Shown here: one piece after another, positions 1 to 64,000 of the stretch | How the letters are laid out: every line of letters starts with the position of its first letter | Position numbering within the stretch: position 1 is the first letter of the stretch | Assembly: GCF_022808915.1 (NCBI RefSeq) | Contig: NZ_JAKZFS010000001.1 | Location: forward strand, 698,644-762,643 | Length of the DNA stretch: 64,000 nt | DNA from: Fundidesulfovibrio terrae | Lineage (GTDB): Bacteria > Desulfobacterota > Desulfovibrionia > Desulfovibrionales > Desulfovibrionaceae | Direction: 5' to 3' | The notes under the pieces: model-generated | What the model was told of the DNA's origin: nothing | The model's database searches: none | What the model saw: only the letters and a program-made list of their open reading frames with translations | Program-made: the position numbers and the translations under genes

Positions 1-104
1 TCGACGGATTCTTCCGCCGCTTACCGGGGCCCAGTCCGGCCCCCCGCGGCGCGCGCCGCAGCCGGACATGCGGTTGCGGCGCGCCGCAGGTGGCTCGGTT
101 TGGC

Positions 105-1706
105 CTACTTTCGGCCCAGGTTCCTTGCAGCCTGGGCGAGTAGCTCCATGGCTCGCCCGGGATTGTGCGCGCCCACGGAGCCGTCCGCCACCACAGCCCC
201 GAAGGAGTCCCTGGCCTTGAGGCGGGCGGGCTCGGGAGCCTTGCCGGTCTCAAGGGCGTCGCGCACCTCGGAGGTCCTGGCCATCACGGCGTCGCGCCCC
301 TGGGACATCTTCTGCCCGTAGGCGGCGCGGTCGGCGTCTTTGTGGCATTTGTCGCAGCTGGAGCGCATCTTGAACACCTCCGCCTCGGCGGGCGTGACCA
401 CGCGCATGGTGTGGGCGGAAACATCCCAGGGGTCCTTGGGGGTCTTCTGGGTGGCTCCGGCGCGGTTGCCCATCCTGGCCATGTGGCAGTCCACGCAGAC
501 CACGCCGTTCCTGGCGTGGACGCTGCCCTCGAACATGGCCTTCTGTGCCGTGTGGCAGCCGATGCACTGCTGCTCGCGCGGCAGCTTCAGGCTGGATTTC
601 AGATGCTGCGTGGCGTGGTCCAGGTGGCAGGATGAGCAGGTCACTCCGGCGGCCATGTGCCCGGAGCGCATGGTGTCGTGGTACTGCTGCCGGTTCTTCC
701 TGTCGTCCTCGTTGGGCCAGAAGAAGGGGGGCTTGGTGGAGTAAGTCCAGAACTCCACGCGGTCCTGCAGGTCGGTCTGGCCGGTCTTGAAGCCCAGGGG
801 GAAGGCGAAGTCCTTGTCCTGCTTGCTGGTCACGCGGATGTGGCACTGGCCGCAGAGCTGTTCCTGCTGCCAGGTGCCGAGCTTGCCGGGGTTGGCGATG
901 GTGTCCTTGCCCGGCGCGGCCGCGTGCCTGGAGCCCGGGCCGTGGCAGGCCTCGCAGCCGATGCCGCCTTCCAGGCGGGTGAACGAATATTTGCCCTGGT
1001 CGTCCTTTTTGGCATTGAAGGCCGTCGTATGGCAGCCGTTGCACTGGTAGTCCACGGTCTGCTTGGTGGGCATCTCCTCCGGCTTCTTGGGCCTGCCGTC
1101 GGGAGTGCCGTCCGCCGCCCACCAGAACGGGGCGAAGGCGGCCTTGCGCCATTGCCTGTCGTTCTCCACCCAGCGCACGGGGCTGGGGAACACCTTGTCG
1201 CCCACCGTCAGGTAGTACTGCTGCTCCCACAGGGAACCCAGCACCTCGACCACTTCGTAGCTCTGGGCGTTACCCGGATTGTCGGCGTCCAGCAGGGTGA
1301 CGAAGAATTTGCCGTCGCGGGTTTCGGCCTTCACCTTGGGATTAATCTTCACCTTGTTCTTGTCGGCATCCTCCACCTCGACGCCTTCGTAGGCGATCTC
1401 CACGCCGCCGAAGTCCGCCTTGACGATCTCGGGCTTCACGGGCCGCAGCATGTTGGCGTGGCCGGACGCGGCCCATTGCGTGAACTCCTTGACGTGGCAG
1501 TCCTTGCAGGCTGCCGAGCCCACGAAGGACGCACCCTCCAGGAAATCCACCGGGGCCGAGGGCTTCTGCAGCCCGGCCATGGGCGCCGCCGGTTTCGCCG
1601 CCGGAGGATTTTTCTTCTCCACGGCCCACAGCGTGGCCGTTCCTGCCGTGATTACGGCGGCCAGGGCCAGCGCCCCCGCCAGGACGTATTTTCTTTTCCT
1701 CAGCAT
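105..1706 (-). CDS. octahaem c-type cytochrome, membrane-anchored or secreted
   Basis: The 533-residue protein carries eight CxxCH haem-binding motifs (CKDCH 67-71, CNGCH 222-226, CEACH 251-255, CGQCH 285-289, CSSCH 357-361, CIGCH 381-385, CVDCH 404-408, CDKCH 451-455). An N-terminal hydrophobic segment at about residues 8-28 follows basic residues, so export to the periplasm is expected, by cleavage or as an anchor. It is probably a periplasmic electron carrier or reductase. The gene is last in the chrB-to-chrA operon, 22 bases after chrA. Cytochromes c3 of Desulfovibrio reduce chromate, so a role in Cr(VI) reduction is plausible but inferred. The exact multihaem family is not recognised. 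GC-rich palindromes downstream (e.g. 75-88) lack a T-tract. Confidence 0.9.
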   Translation of the reverse strand: MLRKRKYVLAGALALAAVITAGTATLWAVEKKNPPAAKPAAPMAGLQKPSAPVDFLEGASFVGSAACKDCHVKEFTQWAASGHANMLRPVKPEIVKADFGGVEIAYEGVEVEDADKNKVKINPKVKAETRDGKFFVTLLDADNPGNAQSYEVVEVLGSLWEQQYYLTVGDKVFPSPVRWVENDRQWRKAAFAPFWWAADGTPDGRPKKPEEMPTKQTVDYQCNGCHTTAFNAKKDDQGKYSFTRLEGGIGCEACHGPGSRHAAAPGKDTIANPGKLGTWQQEQLCGQCHIRVTSKQDKDFAFPLGFKTGQTDLQDRVEFWTYSTKPPFFWPNEDDRKNRQQYHDTMRSGHMAAGVTCSSCHLDHATQHLKSSLKLPREQQCIGCHTAQKAMFEGSVHARNGVVCVDCHMARMGNRAGATQKTPKDPWDVSAHTMRVVTPAEAEVFKMRSSCDKCHKDADRAAYGQKMSQGRDAVMARTSEVRDALETGKAPEPARLKARDSFGAVVADGSVGAHNPGRAMELLAQAARNLGRK

Positions 1707-1728
1707 CGCTCACCTCCTCAGGGATGAT

Positions 1729-3006
1729 TCATATGAGTTGCCACACGAGGCCGACTGCGCCGCTGCCGAGCACCAGGACATGTATGGATGGCTTCCACTT
1801 CCATATCGCCAGGAAGCATGCCGCCGTCAGCACCATGGAAAAGATGTCGGCGGGCGCGCCCTTGGGAAAGAAGGTGTTCCAGGCGAAGAACACGGCCAGC
1901 TTGAGCACGACGCCGACGACAGCGGCGGTGATGCCGGTCAACGCGGCGGTCAGGCGTTTGTTTGAGGTGATGGCCTCGATGTACGGAGCCAGGGCGAAGA
2001 TGAACAGGAAACTGGGCAGGAAGGTGCAGAAGGTGGTCACCAAGCCCCCCAGCATGCCGTTTACGGCCGGGTTCGCGGCCCCGGAATTGTTCCAGGCGGC
2101 CACGAAGCCCACGAACTGGGTGACCATGATCAGGGGACCCGGCGTGGTCTCGGCCAGGCCGAGCCCGGCGAGCATCTCCTTTTCGGTCAGCCAGTCCAGG
2201 CGCACGGCGAAATCGGTAATGTAGGAGAGGACCGCATAGGCTCCGCCGAAGGTGACGAACGGCGCTTTCGTGAAGAACAGAGCGATGCGGGACAGGATGT
2301 CCTCCATGCCCCGCGAGAGGAAAACAGGCCCGGTCACGGCCGCCCAGATCACCAGGAATACCGCGATGACCTTGAATATGTGCCAGTGGGAAGGGAACTC
2401 CGTCGGGCCGGTTTCTTCCTCCATGACGCAGTCCTTGGAGCCCGGGGCGCGCCTGCAGAAAATGTCCGGCCTGAGCCTGGCCAGGACGAGGCCGCCGATC
2501 CCCGCCGCCAGGACGATCCAGGGGAAGGCGACCTGGAAGACTTGCCCCAGGATGAAGGCCGCCCCCGCGAAAGCGTACAGAACCCGGTGGCGCAAGGCCT
2601 TCTTGCCGATCTTCAGCACCGCCTCCACCACGATGGCCACCACGGCGGCGGCTATGCCGTGGAAGATGCCGGCCACCACGGGGTGGCCGCCCTGGGCCAT
2701 GGTCAGCCAGGAAAGCCCCAGCATCAGGACCACCGACGGCAGCAGGAAGAAGACGCCAGCCGCGATCCCTCCCCGGTAGCCGTTCAGCCTCCAGCCGAGA
2801 TAGATGGCCAGCTGGTGCGCCTCCGGACCCGGCAGGAGCATGCAGAGGTTGAGCGCGCGCAGGAATATCTTCTCCTCGATCCAGCCGAAGCCATCGACGA
2901 GGTCCTTGTGCATCATGGCGATCTGCCCGGCCGGGCCGCCGAAGTTGATGAACCCGAGCTTGAACCAGTAGCGCAGGGCCTGGGCGAAGCTGACGGTGGC
3001 GTCCAT
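1729..3006 (-). CDS. chrA: chromate transporter ChrA, two-domain form
   Basis: This 425-residue membrane protein has the duplicated CHR architecture of long-chain chromate transporters. The first half has FGGPAGQ at 22-28 and PGPE at 59-62. The second half has FGGAYA at 253-258 and TTPGPL at 287-292. About ten hydrophobic segments are visible, split by a hydrophilic linker around 180-208. ChrA exports chromate from the cytoplasm, driven by membrane potential. The chosen start fits the family N-terminus, though its ribosome site is weak; a 15-codon reading frame with a strong site ends a few bases upstream and may couple translation. The gene lies downstream of chrB and upstream of the cytochrome. 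Confidence 0.93.
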   Translation of the reverse strand: MDATVSFAQALRYWFKLGFINFGGPAGQIAMMHKDLVDGFGWIEEKIFLRALNLCMLLPGPEAHQLAIYLGWRLNGYRGGIAAGVFFLLPSVVLMLGLSWLTMAQGGHPVVAGIFHGIAAAVVAIVVEAVLKIGKKALRHRVLYAFAGAAFILGQVFQVAFPWIVLAAGIGGLVLARLRPDIFCRRAPGSKDCVMEEETGPTEFPSHWHIFKVIAVFLVIWAAVTGPVFLSRGMEDILSRIALFFTKAPFVTFGGAYAVLSYITDFAVRLDWLTEKEMLAGLGLAETTPGPLIMVTQFVGFVAAWNNSGAANPAVNGMLGGLVTTFCTFLPSFLFIFALAPYIEAITSNKRLTAALTGITAAVVGVVLKLAVFFAWNTFFPKGAPADIFSMVLTAACFLAIWKWKPSIHVLVLGSGAVGLVWQLI

Positions 3007-3013
3007 ACTCGGC

Positions 3014-3061
3014 TCAGAAGGTGAAGTGGCGCGTGCCGCCGGTGAACGCGAACAGACTCAT
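3014..3061 (-). CDS. putative 15-residue leader peptide before chrA
   Basis: A 15-codon frame (MSLFAFTGGTRHFTF) begins with ATG preceded by AAGGAG seven bases upstream, and its TGA ends seven bases before the chrA start. The strong ribosome site in front of this tiny frame, contrasted with the poor site before chrA, suggests translational coupling or a leader peptide. The peptide resembles no family I recognise. It could instead be an old, now out-of-use chrA start. Confidence 0.4.
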   Translation of the reverse strand: MSLFAFTGGTRHFTF

Positions 3062-3080
3062 GAGGATCTCCTTTTCGTGC

Positions 3081-4253
3081 CTACCGGGCGCTTCTGGCCA
3101 TGCGCCAGGCCCCGGCGGCGGCGGCCAGCAGCGCGAGCGCCCCCAGGGCGAAGGCTCCGGCGCTTCCGGCCAGGGCGGCGGCGACTCCGGCGGCCAGCGG
3201 GCCTGCGCTGTGGCCGATATCCATGATGGAACCAAGCAGGCCCATGGCCCCGCCCCGGTTCTCCCGGCGGCTCAGGTCAGCCACGAAGGCCGAGGAGGCC
3301 GAGGTGGCCACGGACAGGGCCAGCCCCAAAAGGATCGACAGGGCCATCAGCGCGACCACGCCGGACGCCCAGGGCACGGCCGCGCAGGCGCACGCCGTGA
3401 GGGCGGCCCCCGCGAGCATCTGGCCGAGGCGTCCGTGGCGGTCGGAGAAGCGCCCGAAAAAGGGCTTGGTCAGGGCCACTGCGACCACCTGGGCCGAGAA
3501 GAGCGTGCCGGTGAGCCAGGCCGGATGCCCCCGCTCCAGGGAGACGATGGGCAGGAAGGTCTCGAAGGTTCCGTAGGCGAAGAGGATGCCCGCCTCCAGC
3601 AGGCATCCGGCCAGGATGCCCCGGCTGGCGGCCAGTTCGCGCAGGCTCGCCGCGAACGGCTGGCGGCGGGTTCTGGTCCCGGCGTCCCCGGACAGGGGCG
3701 GCAGCCTCCAGGCCAGGATCATGGCCCCGATGCCCGCCAGTCCGCAAAGCGCGTACACGGCCCCGAATCCGATCCAGAGCATCGCGCCGCCGATCATGGG
3801 GGCCACGAAGCGCCCGGCCAGGGTGGCCGAGGAGAACGTCCCCAGCTTCTCGCCGCGCGAGGCGTCGAAGGCGTCGGCTACGGCCGCCTGGGCTACGGGC
3901 ATGAAGATTCCCGTGGCCAGGCCGTGGTAGAACCGGGCCAGGGCAAGGCTCCACACGCCGGTGACGAAGAGGTAGGCGAAGGGGGCGCTGGCGAACACCA
4001 GCGACGAGACCAGGAGCATCCTCCTGCGGCCGAAGGCGTCCGAGCACAACCCGCCCGGGATGCTCACCAGCACCCCGGCCAGGGGCGAGAGCGCCGACAC
4101 CAGGCCCACCCCTTCCGGCCCGGCCCCCAGGCTCTGCGCGAAGAGCGGCAGCACCGGGTTCTTGGCCATGGTGGTGGAGAGGATGGCCAGGAAACCGCAG
4201 GCGCACAAAAGCCTGAACGGCGAGGCGAGCATGTCCTGGAACCGATTATTCAT
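3081..4253 (-). CDS. MFS transporter (operon paralogue 2)
   Basis: This 390-residue protein shows the major facilitator pattern: about twelve hydrophobic segments and the loop 2-3 signature GGLCSDAFGRRR. Its N-terminal half, including NPVLPLFAQSLGAGPE, closely parallels the MFS protein encoded at 4988-6253, so the two are paralogues within one operon. The start overlaps the end of the preceding gene by eight bases, indicating co-translation. The substrate cannot be read from the sequence. Position between chrB and chrA suggests an efflux role linked to chromate or general oxidant stress, which is inference. Confidence 0.85.
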   Translation of the reverse strand: MNNRFQDMLASPFRLLCACGFLAILSTTMAKNPVLPLFAQSLGAGPEGVGLVSALSPLAGVLVSIPGGLCSDAFGRRRMLLVSSLVFASAPFAYLFVTGVWSLALARFYHGLATGIFMPVAQAAVADAFDASRGEKLGTFSSATLAGRFVAPMIGGAMLWIGFGAVYALCGLAGIGAMILAWRLPPLSGDAGTRTRRQPFAASLRELAASRGILAGCLLEAGILFAYGTFETFLPIVSLERGHPAWLTGTLFSAQVVAVALTKPFFGRFSDRHGRLGQMLAGAALTACACAAVPWASGVVALMALSILLGLALSVATSASSAFVADLSRRENRGGAMGLLGSIMDIGHSAGPLAAGVAAALAGSAGAFALGALALLAAAAGAWRMARSAR

Positions 4254-4998
4254 GGGTGGTGACCGTGAACCCGTCGATGAGCATCACGCTGTCGTCCTTG
4301 GACCAGACGCCCACGCGCCCGTCCACAGTCCGCCCCAGATCGTGCTGCAGGTACGGCTTGCCGTCCATGAAGCCTTCGATCCGCGTCCCGTTCACCACCA
4401 GCTTGATGTCGTGCCAGACGCCCTTGGCGGTGGGGACGCCCTCCACGGTCTTCACGGCGGTCCTGCGCCCGTTCGCGAACTGGAACAGGATCAGGTTGTC
4501 CTCCAGGGCGTTGCCGCGCAGGATCAAGGCGTCACCGTTCGGCTTGAGGTCGAAGATGATCCCGGCGGCCTGGTCCTCTTTTCCCGCCACGGACTTGAAA
4601 CGGAAGGAGACCTCGCCCTGTTTGAATCCACCCAGCCCGGTGAACACGGCGAAGGGGAAGCCGGCATGGGCGGACACGGCCTTCTCGAACGCCGCCCCCT
4701 GTTCGCCGTAGAGGGTGCGGGCGCTGGCGGCCAGCTCGGGGGACGGCTTGCCCCGCGTCCAGCCCGAACCGTCCACCTTGAGCACGGTGCGGTCGCCGTC
4801 CTTGACCGCCGACCAGGCGCCCACGGCCGGGGCGAAGCTTGTGAGAAGGGTTCCGGGCTGTTCCTTGCCCAGGTCCGCCGTGGCGGTGGCGGCCAGCGAG
4901 GCCCGCCAGCCGAAAAAGGCCACGAGAAACGCCATCGCCAGGATTCCCGGTGCGGCGGCAAGCCGCTTCACGTGAGTATTGATGCTTCTACAGGTCAT
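4246..4998 (-). CDS. secreted LamG/DUF1080-like beta-sandwich protein
   Basis: A 250-residue protein with one N-terminal hydrophobic segment (about 14-35), probably a signal or anchor. The remainder looks like a concanavalin/LamG-type or DUF1080-like sandwich: the late segment GVWHDIKLVVNGTRIEGFMD is typical of the strand pair that describes a bound ligand in these domains. No catalytic residues can be assigned. It overlaps the upstream MFS gene by eleven bases and the downstream one by eight, so it belongs to the same transcript. Its link to chromate handling is unknown. Confidence 0.6.
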   Translation of the reverse strand: MTCRSINTHVKRLAAAPGILAMAFLVAFFGWRASLAATATADLGKEQPGTLLTSFAPAVGAWSAVKDGDRTVLKVDGSGWTRGKPSPELAASARTLYGEQGAAFEKAVSAHAGFPFAVFTGLGGFKQGEVSFRFKSVAGKEDQAAGIIFDLKPNGDALILRGNALEDNLILFQFANGRRTAVKTVEGVPTAKGVWHDIKLVVNGTRIEGFMDGKPYLQHDLGRTVDGRVGVWSKDDSVMLIDGFTVTTHE

Positions 4999-6253
4999 CT
5001 TTGGTTCCTCCGTTGAGTTCGGCCGGCACTTTCGCCAGGAAAACCGGGACGGCCGCGAAAAGCAGGCAGGCCATGAGGGGGAAGCTTACTGCATATCCCA
5101 CCCAGCCTACGAGAAGTCCAGACAAGATGGGGCCGGATGCGTGCCCCACGTCGAAAATGGTGCCAAAGGCCCCCATGGCCGAGCCGAAGTGCCGCCTGCG
5201 GCACAGGTCCGCCACCATGGCCGCCGAGGACGACGCCACCAGCGCCTCGCCCGCGCCGAACACCAGGCAGCACCCCAGAAGCGTCCAGAACCCGTGCATG
5301 AAGGGCACCGCCGCAAAGGACGCCCCGCACAGCAGTATCCCGGCCGCGATGAGCCCGCGCCTGCCGCGGGCGTCCGACATGCGGCCCATGAACGGCTTGG
5401 AGAGCATGGTGACCACGATCTGCGCGCCCCACAGAAGGCCCGCCTGGAATTCGGAGAGGCCCGCGATCTTCACCGCGTATACCGGCAGAAACGCCTCCAG
5501 CGCGCCCATGACCATGTTCTGCAGCCCCTCCATGGAGGAGGCGGCCACGATGCGCTTGTCCGAGAGCACCTCGCGGATGCCCTCTCCGAAGCGGCGCAGG
5601 CGCTCGCCGAACCCCAGGCCGTGCTCAACGGACTCTGCGAGCCCCAAGGTGCGAAGCCCCAGAACGAGCGCGGCCATGCCGCTTACGGCGCTCACCGCAA
5701 ACACCAGCCGGAACTGCCACAATACGGGAGCGCCGCCGTTCCCCACGTCCAGGATCAGGCCGCCGATGGGCGCTCCCAACAGTCCGCCCATGATGCCCAC
5801 GGAGGAGAACCAGGACAGCATCTCCCCCTTGCGCGCCCCGGCCACGTCCGCCACCACGGCCATGGCCACCGGCCCGTACACCGCCGTAGCCAGGCCGTGC
5901 AGGAAGCGCACGGCGAGCAGCCCGCCATAGGAGGTGATGAACAGATAGCAGAAGGGCATCACCCCGAACACGACGAGCCCCGCCAGCATGGTGCGCCGCC
6001 GCCCGATCACGTCCGAGAGCGCGCCGGAAGGCAGCTTGAAGAAGATGCCCGTCACCGTGGACACGCCCACCGCCAGGCCTATGGCCTCCGGCCCGGCCCC
6101 AAGGAACAGGGCGAAGAGGGGCAACACGGGGTTGCGGGCCAGGGCGTAGGAGAAGCGGGCCAAAAAGCCCACGGTGCAGAGATTGTTAAAAGCGTCCATT
6201 GTGTGACCCGTTGAATCCGCCGGGAGATCAGGCCGCCTGAGCGGCGAGCCCAT
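4988..6253 (-). CDS. MFS transporter (operon paralogue 1)
   Basis: A 421-residue major facilitator protein with twelve predicted membrane helices and the loop motif GALSDVIGRRR. The segment NPVLPLFALFLGAGPE is shared with the paralogue at 3081-4253. The start at 6253 follows the chrB stop directly and has GAGGAG seven bases upstream; an internal ATG at 6199 matches the usual MFS N-terminus better but lacks a good ribosome site. The transported compound is unknown. The gene sits directly after chrB, so chromate-dependent expression is likely by context. Confidence 0.85.
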   Translation of the reverse strand: MGSPLRRPDLPADSTGHTMDAFNNLCTVGFLARFSYALARNPVLPLFALFLGAGPEAIGLAVGVSTVTGIFFKLPSGALSDVIGRRRTMLAGLVVFGVMPFCYLFITSYGGLLAVRFLHGLATAVYGPVAMAVVADVAGARKGEMLSWFSSVGIMGGLLGAPIGGLILDVGNGGAPVLWQFRLVFAVSAVSGMAALVLGLRTLGLAESVEHGLGFGERLRRFGEGIREVLSDKRIVAASSMEGLQNMVMGALEAFLPVYAVKIAGLSEFQAGLLWGAQIVVTMLSKPFMGRMSDARGRRGLIAAGILLCGASFAAVPFMHGFWTLLGCCLVFGAGEALVASSSAAMVADLCRRRHFGSAMGAFGTIFDVGHASGPILSGLLVGWVGYAVSFPLMACLLFAAVPVFLAKVPAELNGGTKDDL

Positions 6254-7225
6254 TCATTGCTCCTCTCCGTCTCCGGCCGGGGAGCAGGAAGCGAGCAGGG
6301 CGTCGAACAACGCGAGCCCCTGCTCGACGAGAGCCATGTCGTCCCGGGCGCTGCGCGTGAGGCCGTCCAGCACCAGCTTGACGCCCACGACTTCCGGAGG
6401 CCCGGTTTCCAGGCCGCCCAGGTCGATGGCCCGGATGATCCCGCGCAGCCGCGCCGGAACCCGCCCGGACAGGCCGAAGGACTCACAGAGCACCTCGAAT
6501 GTGGTAAGCCCGCCGATATGGGTGAATTCGGCCTCGGCCATGTCGAAACGCACCGAACCCTCTCTCGCCCCGGCCTTCGTCGCGGCCGGGACGAAGGCGA
6601 TGCGGGCTTCGGGGTCCACGAACCGCCGCACCAGCCAGAACGAGGCCAGGCGGTCAACATAGGGATGTTCACGGGTGATCCAGGTGAGCCCTTTGTAGGC
6701 GGCGGGGTCCCGGCCGGGCACCGCGGGCGCGTTGCCGGGGGCCTGGCCCGAGAGCAGGACCGTTGCTTCCGCCAGAAGCGCCTCCACGCGATCCCCGTGC
6801 CCGCCGGGGAAGTAGTCGATGACCCGCAGGGCGTCGGCGCGCTTGGCCAGGCGGCGGCATGACGCGTCCAGGGCGTGGGTGTCCGCGCCGGGAGCGCGCG
6901 CCTGGTCCAGGAGAGGCAGGACTTCGGCCTCCAGGGCACGCCAGTCTGCGTCGCGGGCCTGGGTCAAAAGGGCGGCCACTTCCTCGCCGGTCATGTTGGC
7001 CGGAGGGCCGGTCTCCAGGAACAGGGCCTCTCCGCCCAGCCCCTCCACCTCCTTGGCCAGCCAGGTGAATTGCTCTCGCAGGTCCTCCCGGGCGGGCAGG
7101 GCGTAGAAGGCGTTTTTCAGGATCACCGCGCCCAGCCCCGTGAGCCGCCGCCAGATGCGCATGCGGCCGGACTGGTTTTTGGCGGGCAGCGAGAAGGAGA
7201 AGAAGAGCCAGTTTTCGTTATTCAT
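6254..7225 (-). CDS. chrB: chromate resistance/regulatory protein ChrB
   Basis: The 323-residue product matches ChrB. The N-terminal part has the pattern MRIWRRLTGLGAVILKNAFY, as in ChrB N-domains, and the C-terminal part has VDRLASFWLVRRFVDPEAR, characteristic of the chromate-resistance domain. In studied alphaproteobacteria ChrB is a chromate-sensing regulator of chrA. The start at 7225 is chosen because it begins the conserved N-terminus and because the promoter lies immediately upstream; a longer in-frame extension would place the promoter inside the gene. No Shine-Dalgarno sequence precedes this ATG. ChrB may bind the palindrome overlapping its own promoter. Confidence 0.9.
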   Translation of the reverse strand: MNNENWLFFSFSLPAKNQSGRMRIWRRLTGLGAVILKNAFYALPAREDLREQFTWLAKEVEGLGGEALFLETGPPANMTGEEVAALLTQARDADWRALEAEVLPLLDQARAPGADTHALDASCRRLAKRADALRVIDYFPGGHGDRVEALLAEATVLLSGQAPGNAPAVPGRDPAAYKGLTWITREHPYVDRLASFWLVRRFVDPEARIAFVPAATKAGAREGSVRFDMAEAEFTHIGGLTTFEVLCESFGLSGRVPARLRGIIRAIDLGGLETGPPEVVGVKLVLDGLTRSARDDMALVEQGLALFDALLASCSPAGDGEEQ

Positions 7226-7260
7226 GTGACATATAATGTCACAGATATAACAGATGTCAA
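7226..7260 (-). promoter_or_regulatory. chrB operon promoter with palindromic operator
   Basis: Read on the minus strand, TTGACA (7260-7255) is followed after 18 bases by TTATAT (7236-7231). A perfect inverted repeat, GTGACAT-3-ATGTCAC (7226-7242), covers the -10 box, and a partial third copy of TGACAT lies in the -35 region. The start of transcription should fall on or next to the chrB ATG, predicting a leaderless or nearly leaderless message. A repressor bound to the palindrome would block the -10 element. Confidence 0.7.
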
Positions 7261-7321
7261 GGGCGGGAGGAAAGGGGAAGATGCACCCGGCGGCCAAAGG
7301 CGGGAGAGAAGAGAGCCGGAT

Positions 7322-7354
7322 GCCTCCGGCGGCCAAAGGGACCAGTCCCTTTGG
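7322..7354. repeat. dispersed palindromic repeat, copy 1
   Basis: GCCTCCGGCGG is followed by a perfect inverted repeat, CCAAAGGGAC-2-GTCCCTTTGG (7333-7342 and 7345-7354). The same block, reversed, occurs at 60867-60899, and its outer arms recur in the large element at 16467-16656. A degraded partial copy lies just upstream around 7288-7302. Confidence 0.75.
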
Positions 7355-7382
7355 AATCCCCCTGGGCTTCGCGACGATCGGC

Positions 7383-7422
7383 GTGAAAAGAAACGGGGGC
7401 GGTCCATTCGGACCGCCCCCGT
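7383..7422 (-). terminator. rho-independent terminator of the SH3-protein gene
   Basis: A perfect 13-bp stem (7393-7405 with 7410-7422) closes a four-base loop. On the minus strand it is followed by the T-rich tail TTCTTTTC. It lies 26 bases after the stop of the gene at 7448-8119. Confidence 0.8.
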
Positions 7423-7447
7423 GAATATTGACAGGCTATTAATGAGG

Positions 7448-8119
7448 CTAGAGGTACATGCGGTTGGACTTCTTGCGCGCGGCGCGCCCAAGCAGATAGC
7501 CGAAAATCCACCCGCCGAAGAACACCCCGGCCCCGGCCAGGAACCACTTCACGTCGGAGATGTCGCGCAGGGTCTCGTTTTCACGCTTGATGCGATCCAT
7601 CTCCTGCTTGGCGGCCTCGCTTGCGGCCTTCATGTCGTGGAAGCTGCGGGTCATCTCGGCCACGTTGGCGTTGGCCTTGGACAGCGTCTCGTATTCCGTC
7701 TTGATCCTGGAAAGTTCGGCCTGGGTGGAGGCCAGGGTCTTCTGCAACCCCTTGTTCTCCTCCTCGAACTTGCCCACGATGGATTCGACCTTGCCGGCCT
7801 TTTCGATCATTTCGGCGTTGCGGGACTTGAAATCCTCGAACTGCACCTTCGTGGGCGTTTCCGAAGAGAGGTAGCGCTTGAGCACCCATCCCTCCTTGCC
7901 CGTATCGGTGCGCACCTGGGCCCATTCGCCTTCTTCCTTGAGCTTTTCCAGCTTCGCGCCGCTCTTCACCATCTGGACGATCTTGTTGTCCAGGGAGGGG
8001 CCGGTCCGGAGGGTGATTTCCTGGACGTCGGACACGAAGAGCTGCTGAGCCAACGCCAGGGATGGCAAAAACAGCAACGCCGCCAGGGCGGCAATATATC
8101 GCAGAATGCGCATGGTCAT
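7448..8119 (-). CDS. SH3-domain protein with coiled coil and C-terminal membrane anchor (TIGR04211-like)
   Basis: A 223-residue protein with a signal peptide (about 1-24, ending SLALA), a bacterial SH3 domain (about 27-85, with LRTGPSLDNKIVQMVKSG and GWVLKRYL), a long heptad-rich coiled coil (about 90-185) and one C-terminal membrane helix followed by basic residues RAARKKSNR. This is the SH3-plus-anchor architecture of the YgiM/TIGR04211 family, which is periplasmic and tethered to the inner membrane. The function is not established. A strong terminator follows the gene. Confidence 0.85.
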   Translation of the reverse strand: MTMRILRYIAALAALLFLPSLALAQQLFVSDVQEITLRTGPSLDNKIVQMVKSGAKLEKLKEEGEWAQVRTDTGKEGWVLKRYLSSETPTKVQFEDFKSRNAEMIEKAGKVESIVGKFEEENKGLQKTLASTQAELSRIKTEYETLSKANANVAEMTRSFHDMKAASEAAKQEMDRIKRENETLRDISDVKWFLAGAGVFFGGWIFGYLLGRAARKKSNRMYL

Positions 8120-8259
8120 CCGCCGGAATGTCGATAAAGGAAAAACAAAAGAACACCTACCCCAGCCGATGGAACACCGGTGGGGAGACTATCCAAGAAC
8201 GCTTTGCAGTTCAAGACATTCCCGCTCCCGGCGTTGCTAAGGGAATCTTCTTCGAGTAG

Positions 8260-8472
8260 ATGTCCTCCATGGACGAGCAGCAAAACGCGGCATACTACAA
8301 ACGCTTGATCGAAGAGGCCGGAAGCTACCACGACCTGGTCATCCTGCGCTCGCGCTACTTCGGCCTTGTGGACCGGACCCTCACCAAGGACGAGGCCCAG
8401 GAGGTCAAGGACCGCTGGAACGCCAAGGCCAAGGACGAGCACCTGCCCATCGCCCCGGCGTCGAAAGCCTGA
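8260..8472 (+). CDS. small conserved-looking hypothetical protein
   Basis: A 70-residue, charged, probably helical soluble protein. Two starts are possible, 8260 and 8269 (MDEQQNAAYY); neither has a clear ribosome site. It contains tyrosine- and arginine-rich helices (AYYKRLIEEAG, LRSRYFGLVDRT) and ends with a basic tail. No family is recognised. It converges on the peroxiredoxin gene, with 18 bases between the stops. Codon use resembles neighbouring genes, favouring a real gene. Confidence 0.55.
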   Translation: MSSMDEQQNAAYYKRLIEEAGSYHDLVILRSRYFGLVDRTLTKDEAQEVKDRWNAKAKDEHLPIAPASKA

Positions 8473-8490
8473 GCGCGGGCGGCAGGCCGC

Positions 8491-8979
8491 TCAACCCCGG
8501 ACCAGTTCCTCGAGAGCCGCCAGCACCTCGGCGGCGTGGCCCTTGCTGGACGCCTTGGGCCATCGCCTGGCCACGGTCAGGTCCGGCGCGATCAGCACCG
8601 TGGACCGCACCACCCCTTCCGATTCCTTGCCGTACATCTTCTTGATCCCCCAGCCGCCCAGGGCCTTGATGGTCCCGGCACCCGGGTCGCTCAAGAGCGC
8701 GACCTTGATCCCCTGCTTGGCGATGAACCCGTGGTGGGACTTGATCGAATCCTTGGACAACCCGTACACATCCGCGCCCAGGCCTGAGAATGCGGCCGCC
8801 AGCTCTGAAAACTCCAGAGCCTCAGCCGTTCAGCCGGAGGTGGAATCCTTGGGGTAGATGTACACGACGGTCCAGCGCCCGGTGAGGCCGGCCAGGCTCA
8901 CGGAGCGCACGCGCGCGTCCGGAAGGGCCGCCTCCAGGGTGAAATCCGGGGCCCGTTCGCCTTCGGCAGGTATGATCAT
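8491..8979 (-). CDS. peroxiredoxin (BCP/PrxQ type), probable selenoprotein with in-frame UGA
   Basis: Reading through one TGA gives a 162-residue peroxiredoxin beginning MIIPAEGERAPDFTL, with AAGGAG-type ribosome site upstream of 8979. The TGA (8830-8832) is codon 50, in YPKDSTSG-U-TAEALEF, exactly where the BCP/PrxQ family has its peroxidatic cysteine (YPKD.TPGCT.E). The residue five positions later, often the resolving cysteine, is leucine. The downstream part (VYGLSKDS, LLSDPGAG, STVLIAP) is intact, so selenocysteine insertion is more likely than decay. A SECIS-like hairpin starts nine bases after the UGA. Standard gene calling would report only a fragment starting at 8769. It reduces peroxides in the cytoplasm. 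Confidence 0.85.
8801..8832 (-). promoter_or_regulatory. SECIS-like hairpin after the peroxiredoxin UGA
   Basis: On the minus strand the UGA (8832-8830) is followed after nine bases by GCTCTG (8820-8815), a seven-base loop GAGTTTT and CAGAGC (8807-8802). A G-U and an A-U pair can extend the stem inward, leaving a GTT tip. Position and a guanine-starting apical loop agree with bacterial SECIS elements such as that of fdhF. Confidence 0.7.
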
Positions 8980-9080
8980 CACGTTTCTCCTTGTTGACCG
9001 GGGGGGGCGCCAGCCGCGCAGCCGCTCGTCGGGCGGCCGCGGAACTTCACAGACGCCCGCAAACGCGTTATGTGTACGGC

Positions 9081-9878
9081 ATGCCCCCCGAACTGAGTGC
9101 CTTCAATCCCGAATACCTGAAGGTGTTCGCTGTCATATTCTGCCTGGCCATGGCCGCGCCCGGGATGCTCTACATCCTCAGGCGCAGGACCATCGGACGT
9201 CAGTCCGGGCCGCGCAAGCTTTTGTCCTCGGAGATATTCTCCCTCTTCGCGTCCCTGTACGCATTTTTTTTGGGTTTTTCCATCGTCACCCTGTGGGGAT
9301 GCTTCGTTTCCGCCAAGAACGTGGTCAACGCCGAGGCCGGGGCGGTGCTGACTACCGCCCGCATGTCCGTTCCCCTGGATCGCTCCGAGCCTTTCCGGCA
9401 GGCCCTGGCCGTGTACGTCAGGAGCGTCATCGAGGACGAATGGCCCGCCATGGACAACGGCGACGCCATGAGCGAACGCTCGTCCGAACTCTTCGCGGAC
9501 GTCTGGAACGCCTATTACGCCATGAAACCGGCGGATAAGGACTCGTGGTCGCAATATTCGGGGGTGGGGCAGTCCCTGGCGGAGGTCAACCGCCAGCGGT
9601 TCTCCCGCTCCCAGACTCTGTCGGGCAACCTTTTTCCGCCCATCTGGGTGGTCCTGGGATTCGGGCTGGTGGGGGTTTTCGCCGGCCTTCTGCTCACAAA
9701 CCCCGAGCAGACCGCCACCATGGTGCTCATGGAGATCATCGTGGCGTTCATGGTGTTTTCCTGCGTGTATCTGATCTCGGACCTGTCCACGCCGTTTTCG
9801 GGCGCCCTGAGCGTCGGGCCGTCGCCGTTCCAGGACGTCTACGCCAGGATGCTGGCCATGCCGGGACCGGCCGGGTAG
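9081..9878 (+). CDS. DUF4239 (bestrophin-like) membrane protein
   Basis: A 265-residue protein with two N-terminal helices (about 15-34 and 50-75), a soluble middle region and two C-terminal helices (about 190-240). The pattern FFLGFSIVTLWGCFVSAKNVVNAEA followed by a helical region fits the DUF4239 family, sometimes called bestrophin-like; quoted residues span the second helix and its exit. Start 9081 (MPPELSAF) is chosen as the shortest complete form; upstream in-frame residues are basic and atypical. No biochemical role is known. A small gene follows 20 bases downstream and is probably co-transcribed. Confidence 0.6.
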   Translation: MPPELSAFNPEYLKVFAVIFCLAMAAPGMLYILRRRTIGRQSGPRKLLSSEIFSLFASLYAFFLGFSIVTLWGCFVSAKNVVNAEAGAVLTTARMSVPLDRSEPFRQALAVYVRSVIEDEWPAMDNGDAMSERSSELFADVWNAYYAMKPADKDSWSQYSGVGQSLAEVNRQRFSRSQTLSGNLFPPIWVVLGFGLVGVFAGLLLTNPEQTATMVLMEIIVAFMVFSCVYLISDLSTPFSGALSVGPSPFQDVYARMLAMPGPAG

Positions 9879-9898
9879 GTGAGGGCCAGGAGCGCGCC

Positions 9899-10336
9899 GT
9901 GAGCAAAATCTGGGACCGCCACTTCTTCAAGTACGCCGGGGTCGAACCGGCCAACCAGATGCGCAAGGAGCAGCGCAAGGCCCACAACGCGTACGTTTCG
10001 GGCCTCACCTACGAAAAGCCCAAGGACAGCCCCGACCGGCCCGACAACATGGAGCGCGCGGCCATGGAGCGGGCCAAGGACCTGCCCGAGATAGACAACC
10101 CGTCCAAGATATTGGCTGCGAACAGCGCGTTCAAGGCGCCCTACGCCGAAGGCGAGGAGCCGGGCGTGGTCAGGAGCAGCCCGGACAATCCCAGCACTAT
10201 CCTGGAACCGCTGGAAAAGGCGCAGGCTCCCGTGCCCCAGGCCGCGTCGAACACGGCCGACATGCCCGCCGAGTTCCGTCCTGCATCGGCGCTGCCGGAG
10301 CAGGATTCGGGACGGGTGATCAAGGAGCAGGCCTAG
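9899..10336 (+). CDS. hypothetical hydrophilic protein with internal repeats
   Basis: A 145-residue, charged, proline-rich protein starting with GTG (9899) seven bases after AGGAG. It contains two copies of a short motif, IDNPSKILAAN and PDNPSTILEP, and is otherwise of low complexity and probably disordered. It shows no signal peptide or membrane segment. The preceding DUF4239 gene ends 20 bases upstream. No family recognised. Confidence 0.6.
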   Translation: MSKIWDRHFFKYAGVEPANQMRKEQRKAHNAYVSGLTYEKPKDSPDRPDNMERAAMERAKDLPEIDNPSKILAANSAFKAPYAEGEEPGVVRSSPDNPSTILEPLEKAQAPVPQAASNTADMPAEFRPASALPEQDSGRVIKEQA

Positions 10337-10368
10337 CTTCTTGCGTTCCCGGTCTCGGACGGGGAAAC

Positions 10369-11226
10369 TCACCAGAACAGGTCCGCCCCCCCCAGGTGGT
10401 TCCCGACCTGTCTGAAGGCCGCCCCGGCCATGGCCTCGATGGCCCGCCTGCCCTCGTCGCCCACATCCAGGCTGAAGGGGGTGACGAAGGTCTCGATGTG
10501 GGCCTTGGTCACCTCGGGCGAGAGTTCCTGGGCGTTCTTGGCGATAAACTCCCGGCTGTCTTCCGGGTGCTTCCAGGCGTGCACGAGGCTTGCCCGGATG
10601 GCCCGCGCCGCCATGTCCGCCACGTCAGGGCCAAGCGATCGCTTCAGGGCGATAACCCCCAGGGGCAGGGGCAGCTTGTAGCAGCCCTCCCACCAGGCCC
10701 CGTAGTCGAGCACTAGGTCGAGCCCGTGCTGGGCGTAGGTGAAGCGTCCCTCGTGGATGACCACGCCCGCATCCACCTGCCCGGAGGCGATGGCCGGCAT
10801 GATCTCGTCGTAGCGCAGCTGCACGCGCCTGCCCGGCGTTCCGGCCAGGCTCGCCAGGAGCGCCGCCGTGGTGCGCGCCCCGGGAAGGGCCAGGGTCTCG
10901 AACGCCTGGCGCGGATCGTATCCCTTGCGCGCCAGCAGCAGCGGGCCGCAGCCGCGCCCCAGCGCACCGCCGCAGGAGAGCAGCCGGTAGTGCCGGCTCG
11001 CCTCGGCCATGGCGGCCATGGAGATCTTGACCACGTCCAGCTCTCCCGACGCGGCCAAGGCGTTCAACTCCTCCACGTCGGCCATGACCAGGCGCGACAG
11101 GCCGAATTCGGGATTGGCGGGAGCCAGCCCGTGTATGAGCCCGTGGAAGATGAAGGTGTCGTTGGGGCAGGGGGAGATGCCCAGACTCAGTTGACGGGGA
11201 GTGTTTGGGGGAGTATCGGTGACCAC
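10369..11226 (-). CDS. mqnD: 1,4-dihydroxy-6-naphthoate synthase
   Basis: The 285-residue protein matches MqnD: the N-terminal SPCPNDTFIFHGLIHG is the family hallmark, and the fold is that of a periplasmic-binding-protein-like lyase. MqnD converts cyclic dehypoxanthinyl futalosine to 1,4-dihydroxy-6-naphthoate in the cytoplasm, step four of the futalosine menaquinone route. It is divergent from tetR-mqnE-mqnC-mqnA with only 25 bases between the starts, so promoters must overlap coding sequence or be shared. The start here is GTG; the ribosome site is weak. Confidence 0.92.
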   Translation of the reverse strand: MVTDTPPNTPRQLSLGISPCPNDTFIFHGLIHGLAPANPEFGLSRLVMADVEELNALAASGELDVVKISMAAMAEASRHYRLLSCGGALGRGCGPLLLARKGYDPRQAFETLALPGARTTAALLASLAGTPGRRVQLRYDEIMPAIASGQVDAGVVIHEGRFTYAQHGLDLVLDYGAWWEGCYKLPLPLGVIALKRSLGPDVADMAARAIRASLVHAWKHPEDSREFIAKNAQELSPEVTKAHIETFVTPFSLDVGDEGRRAIEAMAGAAFRQVGNHLGGADLFW

Positions 11227-11251
11227 CCGGTCACTTTAGCCGGGACGAACC

Positions 11252-11896
11252 ATGGAAGCAAGCCCCACTTTTCAGAACATCCCCCCCGACAAGCAGCGGC
11301 GGGTGCTGGACGAGGCCCAGAAGGAGTTCGCTGAGCGCGGCTTCCTGGGGGCCAGCATGAACCGTCTGGCGGCCCGCCTTGGCATCGCCAAGGGGTCGAT
11401 ATTCAAGTATTTCGGTAGCAAGGAGGGGCTCTTCGCCAAGGTGTTCGACGGAGCGGTGGAGCATTTCTCGGGCTTTCTGCGCAAATCCCGGGATGAAACC
11501 GTGGGCCGTCCCCTGGCCGAGCGCCTGGAGCGCCTGCTGGTGGTGGGCACGGACTTCGTGCGCACCCATCCGGACATCTACCGCATCTACCTGAAGATGC
11601 TCTTCAACGAGGACTTCCCTCTGCGTGAGCGCTTTCTCGGCCAGGTGCGCGCTTTGTCCGCCCGTTTTCTCACGCCGATCATCGAACAGGCCAAGGCTTC
11701 CGGCGAGCTCCCCGCGAGCCTGGAGACGCCGCTTGCCGTGTTCGTGCTGGACGCCGTGCTGGACCGCTTCGTCCAGTCCCAGGCCCAGTCCTGGATGGAC
11801 ACGGGCCTTCATTTGTCACTCTCGGACCCCGAAACGTCGCGCCGGGCCGCTTCGCGCCTGGCCGAAATGCTGGCTGGAGGTTTTCGCGTTGGATAG
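11252..11896 (+). CDS. TetR-family transcriptional regulator
   Basis: A 214-residue regulator with an N-terminal TetR helix-turn-helix (about 12-60): AQKEFAERGFLGASMNRLA followed by RLGIAKGSIFKYFGSKEG. The C-terminal ligand domain is variable and its effector unknown. It overlaps mqnE by eight bases, so it is translated with the menaquinone genes and may control them and the divergent mqnD. A direct link between TetR regulators and futalosine genes is inference from position. Confidence 0.88.
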   Translation: MEASPTFQNIPPDKQRRVLDEAQKEFAERGFLGASMNRLAARLGIAKGSIFKYFGSKEGLFAKVFDGAVEHFSGFLRKSRDETVGRPLAERLERLLVVGTDFVRTHPDIYRIYLKMLFNEDFPLRERFLGQVRALSARFLTPIIEQAKASGELPASLETPLAVFVLDAVLDRFVQSQAQSWMDTGLHLSLSDPETSRRAASRLAEMLAGGFRVG

Positions 11897-12980
11897 ATCC
11901 TATATCGCATCCCTGGGGCTCGAACCCGTGCTGGACAAGGTCCTGGCCGGGGCGCGCCTGAGCATGGGCGAGGGGCAAGCACTCTACGACTGCCCGGACT
12001 TGCACGTCCCGGCCCTCATGGCCCGCCACGTGCGCACCCGCCTGCATGGCGACCGCGTTCATTACGTGGTGAACCGCCACGTGAACCCCACCAACATCTG
12101 CGTGAACCGCTGCCGCTTCTGCGCCTACCGCCGCGACGAGGGGCAGGACGGGGCCTACGTGCTCACGGCCGAGGAGGCGCTTGAAAAGCTTCGCGCGGCC
12201 GGTCCCGTGGACGAGGTGCACATCGTGGGCGGCTGCCATCCGGCCCTGGGCCTCGGCTACTACGAAGACCTGGCCGCACGGGTGCGCGCGGCCTACCCCA
12301 AGGCGTCCATCAAGGCCCTCACCGCCGTGGAGATCGACCACCTGGCCAAGGTCTCGGGCGTGTCCATCCGCGAAGTTCTCGACCGGCTCAAGGGCGCCGG
12401 GGTGGACATGCTGCCGGGCGGCGGCGCGGAAATCTTCGCCGAAGGCCCGCGCAAGACGCTCTGCCCCGAGAAGATCGGGGGCGAGGCCTGGCTGTCGGTG
12501 ATGGCCGAGGCCCACGCGGCGGGGCTTCGCTCCAACGCCACCATGCTCTTCGGCCATCTGGAAACCACCACCCACCGCCTGGAGCACATGGACGCCCTGC
12601 GCCGCCAGCAGGACGCCACGGGCGGCTTCGTCTGCTTCATCCCGCTGCCCTACCTGCCCGGAAACAACCCCTTGGGCGAGGAAGCCAGCGGCCCCTCGGC
12701 CATGGACGTTCTGCGCACCATGTCCGTGGCCCGGCTGATGCTCGACAACATCCCGCACATCAAGGCCTACTGGGTGATGCTGGGCTTGAAGCTCTCGCAG
12801 CTGTGCCTGTCCTACGGCGCGGACGACCTGGACGGCACCGTGGTGGAGGAGAACATCGGACACGAGGCGGGCAGCGGCACGCAGCAGGCCCTGACCATCC
12901 CCGAATTGGAAGAGGCCATCCGGTCCAGCGGATTCACTCCCGTGCGCCGCGACGGGCTATTCAGGGAGGCGACGCAGTGA
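11889..12980 (+). CDS. mqnE: aminodeoxyfutalosine synthase (radical SAM)
   Basis: A 363-residue radical SAM enzyme with the cluster motif CVNRCRFC (Cys 71, 75, 78). It is assigned to MqnE rather than MqnC by sequence features and neighbours: HHVNPTNIC-like entry, GGCHPALGLGYYE and MLPGGGAEIF. It joins SAM-derived adenosine to 3-(1-carboxyvinyl)oxybenzoate, giving aminodeoxyfutalosine. The start is TTG at 11889, eight bases after GGAGG, and lies within the end of tetR. Its stop overlaps the GTG start of mqnC. No futalosine hydrolase gene (mqnB) is seen nearby. Confidence 0.92.
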   Translation: MDRSYIASLGLEPVLDKVLAGARLSMGEGQALYDCPDLHVPALMARHVRTRLHGDRVHYVVNRHVNPTNICVNRCRFCAYRRDEGQDGAYVLTAEEALEKLRAAGPVDEVHIVGGCHPALGLGYYEDLAARVRAAYPKASIKALTAVEIDHLAKVSGVSIREVLDRLKGAGVDMLPGGGAEIFAEGPRKTLCPEKIGGEAWLSVMAEAHAAGLRSNATMLFGHLETTTHRLEHMDALRRQQDATGGFVCFIPLPYLPGNNPLGEEASGPSAMDVLRTMSVARLMLDNIPHIKAYWVMLGLKLSQLCLSYGADDLDGTVVEENIGHEAGSGTQQALTIPELEEAIRSSGFTPVRRDGLFREATQ

Positions 12981-14065
12981 CCGCCATGTTCGACGACGAA
13001 GCGGTGCTGGCTATCGCCCGCAAGGCGGAGTCCGGGAAGCGCCTGGAGCTCGAGGACGCCATGACCCTGGCCGCCTCGGCCAGCCTCGCCACGCTTGGCA
13101 GCCTGGCCCACCGGGTCCGCATGGCCAAACACCCGGCCATGGCAGTGACCTACGTGGTGGATAGAAACGTCAACTCCACCAACATCTGCGAGTGCGGCTG
13201 CCGCTTCTGCGCCTTCTTCAAGGCTCCGGGGCAGGCGGGCGGCTACGTGCTCTCCCGCGAGGAGCTCGGCCGCAAGATCGAGGAGACCCTGGCCCTGGGC
13301 GGGCGGCAGATACTCCTGCAGGGCGGCCACAACCCGGACATGGGCCTGGAATACTACGAGGGCCTGCTCACCTTCGTGCGCGAAACCTATCCCGACATCC
13401 ACGTGCACGGCTTCTCGCCCCCGGAGATCATGTATTTCTCCGGTCTGGCCGGGATTCACCACTCCGAGGTCATCAGGCGCCTTCGGGCCGCCGGTCTGGC
13501 CTCCATCCCCGGCGGCGGTGCGGAGATCCTCTCCGACCGCGTGCGCAAGGCGGTGGCCCCGGCCAAGTGCTTGAGCGCCGAGTGGTTGGACGTCATGCGC
13601 CAGGCGCATCTCCAGGGGCTTCGCACCACGGCCACCATGATGTTCGGCCACGTGGAGACCTGGGAGGAGCGCATCGGGCATCTCCTCGCCCTGCGCGAAC
13701 TGCAGGACGAGACCCGGGGCTTCACGGCGTTCATCCCCTGGGGCTTCCAGCCCGACAACACGGCGCTGGGCGGAAAGAAGTGCTCCCCGCAGGAGTACCT
13801 GCGGGTACTGTCCATTTCGCGCCTGGTGCTGGACAACTTCCAGAACCTCCAGGCGTCCTGGGTGACCATGGGCCGCGAGATCGCCCAGGCCTCGCTGTGG
13901 TACGGGGCCAACGACTTCGGCTCCACCATGATCGAGGAGAACGTGGTAGCCGCCGCCGGAGTGCGCTTCCGCATGGACGAGCCGGGCGTGCGCCAGGCCA
14001 TCGGTGCCGCCGGTTTCACCCCTCGCCGCCGGGCCATGGACTACACCATCGTGGAGCCGTTATGA
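12977..14065 (+). CDS. mqnC: cyclic dehypoxanthinyl futalosine synthase (radical SAM)
   Basis: A 362-residue radical SAM protein with CECGCRFC (Cys 71, 75, 78, the same positions as in MqnE). Features typical of MqnC include LQGGHNPDMGLEYYE, SIPGGGAEIL and IPWGFQPDNTAL. It cyclises dehypoxanthine futalosine. The GTG start lies in the overlap with the mqnE stop and follows AGGGAGG, so the two are translationally coupled. Its own stop overlaps the ATG of mqnA. MqnE and MqnC here are paralogues placed in tandem. Confidence 0.93.
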   Translation: MTAMFDDEAVLAIARKAESGKRLELEDAMTLAASASLATLGSLAHRVRMAKHPAMAVTYVVDRNVNSTNICECGCRFCAFFKAPGQAGGYVLSREELGRKIEETLALGGRQILLQGGHNPDMGLEYYEGLLTFVRETYPDIHVHGFSPPEIMYFSGLAGIHHSEVIRRLRAAGLASIPGGGAEILSDRVRKAVAPAKCLSAEWLDVMRQAHLQGLRTTATMMFGHVETWEERIGHLLALRELQDETRGFTAFIPWGFQPDNTALGGKKCSPQEYLRVLSISRLVLDNFQNLQASWVTMGREIAQASLWYGANDFGSTMIEENVVAAAGVRFRMDEPGVRQAIGAAGFTPRRRAMDYTIVEPL

Positions 14066-14904
14066 CCGCCTCCCGCGCCTTGCGCCTCGGGCGCATCAGC
14101 TACCTGAACGTGCTGCCCATCTACCATCCCTTGGAGGCGGGCTGGATCAAGCACGATTTCGACATCGTGTCCGGCCCCCCGGCCAGGCTCAACGAGCTCA
14201 TCCGCGCGGACGAGCTGGACCTCTCGGCCTGCTCCTCCATCGAGTACGCCCGCAACCCGGATCAATACTACCTGCTGCCGGACCTGGCCATCGGCAGCAA
14301 GGGGCCGGTCAAGAGCGTGCTGCTTTTAAGCCGTATTCCCCCCGAGGACCTGGACGGCTTAAGCCTCCTGGTCACCGCCGAGACGCATACCTCGGCGGCG
14401 CTTCTGCGCATCGTGCTGGAGCGGGTCTACCATGTGCGGCCGAAATTCAAGGCCGCGCCCGGCTCCGTGCGCCAGTCCCTGGCCCAGGGCGCGGACGATC
14501 CCGCCGTGCTGGCCATCGGCGACGAGGCCCTGGCCATGCGCCAGGACCAGCGCTTCCCCTACCAGCTGGATCTGGGCGAGGTGTGGCGCGACTGGACGGG
14601 GCTGCCCTTCGTGTTCGGCGTGTGGGTGGCCCGGCGCGCCGCCGCCGAGGCCGATCCCGAGGGAGTGGCCCGGGGGGCGCGGCTTCTGCGCGAGGCCAAG
14701 CGCACCGGCGTGGCCGCCATCGAGGAGGTGGTGGGGCTGGCGTCCTTCGCCAAGCCCAAACTGGGGCGGGCGGAGATCAGGCGCTACTTCGGCCACCTGA
14801 GCTACGACCTGGGGGAACCGGAGCAGACGGGCCTGTCGCGGTTCTTCGACTGTCTGGCCGAACACGGCATCATCGGGAAGGCTCCGGCTCTATCGATACT
14901 CTAG
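14062..14904 (+). CDS. mqnA: chorismate dehydratase
   Basis: A 280-residue protein matching MqnA: LRLGRISYLNVLPIYHPLE at the N-terminus and SACSSIEYARNP further on are family hallmarks of the chorismate-binding site. It removes water from chorismate to give 3-[(1-carboxyvinyl)oxy]benzoate, the first step of the futalosine route. The ATG overlaps the stop of mqnC (ATGA). It is the last gene of the tetR-mqnECA transcript; no clear terminator follows before the porin promoter. Confidence 0.93.
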   Translation: MTASRALRLGRISYLNVLPIYHPLEAGWIKHDFDIVSGPPARLNELIRADELDLSACSSIEYARNPDQYYLLPDLAIGSKGPVKSVLLLSRIPPEDLDGLSLLVTAETHTSAALLRIVLERVYHVRPKFKAAPGSVRQSLAQGADDPAVLAIGDEALAMRQDQRFPYQLDLGEVWRDWTGLPFVFGVWVARRAAAEADPEGVARGARLLREAKRTGVAAIEEVVGLASFAKPKLGRAEIRRYFGHLSYDLGEPEQTGLSRFFDCLAEHGIIGKAPALSIL

Positions 14905-14920
14905 ATCGAACCATCAAGGG

Positions 14921-14949
14921 TTGATTCGTGCTCCTAATAATCATACACT
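14921..14949 (+). promoter_or_regulatory. sigma70-type promoter of the porin gene
   Basis: TTGATT (14921-14926), a 17-base spacer and TACACT (14944-14949) lie about 50 bases before the porin ATG. The leader ends with ACAGGAGGACG, a strong ribosome site. Spacing and box quality fit a well-expressed housekeeping promoter. Confidence 0.6.
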
Positions 14950-15000
14950 GAGGAGGTCCACAACACTTCCATCCCCGTTCTACAGGAGGACGTCTCTCCC

Positions 15001-16452
15001 ATGAAGCGCCTGCTCGCCCTGCCTATTCTTCTGGCCTTGTTGCTCTGCTGCGCACTCCCAACCCGGGCGGAAACAGAAATCAAGATGAGCGGCGACGTGC
15101 GCGTTTACGGGGCTTACTGGCGGCAACCGCAGTATACCGGATGGAACTTCAATGGCACGCGCACCCAAGACGCCTTTACGATCTTCGAGCGTGTGCGCGT
15201 GCGCACCGATTTCATCGCCAACGAAGGCCTGCGCTTCCGTCTCTCCTGGAAGAGCGGCGACATTCCCTGGGGCGCGTCCACCTTCACCGTGGACAACCCC
15301 ACCAGCGTCTTCAAGGTCTACCAGGCGTTCATGCAGTTCAGGTGGCCGGGCACGGACATCGAGTTCACCGTGGGCCTGCAGGACATGGACCTGCCCTTCT
15401 CGGCCGACTGGATGGACGGGAACCCCGTGTTCGGCAGCACGCGCACCGCGGCGGCCATGGTGCGGATTCCGGTCTCCGACCAGTTCTCGATCGTGAGCGG
15501 ATTCACCCGGTTGCTGGACGCCAACAAGGATTTCGACCCCACGACCACGCAGAAGGCCGACGAGCTCGACGGCTACATCCTGACCCTCCCGGTGGAAGTG
15601 AAGGGCTTCAAGGCCACGCCCTGGGGCATGCTGGCGGTGGCCGGGCGCAATGCCGGCTACGGCTCGGTGCAAGTGGGCAACGGCGGGTATTCCAACGAGA
15701 CTCTGGCCGTGAACCTGTTGTCCGCGGCGTCCCTGGGAACCGCGGCCACCTGGAAGAACGCCCAGAACGCATACTGGTGGGTGGGCTCCGCGTTCGTCCT
15801 GAGCGCCCTCGATCCGTTCAAGTTCTACGCCGACGTGATCTACGGTTCGGGCAACGACAACGACCGGGCCAGGTTCAGGCGCCACGGCCTCTTCGTCGAT
15901 GTGGCCGCCGAATACACCGGCTTCGAAAGCGTGACCCCGCAGCTCACGTTCTGGTACTCCCCCGGCGAGGACAGCTCCACGCGCAACGGCTCCGAGCGGC
16001 TGCCGTCGGTGGTCAATTACTGGTGCCCGAGCAACTCCTTCCTGTTCGACGGCGACCAGCCGTTCAACAACGAGTTCATGAACATCAACCCCGTGGGTGC
16101 CTGGGGCTTCGTGGCGGCCGTGGACAAGATGACCTTCGTCAAGAATCTCTTCCACCGGGTGACGCTGAGCTACGCCCACGGCGCCAACAGCCCGGCCGCA
16201 TTGCGTGCGGCGAACGCCCTGCAGGGAACCGGCAATTACGTGCAGATCGGCCGCGACTTGAGCGACAAGGAATCCGTCATCGGCATCGGCTTCGACAACC
16301 AGTACAACGTCTACGAGAACCTCGCCCTGATCCTGGACACCGGCTGGTCCCACGGCAGCTTCCAGACCTCCGTATGGGGGCACCGCTTCGCCAACGCCAC
16401 CCGCAACGGCGACGCCTTCAAGGTGATGACCGGCTTCAAGTACAAGTTCTAA
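15001..16452 (+). CDS. outer-membrane homotrimeric porin (Desulfovibrio type)
   Basis: The 483-residue protein has a cleavable signal peptide (about 1-24, ending PTRA) and then a chain of amphipathic strands rich in aromatic residues, ending with a phenylalanine (GFKYKF) as outer-membrane beta-barrels do. EIKMSGDVRVYGAYW after the signal peptide is typical of the major porins of Desulfovibrio. It should form a general diffusion channel in the outer membrane. The strong promoter and ribosome site suggest abundant expression. It converges with modC across a 207-base interval filled by an inverted-repeat element. Confidence 0.88.
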   Translation: MKRLLALPILLALLLCCALPTRAETEIKMSGDVRVYGAYWRQPQYTGWNFNGTRTQDAFTIFERVRVRTDFIANEGLRFRLSWKSGDIPWGASTFTVDNPTSVFKVYQAFMQFRWPGTDIEFTVGLQDMDLPFSADWMDGNPVFGSTRTAAAMVRIPVSDQFSIVSGFTRLLDANKDFDPTTTQKADELDGYILTLPVEVKGFKATPWGMLAVAGRNAGYGSVQVGNGGYSNETLAVNLLSAASLGTAATWKNAQNAYWWVGSAFVLSALDPFKFYADVIYGSGNDNDRARFRRHGLFVDVAAEYTGFESVTPQLTFWYSPGEDSSTRNGSERLPSVVNYWCPSNSFLFDGDQPFNNEFMNINPVGAWGFVAAVDKMTFVKNLFHRVTLSYAHGANSPAALRAANALQGTGNYVQIGRDLSDKESVIGIGFDNQYNVYENLALILDTGWSHGSFQTSVWGHRFANATRNGDAFKVMTGFKYKF

Positions 16453-16466
16453 GACTGGAGGAACAC

Positions 16467-16656
16467 GCCTCCGGCGGTCAGAGAGGGCGCTGCCCTCTCT
16501 GGACTCTCCCGCCAGGGGGATGATCCCCCTGGACCCTCAATAAGCTTCGCGCCCCTGAGCGTAACCGCTCAGGGGCGCGAAGCTTATTGAAGTTTTTGAA
16601 GGAGAGTCCAGAGAGGAAACTTTTTTCAAAAAGTTTCCCCTCTGGCCGCCGGAGGC
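16467..16656. repeat. 190-bp nested inverted-repeat element between convergent genes
   Basis: The outermost arms are GCCTCCGGCGG (16467-16477) and CCGCCGGAGGC (16646-16656). Inside are a 9-bp hairpin (16479-16487/16493-16501), a perfect 9-bp hairpin (16512-16520/16524-16532), a perfect 25-bp stem with a TAAC loop (16537-16561/16566-16590), and an 11-bp hairpin (16615-16625/16628-16638). A perfect 16-bp pairing of 16494-16509 with 16601-16616 competes with the first hairpin. It may end transcription from both sides. The outer arms recur at 7322 and 60889. Confidence 0.85.
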
Positions 16657-16659
16657 ATC

Positions 16660-17412
16660 TTACTCTTCTTTCGCCTCTTTCTCTTCCAGCAACGCCAGCA
16701 CGTCGGCCATCCTGCGCCTGCGTTCGTCTTCGCCGTCCATTTCCAGCTGTTCGACGACCCTCCCGCCCGAGTAGACCACCAGGGTGCTGCCGAAGGCGGC
16801 CACGTCCTCTGGGTCGTGGGTGATGAGCACGGCGGGCATGCCGAAACGTTCCAGGGTTGAAGCCAGTTCGCGGCGCATGCGCACGCGCAGGATGGGGTCC
16901 AGGGCCGAGAACGGCTCGTCCAGGAGAAGCGCCTGGGGTCTGGGCATCATGGCCCGGGCCAGGGCCACGCGCTGGCGTTGCCCGCCGGAGAGACTGGCGG
17001 GGCGGACGTCGGCCAGATGGCCCAGGCCGAATGCGTCGAGCATGGCACGCACGTCGTCCTTCTGGGCGCTCGTGAGCTTCCCGGGCCATCCGGGGCTCAG
17101 GCCGAATCCCACGTTGGCGGCCACGCTCAGGTGCGGGAACAGCGCATAGTGCTGGAACAGGTATCCCAGCCCTCGCGCGCTCGGGGGCAGGTCGATGCCG
17201 GCGCGGCTGTCGAAGAGGGTGCGCCCGCCCATTTCGATGCGGCCGCCGCGAGGGCGCACGAGCCCGGCGATGGCCTGGAGGGTGAGGGTCTTGCCGGAGC
17301 CCGACGGGCCGAAGAGCACCACGGCGCTACCCGATGCCTCGAAGGAGGAGCGCAGGTGGAAGGCGCGCTCCCCTTTGCCGAGGGCGGCCTCGATGTCCAC
17401 GCGTACTTTCAT
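16660..17412 (-). CDS. modC: molybdate/tungstate-type ABC transporter ATP-binding protein
   Basis: A 250-residue ABC ATPase: Walker A GPSGSGKT near residue 35, signature LSGGQRQR, Walker B LLLDEPFSALDP and switch histidine ITHD. It overlaps the permease gene by four bases and is clearly its partner. The pair is assigned to molybdate (or tungstate) by permease similarity. Unlike classical ModC, which has a C-terminal TOBE/Mop domain of about 100 residues, this protein stops soon after the ATPase core, so molybdate feedback through that domain is absent. The substrate assignment is probable but not proven. Confidence 0.78.
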   Translation of the reverse strand: MKVRVDIEAALGKGERAFHLRSSFEASGSAVVLFGPSGSGKTLTLQAIAGLVRPRGGRIEMGGRTLFDSRAGIDLPPSARGLGYLFQHYALFPHLSVAANVGFGLSPGWPGKLTSAQKDDVRAMLDAFGLGHLADVRPASLSGGQRQRVALARAMMPRPQALLLDEPFSALDPILRVRMRRELASTLERFGMPAVLITHDPEDVAAFGSTLVVYSGGRVVEQLEMDGEDERRRRMADVLALLEEKEAKEE

Positions 17413-18077
17413 CGACGCGCCCCCAGGATTTTGCCCGAGGCCACGAGCACGGCCAGGCTGGCCAGGGAGACCACAATGACCAGGAACTGGGCCTGATCGT
17501 CGCGCCCGGCCATGACCGCGTCGTAGACGGCCAGGGAGAGGGTCTGGGTCTTGCCTGGGATGTTGCCGGCGATCATGAGGGTGGCCCCGAACTCGCCCAT
17601 GCCGCGCGCGAAGGCCAGCATGGACCCGGCCAGGATGCCGGGCCAGGCCAGGGGCAGGCTTATGCGCGCAAACAGCGAGAATCCGGACGCGCCCAGGGTG
17701 CGGGCGGCGTCGGTGAGGTCGCGGTCCACGGCGTCGAAGGCGGCCCGGGCGGTAGTGAACACCAGGGGGAAGGCCACCACGGAGGAGGCCACCACCGCGC
17801 CCTGCCAGCTGAAGAGCAGCGTCACTCCGAATAGGTCATTCAGGAGCTTTCCGATCACCCCTTGGCGTCCGAACAGCACCAGCAGGTAGTAGCCGAGCAC
17901 CGTGGGGGGCAGCACCATGGGCATGGTGGCCAGCGCGTCCAGGAGCGAGCGGCCGGGGAACCGGGCGCGGCCCACGGCGTATGCGGCCGGGACGCCCAGC
18001 ATGAGCGCCCCCAAGGTGGCCAGGGCGGCCACCTTGAGGGTCAGGAGAAGTGGGGGGATTACGGGGCCTATGGTCAC
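17409..18077 (-). CDS. modB: molybdate/tungstate ABC transporter permease
   Basis: The 222-residue permease has five or six membrane helices and the EAA-type loop ARTLGASGFSLFARISLPLAWPGI. The segment MVLPPTVLGYYLLVLFGRQG and the ending region GEFGATLMIAGNIPGKTQTL are typical of ModB. It forms the channel for an oxyanion delivered by a binding protein, but no modA is found in this window. The GTG start at 18077 overlaps the stop of a small upstream gene (GTGA), implying coupling. Longer upstream starts are out of keeping with ModB length. Confidence 0.82.
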   Translation of the reverse strand: MTIGPVIPPLLLTLKVAALATLGALMLGVPAAYAVGRARFPGRSLLDALATMPMVLPPTVLGYYLLVLFGRQGVIGKLLNDLFGVTLLFSWQGAVVASSVVAFPLVFTTARAAFDAVDRDLTDAARTLGASGFSLFARISLPLAWPGILAGSMLAFARGMGEFGATLMIAGNIPGKTQTLSLAVYDAVMAGRDDQAQFLVIVVSLASLAVLVASGKILGARR

Positions 18078-18232
18078 CGGCGGTGTGGGGCGGGGGCGGA
18101 CCGGTCGAGGGCGGCGGGCTCCAGGGACAGCTCGGAGCACCACATGCCACGCGCGCGGCCGGGGATGAGTTCGAACAGCCAATGCAGGCCGACAATTGCC
18201 AACAGGGTTCCGATCAAAATCCAGTCGATCAT
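18074..18232 (-). CDS. 52-residue single-helix membrane protein coupled to modB
   Basis: ATG at 18232 follows a strong ribosome site (GGGAGGTG). The product starts MIDWILIGTLLAIVGLHWLF, a single membrane helix, then a hydrophilic tail ending APAPHRR. Its stop overlaps the modB GTG start, so modB translation probably depends on it. No family is recognised. It could be a small accessory subunit or a translation leader for modB, which itself has a poor ribosome site. Confidence 0.6.
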   Translation of the reverse strand: MIDWILIGTLLAIVGLHWLFELIPGRARGMWCSELSLEPAALDRSAPAPHRR

Positions 18233-18370
18233 GGCGTGCACCTCCCGGATGGGAAACGAGCCGCTTTCGCGGGCTTCGATCCGGTAGAGGCAACTCCCAT
18301 GCCAGACGACGTTCATGGACAACACCCCGGAATCATTTGCGGTAATCGTGGCAGAGGGTCGTGAGGATGG

Positions 18371-19750
18371 TTACAATACTGTCGCATTGTTGAAAATATT
18401 ACAATTTTGTGGTTCCTGGCCGCCGTCCTGGAGGCATTTGAGAACCACGATGGTCAGGTCGTCCTGGCGAGGGGTCTTGCCCCGAAACGCCTCCACGTCG
18501 TCCATGCACGCCTGGAGGATGTCCCGGGCGTGGAGGTTCGCGCTTCCGGCCACGGCCTCGCGCAGGCGGTCCTTGCCGTACATCTCGCCAGCGGCGTTGC
18601 GGCATTCCCATACGCCGTCGGTGCCGATCACGATGACTTCGCCCTTTTCGAAGCCGTGCCGGGATGCCTGTTCGTAACCGTAGCAGGACTCGACGCCCAG
18701 CGGGAGGCCCTTCCCGGCCAGCTCGCTGAACGAGTCCGAGCGCGGATTGTAGACCAGGGCCGGGTCATGGCCGGCGCGCACGAAGGCGAGCGTTCCGGAG
18801 GCCGGGTCCAGGGCCAGCCAGAAGAGGGTCATGAACCGGCCGGACTGGCCGGTGTCGCGGCTCATGAGGCGGTTCACGTCGGAGAGCATCTCGCCGAGCA
18901 TCCCGGGCTGCGAGGCGCGCGCCCGGATGAGCGCCCGGGCGCTGGCCATGAGCAGCGCCGCCGGGATGCCGTGCCCGCTCACGTCGCCCACGGCCACGGA
19001 CAGGCCCGTGCAGGCGGGGTCGGGGTGGGGCAGGTAGTCGTAGTAGTCGCCGCCGGTGGAGTCGCAGGAGACGCTGGTTCCGGCCAGCTCGAAGCCCGGA
19101 ACGCACGGCGGCGAGTGGGGCATGAAGTCGTGCTGGATGCTGGCCGCGATAGAAAGCTCGAATTCCATGCGTTGTTTGGCCAGCATGGCCTGGTGCAGCC
19201 GGGCGTTGTCAATGGCGATGGACGCCTGGGCGGCGATGATGGTGAAGAGTTCCAGGTCCTCGCCGGTGAAGGGGCCGCCGCCGTTCTTGTTGATGAGCGC
19301 GGCCACGCCGATGAGGCGGTTCTTCACGGCCAGGGGCACGCACATGATGGTGCGGGTGCGGTAGCCGGTGCGCCGGTCCACCTCGGGGTTGAAGCGCGGG
19401 TCGGCATAGGCGTCGGGCACGAGCACGGGCTGGGCGTTCAGTTGCACCCACCCGGCCACGCCCTCGCCGCGCCTGAGCACGTGCCCCTTGGGCAGCTTGT
19501 CGGCCACGGGGCCCTGGGCCACGGTGAACACGAGATCGCCCGTCTCCTGTTCGGTGAGGAGCAGGCTGCAGGTTTCGGCGTCCAGGGCCTGGCGCGAGGC
19601 GGTCATGATGCGCTCGAGCACGTCGTCCACGTCGATGGAGGAGCTTATGAGCGCGCACAGCTCGAAGCAGCGGCGCAGGCTCTCCACGCGCTCGCGCAGA
19701 TGGGCCGGGTCAAGGTCGTCGAGGGCTTCGGGCATGGGATTTTCTTGCAT
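18371..19750 (-). CDS. GAF-domain PP2C/SpoIIE-family serine phosphatase
   Basis: A 459-residue soluble protein with a GAF domain (about 35-180) and a SpoIIE/RsbU-type phosphatase domain (about 205-440). Metal-binding signatures are visible: GGDYYDYLP, VGDVSGHGIPAAL and a late TPRQDDLTIVVLK. Such proteins dephosphorylate anti-anti-sigma factors or similar partners in response to a GAF ligand; no partner is encoded next to it. Start 19750 (MQENPMPEAL) is chosen; the in-frame extension up to 19888 reads through a repeat derived from another gene. The C-terminal tail after the catalytic domain is short and asparagine-rich. Confidence 0.85.
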   Translation of the reverse strand: MQENPMPEALDDLDPAHLRERVESLRRCFELCALISSSIDVDDVLERIMTASRQALDAETCSLLLTEQETGDLVFTVAQGPVADKLPKGHVLRRGEGVAGWVQLNAQPVLVPDAYADPRFNPEVDRRTGYRTRTIMCVPLAVKNRLIGVAALINKNGGGPFTGEDLELFTIIAAQASIAIDNARLHQAMLAKQRMEFELSIAASIQHDFMPHSPPCVPGFELAGTSVSCDSTGGDYYDYLPHPDPACTGLSVAVGDVSGHGIPAALLMASARALIRARASQPGMLGEMLSDVNRLMSRDTGQSGRFMTLFWLALDPASGTLAFVRAGHDPALVYNPRSDSFSELAGKGLPLGVESCYGYEQASRHGFEKGEVIVIGTDGVWECRNAAGEMYGKDRLREAVAGSANLHARDILQACMDDVEAFRGKTPRQDDLTIVVLKCLQDGGQEPQNCNIFNNATVL

Positions 19751-20067
19751 GGATTCGCAGGCGGTGTCCAGGCGCGGGAAGAAAAGAAATCGTGACTTTA
19801 ACGCGTAGGGGCCGGGCATCCGCGGATTTTCCTCCTGCCCCCACGGCGTCTGCCTCCCCGCCTCGCCTGAAACCGGGGGCGGCGTCATCGGGTTTGAGGC
19901 GACTATCGTCGATCCGGATGATATGTCGGATCGCCTCGTGTTGGAGTGTATATGTTTGAATAAATATTGTTCAGCATGTTAATTGATCTGTTTACGAGTG
20001 GGGCGTTTGAGGATAAATTTCAAAGAATAGGCAGTCAGCCGCCAAGCTGACGGGGAGGTTTCCTGGT
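19751..20067. other. 317-base intergenic region with gene fragment and AT-rich DNA
   Basis: The left part contains a duplicated fragment of the transglycosylase gene (19834-19901). From about 19905 the base composition changes abruptly to AT-rich and stays so into the gene at 20068. The ribosome site GGGGAGG for that gene lies at the right end. I see no clear terminator or sigma70 promoter with good spacing. Confidence 0.5.
19834..19901 (-). pseudogene. fragment duplicated from the lytic transglycosylase gene
   Basis: This stretch is closely similar to 21182-21251 inside the transglycosylase gene. Both begin CCTGCCCCCACGGCGTCTGC and end GGGTTTGAGGCG. On the minus strand it reads PPPVSGEAGRQTPWGQ against PPVSGDAWKQTPWGQ in the intact gene. 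It lies just upstream of the phosphatase gene and looks like the relic of a duplication or recombination. Confidence 0.7.
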
Positions 20068-20625
20068 ATGTTGCGACCTCAAAGTGCGTGTTGCCGCAAA
20101 GTGATGGCGCGAGCTGCGATCATTGTCGTTAGTGTCCTCGTATTGACACTGCAATGTGGCATGTCCCATGCAAAAACATGCGGAAAGTATGAGCTTGCAA
20201 AGCTTCACGAATTTTCTGATTATGTTATTGGACAAAGAAATAAAATTTATTCTAAAATAAAGACAGTAAAGAATCCAAGTGTTCAGAGACAATCGTTATC
20301 GGAGATCGCGGGTGGTTTGCATTCACTATATCTGGCTGCGTGTCACATGGAAGATTTAATTAAGCTATATTGCATGACTATGAAGTGCAAGAATGTCAAT
20401 GTGGAAGTGATGACAAAAATGTTTGAACAGGCGAATATGAGTTTCGATGGAGTTAGCATGATGATATTTGATTTGGCGCTTCAACTGGATGCCGGGAAAG
20501 GCGCCGATCTTGTCGAACTATGCGAGGAGATTCAGCAGAAGGCGAATGCCATATCCACTGTGTCGCTGAATTTTTATGGAGCACTTTACGAAATGCGAGG
20601 GGAGCCTACGCCCCCCTCGCCGTGA
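20068..20625 (+). CDS. AT-rich secreted hypothetical protein
   Basis: A 185-residue protein with a signal peptide (basic start, hydrophobic core about 15-29, cleavage near SHA). The mature part is helical with conserved-looking cysteines (TCGKYELAK, AACHME, LYCMTMKCK, LCEEI). Start 20068 follows GGGGAGG. The gene is markedly richer in A and T, with AAA, TTT and ATA codons that are rare in the neighbours, indicating recent acquisition. It converges with the phage-type transglycosylase gene. No family recognised; it may be a cargo gene of the phage-like region. Confidence 0.65.
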   Translation: MLRPQSACCRKVMARAAIIVVSVLVLTLQCGMSHAKTCGKYELAKLHEFSDYVIGQRNKIYSKIKTVKNPSVQRQSLSEIAGGLHSLYLAACHMEDLIKLYCMTMKCKNVNVEVMTKMFEQANMSFDGVSMMIFDLALQLDAGKGADLVELCEEIQQKANAISTVSLNFYGALYEMRGEPTPPSP

Positions 20626-20639
20626 CCAGGGGTTATCCA

Positions 20640-22031
20640 TCATTTCCTGTACGGGTACATGTAGCGCCAGAACGTGTAGGGGTTGCTCGCGAAATCCGAC
20701 GGATAGCGACTGTTGACCACGTCGTCGCCAAGACCCGGGAGCAGCTTCTTGACATGGGCCATGGTCTTGGGGCCGATGGGCTTCCCATTCGTGATGAGTC
20801 CGTCGCCCCCGAAATACCCGGCTTCGGCAAGCACGGGGTTGCCGTTGGCTTTGTCCAGCAGTCTTCGCATGTATCGCGTTCCCGCCTCAATGTTTCCTTC
20901 GAGGGTGCTGGGGTCCACCCCATATTCCTTTGCCGTGCTCGGCAACACCTGAAGAATGCCTACCGCCCCCTGGTCGGATACTTTTGCCTGATCGTAGCCT
21001 GACTCATTGTAGGCTTTGATCAGCATCAACTCAGGCGGAACCCCGTACTTGTTGGCGGTCGATATGATGAGTTCCTTTGTTTTCGGATCCTTCGGGTCCG
21101 GAACTTTGGGATACGCATACGCGTAAGGGTCAACCTTCTGGTTCGCATCAGGAGAAGGAGGTGTTTTTTTCCACCTAGTCCCCTGCCCCCACGGCGTCTG
21201 CTTCCACGCATCGCCTGAGACCGGCGGGGCGACATCCTCGGGTTTGAGGCGGCCGTCGCCGGACTCGGGTGGCTGGCTCGTTCCTCCCCCGCTCGGAGGA
21301 GGTGAACCGCCTTCGGTGCCAGAGCCGGAGGGGTCCCCGCCATCGGCCGTAGTGTCGCTCGCGGCCATGTTCACGTCCCGCGTGGGGTTCTTGCCGCCGT
21401 CCGGCCCGCTCTCCACGAAAACATCCTTCGGCGGTGAGGCGTTCTCGGGATTTCCGGCCGCGATGGCTGCGGCGGGCCTGCCCAGGATGCCGTTTCGGGC
21501 CATGAAGTCAGGCGAATCGTCCACCAGCACGTCGCCGCCCTGGCCGATCCTGTCCGCCCCGGCTCCCAGCCAGCTCCAGTAGTCGAGCTTGCCGGTCGCC
21601 GGGTCCATGAAGGAGCTGGCCCTGGCAGGGCCGCGATCCGGACGGCTCCCGTCCGCGTCGCTCCCGGCAGCGTATTCCACGTAGCCGTCCGGTCCGGGCT
21701 TTGGGCGCGGCGGGGCATTTTCCGATCCGGAATCGAGGCCGGGCATCGGACGGTTGAAACCTGGGTCGATGTCGCGTCCCGCAAGGCCGGTCGGCATGGG
21801 GGCAAAGCCCGGGTCGGGATTGTAGCCGGGATCGCCGGGGAATTTGACGCCGCCGGGATCGTCATCATCATGGGAAGGGTATCCGGTCTTTTCGGGCCGG
21901 AACAAACCAGCCAAGGGCTCAGGCGGCCGGACGCCTTGGAAGAGCGCGCCCAACAGGGTCGGTACGTACCTGGCTGCCGGCGCCGGCAGGCCGAGACCGT
22001 TCTGATGGCCTTCGGATTCGGGTAAGAGCAC
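20640..22031 (-). CDS. phage-type lytic transglycosylase with long disordered N-terminus
   Basis: The 463-residue product begins with GTG at 22031, six bases after AGGAGG. The first 300 residues are proline-, glycine- and aspartate-rich and probably unfolded. The C-terminal 150 residues form an SLT domain: YGVPPELMLIKAYNESGYDQ contains the catalytic glutamate (in the NESGYD motif), followed by GAVGILQVLPSTAKEYGVD. It should cleave peptidoglycan, as virion-associated transglycosylases do to help DNA entry. It is the last gene of the minus-strand terminase-portal series. Longer starts would overrun the two upstream small genes. A piece of it is duplicated at 19834-19901. Confidence 0.8.
   Translation of the reverse strand: MLLPESEGHQNGLGLPAPAARYVPTLLGALFQGVRPPEPLAGLFRPEKTGYPSHDDDDPGGVKFPGDPGYNPDPGFAPMPTGLAGRDIDPGFNRPMPGLDSGSENAPPRPKPGPDGYVEYAAGSDADGSRPDRGPARASSFMDPATGKLDYWSWLGAGADRIGQGGDVLVDDSPDFMARNGILGRPAAAIAAGNPENASPPKDVFVESGPDGGKNPTRDVNMAASDTTADGGDPSGSGTEGGSPPPSGGGTSQPPESGDGRLKPEDVAPPVSGDAWKQTPWGQGTRWKKTPPSPDANQKVDPYAYAYPKVPDPKDPKTKELIISTANKYGVPPELMLIKAYNESGYDQAKVSDQGAVGILQVLPSTAKEYGVDPSTLEGNIEAGTRYMRRLLDKANGNPVLAEAGYFGGDGLITNGKPIGPKTMAHVKKLLPGLGDDVVNSRYPSDFASNPYTFWRYMYPYRK
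21182..21251. repeat. source copy of the duplicated transglycosylase segment
   Basis: This segment inside the transglycosylase gene is the partner of 19834-19901. The two differ by scattered substitutions and a few insertions or deletions, so the duplication is not recent. It encodes part of the disordered linker ahead of the SLT domain. Confidence 0.65.
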
Positions 22032-22099
22032 GGAAAACCTCCTGGTTTCGTGTTCGGGCGGCCAGGCTTCCTCCCCGGCCGCCCGCTGCGGGCCGGTTT

Positions 22100-22327
22100 T
22101 CAGCCCTTGTTCGCGGCGGACCTGGTCCGCTTTGCCGGAGTTGCCGCCTCGGCCGCGCGGGAGGATTTCGCCTCGCCGGTCCGGGCGCGCCTGCCAGCGG
22201 CCAAGGCCTTTTCGATAGCCTCCACGCATTTCTCGATGCGCTCGATGCGCGAGACCAGCTCCAGATGCGCGGGGCAAGGTTTCGGCGGCGCGTTTTCGGG
22301 TCTTCCACCCAGGATCATTACATTCAC
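22100..22327 (-). CDS. small phage-region protein, coiled coil with basic tail
   Basis: A 75-residue protein: a short helical segment (LVSRIERIEKCVEAIEKAL, about 25-43) followed by a lysine-, arginine- and alanine-rich tail reminiscent of DNA-binding histone-like tails. Its ATG overlaps the stop of the preceding gene by four bases, so it is in the portal transcript. No family is recognised; it may be a virion accessory or DNA-associated protein. Confidence 0.6.
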   Translation of the reverse strand: MNVMILGGRPENAPPKPCPAHLELVSRIERIEKCVEAIEKALAAGRRARTGEAKSSRAAEAATPAKRTRSAANKG

Positions 22328-22614
22328 AGCACGCGCCCTCCGTTCTCCGGTCCGCTCTCGTCCTGGCCCAGGCGCTCCCGGGCCTGCTCTCCAAGCTCGG
22401 CCACGCTGGTCAGGGCCGCCACCAGCTCCTCCAGGGCCTCAAACGCGGACTTGATCCGGGTGAACTCCCCCGCCTGGGCGGATTTGAGATTCAGGATGGC
22501 CTCGCGCTTGGCGGCCAGTTGCTCCTCGATCACCTCGCGTACGGCGTCGCAGGCCAGGAACCGCCCGACCTCCTCGCCGCGCGCGGTCTGGCGTTCAAGT
22601 TCCAGGCGGCTCAC
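22324..22614 (-). CDS. small helical phage-region protein
   Basis: A 96-residue, almost entirely helical acidic protein (SRLELERQTARGEEVGRFL, then EQLAAKREAILNLKSAQ) without cysteine clusters or membrane segments. The ATG overlaps the portal stop (ATGA) and its stop overlaps the next gene, typical of a tightly packed phage operon. The size and place just after the portal fit a scaffold or head-assembly accessory protein, but no family is recognised. Confidence 0.62.
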   Translation of the reverse strand: MSRLELERQTARGEEVGRFLACDAVREVIEEQLAAKREAILNLKSAQAGEFTRIKSAFEALEELVAALTSVAELGEQARERLGQDESGPENGGRVL

Positions 22615-24785
22615 TGGGGGCCTCCCGGGGGCATGCCACCGGACGCGCCCATGGGTGGCATGGGGCCCGTCGGGGGGAAGCTCGCAGGCATGGTCATCGC
22701 GTCCGGCATGCCGGACCCAACGGGACCGACGAGACCGGCGGGACCGGCCGGTCCTCCCGCGCCGGGGAATCCGGCAGGCGGGACGGGGCCTCCAGGGGCT
22801 CCCGGCCCAGCGGGTCCGTCAGGGCCGGGTCCCCCGGGTCCCATGGGAGCTCCCGGGCCGCCCGGTCCGGCTCCCTCGGGCCCGGTCTTGCGCAGTTCGC
22901 CCGCGTGCTCCTCGATGGCCTTCTGCAGGCCCTGGTTGTGGCCCTGGAGCTCCTCGATCTGGCGTTTCAGGTCCTTCACTTGGTCCATGCGCTCCTCCGG
23001 GAGCAGGTACTCGCTCACGTCGATGTCCAGGTATTCGTACTTGGCCTTGATGGCCTTCACCACGCCCCGGGGCTCGCAGATTCCCATGGGCAGGCCCGCC
23101 TTGAGCAAGAGCTGAATGAGTTCGTCCATGATATGGGCCGAGTCCATTCGCTCCTGCGGGCCGACGCCCACGTCGATGGACACGGTGTACTGCCCCATGG
23201 TGTCGCCGGGCTCGATGGCCACGTCCGCGCCCACGATGCGCTGGTCGTCCTCGGGCGGGTAGAGTCGGATGATGTCCAGCACGCGCGACAGGATGCGGCG
23301 GAAGGAGCGCGCGATGCGCCGGGCGTAGAGCTTCTGGCGCTGCATGCCGGCGGTGAGGCGCATCTGCATGCCGGCGGCGGTGCGGTTGAGGGAGTTGTTG
23401 TCCAGTCCCTGCATGTTCTCGTTGACGCCGGATTCCTTGGCCACCTCCTGCAGGGTCGCGTTGAAGGCGGACAGGAGCATGGTGTCGGCCGGGGCGGGCA
23501 CGATCTCCTGCGTGGTGCCGAGCGACGGCACGAGCGACACGTCGCCCGGACCCATGCTGGCCAGGACTTTCTTGGCCCGGGCGTCGGTGGTGAGAAAGCC
23601 CCGGTAGGTGCTCATGGCCGCCGCGTCCTGGATGTTGCGCAGAAGGTTGGAGAGCACGCGCTGGCGCTGGTCCAGCACGGCGGCGATGGGCCGTCCCACG
23701 GACTTGTGCGGCTCCTTGTAGACGAAGCCCAGCTCGAAGGGCGGCCCGCCGTAGGGGTTCTCCACCGGGCCGCGCAGGATGACGTCCTCGCAGACCGTGA
23801 TGATGCTGGGTTTCAGGAGCCTGGTTTCGTCCAGGGCCAGGCGGGTGTAGCACTCCCACACCCAAACCTCGCCCTGGGCGCGTCCGGCAGCCAGGGCCGA
23901 GCCCTCCGAGCCTCCCAGTGCGTCGGGCGAGGACAGGCCGTCCACGGAGTGCAGGGTGTCGTACTCGCCGGAGGTCTCCTCGGTGGCCCGGCGGCTGCTC
24001 ACCTTGGCGGACACGGCGGCGAAACTGCCCTTGCGGTAGATCCCGGCCATCTCCTGGCGGCGGATGGAGTCCAGGTCGCGGCGCACGACGTGGGCCACGA
24101 AGGGGTTCTTGTCCAGGTCGGGGTAGCCGGGCAGCATGTAGAGCTCGCGCGGGGGGACCACCTCCAGGTGGAAGCCCTGGTACTTGCCGCGCCGGCGCAC
24201 CGCCTTGGCCCCGCGCAGGCCCGTGGCTTCGCGCCCGGTGAGGGGGTCGGGGCGCCTGAAGGGCTTGCCGCCCCGGATGTCCACGATGGACGAGTCGGAC
24301 GCGGCCAGGGCTTCCAGCTCCTCGGTGGTCATCTCGGGCAGGAGCTCGGTGGTGAGGTCGAAGTCGTCCCGCTGGGTGATCTTCATCACCCCGTAGTGGT
24401 TCACCAGGCAGTCGTGGACGAAATCCTCCACCAGCTGTTCGCCGTCCAACTGGTTGAACAGCTTGTGGCGCACGTATCGCTTGAGCCGGTCGGCCGCGTG
24501 CTGGGTGTCCTTGACGCGCGCGGGATCGTCCCCGGCTCCCACGGGATTGAAGGCGAAGAAGTCGCCGGTGAACACCTCCACCAGTCCCGGCTTCATCCAC
24601 TCAACCACCGAGAAGATGGTGGGGTGCACGGTCTGGGACCATCCGGGGCGTTCGTTGCCGTAAGGCTCGGCGCGATACCAGCGGTAATGCTTCTCGCGCT
24701 CGGCGGACAGCTCGGCCTGGTAGGCGCGGGCCTTGTCCATGTCCTGGCGCAGCAGGACGAGCAGGTCGTCGTCGGAAATGGGCAT
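22611..24785 (-). CDS. phage portal protein with collagen-like C-terminal tail
   Basis: The 724-residue protein resembles podovirus-type portal proteins. The N-terminal part has the DNA-free core pattern WYRAEPYGNERPGWS and VEWMKPGLVEVFTG; the middle contains the stem/wing region with QRQRVLSNLLRNIQDAA and NRTAAGMQMR. It would form the dodecameric ring through which DNA enters the capsid. The last 100 residues are repeated Gly-Pro-X triplets, a collagen-like tail not found in ordinary portals. A predicted coiled coil (about 595-625) precedes it. The ATG has AGGAGA upstream and lies nine bases after the terminase stop. Confidence 0.82.
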   Translation of the reverse strand: MPISDDDLLVLLRQDMDKARAYQAELSAEREKHYRWYRAEPYGNERPGWSQTVHPTIFSVVEWMKPGLVEVFTGDFFAFNPVGAGDDPARVKDTQHAADRLKRYVRHKLFNQLDGEQLVEDFVHDCLVNHYGVMKITQRDDFDLTTELLPEMTTEELEALAASDSSIVDIRGGKPFRRPDPLTGREATGLRGAKAVRRRGKYQGFHLEVVPPRELYMLPGYPDLDKNPFVAHVVRRDLDSIRRQEMAGIYRKGSFAAVSAKVSSRRATEETSGEYDTLHSVDGLSSPDALGGSEGSALAAGRAQGEVWVWECYTRLALDETRLLKPSIITVCEDVILRGPVENPYGGPPFELGFVYKEPHKSVGRPIAAVLDQRQRVLSNLLRNIQDAAAMSTYRGFLTTDARAKKVLASMGPGDVSLVPSLGTTQEIVPAPADTMLLSAFNATLQEVAKESGVNENMQGLDNNSLNRTAAGMQMRLTAGMQRQKLYARRIARSFRRILSRVLDIIRLYPPEDDQRIVGADVAIEPGDTMGQYTVSIDVGVGPQERMDSAHIMDELIQLLLKAGLPMGICEPRGVVKAIKAKYEYLDIDVSEYLLPEERMDQVKDLKRQIEELQGHNQGLQKAIEEHAGELRKTGPEGAGPGGPGAPMGPGGPGPDGPAGPGAPGGPVPPAGFPGAGGPAGPAGLVGPVGSGMPDAMTMPASFPPTGPMPPMGASGGMPPGGPQ

Positions 24786-24794
24786 GCAGGTCTC

Positions 24795-26105
24795 CTAGAG
24801 GAATCGGGAGGGATCCTGGCCCTCCTCGAGGTTTGAGGTGTCGTCCGCCGGCCGGAATCGGTCGGCGTGGGCCATGGTCAGCACGAAGGCGTCGGCCAGG
24901 TTGGGGGAGCTCACGCCCCGGCGCTTGAGCTCGTCCTTGCCCTCGACCTTGATGCGGCCCGAGGGCAGGTAGGCGAAGCGGGGGGATGAAAGCTCGGCGG
25001 CCAGCTTGCGGACCAGGGGCGCGGCCTCGTCCAGGCAGACCACGCGTGAGGCGAAGAACTCCCGGGCCTTCCACCACAGCTCGTCGCGGCGGCGGTTGAA
25101 ACGCTCCGACGAGGAGGACGACTCGGCCACGTTCACCGCCGTCACCGGCAGTCCCCAGCCGGACAGGGTGTGGGCCACGCCCGCGCCCCAGCCCACGGCG
25201 TCCACGTAGACGGCCTCGGGGCGGAAATCGTGGAAGCATTCCCGGGCGCGTCCGGCCACGACCAAGGTGTCGTCCAGGCGGAACTCCTCGGCGTGGACCA
25301 CCCTGCCTCCCTGGCGCACCACGATGGCCGAGGGGTCACCTCCCAGCGACATGCCCACGTCCAGGCCCATGACCGCCGGGGCATCCCGGTAGCCCACCTG
25401 GCGGTCCAGGGAATCCAGCACCAGGGCCAGGGGGATGAGGGTGTCCTCGCCGGTGACGTCGAAGTCGCACTCGTATTCCTGGCGGAACTGGGCGTCGGTC
25501 ATCTGGGAGCGGGCTGAGTCGAGCTCGTCCTCGGGCAGGAGGCGGGTCGCGCTTGCCGGAAAGCGGGCCGCGAACCAGCCGGGGTTGCGAAGCGCGGCCT
25601 GGTAGAGGTCGAAGAAGTGGTTGTGGCCGCGCGGGGTGCCAATGAAGATGGCGAAGCCGCGCCGGTCGGACAGGGCCGGGCGGATGACCGTGGCGTATGC
25701 CTCGGGGCGGAAGTCCGCGTATTCGTCCAAGACCGCGCCGTCCAGGTAGAGGCCGCGCAGGCTGTCGGGGTTGTCCGCGCCGTGCAGGCTGATGCGCGAG
25801 CCGTTCTCGAAGTCGATGCGCAGTTCGTTCTCGCTGGCCTTGGAGCCGGGTATGCCCAGGGCGTAGCGCTTGAGATAGTCCCAGGCCACGCGCTTGGCCT
25901 GGGTGAGGGTGGGGGCCACGTAGGCCAGGCGCTGGTCGGGAGGGCCGTCCCGGTGGGCGGCGTCGATGAGGGCGTTGACGCAGAGCACGGTCTTGCCGAA
26001 GCGGCGGTGGCAGACGAGCACGGAGAACCGCCTCAAGCCCGCGTGGATATCCTGCTGGAAACGGTGCGGCGTGTAGCCGGTATGGATGGTGATGCCGGTC
26101 TTCAT
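24795..26105 (-). CDS. phage terminase large subunit
   Basis: A 436-residue TerL. The ATPase domain has the Walker A variant CHRRFGKT (about 32-39) and Walker B VLDEYAD. The nuclease domain has the acidic triad positions in GLDVGMSLGGDPSA, YVDAVGWGAG and NLADAFV. It packages DNA into a prohead through the portal encoded just downstream. No small terminase subunit is recognisable upstream. The start at 26105 lies 37 bases after a palindromic element that also precedes the adaptor gene. All expected motifs are intact, so the protein is likely functional. Confidence 0.9.
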   Translation of the reverse strand: MKTGITIHTGYTPHRFQQDIHAGLRRFSVLVCHRRFGKTVLCVNALIDAAHRDGPPDQRLAYVAPTLTQAKRVAWDYLKRYALGIPGSKASENELRIDFENGSRISLHGADNPDSLRGLYLDGAVLDEYADFRPEAYATVIRPALSDRRGFAIFIGTPRGHNHFFDLYQAALRNPGWFAARFPASATRLLPEDELDSARSQMTDAQFRQEYECDFDVTGEDTLIPLALVLDSLDRQVGYRDAPAVMGLDVGMSLGGDPSAIVVRQGGRVVHAEEFRLDDTLVVAGRARECFHDFRPEAVYVDAVGWGAGVAHTLSGWGLPVTAVNVAESSSSSERFNRRRDELWWKAREFFASRVVCLDEAAPLVRKLAAELSSPRFAYLPSGRIKVEGKDELKRRGVSSPNLADAFVLTMAHADRFRPADDTSNLEEGQDPSRFL

Positions 26106-26142
26106 GAACCGGGCAGTGTAGCCGGGAATCCGGCCGCGTCAC

Positions 26143-26162
26143 CCCATATAGCGCTATGTGGG
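26143..26162 (-). promoter_or_regulatory. palindromic element upstream of the terminase gene
   Basis: CCCATATAGCGCTATGTGGG is an almost perfect palindrome. The element with its flank (GAAGAAA, then CGGAAAAAA) recurs at 29089-29124 before the adaptor gene, in the same orientation and at a similar distance from the start. It may be an operator or a phage-type promoter; on the minus strand the end reads CTATATGGG. Confidence 0.6.
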
Positions 26163-26261
26163 AAGAAAGGCGGAAAAAATTCGGGGAAAGAGCCATTGAC
26201 ATGCCCCGGAATATCTGGCGGTAGGCGAAGATCGGAAAAACCCTTCAGCAAGGGAGGAGCC

Positions 26262-26849
26262 ATGAGAAGCAACCGCTGCCCGCTTTGCCTATTCGTCCTT
26301 TCGACCTTGGTCCTGGCCATGCTGGCCGCCGCCGGGTGCGGCCCACGCGACAGGACCGACACCCGCACCCTGGCCCAGGCCCCAGCACCTCCGGAGGAAA
26401 GGGTCGTGGTGGTCGAGCGCAGTCCGGAAAGCCCCCGCCGCTATTTCCGCGATACGAGCGGCCAGCTCTATTATGCCGACCCGCAAGGGGGGCTGCACAT
26501 CATCCAGAGGACGGAGCGCGTGGAGACAGGGACTGGCGGATTGTACTACGTCGTCGATGACAACCCGATCCAGTACTACATGGATGATTCCGGGAGGATG
26601 TATTATTACGGATCGGGAAGGAGTGTCGTTTACCTGGAAGAGAGCGGCCCGGGACATGTCATCGACCCGTTGCCTATCCTGCGCGGATCAAGCGTCAGCA
26701 ATAGGCTCGAGACGGGAAGAAGCATGGTGTATTGCGACAGCCAGTGGAAAAAGTGCATGCAAAAGTGCTCGGAAGCTCCAGGGTTGGAAAACAAGAAAAA
26801 CTGCCAGGAGAATTGCGACTACGACAAGGAACAGTGCCTGCGTCCGTAG
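26262..26849 (+). CDS. cysteine-rich lipoprotein
   Basis: A 195-residue protein with a lipoprotein signal peptide (lipobox LAAAGC, modified Cys about 25) after AGGGAGGAGCC. The middle region is tyrosine-rich with short repeats (GQLYYAD, GGLYYVV, IQYYMDD, GRMYYYG) resembling beta-hairpins. The C-terminus has six cysteines (CDSQWKKCMQKC, NCQENCDYDKEQC), probably forming disulfides. It is oriented against the phage genes and inserted between terminase and adaptor. No family recognised. A TTGACA (26196-26201) lies upstream, but the -10 box is poor. Confidence 0.7.
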   Translation: MRSNRCPLCLFVLSTLVLAMLAAAGCGPRDRTDTRTLAQAPAPPEERVVVVERSPESPRRYFRDTSGQLYYADPQGGLHIIQRTERVETGTGGLYYVVDDNPIQYYMDDSGRMYYYGSGRSVVYLEESGPGHVIDPLPILRGSSVSNRLETGRSMVYCDSQWKKCMQKCSEAPGLENKKNCQENCDYDKEQCLRP

Positions 26850-26941
26850 CGAGGCGGACCGGTTTGTCCCCGGCACGCCAGATGCGTGCCGGGCCCACGA
26901 TGGCGGGAAGCCACGGCATTCCCCATCCCAGGAGGCTTATC

Positions 26942-27334
26942 ATGGCAGGATTGGCTTTCACGGCAGGAGTGGTTCTGGCGATCTGGTTGTCTTTCTGCGG
27001 CGCGATCATGGCGCAGGCGCAAAATACCAGCCCCCAGGGCGTTCCCTACCTCAGCGGAGGCGTCGGGCTGGACGAGAGGGAGGCCATGCAGGGCATGGCC
27101 TCGCAGTACAACCTCAAACTCGAGTTCGCGGTGTCCGAAGGCAACTACCTGGGGGACGTGCGGGTGACTCTGCGGGGGCCGGTTTCCCTGGACGCGGTTT
27201 CCGAAGGACCCTGGTTTCTGGTGCGGGTCCCGCCTGGCATCTATTCCGTGACGGCCGAAAGCGCCGGAATGGCGAAAACCCAGTCTGTCACCGTGGGCAA
27301 GGACGGGCAGAAGACCGTGGTGTTCCGCTGGTAG
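26942..27334 (+). CDS. secreted small beta-sandwich protein (carboxypeptidase-regulatory-like)
   Basis: A 130-residue protein with a signal peptide (about 1-26, ending MAQAQ) and a single compact domain. The segment VRVPPGIYSVTAESAGMAKTQ is typical of CarboxypepD_reg-like or PEGA-like modules. ATG at 26942 follows AGGAGG by six bases. It lies 92 bases after the lipoprotein gene in the same direction, so the two may be one unit. No enzymatic residues are apparent. Confidence 0.62.
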   Translation: MAGLAFTAGVVLAIWLSFCGAIMAQAQNTSPQGVPYLSGGVGLDEREAMQGMASQYNLKLEFAVSEGNYLGDVRVTLRGPVSLDAVSEGPWFLVRVPPGIYSVTAESAGMAKTQSVTVGKDGQKTVVFRW

Positions 27335-27413
27335 CCACGCTCCATGGCTGGCCGGAGCGCGCCTGGGCCCTTGCGGCCCTTGCGGCCCGGCGCATCCGGC
27401 TCGTCCCGGGATG

Positions 27414-28316
27414 TCAGGCTTTGATATTGAGCGCGAAGGTGTCGATGATGTACCGGGAGATGCTGCGGCGCGGGGACAGGGCGGGCGGCAGGTTGTCCGG
27501 ACTGAACCAACGGGCGTCCTCCAGCTCGGTTTTGTCCACGACCAGTTCGCCACCGGCGTATTCGGCCGTGAACCCGGCCATTATCTGGCTGGGGAAGGGC
27601 CAGCTCTGGCTGCAGACGTATCGCACGTCGCGAACGGATATGCCCGTCTCCTCCCTGACTTCACGCACCACGCAATCCTCCAGCGACTCTCCGAATTCCA
27701 GGTAGCCGGCTATCAGGGCGTACTGTCCCGCAGGCCAGATGGATTTACGCGCCAGAAGGAACTCCTCTCCCCGCCGGATCAGGACGATGACTGCCGGATG
27801 GATGGGAGGGTAGTATTCGTCGCGGCACCTCCCGCAGCGCACCCCCCAGGTGCGCTCGATCCTGTCCATCGCCGTGCAGCAGACCGGGCATCTCGCGCTG
27901 CGGCTGCGCCAATGAACAATCTGGCGGGCCATGCCAGCCAGGGTGATGAGTTCGTCGTCGAGCGTTTCCTCCCGGAAGTTGATCGGGATGGGGGTCCACG
28001 ATCCGGGTATGGGCGCATCCGCCTCGATCCGGCCGACCCTGAGGGGCTTGCCGCGCCAGGCGCCGATGGCGAACGGGCTCTCCACCAGCGCAAGGGCCGG
28101 GGGGAGGAAGCCGTCCGGGAGGGCCGGCGCGCCGCCGCCGTGGCGGAGCAGCAAGGCGTCCCCTTGCAGCAAAAGCCAATACCCGGGCACGGAGGAATCG
28201 TCCTGGTCGGGCGTTCCGGGCTGGAACAGTCCCTGGACGGCCGTGGCGTTGAACGGCAGGTTGACCTGATGCGGATAGGGCGCGCCAGGTGTCGCGGAAT
28301 GCATTTTCATTCCCAT
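27414..28316 (-). CDS. nudC: NADH pyrophosphatase NudC
   Basis: About 300 residues: an N-terminal domain, a zinc ribbon (CPVC and CGRC around residues 145-170) and a Nudix domain with the box GYLEFGESLEDCVVREVREE and the T-G-I continuation. NudC hydrolyses NADH/NAD+ to NMN(H) and AMP and in some bacteria removes NAD caps from RNA. The C-terminal SQSWPFPSQIM matches the family SQPWPFP signature. The start is uncertain: TTG 28328, ATG 28316, 28310 and 28304 are in frame; 28316 is used. It lies between phage genes but shows ordinary host codon use. Confidence 0.88.
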   Translation of the reverse strand: MGMKMHSATPGAPYPHQVNLPFNATAVQGLFQPGTPDQDDSSVPGYWLLLQGDALLLRHGGGAPALPDGFLPPALALVESPFAIGAWRGKPLRVGRIEADAPIPGSWTPIPINFREETLDDELITLAGMARQIVHWRSRSARCPVCCTAMDRIERTWGVRCGRCRDEYYPPIHPAVIVLIRRGEEFLLARKSIWPAGQYALIAGYLEFGESLEDCVVREVREETGISVRDVRYVCSQSWPFPSQIMAGFTAEYAGGELVVDKTELEDARWFSPDNLPPALSPRRSISRYIIDTFALNIKA

Positions 28317-28421
28317 CCCTTCGCACAAGACCCTTGCGCTGACAACGCGGCCTCGCCCGCCGGCCGAATCCAGCCGAGTCCGGCCGGGGCCGGAGTCCTG
28401 TCCGGCCCCGGCATTTGCGGC

Positions 28422-29033
28422 TCACGCCAGCCAGCCCCGCCGGGAGACGGTGACGGGCGAGAGGGCCGAATAGGTGCTCAGCAGGTTGTTCTCCATGTCC
28501 TGCAGGAGCTGGGAATCCAGGCTCACGTCCATTTCGTCGATGTTTTTGAGCCGAAGGGCCGCGTATTCGGCCACCAAGTCGTCGAGCTTGCCGCCAAAGG
28601 GCGTGGGCGAATCCATCTCCAGGGAGGCCGAGTCCAGAAGCGGCCAGTACACCAGGGTCAGGCCGTAGGCGGCGCCGGGGGCCCCGGCCAGGTAGAGCGA
28701 GTCCCCCCGGATGAGCCAGGCCGAGCACTCGGCGGGGCTCGAAAGCTGTTCCCAGGAGTCGTCGCTCTGCTTGGCGATCTTGGTGCTGGTACCGTCGCGG
28801 TAGAGGCCGTAGTCGGCCATGAAGTCGGCGGGCAGGGGATAGTCCTCACGGCCGGGCTCGGTGTCGAAGCGGTAGATGCTGCGCCCGAGCTCCACGTCAT
28901 TGCGGAAGAGCACGTGGGAGAGCCTGCGGAAGCCCTTGCCCACGATCCTGAGCATCTGTTCGTCGCTCCAGCGGGTTTTCTGTTCATCGGTCAGCTCCAG
29001 CCTGATTTCGTCGATCAAATCTGCGATGGTCAT
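28422..29033 (-). CDS. phage adaptor/head-tail connector-like protein
   Basis: A 203-residue protein with a helical N-terminus (MTIADLIDEIRLEL) and a beta-rich middle (YRFDTEPGREDYPLPADF, then YWPLLDS), as in adaptor proteins that sit below the phage portal ring. The ATG at 29033 follows AAGGGAG; an in-frame GTG at 29057 is possible. It is separated from the terminase by three unrelated genes but lies behind the same palindromic element. The assignment rests on pattern and context. Confidence 0.62.
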   Translation of the reverse strand: MTIADLIDEIRLELTDEQKTRWSDEQMLRIVGKGFRRLSHVLFRNDVELGRSIYRFDTEPGREDYPLPADFMADYGLYRDGTSTKIAKQSDDSWEQLSSPAECSAWLIRGDSLYLAGAPGAAYGLTLVYWPLLDSASLEMDSPTPFGGKLDDLVAEYAALRLKNIDEMDVSLDSQLLQDMENNLLSTYSALSPVTVSRRGWLA

Positions 29034-29088
29034 GCGCGCTCCCTTGCCAGGGCGCACAAGTCATAGCTTGCTTCCGGAGACGTTGCAG

Positions 29089-29108
29089 CCCATATAGGGC
29101 TATGTGGG
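29089..29108 (-). promoter_or_regulatory. palindromic element upstream of the adaptor gene
   Basis: This is the second copy of the 26143 element: CCCATATAGGGCTATGTGGG, differing at one base, and continued by GAAGAAA then CGGAAAAAA. It lies 55 bases before the adaptor ATG. Two copies, both directly before phage-structural genes, point to common control. Confidence 0.6.
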
Positions 29109-29201
29109 AAGAAACCGGAAAAAAACGCCGTACGCCAGCCGAGACCCCCTGAGGCTGGATTCGGACGGGGGCAGGCGCGCTCCGCCCGGAGGAGGAACGC
29201 C

Positions 29202-31754
29202 ATGGTCAGCATCAGCGTGAACGGACGAGCCTACGAGGTGGACGCCGACCCGGGGATGCCGCTTCTGTGGGTGCTGCGCGACGTACTTGGGCTCACCGGG
29301 ACGAAATACGGGTGCGGGGCCGGACTCTGCTGGGCCTGTACCGTGCTGCTCGGCGGCAAGGCCCGGCCGTCCTGCTCGCTCAAGCTCGGGGCCGTGGGCG
29401 GCCAGGAGATCGTCACCATCGAGGGAGTGGCCCCGGACCACCCGGTCAAGCAGGCCTGGATACAGGAGCAGGTGCCGCAGTGCGGCTACTGCCAGCCGGG
29501 GCAGATCATGCGCGCGGTGGCGCTTCTTTCAGAAAACCGCGACCCAAGCGACGAGGACATCGCCAGGGCCATGCAGAGAAACCTCTGCCGGTGCGGCACC
29601 TACGGACGCATCAAGGCGGCGGTCAGGCGCGCGGCCAGGGCCATGGCGGGGCATCCGCAACATGCGGCCGTCCCGGCGGGCGGCTTTTCCCAGCCTTCCG
29701 CCACGGCCCAGGGCCGCAGCTTCGCCATGAATCCCTTCGTGAGCATCGGCGAAGACGGCCAGGTGACGGTGCTGGCCAAGCATGTCGAGGCCGGGCAGGG
29801 CAGCCACACCGGCCTGGCCACCCTGGTGGCCGAGGAGCTGGAAGCCGACTGGAGCCGGGTACGCGCCGTGTCGGCTCCGGCGGACGAGCGGATCTACAAC
29901 AACCTCTTTTTAGGCCCCCTGCAGGCAACGGGCGGCAGCACCTGCATCGCCAACTCCCACGAGCAGTACCGCCAGGCCGGGGCGTCGGCGCGGGCCAGGC
30001 TCGCCCATGCCGCGGCCGAGGTTTGGGGCGTGCCGGTGGGGGAGATCGTGGTGGAAAACGGCCTTGTGCGCCACGCATCGGGCGATCGCCAGGCCGGCTT
30101 CGGGGAACTGGCCGAAGCGGCTGCCGGCCGGCCTGAGCCCACCCACGCGCCGCTCAAGGATCCGGCGGGCTTCCGGCTCATCGGCAAACAGGATCGCCGC
30201 CTGGACGTGGAGTCCAAGGTCCAGGGAGCGGCCCTGTACGCCATGGACGTGCGCCTGCCGGGAATGCTGACCGCGGTGGTGGCCAGGCCCGCGCGTTTCG
30301 GCGCCAGGGTGAAGGGCTTCGATCCGGCTCCGGCCCTGGCCGTTGCGGGCGTGAAGCACGTCGTGGAGATCCCCCAGGGCGTGGCTGTGGCGGGCGTGGA
30401 CACCTGGGCCGCCCGGCGCGGGCGGGACGCGCTGCGGGTGGAGTGGGACGAAAGCGGAGCGGAAACGCGCGGCACGGCCGAGCTTCTTGAGCACTACAAG
30501 GCCCTGGCCGCCTCTCCCGGGCTTTCCGCCAGGGCCGACGGGAACGTGGAGGAGGCCCTGGCCTTGTCCGGAAAGACCGTGGAAGCTGTTTTCGAATTCC
30601 CGTACCTGGCCCACGCCCCCATGGAGACCCTCAATTGCGTGGTCCGGCTGGCGGACGGCGCTTGCGAGATTTGGGCCGGGGACCAGTTCCAGACCGTGGA
30701 TCAGGCCAACGCCGCCTCGGCCGCGGGCCTTGAGCGCAGGCAGGTGCGGATCAACACACTGTATGCGGGCGGAAGCTTCGGACGCCGGGCCAACCCGGCC
30801 TCCGACTACATCGTGGAGGCCGTGCATGTGGCCCGGGCTCTGGGAGGGGCAGCCCCCGTCCATCTGGTGTGGACCAGGGAGGACGACATAGCGGGCGGCC
30901 GCTACCGGCCCATGTTCGTCCACGCGCTGCGCGCCGGGATCGATGGACGAGGAAACCTGATCGCCTGGCGCCAGCGTGTGGCCGGGCAATCGATCCTCAC
31001 CGGCACGCCCTTCGAGTCCATGATGGTCAAGGACGGCATCGACGCCGTCTCTGTGGAGGGCGCCCACGACATGCCCTACGCCATACCCAACCTGTCGGTT
31101 GAGCTGCACACCGTCGTAGTGGGCGTGCCCGTGCTCTGGTGGCGCTCTGTGGGCCATTCCCATTCGGCCTACGCCGTTGAGGTCTTTCTGGACGAGGTGG
31201 CCCAGGCGGCTGGTCGCGATCCCGTGGAGCTGCGCCGGGCGCTCCTGGCGGACCACCCCCGCCACCTGGGTGTGCTCGACCTGGCAGCGGAGAAGGCGGG
31301 GTGGGGGTCGGCCCTGCCGGCCGGGCGCGGGCGTGGCGTGGCCGTGCACAAGTCCTTCGACACCTACGTGGCCCAGGTGGCCGAAGTGGCCGTGGGACAG
31401 GACGGCGCGTTCCGTGTGGAAAGGGTCGTGTGCGCTGTTGACTGCGGCATGCCCGTCAATCCGGATATCATCCGCGCCCAGATGCAGGGCGGCATCGCCT
31501 TCGGCCTGTCGGCGGCCCTGGGCGAGGCCGTCACCCTGGATTCGGGGCGGGTGGAGCAATCCAACTTCAATGAATACCGGGCCATGCGTTTCGACCGCAT
31601 GCCCGAGGTGGAGGTGCACATCGTCCCCTCGGCCCAAAAGCCGACCGGAGTGGGCGAGCCCGGGGTGCCTCCCATCGCCCCGGCGGTCGCCAACGCGTTG
31701 TCCGCCGCGACCGGCAGGCGTTTCAGGCGGCTTCCGCTTCTCGAAACGAGGTAG
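29202..31754 (+). CDS. fused isoquinoline 1-oxidoreductase-type molybdoenzyme (IorA-IorB fusion)
   Basis: One 850-residue chain joins both IorAB-type subunits. Residues 1-150 are the [2Fe-2S] subunit: plant-type cluster Cys 38, 43, 46, 58 and second cluster Cys 94, 97, 129, 131 ([16 protein letters not shown]). From about 175 on it matches the molybdopterin subunit: GGSFGRR, and GVGEPGVPP with the catalytic glutamate. In IorB the subunit is separate and carries a twin-arginine signal; here the fusion lacks any signal and should be cytoplasmic. It hydroxylates an N-heterocycle or oxidises an aldehyde; the substrate is unknown. GGAGGAGG precedes the ATG. The modBC genes could supply its metal. 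Confidence 0.85.
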
Positions 31755-31809
31755 TCGTGTCCGGCCTGGAGAAGAAGGAGCGCGGGAGCGAAATATGTGC
31801 GGCCACCCT

Positions 31810-31838
31810 TTGACTGGTTGCAGCACAAGGCCTACACT
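31810..31838 (+). promoter_or_regulatory. sigma70-type promoter of the NYN-domain gene
   Basis: TTGACT (31810-31815), 17 bases, TACACT (31833-31838), about 35 bases before the ATG at 31873. The -10 box is identical to that of the porin promoter. The promoter lies after the end of the molybdoenzyme gene, so the NYN gene has its own start. Confidence 0.6.
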
Positions 31839-31872
31839 CCCGAACATAATGCCGGCTATTGGAGTTTTCGAT

Positions 31873-32631
31873 ATGAACGTCTCTATTCTCATCGATGGCA
31901 GTTTTTTTTGGATGAAGCACTTGGAAGCCCGGCTCGGACAGCCCCCGTCGGCCGATTCGGTCCGGCTGGCCTGTGACCTGATCATGGATGATCCCGAATT
32001 CGACGACGACAGGCTGTTCCGCGCCTACTATTACGATTCGCCCCCCTACGGCGGGCGTGCGGTCCACCCCATATCCCAGCGCGAAATAGAGTTCAGCGCC
32101 ACCGAACAGTACCGCATCAAGCACGACTACTTGGACCAGCTTCGCCGCATGCCGCGCATGGCCCTGCGCCTGGGGTCGCTGGCCATGCAGGGCTGGAAGC
32201 TCAACAAGAAGAACATGCGCGCCATCATGGACAGCTTAAGCCGCAACCTCCCCCTCCAGCCCCAGGACGTGTCCATCAACCTGGTGCAGAAGGAGGTCGA
32301 CATGCTCATGGGCCTGGACATCGCCTGGATGGCCGCCCGGGGCATGGTGGACAAGATCGTGCTGCTCACCGGCGACGCGGACATGATCCCGGCCATGAAC
32401 TTCGCCCGGGAACACGGCCTGTTGGTCTTCGTGGCCAAGTTTGGCTACTACCTGTCCGACAAGCTGCGCGACCACGCCGATGGCGTGGTGGAGTTCAACC
32501 TGCCCGCCCCCGAGCGGGCCTCCGCCCCGGCCGCGCGGGTGGTCTCCATGCCCGGCAACGGCCACGCCGCGCCAAGCCCCATCCTGGAAGACGACCTGGC
32601 CGAGAGCGAGGACACCCCCGGCAACAGTTAG
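31873..32631 (+). CDS. NYN-domain (LabA/DUF88-like) putative ribonuclease
   Basis: A 252-residue protein with an NYN domain of the PIN-like fold. Acidic residues expected at the active site are seen in NVSILIDGSFFW, DKIVLLTGDADMIPAM and a later VVEFN. NYN proteins cut or bind RNA. The C-terminal 40 residues are low in complexity and end in acidic residues. ATG 31873 is chosen because the strand MNVSILIDG begins the domain; GGAG lies nine bases upstream, and the promoter excludes the longer form at 31793. Confidence 0.83.
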   Translation: MNVSILIDGSFFWMKHLEARLGQPPSADSVRLACDLIMDDPEFDDDRLFRAYYYDSPPYGGRAVHPISQREIEFSATEQYRIKHDYLDQLRRMPRMALRLGSLAMQGWKLNKKNMRAIMDSLSRNLPLQPQDVSINLVQKEVDMLMGLDIAWMAARGMVDKIVLLTGDADMIPAMNFAREHGLLVFVAKFGYYLSDKLRDHADGVVEFNLPAPERASAPAARVVSMPGNGHAAPSPILEDDLAESEDTPGNS

Positions 32632-32799
32632 CCGCGACCCGGCCCCGCGCCGGGGCCGGCGGCCCGGAACAGTGCAGGACACGCGTCCGTCACCGGCGGA
32701 CGCGCGCCCACGCGGGCCGGGGCGTTTCAAGGGTCTTGCGGCCTTGCCTTGCCCGAAAAAAGATGCTTCTATCCGCCTCCCGCCAGGAGGGACCTTCCC

Positions 32800-33906
32800 A
32801 TGCCAAGCCAGAAAGCCATCGACAACAAGGCGCTCAACGACCGCGAACTGGCCGAAGAACGCACCATACTTTCGTCCAAGCCCCAGCGTCTGGTCTTCGA
32901 GACCACCAACCGCTGCAACCTGCGCTGCGCCATGTGCGGCCAGTCGCACCGCGACTTCGTGGGCCGCGACCTCCAGCCCGAGGTCTTCGAGAAGACCGAG
33001 CCCTACTGGGACGCCCTGCACGACGCCTCCCTGTTCGGCTGGGGCGAGCCGCTCATGAACAAGCACCTGGGCAGCTATTTCGACCTGCTGGCCCCGCGCG
33101 GTCCGCGCATTTTCGTGCTCACCAACGCCATGCTCCTCAAGCAGGAGATGATCGACCGCTTCATAAACGGCGGGCTGGCCTTCCTGAACTTCTCCGTGGA
33201 CGGGGCCAGGGCCGAGACCTACAACCGCATCCGCAAGGGCGCGGACTTCGACACGGTGATCGGCAACATCAGGAAAGTGGTGGCCAAGAAGCGCGAACTG
33301 GGCGTCTCGCACCCCTACCTGCGCATGGTGTTTGTGGGCATGCGCTCCAACGTCGAGGAGTTCCCCGATTTCGTGGACCTGGCGGCGAGCCTGGGCATGG
33401 ACGAGGCCAAGATGGTGCACATGATCGCCTACGGCAAGGAGATGGTGGACGAGATCCTCTTCGACCACAAGGAGCTCACCAACTCCGTGCTGGACGAGGC
33501 CGAGCGCCGCGCCAAGGCGCACGGAATCAAGCTCACCATCCCCGACCGCTTCGACCTTTCGGGCAAGGCGGCGCTCACCCCGGTCGCGAGCCTGCACAAG
33601 AAGTGCCCCCGCCCCTGGGAGGAGATCTTCGTGCAGTCCGACGGCAAGGTGCGCCTGTGCATGCTCTCCAAGGACATTATGGGAGATCTGAACGTGGAGG
33701 GCGTGGAGGACATCTGGAACAACGAGAAGTTCCAGAAGGTCCGGGCCACCATCAATACGCCCAATGCCATGTCCACCTGCGCCAAGTGCCCCCAGTACAA
33801 GGAAATGAACGTCAACGACCGGGCCGCCTTCATCCAGGTGGAAACCGTGCTGCCGGGCTCCAAGCCCCCGCAGCCCGACGCCGCCCTGGCCGAGGCCGCC
33901 GAGTAA
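32800..33906 (+). CDS. radical SAM/SPASM-domain protein
   Basis: The 368-residue protein has the radical SAM motif CNLRCAMC (Cys 39, 43, 46) in the first third, and a C-terminal SPASM-type cluster region (CPRPWEEIF, then VRLCML, and STCAKCPQYKE) for auxiliary iron-sulfur centres. Substrate is unknown; enzymes of this type modify peptides, or sugars and other small metabolites. It starts a five-gene series with a sugar nucleotidyltransferase one base downstream, favouring surface-sugar or glycan-related chemistry. A strong CCAGGAGGG ribosome site precedes the ATG. Confidence 0.85.
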   Translation: MPSQKAIDNKALNDRELAEERTILSSKPQRLVFETTNRCNLRCAMCGQSHRDFVGRDLQPEVFEKTEPYWDALHDASLFGWGEPLMNKHLGSYFDLLAPRGPRIFVLTNAMLLKQEMIDRFINGGLAFLNFSVDGARAETYNRIRKGADFDTVIGNIRKVVAKKRELGVSHPYLRMVFVGMRSNVEEFPDFVDLAASLGMDEAKMVHMIAYGKEMVDEILFDHKELTNSVLDEAERRAKAHGIKLTIPDRFDLSGKAALTPVASLHKKCPRPWEEIFVQSDGKVRLCMLSKDIMGDLNVEGVEDIWNNEKFQKVRATINTPNAMSTCAKCPQYKEMNVNDRAAFIQVETVLPGSKPPQPDAALAEAAE

Positions 33907-34607
33907 TGAGGACGGCCGTCGTTTTGAGTGCGGGGCTGGGCACGCGCCTGCGCCCGCTCACCGACACCTGCCCCAAACCCATGGTCCCCGTGGCCGGGGT
34001 GCCGCTGCTTGAGCGCACCATCCGCCATCTGGCCGCCCAGGGGGTAACGGACGTGTGCGTCAACCTGCACCACCTGCCCCAGGCGGTGCGGGACCATTTT
34101 CCGGGCGATGCGGCCTTCGGGGTCAGGCTCCACTTCACCGTGGAGGAGGAACTCCTGGGCACGGCCGGAGCGCTGAATGCCTTCCGCGACATTCTGCGCG
34201 AGCCGTTTTTGGTCTGGTACGGGGACGTGCTCTCGGAGTTCGACGTGAGCGCCTTTTGGCGCTACCACGAAGCCAAGGGCGGCATGGCCACGGTCGGCCT
34301 CTACCGGGTGGACAACCCCACCCAGTGCGGGCTGGTGGACATGGACCCGGCCTTGCGCATCACCCGCTTCGTGGAGAAGCCCCCCGTGGCCTTCACCGAC
34401 TTGGCCAATGCCGGGGTGTACGCCTGCCAGCCTGGGGTGCTCGATTTCATTCCGCCCTCGGGTTTTTCCGATTTCGGCCAGGACGTGTTCCCGGCCATGC
34501 TGGAGGCGGGCGCGGTCCTGTACGGCTACCCCATCGAGGACTGCCTGATCGACATCGGCTCGCCCGAGAAGCTGGCCCGGGCCGATGAGATCTTCTCGGG
34601 CAGATAG
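33906..34607 (+). CDS. sugar-1-phosphate nucleotidyltransferase (HddC/RmlA-like)
   Basis: A 233-residue nucleotidyltransferase with the signature LSAGLGTRLRPLTDTCPKPM and a metal-binding WYGDVLS. It transfers a nucleotide to a sugar-1-phosphate, giving an NDP-sugar. Next to a fused heptose kinase/isomerase, D-glycero-D-manno-heptose-1-phosphate is the likely substrate, in the role of HddC, but mannose or glucose phosphates are possible. It starts on the last base of the upstream stop codon. Confidence 0.82.
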   Translation: MRTAVVLSAGLGTRLRPLTDTCPKPMVPVAGVPLLERTIRHLAAQGVTDVCVNLHHLPQAVRDHFPGDAAFGVRLHFTVEEELLGTAGALNAFRDILREPFLVWYGDVLSEFDVSAFWRYHEAKGGMATVGLYRVDNPTQCGLVDMDPALRITRFVEKPPVAFTDLANAGVYACQPGVLDFIPPSGFSDFGQDVFPAMLEAGAVLYGYPIEDCLIDIGSPEKLARADEIFSGR

Positions 34608-34616
34608 GGAGTCTTC

Positions 34617-35306
34617 ATGGACATGAAATGCCTGGTCCGCCAGCAGTTCGACAGTGACGCCCTGGGCCTGGACTTCTACCGCGCCACCCGGATCGACCCG
34701 GATATTCTCGGGCGGGAGCTGGCCGCGCTCCCCCTCCCGTACATGGCCGATGCCAAAGCCCATGCCCAGGACATCGACGGGGCCAAGCTTCTCATGCGCC
34801 TGGGTTTTCGCAAGATGTGCGTGCAACCGACTTTTTCCCAGGACCTGACAGGCGCGGCCGGGGCCGCCTGCGGCGAGCCCATGGGCGCGGCCTCGATGCC
34901 CGAAGCCGAGCTTGACGCCCACGCGGCCAACTTTCCCTTCAGCCGCTTCGGCCTGGACCCGGACGTGGCCCAGGCGGCGCGCGTCGCTCACCAGCGGCGC
35001 TGGATCGCGAACAGCATGGCCTCCGGCGAAATCCTCAAGTTCATCGAGCCGGGAGCGTTCGTGAGCTTCAAGCTCAAGGACAAGGCGGCGGTGATCGACC
35101 TGATCTCGGTGCTGCCGCAGGCACGCGGACGCGGCTCGCTGCTCCTGGGCCGGTTGCGGTCCTGGGCGGCCTCCAAGGGACTGACCCGCGTCGAAGTGAC
35201 CACCGAAAGCGAGAACGTCACGGCCTGCCTGTTCTACCAGAAAAACGGCTTCCGCCTGGACCGGGCCTCGGTGGCCTTTCACCTTCACGCCGGGGCCGGG
35301 CGATGA
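34617..35306 (+). CDS. GNAT-family N-acetyltransferase, WecD-like
   Basis: The 229-residue protein ends with a GNAT domain: VLPQARGRGSLLLGRLRSWA contains the acetyl-CoA-binding QxRGxG region, and VTTESENVTACLFYQKNGF is the usual final strand. The N-terminal part (ALGLDFYRATRID, SRFGLDPDVAQAAR) resembles WecD-type sugar acetyltransferases. It probably N-acetylates an amino-sugar nucleotide. It lies nine bases after the nucleotidyltransferase gene in the same direction. Confidence 0.75.
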   Translation: MDMKCLVRQQFDSDALGLDFYRATRIDPDILGRELAALPLPYMADAKAHAQDIDGAKLLMRLGFRKMCVQPTFSQDLTGAAGAACGEPMGAASMPEAELDAHAANFPFSRFGLDPDVAQAARVAHQRRWIANSMASGEILKFIEPGAFVSFKLKDKAAVIDLISVLPQARGRGSLLLGRLRSWAASKGLTRVEVTTESENVTACLFYQKNGFRLDRASVAFHLHAGAGR

Positions 35307-35364
35307 ACGCTTTTGTCCGCGTGGGCCTCGGGGCCTGAGGCGCAGCGCATCCGGCGGCACCAGC

Positions 35365-36795
35365 ATGGTCAAGATTCTCTTCCTGCAGCGAGACGGCTAC
35401 GAAGCCTTCGGGCCCATGTACCTGTCCTCCGCCCTCAAGGCGCGGGGCCATGAGGCCGACGTGGTGGTTCAGGCCGAGGAGGGCAAGGGATTCTGGGAGG
35501 CCGTTCGCGCCGCCAACCCCGACGTAGTGGGTTTCTCCCTCATGAGCGGCCTGCACGAGTGGGCCGCGGACACGGCCCAGAAGGTCAAGGCCATGCTTGG
35601 CGTGCCGGTTATCGCCGGAGGCACGCACTGCACCTTCTTCCCTGAGTTCCTGGACCAGCCGGGCATCGATGCCATCTGCAGGGGCGAGGCCGAGGACGCC
35701 CTGCCTGACTTCATGGACGCTTTGGCGAGCGGCCGCGACGGCTCGGACGTGCCGGGATTTTTCGTCAAAACGTCCTCGGGCGTGATCCGAAACGACCTCT
35801 ACCCCCTGCGCTCTGAGCTGGACGAGATACTGCCGCCGGACCGCCTGCTCTACGCCAGGCGCTACCCCGGCCTGGCCTCGGGCACCGGGGCCGAGGTCAT
35901 GGCCGCCCGGGGATGCCCGTACAACTGCAGCTTCTGCTACAACAAGATGATCCGGCAGATGTACAAGGGCAAGGGGACCTATGTCCGCCGCCACTCCCCC
36001 GAGCGGCTCGTCTCCGAGATCGTCGCTCTTCGCGAGCTGCGGGGCGAGCGCCTGCGGTATCTCTCCTTCGTGGACGACCTGTTCGTGCAGGACCGCGCCT
36101 GGCTGGAGAAATTCCTGGGGCTCTACTCCCGCCAGGTGGGGCTGCCCTACATGAGTTCCGTGCGCGCCAACCTGACCGACGAGGCCCTTGTGGCGCTCCT
36201 GGCGCGCTCCGGCTGCGGTATGGTCTCCTTCGGGGTGGAGAGCGGGGACGAGGAACTGCGCAACACCGTGCTGGCCAAGCGCATCTCCGAGAAGCAGATC
36301 CGCGATACGGCTTCGCTGCTGACCAAGTACGGCATCCGCTTCTCCACCTTCAACATGTTCAACCTGCCGGGGGAGACCCTGGACAAGGCCCAGGCCACGC
36401 TCAGGCTGAATCAGCAGCTGGGCCGGCTCAACTATCCCTGGTCCGGCCTTTTGCAGCCCTACCGGGGCACGGGCGTGTACGACCTGGCCTTGAACGCCGG
36501 GCTGATCTCCCAGGCGGAGAGCGGGGCGCGCCGCTTCGACAGCCTGACCATCCGCCAGGCGGACACCGAGGCCCTGGCCGCCTTCAGCGCCTATTTCTAC
36601 TGGATGGCCCGCCATCCTGCGCTCGAGCCCGTGCTCATGCGGCTGACCAGGCGGCGCATCCAGCTGCTGGAGCGGATCGCCATGCTTGGGGCGTCCCTGT
36701 CGCGCTATGTGGGGCTCAACTGGCCTTTCGCTGGCTGGCGCGCCCCCGTGGACGCCCTCAAGGCCGGATGGAAACGAATCAAAAGCTATATCTGA
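35365..36795 (+). CDS. B12-binding-domain radical SAM protein
   Basis: A 476-residue protein: an N-terminal cobalamin-binding-like domain (about 1-130, with VGFSLMSGLHEWA and GVPVIAGGTH) and a radical SAM core with CPYNCSFC (Cys 184, 188, 191). No canonical DxHxxG cobalamin ligand is seen, so cobalamin may bind without histidine. The C-terminus has amphipathic helices. The enzyme may methylate or otherwise modify a sugar or lipid. It follows the acetyltransferase after 58 bases and precedes the heptose fusion. Confidence 0.82.
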   Translation: MVKILFLQRDGYEAFGPMYLSSALKARGHEADVVVQAEEGKGFWEAVRAANPDVVGFSLMSGLHEWAADTAQKVKAMLGVPVIAGGTHCTFFPEFLDQPGIDAICRGEAEDALPDFMDALASGRDGSDVPGFFVKTSSGVIRNDLYPLRSELDEILPPDRLLYARRYPGLASGTGAEVMAARGCPYNCSFCYNKMIRQMYKGKGTYVRRHSPERLVSEIVALRELRGERLRYLSFVDDLFVQDRAWLEKFLGLYSRQVGLPYMSSVRANLTDEALVALLARSGCGMVSFGVESGDEELRNTVLAKRISEKQIRDTASLLTKYGIRFSTFNMFNLPGETLDKAQATLRLNQQLGRLNYPWSGLLQPYRGTGVYDLALNAGLISQAESGARRFDSLTIRQADTEALAAFSAYFYWMARHPALEPVLMRLTRRRIQLLERIAMLGASLSRYVGLNWPFAGWRAPVDALKAGWKRIKSYI

Positions 36796-36826
36796 TGCCC
36801 CGGGCATCCTGAATGGGACACGTATC

Positions 36827-38410
36827 ATGATCATCGCCAAATCCCCGGTCCGCCTGAGCTTCGGCGGCGGCGGCACCGACCTTCCGGCCTACTACGAGGC
36901 CCACGGCGGGGCCGTGCTCTCCGTGACCATCGACAAGTATTTCTACACCGTGCTCCAGGAGATCCCCGGCCGCGAGGTGGAGATATCCTCCTCCGACTAT
37001 CAGCTCCACCAGCGCATCCCGGACCTGGACCAAGCCAACCTGAAGGACGCCCTGCGCATCCCCAAGGCCATGCTCCGCCACTTCGGCATCAAGGACGGGG
37101 TGATGCTCCAGCTCAAGTCGGACATTCCCCCCGGCTCGGGCCTGGGGCTGTCCGGGGCAGTGGCCACCAGCCTGGCCCGGTGCGTCGGGGCCTACGCCGG
37201 GTCGTCCCTGGACAAGGCCCAGGTGGCCGAACTGGCCACCCACATCGAGCTCACGGTGCTGGGCCGTCCCATAGGCATGCAGGACCAGTACGCCTCGGCC
37301 TTCGGTGGGCTCAACTTCATGACCTTCGACGCCTCGGGCACCACCGTGGAGCCCGTTTCCGTCAGCCGCTCGCGCTTAACGGAGCTGCGCCGCCACCTCA
37401 TGCTCTTCCACACCGGCTCCTCGCGCGACTCGGCCCGCATCCTGGAAGGCCAGCGCCAGGCCACCAGCGACAACGACGAGGCGGTGCTTGAGGCCCTGCA
37501 TGCGGTCAAGGCCACCGCCTACCGCATGCGCGAGATCCTCGAAGGCGGGGACATCCTGGAGATCGGGCGCCTGCTCCACGACTCGTGGCAGCAGAAGAAG
37601 CGCTTCTCGTCCTCGGTGTCCAACCCGGACATCGACCGCTACTACGAGACGGCCATGCGCTGCGGGGCACTGGGCGGCAAGATCACCGGAGCGGGCGGCG
37701 GCGGCTTCCTGCTGGTGTTCGCCGAGCCGGACCGGCAGGAGCGCATCAGCCGCGAACTCACCGCCCTGGGCCTGCAGGAGCTGGTCTTCGATTTCGAGGA
37801 GGGCGGCTCCCAGATCACCCTGGACCACGCAGGGCGGTTCAAGTCCACCATCACCCCGGAGGGCTATCTGCTGGGCATGCGCGCGGTGGTCAGCCGCCTG
37901 GACAAGAACCAGATCGGGCGCATCGCGGACATGCTCCACGCGGCCTATGCGGCCGACAAGCAGGTGTTCATCATGGGTAACGGCGGCTCAGCGGCCACGG
38001 CCTCGCACTTCTGCTCCGACCTGGCCAAGACCGTTGCCGTGAACGGTAAGCGCGGTTTCAGGGCCATTCCCCTCACCGACAACATCCCGCTCATGACCGC
38101 CTGGGGCAACGACGTGGGCTTCGAGGACATTTTCTCCGGGCAGCTGCGCAACCTCCTCAACCCCGGCGACGTGGTCATCGGCATCTCGGGCGGGGGCATG
38201 AGCCCCAACGTGCTCAAGGCCATGGACCTGGCGCGCGAGCGGGGCGCACGCACGGTGGGGCTGACGGGCTTCTCCGGCGGCAACCTCAAGTGCGCCGTGG
38301 AGGAATGCTTCGTGGTGCCCTCGGAGAACTACCAGTTCATCGAGGACGTGCACATGATGCTGGTACATCTGTTGACCAGCGTGGTGCGCGAGCGTCTGGC
38401 CGGAGAGTAG
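36827..38410 (+). CDS. fused heptose-7-phosphate kinase and phosphoheptose isomerase (HddA-GmhA)
   Basis: One 527-residue protein with two enzymes. Residues 1-340 form a GHMP kinase of the HddA type: SFGGGGTDLPAYY, the phosphate loop PPGSGLGLSGA (101-111) and GAGGGGFLL (288-296). Residues 355-527 are an SIS-domain isomerase of the GmhA type: GNGGSAATASHF (384-395), the region ISGGGMSPNVLKA and a histidine in EDVHMMLVH. GmhA makes D-glycero-D-manno-heptose-7-phosphate and HddA phosphorylates it at C1, so the fusion would hand the product directly on. No GmhB phosphatase is seen in the window. Confidence 0.85.
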   Translation: MIIAKSPVRLSFGGGGTDLPAYYEAHGGAVLSVTIDKYFYTVLQEIPGREVEISSSDYQLHQRIPDLDQANLKDALRIPKAMLRHFGIKDGVMLQLKSDIPPGSGLGLSGAVATSLARCVGAYAGSSLDKAQVAELATHIELTVLGRPIGMQDQYASAFGGLNFMTFDASGTTVEPVSVSRSRLTELRRHLMLFHTGSSRDSARILEGQRQATSDNDEAVLEALHAVKATAYRMREILEGGDILEIGRLLHDSWQQKKRFSSSVSNPDIDRYYETAMRCGALGGKITGAGGGGFLLVFAEPDRQERISRELTALGLQELVFDFEEGGSQITLDHAGRFKSTITPEGYLLGMRAVVSRLDKNQIGRIADMLHAAYAADKQVFIMGNGGSAATASHFCSDLAKTVAVNGKRGFRAIPLTDNIPLMTAWGNDVGFEDIFSGQLRNLLNPGDVVIGISGGGMSPNVLKAMDLARERGARTVGLTGFSGGNLKCAVEECFVVPSENYQFIEDVHMMLVHLLTSVVRERLAGE

Positions 38411-38416
38411 CCTGCC

Positions 38417-39355
38417 GTGGCCGCGCGGGGAGCCTGCTATCCCTGGTCCGGCCAGGAAGGCTGTTTCGACCTCTCGGGCGGAGCGGTCCTGTGCGCTGGG
38501 AGCGGGCAGGACGCAGAGTTCCGGCCCGGCCGTCCCTGGCCGGTTGTGCGCTTCGAGGCGGCCGGGGAGTTCCTGGCCTTGGACCGGCTGACCGGGCTCG
38601 CCTGGCCCCGGGACGCCTCGGCGGCTGGCTGGCCCATGACCTGGGACGAGGCATTGACTTGGCTGGAGGAGCGCAACCGTGAGGGCTGGCTAGGATTCGC
38701 CGACTGGCGGCTGCCGCGCCGCCGGGAGCTTCTGGCCCTCGTGAGCCTGGCCCACGCCCGTCCGGCCCTGCCGCCGGGCCATCTCTTCCGTAATCTTTTC
38801 CAGCACTGGCACTGGACGGCCACCCTGGCGGCCAACGCGCCCGGGTACCGTTGGCGCGTCCATCTCGAGGGAGGCCGGATGTTTCCCGGACCTCAGGGCG
38901 CCACCCACATGATCCTGCCGGTTCACGGCGCGTCTTGGCTGCCGGGTGAGACGCCGCAGGAGGCGCGCGTCCTAGGCCGCCCCTGGCCCGAACCGCGCTT
39001 TGAAACCTCGGGGGACGAAGCCCTGGACCGGCTGACCGGTCTGGTCTGGTCCCGCCGTGTTTTGCCCGGGCAGGGCGAGGTCACCTGGCAGGAGGCGTCG
39101 GACACGGCGGCGGGGAGCGGCGGCTGGCGTTTACCCACGATATGGGAGTTGGAGAGCCTAGTGGATACATCGCGGGCCTGGCCCGCCCTGGCGCCGGATC
39201 ATCCCTTCGGACAAGTGCTTGACGGCGTGTGGTCCTCCACCAGCAGCGGCTACGACCATGCCTGGGCCTGGGTTTTGTATTTCGGCAAGGGGGCGGTCGG
39301 GGTTGGGCATAAACCCGGCAAACACTTCAAATTTCTATTGACGAGCAAAGAGTGA
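38417..39355 (+). CDS. DUF1566 (Lcl-like) domain protein, two copies
   Basis: The 312-residue protein contains two copies of a DUF1566-type module. LDRLTGLAWPRD...DWRLPRRRELLALV is echoed later by LDRLTGLVWSRR...GWRLPTIWELESLV. The module has a C-type-lectin-like fold often seen in surface proteins. The start is GTG 38417, six bases after the stop of the heptose gene, so it belongs to the same transcript. No signal peptide is evident. Function unknown. Confidence 0.75.
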   Translation: MAARGACYPWSGQEGCFDLSGGAVLCAGSGQDAEFRPGRPWPVVRFEAAGEFLALDRLTGLAWPRDASAAGWPMTWDEALTWLEERNREGWLGFADWRLPRRRELLALVSLAHARPALPPGHLFRNLFQHWHWTATLAANAPGYRWRVHLEGGRMFPGPQGATHMILPVHGASWLPGETPQEARVLGRPWPEPRFETSGDEALDRLTGLVWSRRVLPGQGEVTWQEASDTAAGSGGWRLPTIWELESLVDTSRAWPALAPDHPFGQVLDGVWSSTSSGYDHAWAWVLYFGKGAVGVGHKPGKHFKFLLTSKE

Positions 39356-39374
39356 ACATGTAAACGCAATTTTC

Positions 39375-39403
39375 TTGACAGCGCGAGGCCGTGCGGTTAA
39401 ACG
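39375..39403 (+). promoter_or_regulatory. promoter of the tRNA pair
   Basis: TTGACA (39375-39380), 17 bases and TAAACG (39398-39403), about 20 bases before the mature 5' end of tRNA-Lys. The -35 box is a consensus match and the -10 box is weaker. Confidence 0.5.
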
Positions 39404-39423
39404 GTTCCTCCGCTCACGCGGAT

Positions 39424-39499
39424 GGGCCGTTAACTCAGTTGGTAGAGTACCTGCCTTTTAAGCAGAGAGTCGCAGGTTCGAATCCTGCACGGCCCACCA
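39424..39499 (+). tRNA. tRNA-Lys (anticodon TTT)
   Basis: A full cloverleaf of 76 bases. The acceptor stem GGGCCGT pairs with ACGGCCC; the anticodon loop CTTTTAA holds TTT; the T arm has GGTTCGAATCC. The 3' CCA is encoded. Confidence 0.95.
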
Positions 39500-39505
39500 T
39501 ATCGC

Positions 39506-39581
39506 GTCCCCATCGTCTAGTGGCCTAGGACGGCGGCCTCTCACGCCGCTAACAGGGGTTCAAATCCCCTTGGGGACGCCA
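39506..39581 (+). tRNA. tRNA-Glu (anticodon CTC)
   Basis: A 76-base cloverleaf six bases after tRNA-Lys. The acceptor stem GTCCCCA pairs with TGGGGAC; the anticodon loop CCTCTCA holds CTC; the T arm has GGTTCAAATCC. CCA is encoded. Confidence 0.94.
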
Positions 39582-39592
39582 AAGAAATCAAC

Positions 39593-39626
39593 GGGTTAGG
39601 ATGAAAATCCTAGCCCATTTTTCTTT
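39593..39626 (+). terminator. rho-independent terminator of the tRNA operon
   Basis: GGGTTAGGAT and ATCCTAGCCC form a ten-pair stem with one G-U pair around a GAAA loop, followed by ATTTTTCTTT. Confidence 0.85.
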
Positions 39627-39760
39627 GGGGAAACGGTTCTGTTCACATTGGCTTTACACAGCCCGGTTTCCGGCCGGGCGCTCCCATAAAGTGGGGCGCG
39701 AGTCGGCACGCCGCCTGGCATTGCCGCCCCAGGGGAGCATGATCTCCGGACGGCCGGCGC

Positions 39761-41674
39761 TCAGAAACTGACGCTCACGCCCAGTTCCCCGCCGTAGCTG
39801 ACCACCTGCGGATTAGTGAACATGGCTGAACCCGCGACTCGCAGCATCCACTGATCGTTGATCTTGTAGGAGGTGCCAAGCGACGCGGTGCCCCAATCCG
39901 TGGCCACCGGGGCGGCGTCCATGGAATAGGGCTTGGCCGTGGCTGTGGTGATCGAGGCCTTGACCATGCGGCCCTGGCCGGCGAACTCGTGGTTCCATTT
40001 GGCTTCCGCGAAAGGCCGCCATTTGGCCACGTCCACCAACACGCGCCAGCCCAACTGGCTGACGACGGACTCACGCGTCTGGCCGCCAAAGGACAAGGCG
40101 TTGACGCCGCTGGTCCCTGATTCGGTGAAGCCCTTGATAGTCACCTGCTGCAGCACCAGCCCCGCAACCGGCCCGGTGGTGACCGGTCCCAGCTTGATGT
40201 CCCCGCCGGCGCGCAAGGCCAGGGCCAGGGACTGACCGGTGGTGTTGGCGTTGTTCTGGTCGGTGAACAGACCCAGGGGCACGATGCGGGTGATCTTGTC
40301 CTGGTACAGGCCGTAGGACGCCACCGCGTTGCCCCACACCGGCCCGGCTTTGCAGGCGGTGTAGAGGCTGAACGCCTGATCGGTCTGGTCGAAGTGGCCG
40401 GCTCCCTGGTTGAAGTTCTGGGTCTGGGTTCCGGCCGTGAAGGCCGCGCCCAGGATCAGCCCGAAGGCCGTCTGGTAATCCACGCCCGCCGAGCCCGTGA
40501 AGGGGGTGCCGGATTCATCGGGAAAGCCCGAGGTGTTCCTGATATTGAGCGAGCCGACCCCTCCTGTGGCCCATACGTTCACGCCGCTTTGTCCGCGATG
40601 CTGCCCGGAAAGATCGATCTGCCCCTGGATGGTGGCCGCGCGCGCCAAGCCGCCCTGCACCGGGCCTTCCGCCAACAACGACATCTGGCTCGGAGCCACG
40701 ATCAGGCCGTGCTCGTAATCCGCCTCGATCTGCTGGCCCGCCGTGGTGAAGTGCACGCCGTTGGCGCCGATGAACAGGTTGGACTGCATTTGCGCGGGTG
40801 TGACGTTGTCCCAGCTGACGAGCAGGGGGCTGAGCGAAGGGGACAAGGTGTTGGCCGACAGTACCGAGGAGGGGGTGAACCCGAACATGGTTGGATGGAG
40901 CACCACGAAGCGCATCAGGCTGTCGATGTCGGCGGGGATGAAGCGCACTCCGGCCGCCGCCAGATCTGCCCAGCGTGCTTGCCCGTAAGAGAGGGACCTC
41001 GCGTACAGGTCCGCGTTTTCCGGGGCGAGCCCCCCGCCCAGACCGGCGAAGACGGCGTAGTTGTACGAATTGGGAACCATGAGGGTTCGCGCTCCGGCCG
41101 CCTGAAGAGCCGCCGCGCTCATCGCCTCGCCGGCAGCCAGGTTGGAGAGGAAATTGGGATTGGCAGCGGCCCAGGCCGGGGGCATGGCCCGCACGAACTG
41201 CAGGTCGTTGTCGCTGGTCTTGATCACATAGAGGGCGTTGGGATTGGCCGCGCCACCGGTTGAGAGAAGGTAGTTCTGTATCTGCTGGTTGGTGGACACG
41301 TTGGTGGGGGCTGATACGCCGGAAAGATAGGGATCGCCGGCGGAAGGGCGTAGCGGGGCCGAAAAAGCGCCGCCGTTGGCGTAGTTGAACCCCCCGCCGC
41401 CGATCGCCGCGCCGTTCAAGCCAAACTTGCCGGCCAAAATGGCGGAGTTCATCACTCCGGGGCCGACGAATGCACCGCTGGCGCCGCGGGCCACGGCGTC
41501 GGCAATGGTTTTATCGAAAACCGCGCTTCCCGTAGTGTTGTAGCGGAAATAGCCGCTGTCCTGGGTGCTGTCGCCAAACCCCACATACTGGTTGAGTCTG
41601 GCCGCGTCGGCTGCGCCGGGCGTGCCGAGGAGGATGCAGACGAACAAGGCAGCGACAAGGGCGAGTTGTTTCAT
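39761..41674 (-). CDS. GDSL-family esterase autotransporter
   Basis: A 637-residue protein with signal peptide (about 1-24), a GDSL/SGNH esterase passenger (about 28-330) and a C-terminal autotransporter barrel (about 360-637) ending VSVSF. The nucleophile block reads GFGDSTQDSGYF, and a later motif TSDNDLQF fits block III. It should be displayed on the outer membrane as an esterase, like EstA of Pseudomonas, and act on lipids or esters outside the cell. It converges on the tRNA terminator. Upstream lies a 398-base AT-richer region that must hold its promoter. Confidence 0.85.
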   Translation of the reverse strand: MKQLALVAALFVCILLGTPGAADAARLNQYVGFGDSTQDSGYFRYNTTGSAVFDKTIADAVARGASGAFVGPGVMNSAILAGKFGLNGAAIGGGGFNYANGGAFSAPLRPSAGDPYLSGVSAPTNVSTNQQIQNYLLSTGGAANPNALYVIKTSDNDLQFVRAMPPAWAAANPNFLSNLAAGEAMSAAALQAAGARTLMVPNSYNYAVFAGLGGGLAPENADLYARSLSYGQARWADLAAAGVRFIPADIDSLMRFVVLHPTMFGFTPSSVLSANTLSPSLSPLLVSWDNVTPAQMQSNLFIGANGVHFTTAGQQIEADYEHGLIVAPSQMSLLAEGPVQGGLARAATIQGQIDLSGQHRGQSGVNVWATGGVGSLNIRNTSGFPDESGTPFTGSAGVDYQTAFGLILGAAFTAGTQTQNFNQGAGHFDQTDQAFSLYTACKAGPVWGNAVASYGLYQDKITRIVPLGLFTDQNNANTTGQSLALALRAGGDIKLGPVTTGPVAGLVLQQVTIKGFTESGTSGVNALSFGGQTRESVVSQLGWRVLVDVAKWRPFAEAKWNHEFAGQGRMVKASITTATAKPYSMDAAPVATDWGTASLGTSYKINDQWMLRVAGSAMFTNPQVVSYGGELGVSVSF

Positions 41675-42072
41675 TGTGGCCTTTCCGGATAAGAGGGGAG
41701 ATCACACTACGGTCAAAGATCCTCGAATAATGATGGTTGAGCCGGGAAGACGCATATATGTTTTCGCGTGATTACGGTAGTGCTTTCTGGAATGTTTTTG
41801 CGAATAAGTGATTAAAAAAAACGGTACATGAGTATATGGTCCCAGCCCCATCAATTGAAGAGCTGAATATGCCGCTCGGACTGACGCGAGAACGTGGAAA
41901 TCAGTGCACCGCCTATTTCTTGTGCCTGGTCACGGGGGAACGCAGCCTTGATTAAACAGAAGTGGTATGTCAAAGGCGCTGGTGCGTCCGGGTTATGGAC
42001 CGCGGTGGGAATCCGTCGGCTTTGCCAGCCTTGAACCGGGTAGGGAAGCCATGAGTCGATGTATCATTTCCC
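41675..42072. other. 398-base divergent intergenic region
   Basis: This interval separates the autotransporter (minus) from the DUF202-like operon (plus). It is clearly more AT-rich than the genes, with an A-run at 41814-41821. A TTGACC followed 17-18 bases later by TTATC-type sequence occurs on the minus strand near the autotransporter start, but the match is weak. I see no repeats, small genes with ribosome sites, or terminators here. Confidence 0.4.
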
Positions 42073-43596
42073 ATGTCTTTTAATGGGGGAGTGCTCGTGG
42101 ACGATTCCGTGCAGAACAGCCGTGTACCGGCTGTCGTCTTATTTGAGGAAGCCCTCGCGCCTCCGGAATCCCTCGCCGCCGGGATCGACCTGGAGGAACT
42201 CAAGGCTCGGGGCTGGACGCCTCTGCGCAAGGAAGGCGGCTGGGCCTGGGTTGCCACCTGCCGTGAAGATTCCGCCCAGGTCATCCGCGAAGCCGCGGAA
42301 CTGCTCAAGGTGGGCAGCGTCTCCCTCTCCAAGGCCGATGAAGCCACTGTCCGGCGTTTTATCGAACACGCCCAGGACGTGAACCCCGGCTTTCCCCCTG
42401 TCGCTGGGCGCACCAGCTTGGCCCGGACCAGGACCTTCCTGGCCGCGGTCCGCTCCCAGCTCTCCAGTTACCGCAGCCTGCTCAGCAAGGGCCGCACCGG
42501 CCTGGCCATGCTGCGCACCGGCCTGGCCCTGATCACGGTTTCCCTGGTGCTCGTGAAGGTGTTCGGTACCGGCCTGGCCCTGATCCCGGAGGCCGTCCTG
42601 GCGGTCTGCGGGGGCATCCTGGTCGTGGACGGCCTCATCTGGTACATCCCGGCCCGCCGCCTGGCCCGCCGCAGGCCGTTGAGGGCTCCTGCCCCGCCCG
42701 GGCCGGACATCACCGTTCCCGTCGCCCGGCTCGAAGATGAGCGCATCGCCATTACGCGCACTCCGCCGGTCCCGGGCGCGGGCGGATGGGTCAAGGACTG
42801 CGAGCGCCACTCGCCGGTGATGCGCAGGCGTTTTTTGGCCCTGGAACGCACCGAACTGGCCATGGAGAGGACCCGGCAAGCCTATTTCCGCACCGTCATG
42901 TCCAAGTCCCGCACGGGCATGGCCCTGGTGCGTACAGGCATTTCCCTCTGCGGCCTGGGCATCGCCTTCCTGAGAAGGCTGCACGCGCAGCCGGCCGACG
43001 CGGCGGGGCTCTTTCTGATGGCGGTGGGAGTGGTCCTCACGCTGGAAGGCTTGAGCTGGTATCTGGCCGGGCACGGAGCGGGGAAGACCAGCCTGGACGA
43101 GGCGGAGAGGGCCGGGGAAAAGGGCGGCGCGTGGGGGATGCTCCTGCCGCCCGCGCACGAGGAGCACGACGACCGGCGCTACCGCTGCGTCCCGCTGGTC
43201 GCGCCCGGGTGCAGCCCCGGGATATGGGGGTCGACCGGGCTGGCCCTGGAAAGGACCCTCCTGGCCGAACGGCGCAATGTCATGTCCCGGTTCAGGACGA
43301 GCCTGGCGTGCTCGCGCACCGGGATGGCCTACGTGCGCACCGGCGTCAACTTCGTGGCCGTCGGCCTGGGCCTTCTCCTGACCGGCCCCGGGCACGGCCT
43401 GGCCTGGGTCGTGCTGGAAAGCGTCATCATGGCGGTAGGCGTCCTGCTGCTCGCCGACGGCCTCTACTGGCATCTTCCTGCCCGGCGGGATCGCTGGCAG
43501 CTTCCCTTCTGCGACTGCGAGATGGAAATCGCGGTGCCGGATTACTCCCTGCCCCCCGGGCAGTGGAAAACATTCGAGCTGGGCAATGACCGCTGA
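42073..43596 (+). CDS. membrane protein with three DUF202-like RT-ladder modules
   Basis: The 507-residue protein has three tandem modules (about 113-197, 246-333, 388-472). Each starts with a ladder of heptads carrying Arg-Thr every seven residues, for example ALERTLLAERR then SRFRTSLACSRTGMAYVRTG, and ends with two or three membrane helices and a Trp-Tyr cap (GLIWYIPARR, GLSWYLAG, GLYWHLPARR). This extends the DUF202 pattern, which normally has only the last two heptads. The N-terminal 110 residues resemble half of an MshEN domain (inference). A ten-base overlap with the next gene and the kinase/regulator downstream suggest a signalling role. The exact family is not recognised. Confidence 0.72.
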   Translation: MSFNGGVLVDDSVQNSRVPAVVLFEEALAPPESLAAGIDLEELKARGWTPLRKEGGWAWVATCREDSAQVIREAAELLKVGSVSLSKADEATVRRFIEHAQDVNPGFPPVAGRTSLARTRTFLAAVRSQLSSYRSLLSKGRTGLAMLRTGLALITVSLVLVKVFGTGLALIPEAVLAVCGGILVVDGLIWYIPARRLARRRPLRAPAPPGPDITVPVARLEDERIAITRTPPVPGAGGWVKDCERHSPVMRRRFLALERTELAMERTRQAYFRTVMSKSRTGMALVRTGISLCGLGIAFLRRLHAQPADAAGLFLMAVGVVLTLEGLSWYLAGHGAGKTSLDEAERAGEKGGAWGMLLPPAHEEHDDRRYRCVPLVAPGCSPGIWGSTGLALERTLLAERRNVMSRFRTSLACSRTGMAYVRTGVNFVAVGLGLLLTGPGHGLAWVVLESVIMAVGVLLLADGLYWHLPARRDRWQLPFCDCEMEIAVPDYSLPPGQWKTFELGNDR

Positions 43597-44815
43597 CGCC
43601 GTGCTCTCTGAGGCGACGCGCCCCTACTCCCCGCTTGAGTCGCGCGGGCTTCTCTCCCGCCGGGACCTGGAAGCGGCGGACAAGGCCTGGCTCGCCGACG
43701 CCGTCCACCCCGAGGTGTTCTTCCGGCAGCGGCTCGGCCTGACCCGGGGGGATCTCCGCCAGGCCCTGGGCGAGTATTACAAGCTTCCCGTCCTGGCGTA
43801 CGACGAGCGCCTGCCGATCCCGGAGGATCTGGCCCGGCTGGCCTTCCAGGCCAAGGGGCCTGTTGCGGGGCACTGGTTCCCCGTCTGCCGCGAAAGGGAC
43901 ATGCTGACGTTCGCGGTGAGCGTGTTCGACGATCCGGAAACCATGCGCGAGATCGAAAGCCTCTTCCCCGGGCGGCCGAAGAAATACATGGCCTGCCTGC
44001 GCGAGGAGGTGGAATGGTTCGCCCAGGACTTCGCCATGCGCGACGCCAACGGCCCCGTCGGCGTCCAGCGGACGGCCATGGCCTTCTGGCGAAACACCAT
44101 GGCCCTGTGGCGCACCAAGCTGGCCTGCCAGAGGACGAACCTCGCGTACGGGCGCACCTGGCTCAACGTCATGCGGTGGAGCCTGGGACTGATCGGCATG
44201 GGCAACAGCCTGTTCCGGATGGGGCAGCCTGCCGCGATTCCCCTGCTCCCCTGGATCGCCGTGGCGGTTGGCCTCGGCCTGGGCGCCGTCAGCCTGTGGG
44301 CCTACGTCCGCCAGCGGCGGGCCTGGAAGCACACCTCCGACCAGAGCCTGGTCGAGGCCACCTCCGCCGTGCTGCACTTCCTGGAAGAGTACCATTTCCT
44401 CGATCTGCCGCGCCCCGCGGATCAGGACTCGAAGCAGACCATGCTCGGGCGCCTGGGGGATTGCCTGACGACCTATTCTTCCATAACCATGCCCAGGGGT
44501 GGGTACCGGGAGCGCATCACCCTGGCCCGGGAGCGCAACGTGCTGGCCGCCCAGCGGACCGTGCTGGCCTGTTACCGCACCCTGGCCGCGCGCGCCCGCA
44601 CCGGGCTGGCCTTTTTCCGCACCGGCGTGACCATCCTGAGCCTTGGCCTCGGCCTGCTCAGCTATTTCGGCTTGAGCGCCCAGAGCTCGCTGGATGTCCT
44701 GCTCATAGCGGCCGGCGTGGCGATGATCGCCGACGGAGCCGCCTGGTACTGGCCCGTTCGCAAGGAATATGCCGAAACCCCCCGCTGCATATGGTTCGAC
44801 CAAGATGACGATTAA
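43586..44815 (+). CDS. MshEN-like domain protein with two DUF202-like RT-ladder modules
   Basis: The 409-residue protein begins with an MshEN-like domain (about 20-148): QRLGLTRGDLRQALGEYYKL, then PIPEDLARLAF and LTFAVSVFDDPETM, as in N-termini of type II secretion ATPases that can bind cyclic di-GMP; binding here is untested. Two RT-ladder modules follow (about 160-246 and 308-392): WRTKLACQRTNLAYGRTWLN and QRTVLACYRTLAARARTGLA, each with membrane helices and a Trp-rich end (DGAAWYWPVR). It is a paralogue of the upstream protein. Its stop lies inside the start region of the kinase gene. Confidence 0.72.
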   Translation: MTADAVLSEATRPYSPLESRGLLSRRDLEAADKAWLADAVHPEVFFRQRLGLTRGDLRQALGEYYKLPVLAYDERLPIPEDLARLAFQAKGPVAGHWFPVCRERDMLTFAVSVFDDPETMREIESLFPGRPKKYMACLREEVEWFAQDFAMRDANGPVGVQRTAMAFWRNTMALWRTKLACQRTNLAYGRTWLNVMRWSLGLIGMGNSLFRMGQPAAIPLLPWIAVAVGLGLGAVSLWAYVRQRRAWKHTSDQSLVEATSAVLHFLEEYHFLDLPRPADQDSKQTMLGRLGDCLTTYSSITMPRGGYRERITLARERNVLAAQRTVLACYRTLAARARTGLAFFRTGVTILSLGLGLLSYFGLSAQSSLDVLLIAAGVAMIADGAAWYWPVRKEYAETPRCIWFDQDDD

Positions 44816-46217
44816 AAAGACGCTCATCCTGCACGGAGCCATCATCATCGGGCTCCTCGTCCTGACCGGGGTGTTCGCCGTCCGGGACGTGGGCAACCTG
44901 AGCGCCTCCAGCCGGTACATGGAGATACAGGAGCGGCTCAACTCGTCCTTCCTCGAGATGCGCCTTTCCGAGAAGAACTACTTCCTGTTCAAGGACGACC
45001 TCGCCATCGACGACATCCTGGTCATGGTCCAGGCCGCCGGCGAAACTCTGGACAGCCTCAACCAGGACATGGTCCGGGCCATCGGACTGCAGAAATACCA
45101 GGACCTGCGGCTCGCCCTGGGACAATACCGGCAACAGGTCGAACGCATCGCCACCGGCAAGAGCAGGGACGAGGCCTCGGAGAACATCCTCCGGGAGGCG
45201 GGCAGGCGGCTCATGGAGGTGTCCAACCGCCTCACCGAGGACGAGCGGACCAAGATCGGCGCTCTCATAACCAAGACCAAGCAGGGCATGCTCGCGTCCT
45301 TCCTCCTGATCCTGATCCTGGCCGTGTTCTTCACGCCGTTGATCTACCGCCGGATTCTCGCCTCCCTGAACAAGGTGAGCCAGCTGGCCATGGACATCTC
45401 CGAGGGCCGTTTCCGCAAGATCGACGGCCCTGTGTCCAGCGACGAACTGGGGGCCGTCATCAGGGCCATGAACACCATGTCGGAGCAACTGCGCCTGCGC
45501 GAGGACGAGCTCGTCCAATCCAGGAAGCTCAACTCCCTGGGCATCCTCACCGCCGGCGTGGCGCACGAGATCACCAACCCCCTCAACAACATCTCCATGA
45601 TCGCCCAGACATACGAGGCCGTGTACGACATCCTCCCCCGGGAGGAGCGTATCGGCTTCATGCGCAAGGTCACGGCGGAATGCGAGCGGATCCAGGCCAT
45701 CGTCATCAACCTCCTGGATTTCGCCAAGCCCAAGGTGGCCTCCTTCCTGTGCGGGGATGTGAACGATGTCGTCAGGCGGACGCTGCAGCTGGTCCGGAAC
45801 ATGCTCGACGTGTCGAACATCGAGGTCGTCCTGGACTTGGCCGAGGGCCTGCCGTGCGTGCGCATGGACGAACACCAGATCTGCCAGGTGTTCGTGAACA
45901 TCATCACCAACGCCATCCAGGCAATGTCCCCCGGGCAGACCCTGGCCATCAGGACCAAGCCTGCCCCGGGGTATGAGGGCGTCGTCATCGATTTCCAGGA
46001 TACGGGAAAGGGTATTCCTCCGGAAATACTGAGCAACATCTTCGATCCCTTCTTCTCCACCAAGGGGGTGGACGGGACCGGGCTCGGGCTTTCCGTCAGC
46101 TACGGGATCATCAAGAACCACCTTGGGACGATCACCGCGCAAAGCGAAGTGAACAAGGGAACCACCTTCGAAATTGTGCTTCCGGCCGCGAAACCGATGG
46201 AGGATGACGATGAGTAA
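44805..46217 (+). CDS. membrane sensor histidine kinase
   Basis: A 470-residue kinase with helices at about 8-26 and 163-181 bounding a periplasmic helical sensor domain, a HAMP region (about 182-235), a HisKA domain with phosphorylated His 254 (GVAHEITNPLNNI) and a HATPase domain (DTGKGIPPEI, GTGLGLSVSYGI). ATG 44805 is chosen because the signal helix begins there; it overlaps the previous gene by eleven bases. The response regulator overlaps its end by eight bases. The DUF202-like proteins upstream may supply or receive its signal. Confidence 0.9.
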   Translation: MTIKKTLILHGAIIIGLLVLTGVFAVRDVGNLSASSRYMEIQERLNSSFLEMRLSEKNYFLFKDDLAIDDILVMVQAAGETLDSLNQDMVRAIGLQKYQDLRLALGQYRQQVERIATGKSRDEASENILREAGRRLMEVSNRLTEDERTKIGALITKTKQGMLASFLLILILAVFFTPLIYRRILASLNKVSQLAMDISEGRFRKIDGPVSSDELGAVIRAMNTMSEQLRLREDELVQSRKLNSLGILTAGVAHEITNPLNNISMIAQTYEAVYDILPREERIGFMRKVTAECERIQAIVINLLDFAKPKVASFLCGDVNDVVRRTLQLVRNMLDVSNIEVVLDLAEGLPCVRMDEHQICQVFVNIITNAIQAMSPGQTLAIRTKPAPGYEGVVIDFQDTGKGIPPEILSNIFDPFFSTKGVDGTGLGLSVSYGIIKNHLGTITAQSEVNKGTTFEIVLPAAKPMEDDDE

Positions 46218-46590
46218 GCCGACGGTCATGGTTATCGACGACGAGAAAATCGTGGGGGACATGTCCAAGTACCATCTCGAGGCCGCCGGTTTCGAGGTCG
46301 AGACGTTCATCGACCCCGCCAAGGCGCTGGAGCGTTTCAAGGAGAAGCACTTCGACGTGGTGGTCACCGACCTGAAGATGAAGAATATCGACGGCATGGA
46401 GGTGCTCAAGGTCGTGAAGCAGGCCTCCCCCAGGACCCAGGTGATCATGATCACGGCCTTCGCGCACCTGAATACCGCCATCGAGGCCCTTCGCGGGCAG
46501 GTTTTCGACTTCTTCCCGAAACCGTTCAAGATCAAGGATTTCGTCGCGTCGGTGAGCCGGGCGCTCGAAAGCGTTCCGCCCGCCGCCTGA
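46210..46590 (+). CDS. single-domain response regulator
   Basis: A 126-residue receiver without an output domain. The acidic pocket is DDE at 10-12, the phosphorylated aspartate is D54 (VVVTDLKM), the threonine is in MITAFAH and the lysine in PKPFK. Such CheY-like regulators act through protein contacts. It overlaps the cognate kinase gene by eight bases and ends the operon. Its target may be one of the DUF202-like proteins, since no DNA-binding protein is encoded with it (inference). Confidence 0.9.
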   Translation: MSKPTVMVIDDEKIVGDMSKYHLEAAGFEVETFIDPAKALERFKEKHFDVVVTDLKMKNIDGMEVLKVVKQASPRTQVIMITAFAHLNTAIEALRGQVFDFFPKPFKIKDFVASVSRALESVPPAA

Positions 46591-46832
46591 CGCAACGGGT
46601 GCGGGCGCGCTCCCGCGTGACGGATGAACCCGCGCCGGCGTGCCGATTCTGCCCCTCGCGCCAGGCCGGAGGCCTGGGTGCCCCAAGCCGAACCGGATCT
46701 GGGGCGGCTTTCGCGCCTGCTGGCGTGGGAGGCCGTCAGCAGGGACGACAACTTTGCCATGTGTTGGGGGGGGACGCCCCAGCTCACCATTGGGGGGTTC
46801 CCCGGACAGACTTTTTCCGTTAGGAAAAACGC

Positions 46833-47987
46833 ATGGCTGGAAAAATCCTGAATCCGGGTGCTTCCGACGCCCTCTGCAGCGTGGCTTCGGCCGGGGGCGG
46901 CGTGCTCGTGACCCTGTCGGGCACGTGGGACATGGGGGCCACCGTCCCGGGTGCGGCGGACGCGAAGCGCCTGCTCGCGGCCTCCCCCAAGCCCGGAGCG
47001 TTGCGCTTCGACTCGTCCGGCCTTGGCGCCTGGGACAGCCGGCTGCTGATCTTCTGCCGGTCGCTTCTGGCCCTGGCCCGGGCAAGCTCCGTTCCCGCCG
47101 ACCTGTCGGGCCTGCCCGAGGGGGCCCGCGCGCTCCTGGAGCTGGCGGAAAAGGTGCCCGAGCGCACGGGCGCGGCCTCCTCCAAGGCCCGCGAGCCGTT
47201 CCTGTCCCGGATCGGCGCCTGGTGCCTCGAAGCGTGGCACGGCATTCCCGACCTTCTCGAATTCGTCGGCGACGTCACCCTGGCCTGCGTGAACCTGGTG
47301 CGGGGCAGGGCGGTGTTCCAAGCCTCGGGGCTTACGCTCCTCATGCGCCAGGTCGGCGTGGACGCCCTGCCCATCGTCTCGCTCATCAGCCTTCTCGTGG
47401 GCCTGATCCTGGCCTTCGTGGCCTCCATCCAGCTGCTTCAGTTCGGGGCCCAGATATACGTCTCCACCATCGTGGGCATCTCCATGATCCGGGTCATGGG
47501 AGCCATCATGACCGGCATCATCATGGCCGGCCGCACCGGGGCCGCCTTCGCCGCCGAGCTCGGCACCATGCAGGTCAACGAGGAGATCGACGCCCTGCGC
47601 ACCTTCGGCTTCTCCCCGGCTGAGTTCCTGGTGATGCCGCGCATGCTGGCGCTGGTGCTGATGATGCCTCTTCTGTGCGTCTACGCCGACCTCATGGGCG
47701 TGCTGGGCGGATTCGTCGTGGGCGTGGCCATGCTCGGCATCAACCCCGAGCTGTACCTGTCCCAGACCTTCCACTCCATCCCCTTGGCCAACTTCTGGAT
47801 CGGGCTGACCCACAGCATGGTGTTCGGCGTGCTGGTGGCCCTGGCCGGGTGCTACCGGGGCATGCGCTGCGGACGCAGCGCCATGGGCGTGGGCCAGGCC
47901 ACGACTTCCGCCGTGGTCACGGGCATCCTCAGCATCGTGGTGGCCACGGCCGTGCTCACCTGGCTGTGCAACATTCTGGGCATCTGA
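46833..47987 (+). CDS. mlaE: MlaE-family lipid ABC transporter permease with N-terminal STAS-like domain
   Basis: A 384-residue permease. Residues 135-384 match MlaE: five or six helices with SLISLLVGLILAFVASIQL and the loop GRTGAAFAAELGTMQVNEEI. The first 130 residues are soluble and resemble a STAS domain (LVTLSGTWDM, RFDSSGLGAWDS), in MlaB position. In E. coli the STAS protein MlaB is separate; here it is fused to the permease. The next genes encode ATPase, MCE protein and lipoprotein, so it belongs to an inner-membrane phospholipid transport complex. Confidence 0.88.
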   Translation: MAGKILNPGASDALCSVASAGGGVLVTLSGTWDMGATVPGAADAKRLLAASPKPGALRFDSSGLGAWDSRLLIFCRSLLALARASSVPADLSGLPEGARALLELAEKVPERTGAASSKAREPFLSRIGAWCLEAWHGIPDLLEFVGDVTLACVNLVRGRAVFQASGLTLLMRQVGVDALPIVSLISLLVGLILAFVASIQLLQFGAQIYVSTIVGISMIRVMGAIMTGIIMAGRTGAAFAAELGTMQVNEEIDALRTFGFSPAEFLVMPRMLALVLMMPLLCVYADLMGVLGGFVVGVAMLGINPELYLSQTFHSIPLANFWIGLTHSMVFGVLVALAGCYRGMRCGRSAMGVGQATTSAVVTGILSIVVATAVLTWLCNILGI

Positions 47988-47994
47988 GGCGGGC

Positions 47995-48768
47995 ATGACG
48001 GAGCAGACCACGCAAACACCCCGGCCGGGCATCGTCGTGAAGGACCTGACCATGGCCTATGGGGACTTCGTGCTCATGCGCGGCCTCAACTTCACGGTGA
48101 ACCGGGGGGACGTGTTCATCATCATGGGCGGCAGCGGCTGCGGCAAGAGCACCCTGCTACGCGTGCTGGTGGGCCTCAAGGAGCCTGCCCAGGGCAAGGT
48201 GCTCTACGGGGGGGACGAAAGCCTCTGGGACGCGGACGAGGCGGCCAGGACGCGCATCCTTCGCCGCACCGGGCTTCTTTTCCAGAGCGGCGCGCTCTTC
48301 AGCTCCATGACCCTGGCCGAGAACATCGCCCTGCCGCTCAAGCAGTACACCAGGCTCTCCGACGCCGAAATACGCGACATGGCCTCGTTCAAGCTGGCCC
48401 TGGTGGGGCTGGCCGGATTCGAGAACTACTATCCTTCCCAGATCAGCGGCGGCATGTGCAAGCGGGCCGGGCTGGCCAGGGCCATGGCCCTGGACCCGGA
48501 CATCCTCTTCTTCGACGAGCCCTCGGCAGGGCTCGACCCGGTGAGTGCCCGCCTGCTGGACGACCTGATCCTGGAACTGCGCGACAGCCTTCAGGCCACC
48601 TTCGTGGTGGTCACCCACGAGTTGGCCAGCATCTTCGCCATCGGCAGCAATTCCGTGTTTCTCGACGTGGGCACCCGCACCATGACCGCCAGCGGTAACC
48701 CCACGCATCTTCTTGAAACATCTCAAGATCCAGCCCTGCGCCACTTCCTGACCAGGGGCGAGGAGTAG
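47995..48768 (+). CDS. mlaF: MlaF-family ABC ATPase
   Basis: The 257-residue ATPase has Walker A GGSGCGKST, the signature ISGGMCKRAGLARA typical of MlaF, Walker B ILFFDEPSAGLDP and switch histidine VVTHE. It powers the MlaE permease encoded seven bases upstream. The transport direction of such systems is debated; phospholipid movement between outer and inner membranes is the known role. Confidence 0.9.
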   Translation: MTEQTTQTPRPGIVVKDLTMAYGDFVLMRGLNFTVNRGDVFIIMGGSGCGKSTLLRVLVGLKEPAQGKVLYGGDESLWDADEAARTRILRRTGLLFQSGALFSSMTLAENIALPLKQYTRLSDAEIRDMASFKLALVGLAGFENYYPSQISGGMCKRAGLARAMALDPDILFFDEPSAGLDPVSARLLDDLILELRDSLQATFVVVTHELASIFAIGSNSVFLDVGTRTMTASGNPTHLLETSQDPALRHFLTRGEE

Positions 48769-48819
48769 GGCCATGCCAAGCAACCGCACGTGCAGACGCA
48801 CACAAGAGGAGCTCCGGTC

Positions 48820-49827
48820 GTGAGCGCGAAATCGAACAAAACCATGATCGGCCTGTTCGTGCTGGGCGCGGCGCTTCTGGCTGTCGCGGCCATGGCCGCA
48901 TTCGGCTCGGGCATGTTCTTCACCAAGAAGATGACGGCCATCATGTTCTTCGACGGGTCCGTGTCCGGGCTCGAAGTGGGGTCTCCGGTCATCTTCCGGG
49001 GGGTCCCGCTGGGCTCGGTCAAGGACGTGCGCATCGAGGCCGATCCCACCGGGCTCAAGTTCGCCATCCCCGTGGTTGTCGAGATCGTGGGCGGCAAGGT
49101 GAACCTGCAGAAGGCAGGAGCGGCGGAAGGGGAAACGCTTCTCGAGGCGCGCAAGCAGAGCCCGAAGGCACTCGTGCAGGCCCTGATCGACAAGGGCCTG
49201 CGCGCACAGCTCGTGACCCAGAGCTTCGTCACCGGCCAGCTGGCCGTGTCCCTGGACATGCGCCCGGACACGCCGGTCAGGCTGCACGGCGACGGCGACG
49301 ACCTGGAAATACCCACCATCCCCTCTGAATTCGAGAAGCTGACCCAGACCTTGAAGTCGCTCCCCCTGGAGGAATTGGTGGCCCACCTGTTGAGCGCGGT
49401 CAACGGCGTGGAGCGCCTGGTCAACTCGCCCGAGACGGCCAAGATTCCCGCCAAGATCGACACCGCCCTGACCTCCGGGACGCAGCTGGTGGACGACCTG
49501 CGGGGCAGGGTGGACGGGCTGGCCAAGAACCTGGAACAGGCCGTGCGCAGCTACAACGAGCTGGCCGTGAACCTGGACCAGCGCACCGACAAGCTGACCG
49601 CCTCCACGCGCAAGACCCTGGACTCCCTGGACGGGGCCGTGGCCGACGGCAAGAGCGCCCTGACCAAGTTCCAGAAGGTGGTCAGCCCGGATGCCGCCAC
49701 CGTGGTGGAACTGAACCGCGCCCTGGCCGAGATCGCCCAGGCCGCCAAGGCCATCAGGGGCCTGGCGGATTATCTTGAGCGCCACCCCGAAGCCCTCATC
49801 CAGGGCAAGGGCGGCAACAGGAGATAG
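48820..49827 (+). CDS. mlaD: MlaD-like MCE-domain lipid-binding protein
   Basis: A 335-residue protein with one N-terminal helix (about 10-32), an MCE domain (about 40-150: DGSVSGLEVGSPVIFRGVPL and GLRAQLVTQSFVTGQ) and a long helical C-terminal region. It should form the periplasmic hexameric lipid channel on top of MlaE. GTG 48820 is chosen because GAGGAG precedes it; an upstream ATG at 48790 would add residues with no ribosome site. It is longer than E. coli MlaD, as is common outside Enterobacteria. Confidence 0.88.
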   Translation: MSAKSNKTMIGLFVLGAALLAVAAMAAFGSGMFFTKKMTAIMFFDGSVSGLEVGSPVIFRGVPLGSVKDVRIEADPTGLKFAIPVVVEIVGGKVNLQKAGAAEGETLLEARKQSPKALVQALIDKGLRAQLVTQSFVTGQLAVSLDMRPDTPVRLHGDGDDLEIPTIPSEFEKLTQTLKSLPLEELVAHLLSAVNGVERLVNSPETAKIPAKIDTALTSGTQLVDDLRGRVDGLAKNLEQAVRSYNELAVNLDQRTDKLTASTRKTLDSLDGAVADGKSALTKFQKVVSPDAATVVELNRALAEIAQAAKAIRGLADYLERHPEALIQGKGGNRR

Positions 49828-49830
49828 ACC

Positions 49831-50436
49831 ATGCACCGCAAAGCACAGTTTTCCGTGACCCTCCTGGCCTGCCTGGCCCTCATGCTTCCCCTGCTGGGCG
49901 CGTGCGGCAAGAGCGCCCCGACCCGCTTCTACTCCCTGGCCGCCGAGGCCCCGGAGCCTGAGCAGAAACCGGCCGGTCCCTGCTACAGCCTGGGCATCGG
50001 GCCGGTGGACACCCCCGCCTACCTGGACCGCACCCAGATCGTGACCCGTGGCGAGGGCAACCGCATGCTCCTGGCCGAGTTCGACCAGTGGATCGAGCCG
50101 GTCCAGGCCAACTTCTCCCGCGCCCTCACCGACGCGCTCTCGCGCATGGTCTGCGCCCGGCCGGTCATGGGCTACCCCTGGCCGGGCGGCGTGCGGCCGG
50201 ACTACCAGGTGGCCGTGCAGGTACGCACCTTCGACGGTTCCCTGGGCAAGGACGCGCTCCTGCACGCGGACTGGTCCATCGCCGACAAGGACGGTCGCGT
50301 GCTCGCCTGGAAGAGCTCCGTGCTGCGCGAGCCCTGCGCGGGCATCGACCACGCGGCCCTGGTGGCCGCCCAGGGCCGACTGGTTGACCGCTTCGCCAAG
50401 GAAGTGGCCGCTGCGCTCTCCTCGATTGCCCGGTAG
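49831..50436 (+). CDS. PqiC-like ABC transport auxiliary lipoprotein
   Basis: A 201-residue lipoprotein: lipobox LLGAC with Cys about 25, then the family opening RFYSLAAEAP and LGIGPVDTPAYLDRTQIV, as in PqiC/YmbA proteins that link MCE systems with the outer membrane. It follows the MCE gene by three bases. The domain has a central beta-sheet and two cysteines (VCARP, EPCAG) that could pair. Confidence 0.82.
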   Translation: MHRKAQFSVTLLACLALMLPLLGACGKSAPTRFYSLAAEAPEPEQKPAGPCYSLGIGPVDTPAYLDRTQIVTRGEGNRMLLAEFDQWIEPVQANFSRALTDALSRMVCARPVMGYPWPGGVRPDYQVAVQVRTFDGSLGKDALLHADWSIADKDGRVLAWKSSVLREPCAGIDHAALVAAQGRLVDRFAKEVAAALSSIAR

Positions 50437-50558
50437 AAAAATGTGCGGGCAAGTCCCCGCGAGATGCAAGGATGGGCTTCCTAATCGCGACGAATGCGTG
50501 CTAATGTGTTCGTCCGTGCTCGGTTTCGTCCAGGGCGCACGGTTTCACCGGGAGGAGT

Positions 50559-52700
<2,142 letters not shown>

Positions 52701-52779
52701 CATGGCTGACGTTCCAGGCCGGGGCGATTCCAGCGAGACTCCCCGGAGAGCATCCGGAGCGTGCCCGGGCAGCCGCCCC

Positions 52780-54042
52780 TCAGCAGACCTTCCCGCTTGC
52801 GGCCAGTTCCACGAACGCTCCGATCTCCTGCTCAAGGGCCTCGCGCTCCGTGAGACCCTCGAGCAGCCATCCGGGCAGTTCACCGCAAGATGCCCCGAGC
52901 AAAAGCCCCAGGATCATCCCCCGGTGCACGTTGTCGCCCCCGGCGTTGGCGTTGGCCAGAAGGACCGCGTCCAGGGCCGCCCCGTGACTGAAGGCCAGAT
53001 GGAGCATCAGGGGCAGGCCGTGCTCCGGATAGCAGGCCGTGGCCAGCACCGCCGCAGCGGATTCTGTCTCCGGGTGCTCGCGGGTAAAGCGCTCCAGGTC
53101 GAACGCCTCCTCGCGCAGCTCGTTGTGCATCCGCCACATCTCGTCCGGGTTGATGTTGTCGGGCCCGCCGTGGGCGCGGTAGGCCGCGAAAAGTTCCGCC
53201 CCGGTGATCCTCGGCATGCGGACGGACCGGGCGTGGCGCGCCAGGGCTTCCGGCGCGTCCGAGCCGTCCAGAAGCTCGTGGGCCAGCGGCGTGAGCACGC
53301 CGAGCGCCGAGGCCACGGTCTCGGAGCGGTGGGTCAGGACCATGTGCCCCACGGCCACCCCGAGCCCCTGGTACGCGGATCCGGCCGCCATGCCCAAAAG
53401 CAGGGGGCGGACCACCCCGCCGTGGCCGCTTATGGACCACAGCGCGCGCTGCTGCCAGGCGCAGGAGTGCGGCGCCAGCCCGCGGCTGTAGTTCTCGAAC
53501 CAGCGCCGCAGGTAGATCTCCGTGTACGGGTCGGGGTTGGCTCCCGGGGTGGTCATGTAGGTGATGAAGTCCTCCAGGAAGGCCCGCTGGTCATACCTGC
53601 CGCAGCGCGCCACCGAGCGCATGAGCACCCGCGCAAGTCCGGCCCCCAGGGTGTTCCGCCCGGCGCTCAGACCGTGGTGGTAGTGGTAGCGCTCCGCCAG
53701 GCGCGGGGTGAGGTGGCCGTGCGCGGTCTCTCGCTCGGGCGTGTCGATGCCCAGGGTGGTGTAGGTGGTCCTGTAGAAGCGGGCGTTGCCGTGGAGGATG
53801 TCGAACGGCCTGCCGAGACGGCGGGCGGTGTCCACGTCCGGCTCGTAGGTCATGCCGGTCATGAAGCTTTCGGGATGGGGATGGCGCGGGGCCTCGTAGC
53901 CCCGCACCCCGCCGTCGAAGTCCCGGCGGATGTTGCCGATGTTGTAGTACCAGTGCGCGGGCATGGCCAGGGCGTCACCGGCGAACAGGCCCCACAGGGC
54001 GTTTCGCAGGCGCCTGGCGCGTATGGCTTTCGTGCTGGTCAT
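52780..54042 (-). CDS. ADP-ribosylglycohydrolase family protein
   Basis: A 420-residue protein with DraG-type sequence: LRNALWGLFAGDALAMPAHW near the N-terminus and a late NANAGGDNVHRGMILG, which carries the metal-binding Asp pair region of ADP-ribosyl hydrolases. It would remove ADP-ribose from a protein or small molecule. The start 54042 follows GGGAGG. No ADP-ribosyltransferase gene or nitrogenase gene is close. Catalytic activity is likely but the partner is unknown. Confidence 0.85.
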   Translation of the reverse strand: MTSTKAIRARRLRNALWGLFAGDALAMPAHWYYNIGNIRRDFDGGVRGYEAPRHPHPESFMTGMTYEPDVDTARRLGRPFDILHGNARFYRTTYTTLGIDTPERETAHGHLTPRLAERYHYHHGLSAGRNTLGAGLARVLMRSVARCGRYDQRAFLEDFITYMTTPGANPDPYTEIYLRRWFENYSRGLAPHSCAWQQRALWSISGHGGVVRPLLLGMAAGSAYQGLGVAVGHMVLTHRSETVASALGVLTPLAHELLDGSDAPEALARHARSVRMPRITGAELFAAYRAHGGPDNINPDEMWRMHNELREEAFDLERFTREHPETESAAAVLATACYPEHGLPLMLHLAFSHGAALDAVLLANANAGGDNVHRGMILGLLLGASCGELPGWLLEGLTEREALEQEIGAFVELAASGKVC

Positions 54043-54212
54043 GGCTGCCTCCCGGACGGGTTTTACGATGAAACGTCCATAGGGGGACGCGGGGCGCAAG
54101 GTCAAGCCCGGGCCGGAGCCGCCGTGCGCTGGCCTTGGCGGGCGAAGCGTTGTACCAATCCGCAGGCGCGCCCGCCCGGCGTGCGCCGCGACACCATTTC
54201 GAGGAGAGACCC

Positions 54213-54806
54213 ATGAACCGCATTTTCACCGTCCTGATCGCTGCCTTTCTGGGCCTGGCCTGCGTCCTGCCCCTGTGCGGACCGGCCGAGGCCCAGGCGG
54301 CCAACCCCCAGGTGAAGCTCACCACCAGCAAGGGCGTCATCGTGCTGGAACTCGACCCCGCCAAGGCCCCGGCCACGGTGGACAACTTTCTCAAGTACGT
54401 GAAGGACGGCTACTACGACGGCCTGGTCTTCCACCGGGTCATAAGCGGCTTCATGATCCAGGGAGGCGGCATGGACAAAAATCTGGCTCCCAAGCCCGGG
54501 CGCGCGCCCATCAAGAACGAGGCGGACAACGGCCTGAAGAACGATGCCTACACCATCGCCATGGCCCGCACCTCGGACCCGGACTCGGCCACCTCGCAGT
54601 TCTTCATCAACGTGGTGAACAACGCCAACCTGAACCATACCGGCAAGACCATGTCCGGCTGGGGCTACGCGGTGTTCGGCAAGGTGGTGGAGGGCAAGGA
54701 GGTGGTGGACGCCATCAAGGCCGTGCCCACCGGCCGCAAGGGCGGCATGGCGGACGTGCCCCTGGAGCCCGTGGAAATAATCAAGGCCGAGATCGTGACG
54801 AAGTAG
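54213..54806 (+). CDS. secreted cyclophilin-type peptidyl-prolyl isomerase
   Basis: A 197-residue protein with a signal peptide (about 1-28, ending AEAQA) and a complete cyclophilin domain: DGLVFHRVISGFMIQGG contains the catalytic arginine, and SATSQFFINV and FGKVVEGKEVVDAI are the usual motifs. It assists folding of exported proteins in the periplasm. The ATG has GAGGAGAG upstream. A perfect terminator follows the stop. Confidence 0.93.
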   Translation: MNRIFTVLIAAFLGLACVLPLCGPAEAQAANPQVKLTTSKGVIVLELDPAKAPATVDNFLKYVKDGYYDGLVFHRVISGFMIQGGGMDKNLAPKPGRAPIKNEADNGLKNDAYTIAMARTSDPDSATSQFFINVVNNANLNHTGKTMSGWGYAVFGKVVEGKEVVDAIKAVPTGRKGGMADVPLEPVEIIKAEIVTK

Positions 54807-54824
54807 GGCGGGTTAAGATGGGAG

Positions 54825-54857
54825 GCCGCCGCGCGCGATTGCGCGCGGCGGCTTTTT
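54825..54857. terminator. rho-independent terminator between convergent genes
   Basis: A perfect 12-bp stem (54825-54836/54841-54852) around a GATT loop is followed by TTTTTC on the plus strand, ending the cyclophilin transcript. The convergent dehydrogenase gene ends six bases beyond and may share it. Confidence 0.9.
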
Positions 54858-54862
54858 CGCTC

Positions 54863-55870
54863 CTAGAGCACGATCACCTGCTTGCCGATCATGGTGGCGC
54901 TCTCCTGGCGGATGTGCGCGTCGCGCACGTTCTCCGGGGTGAGCCCGGCGAGTGTCTCCCGCAGGGTGCTGCGTATGATGCCCGCGTCCACCAGTCCGGC
55001 CACCCGGGAGAGCATCTGCCCCTGGCGGTCCATGTCCGGCGTGGCGTAGAGCGAGCGGGCGAACATGAACTCCCAGTGGATGCTGGCGCACTTGCGTTTG
55101 AAGGCCGTGATGTCCAGCGGCCCCGACGGGTCGTCGATGAGCGCCACCTTCCCCTGCGGCGCGACGATCTCCGCCATCTCCGTCCAGTGCTTCTCCATGT
55201 GCGTGGTGCAGAAGACGGCGTCCACGAACTGAAGGCCCGCATCCCGCACGGCCTTGGACAGGGGCTGGCGGTGGTCCACGATGCGGCGCGCGCCGAGGCT
55301 CTTGCACCACTCCACGGTGTCCGGGCGCGAGGCCGTGGCCACAGTGTCGATGCCCGCCCAGGCGGCCAGCTGTACGGCCATGGAGCCCACCCCGCCCGCG
55401 CCGCCCACGATCAACAGGGTGCGCCCGGCGTTGCCCCCGGCCTCGGGGACGAACCCCAGCCTGTCGAACAGCGCCTCGTAGGCCGTCACCGTGGTCAGGG
55501 GCATGGCAGCCGCTTCGGCCGCCGGGAGTTTCTTCGGGGCCGCGCCCGCGAGGCGCTCGTCCACCAGATGGTATTGGGCGTAGGTGCCGGGCCGGGTCAG
55601 CGCTCCCGCGTAATAAACGCGGTCGCCTGGCCGGAAGAAACCGGCCTCGGGGCCAGCGGCCTCCACGATGCCGCAGGCATCCCAGCCGAGCACGATGTCC
55701 TGCCCGGCCGGGGTGCGCTTGCGCACTTTGGCATCCACGGGGTTCACGGAAATTGCCTGGACTTTCACCAGGATGTCCCTGCCGGACGGAGCCGGGACGT
55801 CCGCCTCCACGACCCGGAACGCGCCGGGGTCTCGGGCGTCGCTGCCGCCTTTCGCCGCGATGGTGATCAT
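54863..55870 (-). CDS. zinc-type alcohol dehydrogenase/quinone oxidoreductase family protein
   Basis: A 335-residue MDR protein: N-terminal catalytic domain with DIVLGWDACGIVEAAG and the nucleotide-binding fold with VGGAGGVGSMAVQLA (about 150-164). The canonical structural zinc cysteines are lacking, as in quinone-reductase-like members. It reduces an enone or quinone with NAD(P)H, probably as part of electrophile detoxification. ATG 55870 follows GGAGGAAG. It is divergent from an HxlR regulator that probably controls it. Confidence 0.86.
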   Translation of the reverse strand: MITIAAKGGSDARDPGAFRVVEADVPAPSGRDILVKVQAISVNPVDAKVRKRTPAGQDIVLGWDACGIVEAAGPEAGFFRPGDRVYYAGALTRPGTYAQYHLVDERLAGAAPKKLPAAEAAAMPLTTVTAYEALFDRLGFVPEAGGNAGRTLLIVGGAGGVGSMAVQLAAWAGIDTVATASRPDTVEWCKSLGARRIVDHRQPLSKAVRDAGLQFVDAVFCTTHMEKHWTEMAEIVAPQGKVALIDDPSGPLDITAFKRKCASIHWEFMFARSLYATPDMDRQGQMLSRVAGLVDAGIIRSTLRETLAGLTPENVRDAHIRQESATMIGKQVIVL

Positions 55871-55967
55871 GTCTGTCTTCCTCCGGGGGGCATGGGCGTT
55901 GCCCACGATTTGAGCAGATGATAGTCGGTTCCAAACAAACGGCAAGAACGCAGAATTATCTGACGCA

Positions 55968-55983
55968 GTACCATGTATCGTAC
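55968..55983. promoter_or_regulatory. candidate HxlR operator
   Basis: GTAC-N8-GTAC lies ten bases before the HxlR start, in the divergent region. The half-site and spacing resemble operators of YodB/HxlR-family redox regulators. Confidence 0.45.
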
Positions 55984-55992
55984 CGTAGAGCC

Positions 55993-56391
55993 ATGAAGAC
56001 CAGGCACCAGTTCACCGGCTGCCACGAGGGCTGCCCCGTGGAGGCCACGCTTTCCGTGATCGGGGGGAAATGGAAGGGGGTGATCCTCTATCACCTCATG
56101 AACTGCCAGCCGGTGCGCTTTGCCGGGCTGCAGCGCGCCGTGCCGCGCATCACCCGGACCATGCTGACCACGCAGCTTAGGGAACTCGAACGCCAGGGGC
56201 TTGTGTCGCGAGTGGTCTTCCCGGAAGTGCCGCCGCGCGTGGAATACGGGCTGACGCCGCTCGGGGAGACGCTGCGTCCCCTCATCGAGGATCTTCGCCA
56301 GTGGGGAGCCACCCACCTGCTTGACGATTCGGGGCGGCTCAGGCAGCCCCCGGCCGTCCCGTCCGAACCGAACCATCCGGAGGAATCATGA
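55993..56391 (+). CDS. HxlR-family redox-type transcriptional regulator
   Basis: A 132-residue winged-helix regulator with the HxlR opening CPVEATLSVIGGKWKGVILY and the helix RFAGLQRAVPRITRTMLT. Two cysteines stand at the N-terminus (GCHEGCPVE); in YodB, QorR and HypR a cysteine at this place senses quinones or disulfide stress. It is divergent from a quinone-oxidoreductase-type gene, fitting that model. Start 55993 (MKTRHQF) is chosen since the family begins here; the upstream in-frame ATG would lie in the operator region. Confidence 0.9.
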   Translation: MKTRHQFTGCHEGCPVEATLSVIGGKWKGVILYHLMNCQPVRFAGLQRAVPRITRTMLTTQLRELERQGLVSRVVFPEVPPRVEYGLTPLGETLRPLIEDLRQWGATHLLDDSGRLRQPPAVPSEPNHPEES

Positions 56392-56858
56392 CCCGCACGC
56401 TGTGTAAGACGGCCATCCTCGCCGCGCTGACCCTGTCGCTCTTCGCCGGGCCGCTTGTCGCCGCCGAGCTCTCCAAGGGCAAGACCCTCTACGTGCCCTG
56501 CTATTCCCACATCTACCACGGCATCAAGACCCGTCCCTTGGACCTGACCATCATCCTGTCCGTGCGCAACACCGACACCAAGCGCGCCGTGACCGTCACC
56601 TCCGTGGACTACTTCGACACCTCGGGCAAGCTGGTGAGGCGCTATCTGGACAAGCCGCTACGCCTGACCCCGCTCATGACGGTGGAGTACGTGGTGGGCG
56701 AGACCGATACGACGGGCGGCTCGGGAGCCAACTTCGTGGTCCGCTGGGACTCTTCCGAACCGGCCAGCCCGCTCCTGGTGGAGGCGGTCATGATCGGCAC
56801 CAGCGGCCAGCAGGGGATATCCTTCACCAGCCGGGGCGTTCCGGTGGCCGGGGAGTAG
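56388..56858 (+). CDS. DUF3124 secreted protein
   Basis: A 156-residue protein with a signal peptide (about 1-25, ending LVAA) and a single beta-rich domain: KTLYVPCYSHIYHG followed by LSVRNTDTK and TPLMTVEYVVGE, as in DUF3124. The family is periplasmic with no known role. Its ATG overlaps the HxlR stop (ATGA), so both are translated together. A GC-rich hairpin follows. Confidence 0.82.
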   Translation: MTRTLCKTAILAALTLSLFAGPLVAAELSKGKTLYVPCYSHIYHGIKTRPLDLTIILSVRNTDTKRAVTVTSVDYFDTSGKLVRRYLDKPLRLTPLMTVEYVVGETDTTGGSGANFVVRWDSSEPASPLLVEAVMIGTSGQQGISFTSRGVPVAGE

Positions 56859-56899
56859 GCCGGACCGGCAACTCGGCCTCCCTGCGAACAAAAGTGGAA

Positions 56900-56932
56900 G
56901 CGGCCGCGCCGGGTGAATCCCGGCGCGGCCGC
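56900..56932. terminator. GC-rich hairpin after the DUF3124 gene
   Basis: A perfect 14-bp stem (56900-56913/56919-56932) around TGAAT. There is no T-run on the plus strand (CTTGCTGT follows), so it is a weak intrinsic terminator or a bidirectional barrier between convergent genes. Confidence 0.6.
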
Positions 56933-56999
56933 CTTGCTGTGGTCGATCGTTCTCGAACCGGGACCATGGCCTGCAGGCCGCGCGTCCCGCGTGCCCGCG

Positions 57000-57605
57000 T
57001 CAGCTGCGGGTGTAGCGTATCTCCTGCCCGTCTGTGGCCAGGGTGGTGCCGCTGGTGATGACCAGTTCTCCAGGCCTGACGCCCGAGAGGATCGTGACCA
57101 TGTCCCCGGCCACCTGGGCCACGGTGACGGTACGCGCCTGGGCGTATGCCCGGCCGTCCTTCTCCGCGACCACGTGCACCGTGAACTGGAAGCTGCCGGT
57201 GCACCGCGCCAGGGCGTGCAGGGGAACGGCGGACAGAGTCACTGGACTGCTCGTCGGCGTCGGACGCCCGTTCATGCCCAGGGTGTCCCGGAGGGTATAT
57301 CCGTTGCGGGCGATGTCCAACCCGAGTTCAAGAGGGAGGTTGGTGGCGCTGCTCCAGGTGTTTTTCCCGTCGCCCGCCGCCTCCAGCCCGGCCAGGGCCG
57401 CCTGTTCGCCAGAGGTTGCCGCCACCTGGGCCACGGGCTGCGCGCTGACCTGCAACAGGCCCTTGACCGAGGGGCGCTCCTGGGCGCAGGCGGCCAGGAG
57501 CAGCGCCATGCAGGCCCGGAGCACGAGCCCGAAAGCGGCCTGCGAGGCGCGTCCCACGCTTTGCCCGCTAAAGCCCGGGGCCATCAGTCGCTTCCATGCG
57601 TTCAT
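57000..57605 (-). CDS. lipoprotein with RND-adaptor-like C-terminal domain
   Basis: A 201-residue lipoprotein (lipobox LLAAC, Cys about 40). The final 60 residues, with TVAQVAGDMVTILSGVRPGE and then LVITSGTTLATDGQEIRY, match the membrane-proximal end of RND efflux periplasmic adaptors. However the lipoyl and hairpin domains normally found before it are missing, so it is either a remnant of an adaptor or a new small lipoprotein built on that domain. No RND pump gene is adjacent. ATG 57605 is chosen for the signal peptide. Confidence 0.6.
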   Translation of the reverse strand: MNAWKRLMAPGFSGQSVGRASQAAFGLVLRACMALLLAACAQERPSVKGLLQVSAQPVAQVAATSGEQAALAGLEAAGDGKNTWSSATNLPLELGLDIARNGYTLRDTLGMNGRPTPTSSPVTLSAVPLHALARCTGSFQFTVHVVAEKDGRAYAQARTVTVAQVAGDMVTILSGVRPGELVITSGTTLATDGQEIRYTRS

Positions 57606-57647
57606 TGTAGGGTTCTCCCGGCTGAAGGTGTCGTGTAGCGTGGGCGC

Positions 57648-57821
57648 ATGCGCGCAAACCCGCCACGCCCCACGTCGATTCCTGATCCGCGCGGTGCGGA
57701 TCACAAGGAAGACACCCCGGACCCCCCGAATGGTTACGAGGATTTCGACGAATCTCCGCCGGACATAAGCGAAGACTGCGGCTGCGAGGACGACGGGAGC
57801 TCCTTGCCCGACGGATTCTGA
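57648..57821 (+). CDS. putative 57-residue acidic protein
   Basis: An ATG at 57648 opens 57 codons of a strongly acidic, proline-rich product (PDISEDCGCEDDGSSLPDGF at its end) with a CGC motif. It ends 19 bases before the next gene. The ribosome site is not clear, and the start is close to the divergent lipoprotein start. Amino-acid bias toward Asp and Glu with a terminal CxC suggests a small metal-binding or adaptor protein, but this is weak evidence. Confidence 0.35.
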   Translation: MRANPPRPTSIPDPRGADHKEDTPDPPNGYEDFDESPPDISEDCGCEDDGSSLPDGF

Positions 57822-57840
57822 GTCGCTATATGGCCGCCCT

Positions 57841-58791
57841 ATGACCATGCACACCATCTGGCATTCCATGGCTTGGCCGCTCCTGAAGATACTGGGATCG
57901 CTTTCGCTCAGCCTGCTTGTGGCGAACCTCATCGAGGCCCTCAACTGGACCAGGCTGCTCTCGCGCTTCTCCCGGCCGCTCATCCGGGCCGGACACATGC
58001 AGGACGTGGTCGGCGCAAGCTTTTCCATGGCCTTCTTTTCCGGCCTGGCGGCAAACACCATGCTTTCCGAGGCCCACCAGCAGGGCAGGCTCACCGACCG
58101 GGAACTGGTCCTGGCCAACCTGTTCAACTCCCTGCCCACCTATTTCCTGCACCTGCCCACCATGATCTTCGTCACGGTGCCCTTTCTGGGCACGGCGGCG
58201 GCCATCTACGTGGGCATGACCCTGGGCGCGGCCATGCTGCGCTCCCTCGGCATCGTGTTGGCCGGGCGCGTGATCCTGCCGCCGATTCCCGAGGGCTGCG
58301 TGGAATGCCAGCTGCCCGAAAAGGGCCCCACCTGGCGCGAGGCCCTGCACAAGAGCTGGCGGCGCTTCAAGAAGCGCATCGCCAAGATCTGCCTGATCAC
58401 CGCGCCCATCTACGCGGCTATGGTGGCGCTAAATTCCTGGGGATTTTTCACGGCCGCCGAGAAGTTCATCGCGGATCACCTGAGCTTCATGGACTGGCTT
58501 TCGCCCAAGGCGGCGTCCATCGTGATGTTCGGCATGGTCGCCGAGTTCACGGCCGGGCTGGCTGCCGCCGGGGCGCTTCTGCACGGAGGGGAACTGCCGG
58601 TGAAGGAGGTCGTGCTGGCGCTCATGCTCGGGAACCTGCTTTCAACACCCATGCGGGCTTTCCGCCATCAGTTCCCGTACTACGCGGGCATCTTCCGGCC
58701 CGCCCTGGCGGCCAAGCTCATCGTATACAACCAGGTATTGCGGGCGGCCAGCCTGCTCGTGGTGGCCTTGGGCTACTACTTTCTGGGATAG
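57841..58791 (+). CDS. nucleoside-recognition (Gate) domain membrane protein
   Basis: A 316-residue inner-membrane protein with about eight helices and the Gate/nucleoside-recognition pattern: MAFFSGLAANTMLSEAHQQG, LFNSLPTYFLHLP and GMVAEFTAGLAAAGALLHGG. Related proteins include spore-maturation proteins and transporters of unknown cargo. An in-frame ATG at 57847 is also possible. It may follow the small acidic gene in one transcript. The substrate cannot be inferred. Confidence 0.8.
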   Translation: MTMHTIWHSMAWPLLKILGSLSLSLLVANLIEALNWTRLLSRFSRPLIRAGHMQDVVGASFSMAFFSGLAANTMLSEAHQQGRLTDRELVLANLFNSLPTYFLHLPTMIFVTVPFLGTAAAIYVGMTLGAAMLRSLGIVLAGRVILPPIPEGCVECQLPEKGPTWREALHKSWRRFKKRIAKICLITAPIYAAMVALNSWGFFTAAEKFIADHLSFMDWLSPKAASIVMFGMVAEFTAGLAAAGALLHGGELPVKEVVLALMLGNLLSTPMRAFRHQFPYYAGIFRPALAAKLIVYNQVLRAASLLVVALGYYFLG

Positions 58792-58804
58792 CGAACCAGG
58801 CTGT

Positions 58805-59704
58805 CTACCCGGCCGAGGCCTGAGGCTTGGGCATCCTGAGCCGCCTGCCCGCCATGCCCTCGTTCAGGCCGGCCTCCACGGCCGCCGCCAGCCGTTTCAC
58901 CGGGCCGGGGGCGTCCGGCCGGTGCGTAAGCATGATGAAGGAGACCGGCAGGGGCGGCACTCCGTGCTCCTCCCCCAGGATGAGCATCTCCGACGGCACG
59001 GAGCTGAGCCCCAGCGGGGCCACGGCCAGACCGGCCACGGCCGCCGCCAGCACCCCGCTCACGCTGGGGCTGGTGTAGCATATCCTAAACGGCTTCCCCG
59101 CCTTTTCCAGCGCCGCCAGCGCCCATTGCCGGTACAGGCAGTTCTTGTCGAACACGGCCACGGGCAAGGGGTTCATCTCGTGGGCCAGATGGTTGCGCGA
59201 GGCGACCCAGACCAGCGGATCGCGCCCGATGATCCTCGATCCCGGCGTGGCCGCCGCCCCGGAATCAACCGACAGATCCAGTTCGCCGCTCTCCAGCAGC
59301 CGGATGAGCGCCCGGCTGCTGTACTCGCAACGCACGTCCACCTGCACGCGGGGATGGTCCGCCGCGAACGCCTCCAGGATGGGCGGCAGATAGTACGGCG
59401 CGAAATCGTCCAGGATGCCCATGCGCACCTGGCCGGTCATGTCCGGCTCGGACAGCGTGGAGACGGCCTCGTCGTGGGTCTTCACCAGCCTGCGGGCGTA
59501 GGGCTGGAGCGCCTCGCCCGCAGGAGTCAGGCGGAGCTCGCGGCCGGACCGGTCGAAGAGCAGGCGCCCGACCTGTTCTTCAAGGCGCCTGATCTGCTGG
59601 CTCACGGCGGACTGGGTCCGGCCCACGTCCTGTCCCGCCAGGGTGAAGCTTCCCAGGTCCACCACGCGTACGAAGGTCCGCAGGAAATCCACGGGCAGGT
59701 TCAT
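58805..59704 (-). CDS. LysR-family transcriptional regulator
   Basis: A 299-residue LysR protein: HTH with LRTFVRVVDLGSFTLAGQD and GRTQSAVSQQIRRLEEQVG, then a periplasmic-binding-protein-like effector domain. It ends convergent with the Gate protein and is divergent from a DUF1127 gene, its most likely target; an AT-rich palindromic region lies between. The effector is unknown. Confidence 0.92.
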   Translation of the reverse strand: MNLPVDFLRTFVRVVDLGSFTLAGQDVGRTQSAVSQQIRRLEEQVGRLLFDRSGRELRLTPAGEALQPYARRLVKTHDEAVSTLSEPDMTGQVRMGILDDFAPYYLPPILEAFAADHPRVQVDVRCEYSSRALIRLLESGELDLSVDSGAAATPGSRIIGRDPLVWVASRNHLAHEMNPLPVAVFDKNCLYRQWALAALEKAGKPFRICYTSPSVSGVLAAAVAGLAVAPLGLSSVPSEMLILGEEHGVPPLPVSFIMLTHRPDAPGPVKRLAAAVEAGLNEGMAGRRLRMPKPQASAG

Positions 59705-59715
59705 GCCGTCCTCGC

Positions 59716-59761
59716 ATTAGCTAAACTTATTCAGTGTATTAATACAATTCGTTTGTCTAAT
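59716..59761. promoter_or_regulatory. AT-rich dyad between LysR and DUF1127 genes
   Basis: ATTAG (59716-59720) and CTAAT (59757-59761) flank a perfect palindrome GTATTAATAC (59736-59745). The AT-rich block stands out from the GC-rich surroundings and is a likely LysR binding region with both promoters. Confidence 0.5.
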
Positions 59762-59811
59762 GCGCTTCTCTGGCGTCTATTCGCGTGCAAGTCAACACCA
59801 GGGAGGTCCGT

Positions 59812-60066
59812 ATGAACGGCGTTTCAACCCGGCCATGGCGCGGCATCACGCAGTGGTTGCAAGCAAGACTCAAGCGGGGAGAACTCGAGGAGACGCTTAC
59901 CTCCATGAGCGATCGCCAGCTCCAGGACATCGGCATCAAGCGCGAGGACATCCGGATCATCCTCGACGGTGGCCTGCCCGACAGAAAGGCTTCCTTGGAG
60001 CACGCCACCTGCCCCAGGGGCTTCAGCGCCTGCCCCCGTTGTGGTAGGAACGACAAGGCAGCATAG
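59812..60066 (+). CDS. DUF1127 (YjiS-like) small protein
   Basis: An 84-residue protein with the DUF1127 core (about 15-50): LEETLTSMSDRQLQDIGIKR. In some bacteria such proteins bind RNA and affect phosphate or carbon metabolism. The C-terminus adds three cysteines (TCPRGFSACPRCGR), which could bind metal. The ATG follows GGGAGG. The divergent LysR gene may control it. Confidence 0.85.
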   Translation: MNGVSTRPWRGITQWLQARLKRGELEETLTSMSDRQLQDIGIKREDIRIILDGGLPDRKASLEHATCPRGFSACPRCGRNDKAA

Positions 60067-60101
60067 TGCAGCGTCGCTCACGCAGTCTGCCGGAGGTTCC
60101 A

Positions 60102-60767
60102 ATGGATCGGCATTCGGCGGCCGCGGCCATACTCGACAGGCTCAGGACGCTCGGCAGCGAGCACAATCGCCAGGGCATGGCCCGGTTCGGTATCAACGTG
60201 GAGCGCGCCTGCGGCGTGAGCATGGCCGTTCTGCGGCCCCTGGCCCGGGAGCACAGGCGCGACCACGCCCTGGCAATCGCGCTTTGGGACACCCAAGCGC
60301 ACGAGGCGCGGATTCTGGCCTGCATGGTGGAGGACCCGAGGCAGGCCGGCCCCGAGCAACTCGGGCGCTGGGTGGAAGATCTGGATTCGTGGGACGTGAC
60401 CGACCAGTTCTGCAACAAGCTGGTGGTGAAGACTCCTTACGCCTGGGAGCTGGCCGTGGCCTGGGCGGCGAGGGAGGCGGAGTTCGTGCGCCGGGCCGGT
60501 TTCTCGCTCATGGCGCAGCTGGCCGTGCACGACAAGGCGGCTCCGGACGCGGCTTTCCTGCCCTTTCTCGAATTCGTGGTGGCTTACGCCACGGACGGGC
60601 GCAATTTCGTGAAGAAGGCCGTGAACTGGGCCTTGCGGCAGATAGGCAAGAGGAACGCCGTGCTGCGGGGCCGGGCCGTGGCGACGGCCCGACGGCTGCT
60701 CGAGCTCGATTCAAAGACTGCGCGGTGGGTTGCGCGGGATGCGTTGCGCGAGCTTGAGGGGACCTGA
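60102..60767 (+). CDS. AlkD-like DNA alkylation repair protein
   Basis: A 221-residue protein made of HEAT-like helical repeats. The region LGRWVEDLDSWDVTDQFCNK carries the aspartate and tryptophan typical of the AlkD fold, and VKKAVNWALRQIGKRN the late conserved basic helix. AlkD removes N3- and N7-alkylpurines from DNA without flipping the base. The ATG follows CGGAGG, 36 bases after the DUF1127 gene. Confidence 0.85.
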   Translation: MDRHSAAAAILDRLRTLGSEHNRQGMARFGINVERACGVSMAVLRPLAREHRRDHALAIALWDTQAHEARILACMVEDPRQAGPEQLGRWVEDLDSWDVTDQFCNKLVVKTPYAWELAVAWAAREAEFVRRAGFSLMAQLAVHDKAAPDAAFLPFLEFVVAYATDGRNFVKKAVNWALRQIGKRNAVLRGRAVATARRLLELDSKTARWVARDALRELEGT

Positions 60768-60866
60768 ACGTTTAAGCGATTTTTTCGGACTCGCGCGTCC
60801 CGGCCACTTGGCGCAGGCGATCCCTGCCAATACGTTCTCACGAGTCCCGCGAAGCGATAAGGGTTT

Positions 60867-60899
60867 CCAAAGGGACTGGTCCCTTTGGCCGCCGGAGGC
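60867..60899. repeat. dispersed palindromic repeat, copy 2
   Basis: CCAAAGGGAC-2-GTCCCTTTGG followed by CCGCCGGAGGC: the exact reverse of the 7322-7354 block. It lies between the convergent AlkD-like and aminopeptidase genes. Confidence 0.75.
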
Positions 60900-60911
60900 G
60901 CCCTCAATCTC

Positions 60912-62954
60912 TTATCTTTCCTGAAATTCCCAAATCATGGGCGATTCCGGCGGCTCCGGCGTGTCCTTGACCACGTTTCGCCCCTTGTCGAACCCGAGCA
61001 CGCCGTACGATCCGTAGTGCGTCACTTTGGCCGCAGCCGTGGCCACATCCTGAATACCCGCTCCATCCTTGGCCTGGAACACGGCGGTGAAGCCGCCGGT
61101 ACGGGGCAGGACGGCGAACACCGTGTCCGCGCCGGGGGCCTTGGGGCGCGCGTCCGCAAAGCCCGGCACCCGGGCGCTGGGCGCTCCAACCACCAGCAGT
61201 CCTCCCTTCGCGATCGTTTCAAGTTTGGCGGGCGTGAGGGCGCCTTCCTCCACCACGCGGGCCTTTTCCTGCCCGAGCCCGGCCAGCAGGCGCGGCAGGG
61301 CTTGGCGCAGGGCCTCGGGGGCGGAGGCGGCCATGACGACGGTGAGGTTCCCGCTCCCCTTCACGGTGTTCACAGACGGAGGCACCTCGGAGGGGGCGAG
61401 CATCCGGAAGCAGTCCGCGCCGGGGTCCAGGACGAGGCGCGAGGGTTTGCCGGGAACGTCCAGCGCGAGTTCCTTGGACGCCCCATCCATGATGAAGGGC
61501 GTCCGAACCGGTCCGGCGTCAGTTTCCACGGTGGCATTGAGATTGAGCAGGTAGGGATCGCCTTCCTGCGTGACGGTGGCGCGCAGGGTGTAGCCGCCAG
61601 TCCCGCCAGTCCCGTTGGGCGCGGCCTGGGCGCATGCGATCTTCAGACGCGGCCCGCCGGTGCGGGTAAGCCACTGGGAGAAGAAGGCGCGGGAGGTTGG
61701 CTCGTCGAAGCCGGGCATTCCCGCGAAGACTTTTCGGATGTCCTCCCAGGAGGCGGGCTTGAAAAGAGAGTCGGCGTAGAGGCGGCGCAGCCCCTGGAAG
61801 AACGCCTCGTCGCCCACGAAGGCGCGCAGCATGTGGAACACAAAAAGCGTCTTGCCGTAGCCCACGGCCTGGCTGGCCGGTGAGTAGCGCGATCCGAAGC
61901 GGTCGAGGGGCATGTCGCCGCCTTCGCGGACAAGGTCGGCGAAGGCGCGCAGGGTCTTGAGGCGGTAGGTCCGGGCCGCCTGTGGCGATTGCTCGGCCTG
62001 GGCGGTGTAGTCGGCCACGTAGGTGGTGAGGCCCTCGCACCAGTTGCCCCGGTCGTAATCCACCAGAACGCCGTTGCCCCACCAGGAATGGGCGATCTCG
62101 TGGCGCAGGCTGGTCTCGGGGATGAAGGGCAGGGCGAGCACCTGGGAGCCGAGCAGGGTGTACGACGGGAATCCGTAGCCCGTGGGCAGGGGATTCTCCG
62201 CCACGGCGAACTTCTCGAAGGCGTACGGGCCATGCAGGTCGCTGTAGAAGCGCAGGTGTCTGGCGGACGCCTCCAGATAGACCGGGGCCAAGCGGGCGGA
62301 GCCTTCCAGCAGGAAGGTCTGCACGGGAACAGGGCCCACGCGCGATTCCTGGAAGTCGTACCGGGCCAGGCAGAGCCCGAGCCTGCCCTCGGGGCGGGGG
62401 ATGTCCCAGGCGCTCACGGTGCGCCCCGGTTCTTCGGCGAACCCGGAAAGCGAGCCTTGAGTGACGGCCTTGATGCCTGACGGAGCAGACACGCGCACGG
62501 CGTAGGCGTTTTCACCACCCTCCAGGACGGGATGCCAGAGGCTTGCGGGCATGAGCATGGCCCAATCCGGTCCGCAGGCGGCGTCGGAGGCGTCGGCTCC
62601 GGGGTTGTCGGTGGTGGCGGGCAGGGATGCGGGCGGAGCGTCCAGGGGGAGCGTGTAGTGGAGCCTGAGTTCGCGCGCGCCGGGAGGCGGCGACAGGGTC
62701 ACGGATGTGCCCGAACGGGCGAACCGGACGGGTTTGGCGTCGGCCGTGATGGCAAGCCCCGTGGCTCGTGACGACAGTTCGATGGTCAGGCGAGGTGGCG
62801 TGCCGAGGACGAGCGCGACGATGTCGGTGACGGCCAGACGCTTGGCCGGGAGATCGAACGAGGCGTCGAGGGAGTGCCTAGCGGCTTCGGCGAGGGCCGC
62901 ACAGGGGGCGAACGCGAGAAGGACGGCCAGGATCACGGGGATTGGGGTTCGCAT
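60912..62954 (-). CDS. secreted M1-family metallopeptidase
   Basis: A 680-residue protein with a signal peptide (about 1-23, ending AALAE). The zinc site is RHEIAHSWWGNGVLV followed by the third ligand in NWCEGLTTYVADY (HEXXH-18-E). A GxMEN-like exopeptidase motif is not clear (AENPLPTGYGFPSY stands in its place), so specificity may differ from aminopeptidase N. An additional C-terminal domain of about 230 residues follows the catalytic part. It would act in the periplasm or outside. Confidence 0.88.
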   Translation of the reverse strand: MRTPIPVILAVLLAFAPCAALAEAARHSLDASFDLPAKRLAVTDIVALVLGTPPRLTIELSSRATGLAITADAKPVRFARSGTSVTLSPPPGARELRLHYTLPLDAPPASLPATTDNPGADASDAACGPDWAMLMPASLWHPVLEGGENAYAVRVSAPSGIKAVTQGSLSGFAEEPGRTVSAWDIPRPEGRLGLCLARYDFQESRVGPVPVQTFLLEGSARLAPVYLEASARHLRFYSDLHGPYAFEKFAVAENPLPTGYGFPSYTLLGSQVLALPFIPETSLRHEIAHSWWGNGVLVDYDRGNWCEGLTTYVADYTAQAEQSPQAARTYRLKTLRAFADLVREGGDMPLDRFGSRYSPASQAVGYGKTLFVFHMLRAFVGDEAFFQGLRRLYADSLFKPASWEDIRKVFAGMPGFDEPTSRAFFSQWLTRTGGPRLKIACAQAAPNGTGGTGGYTLRATVTQEGDPYLLNLNATVETDAGPVRTPFIMDGASKELALDVPGKPSRLVLDPGADCFRMLAPSEVPPSVNTVKGSGNLTVVMAASAPEALRQALPRLLAGLGQEKARVVEEGALTPAKLETIAKGGLLVVGAPSARVPGFADARPKAPGADTVFAVLPRTGGFTAVFQAKDGAGIQDVATAAAKVTHYGSYGVLGFDKGRNVVKDTPEPPESPMIWEFQER

Positions 62955-63099
62955 GGGGACTCTGTACTCCGGATCGGCCCCGCGAGGAAGCGGTGGGGAG
63001 CGCCTGGAAGGGAGGGTGCCCGCGCCCCGGCATGAGCCGGAGCGCGAGCACTTCAGAGGATGGGCTCGGCAATATTTCGGCCGAGTTCACGTTTGAATT

Positions 63100-64000
63100 C
63101 TATTTGCCGAAGAGAGAACCGAGGGAACTGAACGAATTCATCATCCCGGGCATGCTTCCGCCGATGGACCTGAAAATCGAACCGGTGTCGCCGCGCTCCG
63201 AAGCGTCGACGATGCCGCCCGCCATCTTGCTGCCTATGGAAAGGACGCCGCCGATGGCCTGTGTCCATGGGGTGGGAATCATGCTCAGGGCTCCACCAAC
63301 CGTTCCGCCAATCGAGGAGATGAGCCCGCCCGTGCCGGACGACTTGTTGTCCGCGGCGGTGGCCTGCTGCTTGAGGAGCTTCTTTTCGTAGTGCTCGGTT
63401 TCCGGGTCCACGTGGCTCCAGATGCCGTAGGTGCGGTTCCAGGCGGCGTCGTTCTGCTGCGTGTCCCACTGCAGGCGCTGCATGTCCCAGTCCTGGCGGT
63501 TCTGGGCCAGCATGTTGTCGTAGTTCACCTGGCGCATGGCCTGGGAGTCGTTCCAGTCGCGCTGGGCGGTGCTGGCCTGCCAGTTCCAGGCGTTGTCGGC
63601 CGCGTTGTCCTGGTAGAGCATGTTGTTCATCTGCTCGTTCTCGGCCAGGCGATTAGCCCAGGCGTTGTAGTCCATCTGGTTGGCGGCGCTGTTCTCCTGC
63701 ATGCGGGCCTGCCATTCGGCCATGGCCTGCTGCTGGGCGTACTGCTGGTCCTGGGCCTGGAAGTTGTACCGCTGGGTGGCGGCGTTGGCCGCGTTGTTGC
63801 TGAGGGCGTCCATGTAGGAGCGGTTCACCTGGGTGTCCATCTGCCGGGTGTACTGGCTGGAGCCGTACATGCCCCGGGAGGAATAGGCGTCGGCCAGGTC
63901 GCGCTTGGCGCTGTCGTAGGCGCGCTGCGCGGCCTGCTCGCCGGGGTTGCGCACGGAGAGCTCGTAGCGGTCGTAGTCTCCGCCATCGAAGCCTTTGTAC
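63100..64000 (-). CDS. virion-structural-like protein, 5' end beyond window
   Basis: The frame is open to the window edge, giving about 300 residues of the C-terminal part. It is rich in Gln, Asn, Ala and Met in long helices (NNAANAATQRYNFQAQDQQY), then a tyrosine/tryptophan-containing segment and a glycine-rich hydrophobic tail (SSIGGTVGGALSMIPTPW). This composition is typical of phage internal virion or DNA-ejection proteins. It is 34 kb away from the terminase-portal genes but could belong to the same particle. An internal GTG at 63954 is an alternative start. Confidence 0.55.
   Translation of the reverse strand, partial: YKGFDGGDYDRYELSVRNPGEQAAQRAYDSAKRDLADAYSSRGMYGSSQYTRQMDTQVNRSYMDALSNNAANAATQRYNFQAQDQQYAQQQAMAEWQARMQENSAANQMDYNAWANRLAENEQMNNMLYQDNAADNAWNWQASTAQRDWNDSQAMRQVNYDNMLAQNRQDWDMQRLQWDTQQNDAAWNRTYGIWSHVDPETEHYEKKLLKQQATAADNKSSGTGGLISSIGGTVGGALSMIPTPWTQAIGGVLSIGSKMAGGIVDASERGDTGSIFRSIGGSMPGMMNSFSSLGSLFGK

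Follow-up and report, generated by a model that had tools for sequence, protein, structure and literature searches.

Four overlapping genes in the analysed DNA of Fundidesulfovibrio terrae (a stretch of 64,000 nucleotides, referred to as the window) encode two arginine-ladder membrane proteins (A and B), a histidine kinase and a CheY-like regulator, and this four-gene system may constitute a channel for anionic molecules under signal control. Sulfate reducers that are only distantly related, and Nitrospirae, share the set. An earlier, sequence-only reading had described the gene set, together with five modules in which Arg-Thr recurs every seven residues ahead of membrane helices; both observations are real, the genes all lying on the plus strand and the rungs being Arg-Thr, Arg-Ser or Arg-Asn. 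The modules, the rung periodicity and DUF202 membership were observed directly, as were a fold of the MshEN type, conservation of the gene set, the constant positions of the modules, and receiver-ladder fusions occurring in nature. The statement that no described system of this composition was known agrees with the literature found, as judged by titles and the beginnings of abstracts.

Organization of the locus

The features of the locus are listed in Table 1. The kinase has a sensor region between two membrane helices, followed by HAMP, HisKA and HATPase_c domains. HisKA, HATPase_c and the receiver domain all scored above their Pfam cut-offs, and the sensor region gave a weak HBM match under the cut-off. 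No output domain was found by Pfam in the receiver. The HisKA/HATPase_c kinase with a stand-alone receiver resembles CheY-like two-component systems, whereas the proposed target here would be a membrane ladder assembly and not the flagellar motor or DNA.

Table 1. Genes, domains and ladder modules of the four-gene locus (positions in the window; residue numbers refer to the encoded protein)
Feature	Position	Strand	Description
Gene A	42073..43596	+	507 aa; MshEN-like domain and three ladder/DUF202 modules
A MshEN-like domain	42142..42378	+	residues 24-102; Pfam 17.8 bits, under 23.1 cut-off
Module A1	42409..42666	+	six rungs (R113, 120, 127, 134, 141, 148) in helix 113-164; then helix 170-198
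Module A2	42814..43119	+	five rungs (R259-R287); helices 248-302, 306-349
Module A3	43234..43500	+	five rungs (R394-R422); helices 388-437, 443-476
Gene B	43586..44815	+	409 aa; MshEN-like domain and two modules; 11-base overlap with A
B full MshEN-like domain	43619..44035	+	residues 12-150; Pfam 16.6 bits, under 23.1 cut-off
Module B1	44063..44326	+	five rungs (R162-R190); helices 160-212, 221-247
Module B2	44510..44764	+	five rungs (R317-R345); helices 309-361, 367-393
Histidine kinase gene	44769..46217	+	start alternatively at inner ATG at about 44805; overlaps B and receiver gene
Receiver gene	46204..46590	+	stand-alone, CheY-like; overlaps kinase gene

Arginine-ladder modules

A rung was defined as R followed by T, S or N, and the spacing of exactly seven was read from the sequence. 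Chance repetition was rejected as the source of the ladder, the longest runs (six in A, five in B) being equalled in none of 20,000 residue shuffles of each protein (shuffled maxima 3 and 4). Failure of the modules to align with each other had been named beforehand as a refutation; 67 modules, i.e. the five of the window and 62 of 118 others, could be aligned, and four rung positions hold Arg in every one of them. The consensus over 644 heptads from 59 A/B proteins is R-[TSN]-x-[LM]-A-x-x, with Ala in 93% at the fifth and Leu/Met in 84% at the fourth position, neither of which was used for picking heptads. Three heptad positions are variable, which leaves one conserved helix face. The proposed relation to DUF202 (PF02656) was borne out for the whole proteins, A scoring 49.1 and B 26.1 bits, both above the gathering cut-off of 23.4.

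Structure prediction of the ladder, suggested as a check in the earlier reading, gave AlphaFold models with a predicted hairpin of two long helices per module (pTM 0.74 for A alone and 0.59 for B alone). A rough hydropathy scan indicated helix pairs for A1, A2, A3 and B2 and a single helix for B1; it also gave only two distinct helices for the ordinary DUF202 protein L054. In fold searches with the helical parts, the best matches were designed repeats (A, Z 11.0) and syntaxin-type bundles (B, Z 11.5), a range common for helical bundles. No VTC chain was among the matches listed, from which nothing can be concluded.

Conservation of the gene set and of the module layout

Recurrence of the four genes elsewhere, whose failure had likewise been set beforehand as a refutation, was found: the order A-B-kinase-receiver is present in 34 of 39 other loci, from Thermodesulfobacteriota, Nitrospirota and other 'delta' MAGs. 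Three of the remaining five are cut by contig ends, one is without the kinase and one carries a shortened B, giving four modules in all. The modules A1-A2-A3-B1-B2 were counted in 36 of the 39 loci, including one frame break in B2, one in-frame stop in B and one extra single-module gene; genome G011 (L050) has four modules only, B1 being missing. As most of these loci contributed modules to the query set, the module labels lean on tree positions, but the module number does not.

A tree was constructed from 158 modules, leaving out L078, L079, L082, the broken B of L073 and duplicates, with B taken from 21 loci and A from 36. A2, A3, B1 and B2 each formed a single starred branch and A1 required two changes; together the six labels need 5 changes, the minimum possible. 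Since the five module positions form separate tree groups, the 3+2 layout is old and fixed. No match to B was found in 72,556 plasmid records.

MshEN-like domains

An MshEN-like start with potential cyclic di-GMP binding had been ascribed to one of the two proteins. The fold was upheld, the restriction to one protein was not: both A and B start with an MshEN-type fold, and their family profiles match MshEN domains of solved structures. The B-family profile reached E 7e-15 to the three-copy PilF chain, 2.9e-7 to the one-copy 9g1w and 3.4e-5 to MshE, and the domain aligned to MshE 5htl by VIA-align with Z 13.4 (rmsd 3.4, 137 residues aligned). For the A family, which matches chiefly the second half of the MshEN domain, the profile gave E 1.4e-5 to the whole three-copy PilF chain and 2.6e-4 to a one-copy PilF fragment, and VIA-align gave Z 8.8 to XpsE 2d28 over 84 residues. 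Foldseek with A returned no match under E 0.001; its MshEN-like domain reached probability 1.00 yet E 0.2-0.4 to XpsE/PilF/PilB. Both proteins share the fold with the PilB/MshE/XpsE ATPases but are without the ATPase domain, and B has also lost the cyclic di-GMP motif residues.

According to PMC5013675, MshEN binds cyclic di-GMP through two 24-residue motifs (RLGxx..G..L..L..Q). Neither the strict nor the relaxed motif was found in 29 A rows and 17 B rows; the control of 21 related ATPase loci also gave 0/21, so the pattern is checked on a made-up positive only. The motif positions were placed manually on B of the window; in all 16 aligned B rows with residues at the sites concerned, neither motif has its third-position Gly or its closing Gln, one further row being gapped. 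The first Arg was retained in 4 B rows for motif I (including the window) and in 1 row for motif II. As the key Gly and Gln are gone, the cyclic di-GMP part of the reading is not supported, and cyclic di-GMP control was rejected.

Comparison with VTC and other DUF202 proteins

To our knowledge, the only mechanistic model for DUF202 is the eukaryotic VTC channel. A 58-residue stretch of Vtc1 scored 60.5 bits to PF02656. The best PDB hits of a 9-row module profile, which includes three ordinary DUF202 proteins and one single-ladder protein, were Vtc1 chains (E 0.0014-0.0022), and hhalign placed the fifth rung of A1, 'RTGLA', on Vtc1 R31-T32 (E 0.003, but probability only 10.5). No VTC chain was found in the PDB at E 10 with a profile of A/B modules alone; the link to VTC thus runs through the Pfam family.

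According to PMC9911596, five TM1 helices line the VTC channel (Vtc1:Vtc3:Vtc4 = 3:1:1), and the lumen residues include Vtc1 K24 and R31 and Vtc4 K622 and R629, seven apart. This yeast polyphosphate polymerase and translocator resembles the present system in its DUF202 family in the membrane, in its five DUF202 domains per complex (here five modules counted from the genes) and in basic residues spaced by seven along the first membrane helix, whose alignment is in register with the ladder. VTC differs, on the same source, in being eukaryotic, in carrying SPX and TTM domains where A/B have MshEN-like ones, in three membrane helices per subunit against two predicted per module, in control by inositol pyrophosphate instead of a two-component system, and in spreading its five domains over five chains instead of two. 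Pfam showed no polymerase domain in A or B, and with matches admitted up to E 1 neither TTM polymerase nor SPX domains occurred.

Ordinary bacterial DUF202 proteins, of which we take YidH to be one, also match Pfam DUF202 and carry short ladders (4 rungs each in L054, L055 and L056). The latter three differ from A and B in having one module (122-151 aa), and no window-like kinase or receiver gene was found adjacent to them. For yidH in E. coli, altered NADPH, iron and peroxide phenotypes (PMC4054840) and a candidacy for D-alanine export with no measured effect (PMC10299036) are reported. The excerpt of an algal polyphosphate polymerase paper (PMC12526157) added nothing on bacteria with DUF202.

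Proposed mechanism

The reading we favour, plausible if somewhat short of probable, is that A and B form a five-module, VTC-like assembly with an arginine-lined anion path, gated by the receiver through direct contact. Jointly they would supply the five non-identical DUF202 modules (A1-A2-A3-B1-B2) of a single membrane assembly, arranged in the manner of the five DUF202 domains of VTC. In each module the long rung-bearing helix would continue as the first membrane helix, and the five rung helices would bundle into a ring, so that the arginines and their Thr/Ser/Asn neighbours, facing the lumen by homology with Vtc1, would line a central (poly)anion path from the cytoplasm into the membrane. 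The MshEN-like domains may sit over the cytoplasmic mouth, serving in gating or in contacts with proteins. After sensing a periplasmic or membrane cue, the kinase would phosphorylate the receiver, which would open, close or load the conducting assembly by direct contact and not by transcription.

Counted for this assembly were the sharing of PF02656 with Vtc1, the Vtc1 profile hits and rung alignment, the TM1-lined VTC channel with its basic lumen residues, the conserved heptad face, the 36/39 composition, the tree, the 34/39 gene order, the fusions and the kinase/receiver genes beside long ladders. Counted against it were the A/B-only profile that misses VTC, two helices versus three, the four modules of G011, the model scores (pTM 0.74/0.59) with helical-part folds within the common range, the lack of a polymerase domain, the absence of polyphosphate kinases and the single ladders without a partner.

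A bolder version, which we consider unlikely, would be a prokaryotic VTC counterpart: an arginine-runged channel split 3+2, opened or loaded by direct contact of the phosphorylated receiver, fed by the PPDK-like phosphotransferase often encoded nearby and working mostly where known polyphosphate kinases are absent. If true, the output of this two-component system would be a flux of polyanions. The widespread DUF202 family is tied here to a phosphorelay by the order of the genes and, in three genomes, by their fusion. This tie, the fixed five-module layout and the repeating arginine pattern yield a testable prediction for bacterial DUF202 members, and possibly a new kind of two-component output.

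Receiver fusions, long ladders and alternative readings

L148, L149 and L150 each encode a 12-rung DUF202 protein whose two membrane helices are followed by a fused receiver domain, and relatives of the kinase and receiver directly follow the long single ladders of L052, L053, L202, L203 and L204; for 5 of 16 single-ladder genes, no such kinase or receiver gene was found directly adjacent. A and B might instead conduct nothing and serve the kinase-receiver pair as scaffolds or as co-sensors in the membrane, with the ladder helices as a signalling coiled coil that transmits conformational change between the membrane and the MshEN-like domains. This alternative, possible but on the unlikely side, agrees with the tight operon with the kinase, with the protein contacts made by MshEN domains of pilus and secretion ATPases (a PilB-PilZ complex was among the matches) and with the lack of a transporter energy domain in the four genes by Pfam. 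However, a signalling coiled coil would presumably not need an arginine in every heptad, the rung pattern is kept over 21-37 heptads in L052, L053, L202-L204 and L206 despite differing DNA units, and, the receiver being part of the ladder protein in the three fusions, the ladder looks like the target of the signal.

The ladder could instead be a membrane-tethered polyanion binder without a pore (for polyphosphate, nucleic acid or acidic lipid head groups), its long forms being tethers tens of nanometres long, which we regard as rather improbable. The excess of basic over acidic residues in the A/B ladder stretches (1136 versus 199) speaks for it, as do the 35 and 37 consecutive rungs of L052 and L204, the latter the longest uninterrupted ladder among the single-module relatives; about 245-259 helical residues exceed what a gate would need. 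Against it, the ladders of 13 single-module proteins, three of which are ordinary short DUF202 proteins, contain 158 acidic and 292 basic residues, with Glu reaching 29% at two of the variable positions, and are thus not simply cationic ropes, and the Ala/Leu/Thr positions favour helix packing.

It is highly doubtful that the system is a bacterial polyphosphate translocator in the strict sense, for which the adjacent PPDK_N/mobile-domain protein would act as a so far unrecognised polymerase or donor of phosphate. In favour of this, DUF202 is the VTC membrane domain, and a PPDK-like gene lies in the examined flank of 17 of 39 loci and immediately follows the receiver-ladder fusion in all 3 cases. 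Against it, the other 22 loci have none in flanks that are short in many cases, the best NCBIfam matches of the protein are phosphoenolpyruvate synthases far under the cut-off, we know of no polymerase activity for it, and its relatives in the window's genome lie on other contigs or far off on the same contig. Literature searches on the TauE/Usp/PEP-synthase neighbourhood found nothing for most terms.

Polyphosphate made by PPK1 or PPK2 was weakened as a cargo. Each enzyme is absent from 16 of 17 carrier genomes, with the same genome as the exception for both; G251 and G291 were assigned as carriers from search matches alone and several of the 17 are incomplete. In the phylum sample, PPK1 was found in 41 of 395 genomes and is rare anyway, so its absence in the carriers is no special exclusion.

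The ladder of up to 37 heptads is a striking protein pattern, of which no description was found in the literature. Recent expansion of DNA repeats was rejected as the sole cause of the long ladders, as the DNA units of eight long-ladder genes share on average 46-63% of bases and are mostly distinct. In the seven of these genes with identical peptide units, the DNA of such units agrees in 78-95% of bases, which makes some copying likely.

Overlapping genes and the Arg-Thr ladder

The four overlapping genes of the set (table below) were read on bases 698,644-762,643 of contig 1 of a 3.9 Mb genome. A ladder is defined as a run of rungs, each an Arg followed by Thr, Ser or Asn, spaced seven residues apart. 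Counting on the sequence gave 15 RT dipeptides in A with 8 pairs exactly seven residues apart, and 8 RT dipeptides with 5 such pairs in B, while the longest runs of rungs (R then T, S or N) were six and five, respectively. Neither the pair numbers nor the longest runs were matched in 20,000 shuffles per protein; the Arg-Thr pattern described in the sequence-only reading is real, and its five ladders in two overlapping proteins were confirmed with 26 rungs in total. DUF202 scored above the Pfam cut-off in both A and B and nowhere else in the window's genome, the one further match (11.4 bits) lying below it. With NCBIfam, A and B had no match up to E 0.01.

Coordinates of the four genes and of related or neighbouring features (L, loci from other genomes; L171, the window's own genome)
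Feature	Location	Strand	Description
A	window 42073-43596	plus	507 aa; modules A1, A2, A3
B	window 43586-44815	plus	409 aa; modules B1, B2
Histidine kinase	window 44769-46217	plus
Receiver	window 46204-46590	plus	stand-alone
Mla-like genes	window 46833-50436		directly after receiver gene
Hybrid kinase-receiver	window 50559-52700
Shortened B	L050:7650-8400		one module
Single DUF202 proteins	L204:3287-4393; L052:5985-7088		37 and 35 uninterrupted heptads
Ladder/DUF202-receiver fusions	L148:5726-6778; L149:2645-3697; L150:5936-6970		12 rungs
Ladder protein near receiver-SpoIIE phosphatase	L151:5280-7834		17 rungs
Extra single ladder gene	L158:11672-12394	opposite to A/B set	12 rungs; about 1.5 kb from A/B set
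PPDK_N + mobile-domain protein	L064:8575-11133 and relatives; L171, C2, about 476-484 kb		about 855 aa

Module structure

Among 644 heptads of 59 A and B proteins the consensus was R-[T/S/N]-x-[L/M]-A-x-x, with Ala in 93% and Leu/Met in 84% at their positions, which played no part in the choice of heptads (made by the first two positions). The four conserved positions share one helix face, Arg and Ala central, Leu and Thr flanking; such a face would suit a ring-forming helix whose Arg side chains point to the centre. AlphaFold2 was run on family alignments of 29 (A) and 17 (B) rows. The A model (pLDDT 77.8, pTM 0.74) contains long helices at 113-164, 248-302 and 388-437, each followed by a second helix, and the B model (pLDDT 80.0, pTM 0.59) shows this arrangement twice. 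Two membrane helices per module with both ends on the same side are thus predicted, and a plain hydropathy scan supports two-helix modules in four of the five. The side holding both ends is probably the cytoplasm, because a receiver is fused C-terminally in other genomes.

Co-occurrence and distribution of the gene set

The four-gene set recurs in other genomes. After removal of three duplicates and one fragment, 39 loci from 38 genomes were checked by tblastn (one genome contributes both L070 and L162, from two contig ends; the 39 do not include the matches in G251 and G291), and 34 carried A, B, kinase and receiver in that order. The exceptions were three loci truncated by contig ends (L062, L070, L162), L050 with a shortened B, and L081, where the kinase is absent from the remaining 1.5 kb. 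Five modules in the order A1-A2-A3-B1-B2 were found in 36 loci, including L073, whose B2 has a frame break, L160, whose B has an in-frame stop, and L158, which has an extra single-module gene nearby; L070 and L162 are contig-cut pieces, and L050, lacking B1, has four modules and is the sole 3+2 exception without a contig-end cut.

The modules align with one another. A tree built from 158 of them (80 columns; bootstrap not settled) divides the five positions and the eight single-module proteins among six groups with five changes, the minimum. A2, A3, B1 and B2 each form a single starred branch, the single-module group has 93/94, and A1 shows two changes. By this positional grouping, a single divergence of the modules, followed by their retention as a set in different phyla, is most likely.

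A was found at 29 loci in GTDB species genomes (28 spanning most of A, one fragment), titled Desulfobulbus, Humidesulfovibrio, Syntrophobacterales, Desulfobacterales, Desulfocapsaceae, Nitrospirae, 'Deltaproteobacteria' and others; most are MAGs, the only named strain being Solidesulfovibrio alcoholivorans DSM 5433. Of 59 relatives, own genome included, four had a match to A; apart from the own genome only G011 had one spanning most of A, and the six other genus members had none. In the order, 23 of 150 genomes (own included) had a match to B, which spanned at least 333 of the 409 residues in five others, was in pieces in G011 and covered one part only in 16. It was nearly full-length in 9 of 395 phylum genomes, own included, one of them (G597) with an internal stop codon. 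The nearest relatives come from two MAGs, one named Desulfobulbus (A and B 60-66%, kinase 63-65% identity), and members of the window's own family reach only about 42-52%. Closest relatives outside the family, together with absence from the genus, point to probable horizontal transfer of the set.

Single-module relatives and receiver fusions

The neighbours of 16 single-module long-ladder proteins were examined. A related kinase and receiver directly follow the ladder gene in five (L052, L053, L202, L203 and L204, with longest ladders of 35, 22, 21, 28 and 37 rungs). Assuming a straight helix, the 'RTELANK'-like ladders of L204 and L052 could reach a length of about 37-39 nm. L206 (29 rungs) is followed by a kinase only and L051 by broken kinase pieces; no such kinase, receiver or fusion was found directly beside L152, L153, L205, L207 or the extra L158 gene. 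In L148, L149 and L150 the ladder protein continues after its membrane helices into a receiver domain (Pfam E 2e-23, 3e-19 and 1e-21), that of L149 having, by eye, Asn at the likely phosphoacceptor. The ladder gene of L151 lies close upstream of a receiver-SpoIIE phosphatase, which hints at partner-switching control.

N-terminal domains

An MshEN-like domain, potentially binding cyclic di-GMP, had been proposed for one of the two proteins. The fold was matched, in both A and B. The B-family profile matched MshEN of PilF (E 7e-15, three-copy chain), PilB (2.9e-7, one copy) and MshE (3.4e-5), and the A-family profile that of PilF (1.4e-5, three-copy chain; 2.6e-4, one copy). The B model superposed on MshE 5htl with Z 13.4 and rmsd 3.4 over 137 residues; the A model gave Foldseek probability 1.00 and E 0.2-0.4 over 64-86 columns among the matches listed, and Z 8.8 over 84 residues in a second comparison. 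Cyclic di-GMP binding found no support. The motif, as defined in the available text of PMC5013675, was absent even in relaxed form from all 29 A and 17 B rows, and likewise from 21 control ATPase loci. In the 16 B rows with residues, both motif halves lack the third-position Gly and the final Gln, the Arg is retained in four rows (motif I) and one (motif II), and the second-position Leu in none and five; inner Leu positions are largely kept. We read these domains as protein-contact domains.

Relation to VTC and proposed function

A 58-residue stretch of Vtc1, of the yeast polyphosphate polymerase/translocator, matched DUF202 with 60.5 bits. Vtc1 chains were the top PDB matches (best E 0.0014) of a nine-row module profile including three ordinary DUF202 proteins; a profile of 67 A/B modules only found none up to E 10. 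By hhalign the latter paired with the Vtc1 stretch at E 0.003 and a probability of only 10.5, aligning the fifth-rung RT of A1 to Vtc1 R31-T32. The VTC channel consists of five TM1 helices in a 3:1:1 complex, its lining including Vtc1 K24/R31 and Vtc4 K622/R629 (available text of PMC9911596). By analogy with this lining and alignment, the ladder would extend a VTC-type lining toward the cytoplasm.

Our favoured though tentative explanation, put at slightly under an even chance, is that the five modules of A and B would assemble as a ring lined by arginines, that the ring would conduct an anion or polyanion, and that the receiver would control it directly. The best evidence for direct control is the fusion of receiver to ladder protein. 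That A and B form a non-conducting co-sensor is rather unlikely, and a polyanion tether without a pore is less probable still. The first candidate for a cargo is polyphosphate, but 16 of 17 carriers lack PPK1, and as many lack PPK2; PPK1 is in any case uncommon in the phylum sample (41/395). The available text of PMC5193443 describes granules staining as polyphosphate in a Desulfovibrio relative. A true polyphosphate translocator supplied by a PPDK-like protein is the least credible account.

The system is one of DUF202 membrane proteins, a family already known, coupled to a two-component system. As the sequence-only reading had held, no described system of this composition was found: judged by titles and abstract openings, the papers listed on DUF202, YidH, VTC1 and PF02656, among which subscription journals were little covered, held no ladders, multi-module DUF202 proteins or two-component link. 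Conduction under receiver control, if true, would be categorically new.

Neighbouring genes

Each of the three receiver-ladder fusions is followed by a gene for an 854-855 aa protein with PPDK_N and PEP-utiliser mobile domains (Pfam on that of L148). Of the 39 A/B loci, 17 have a PPDK-like protein in the covered flank, 11 of them directly after the receiver; the density in the window's genome (9 matches, spread over about eight sites of its 3.9 Mb) would give, roughly, one in 39 by chance. Other flank genes were TauE (12), Alph_Pro_TM (11) and Usp (6), and a TauE-Alph_Pro_TM-PPDK-like cluster lies on another contig of the window's genome. The C-terminal third of the PPDK_N protein has no Pfam match, and the protein recurs beside TauE, Alph_Pro_TM, Usp and receiver genes. 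In the window, an MlaE permease with MlaF-type, MlaD-type and lipoprotein genes (by look), a lipid transport operon, follows the receiver and precedes a hybrid kinase-receiver.
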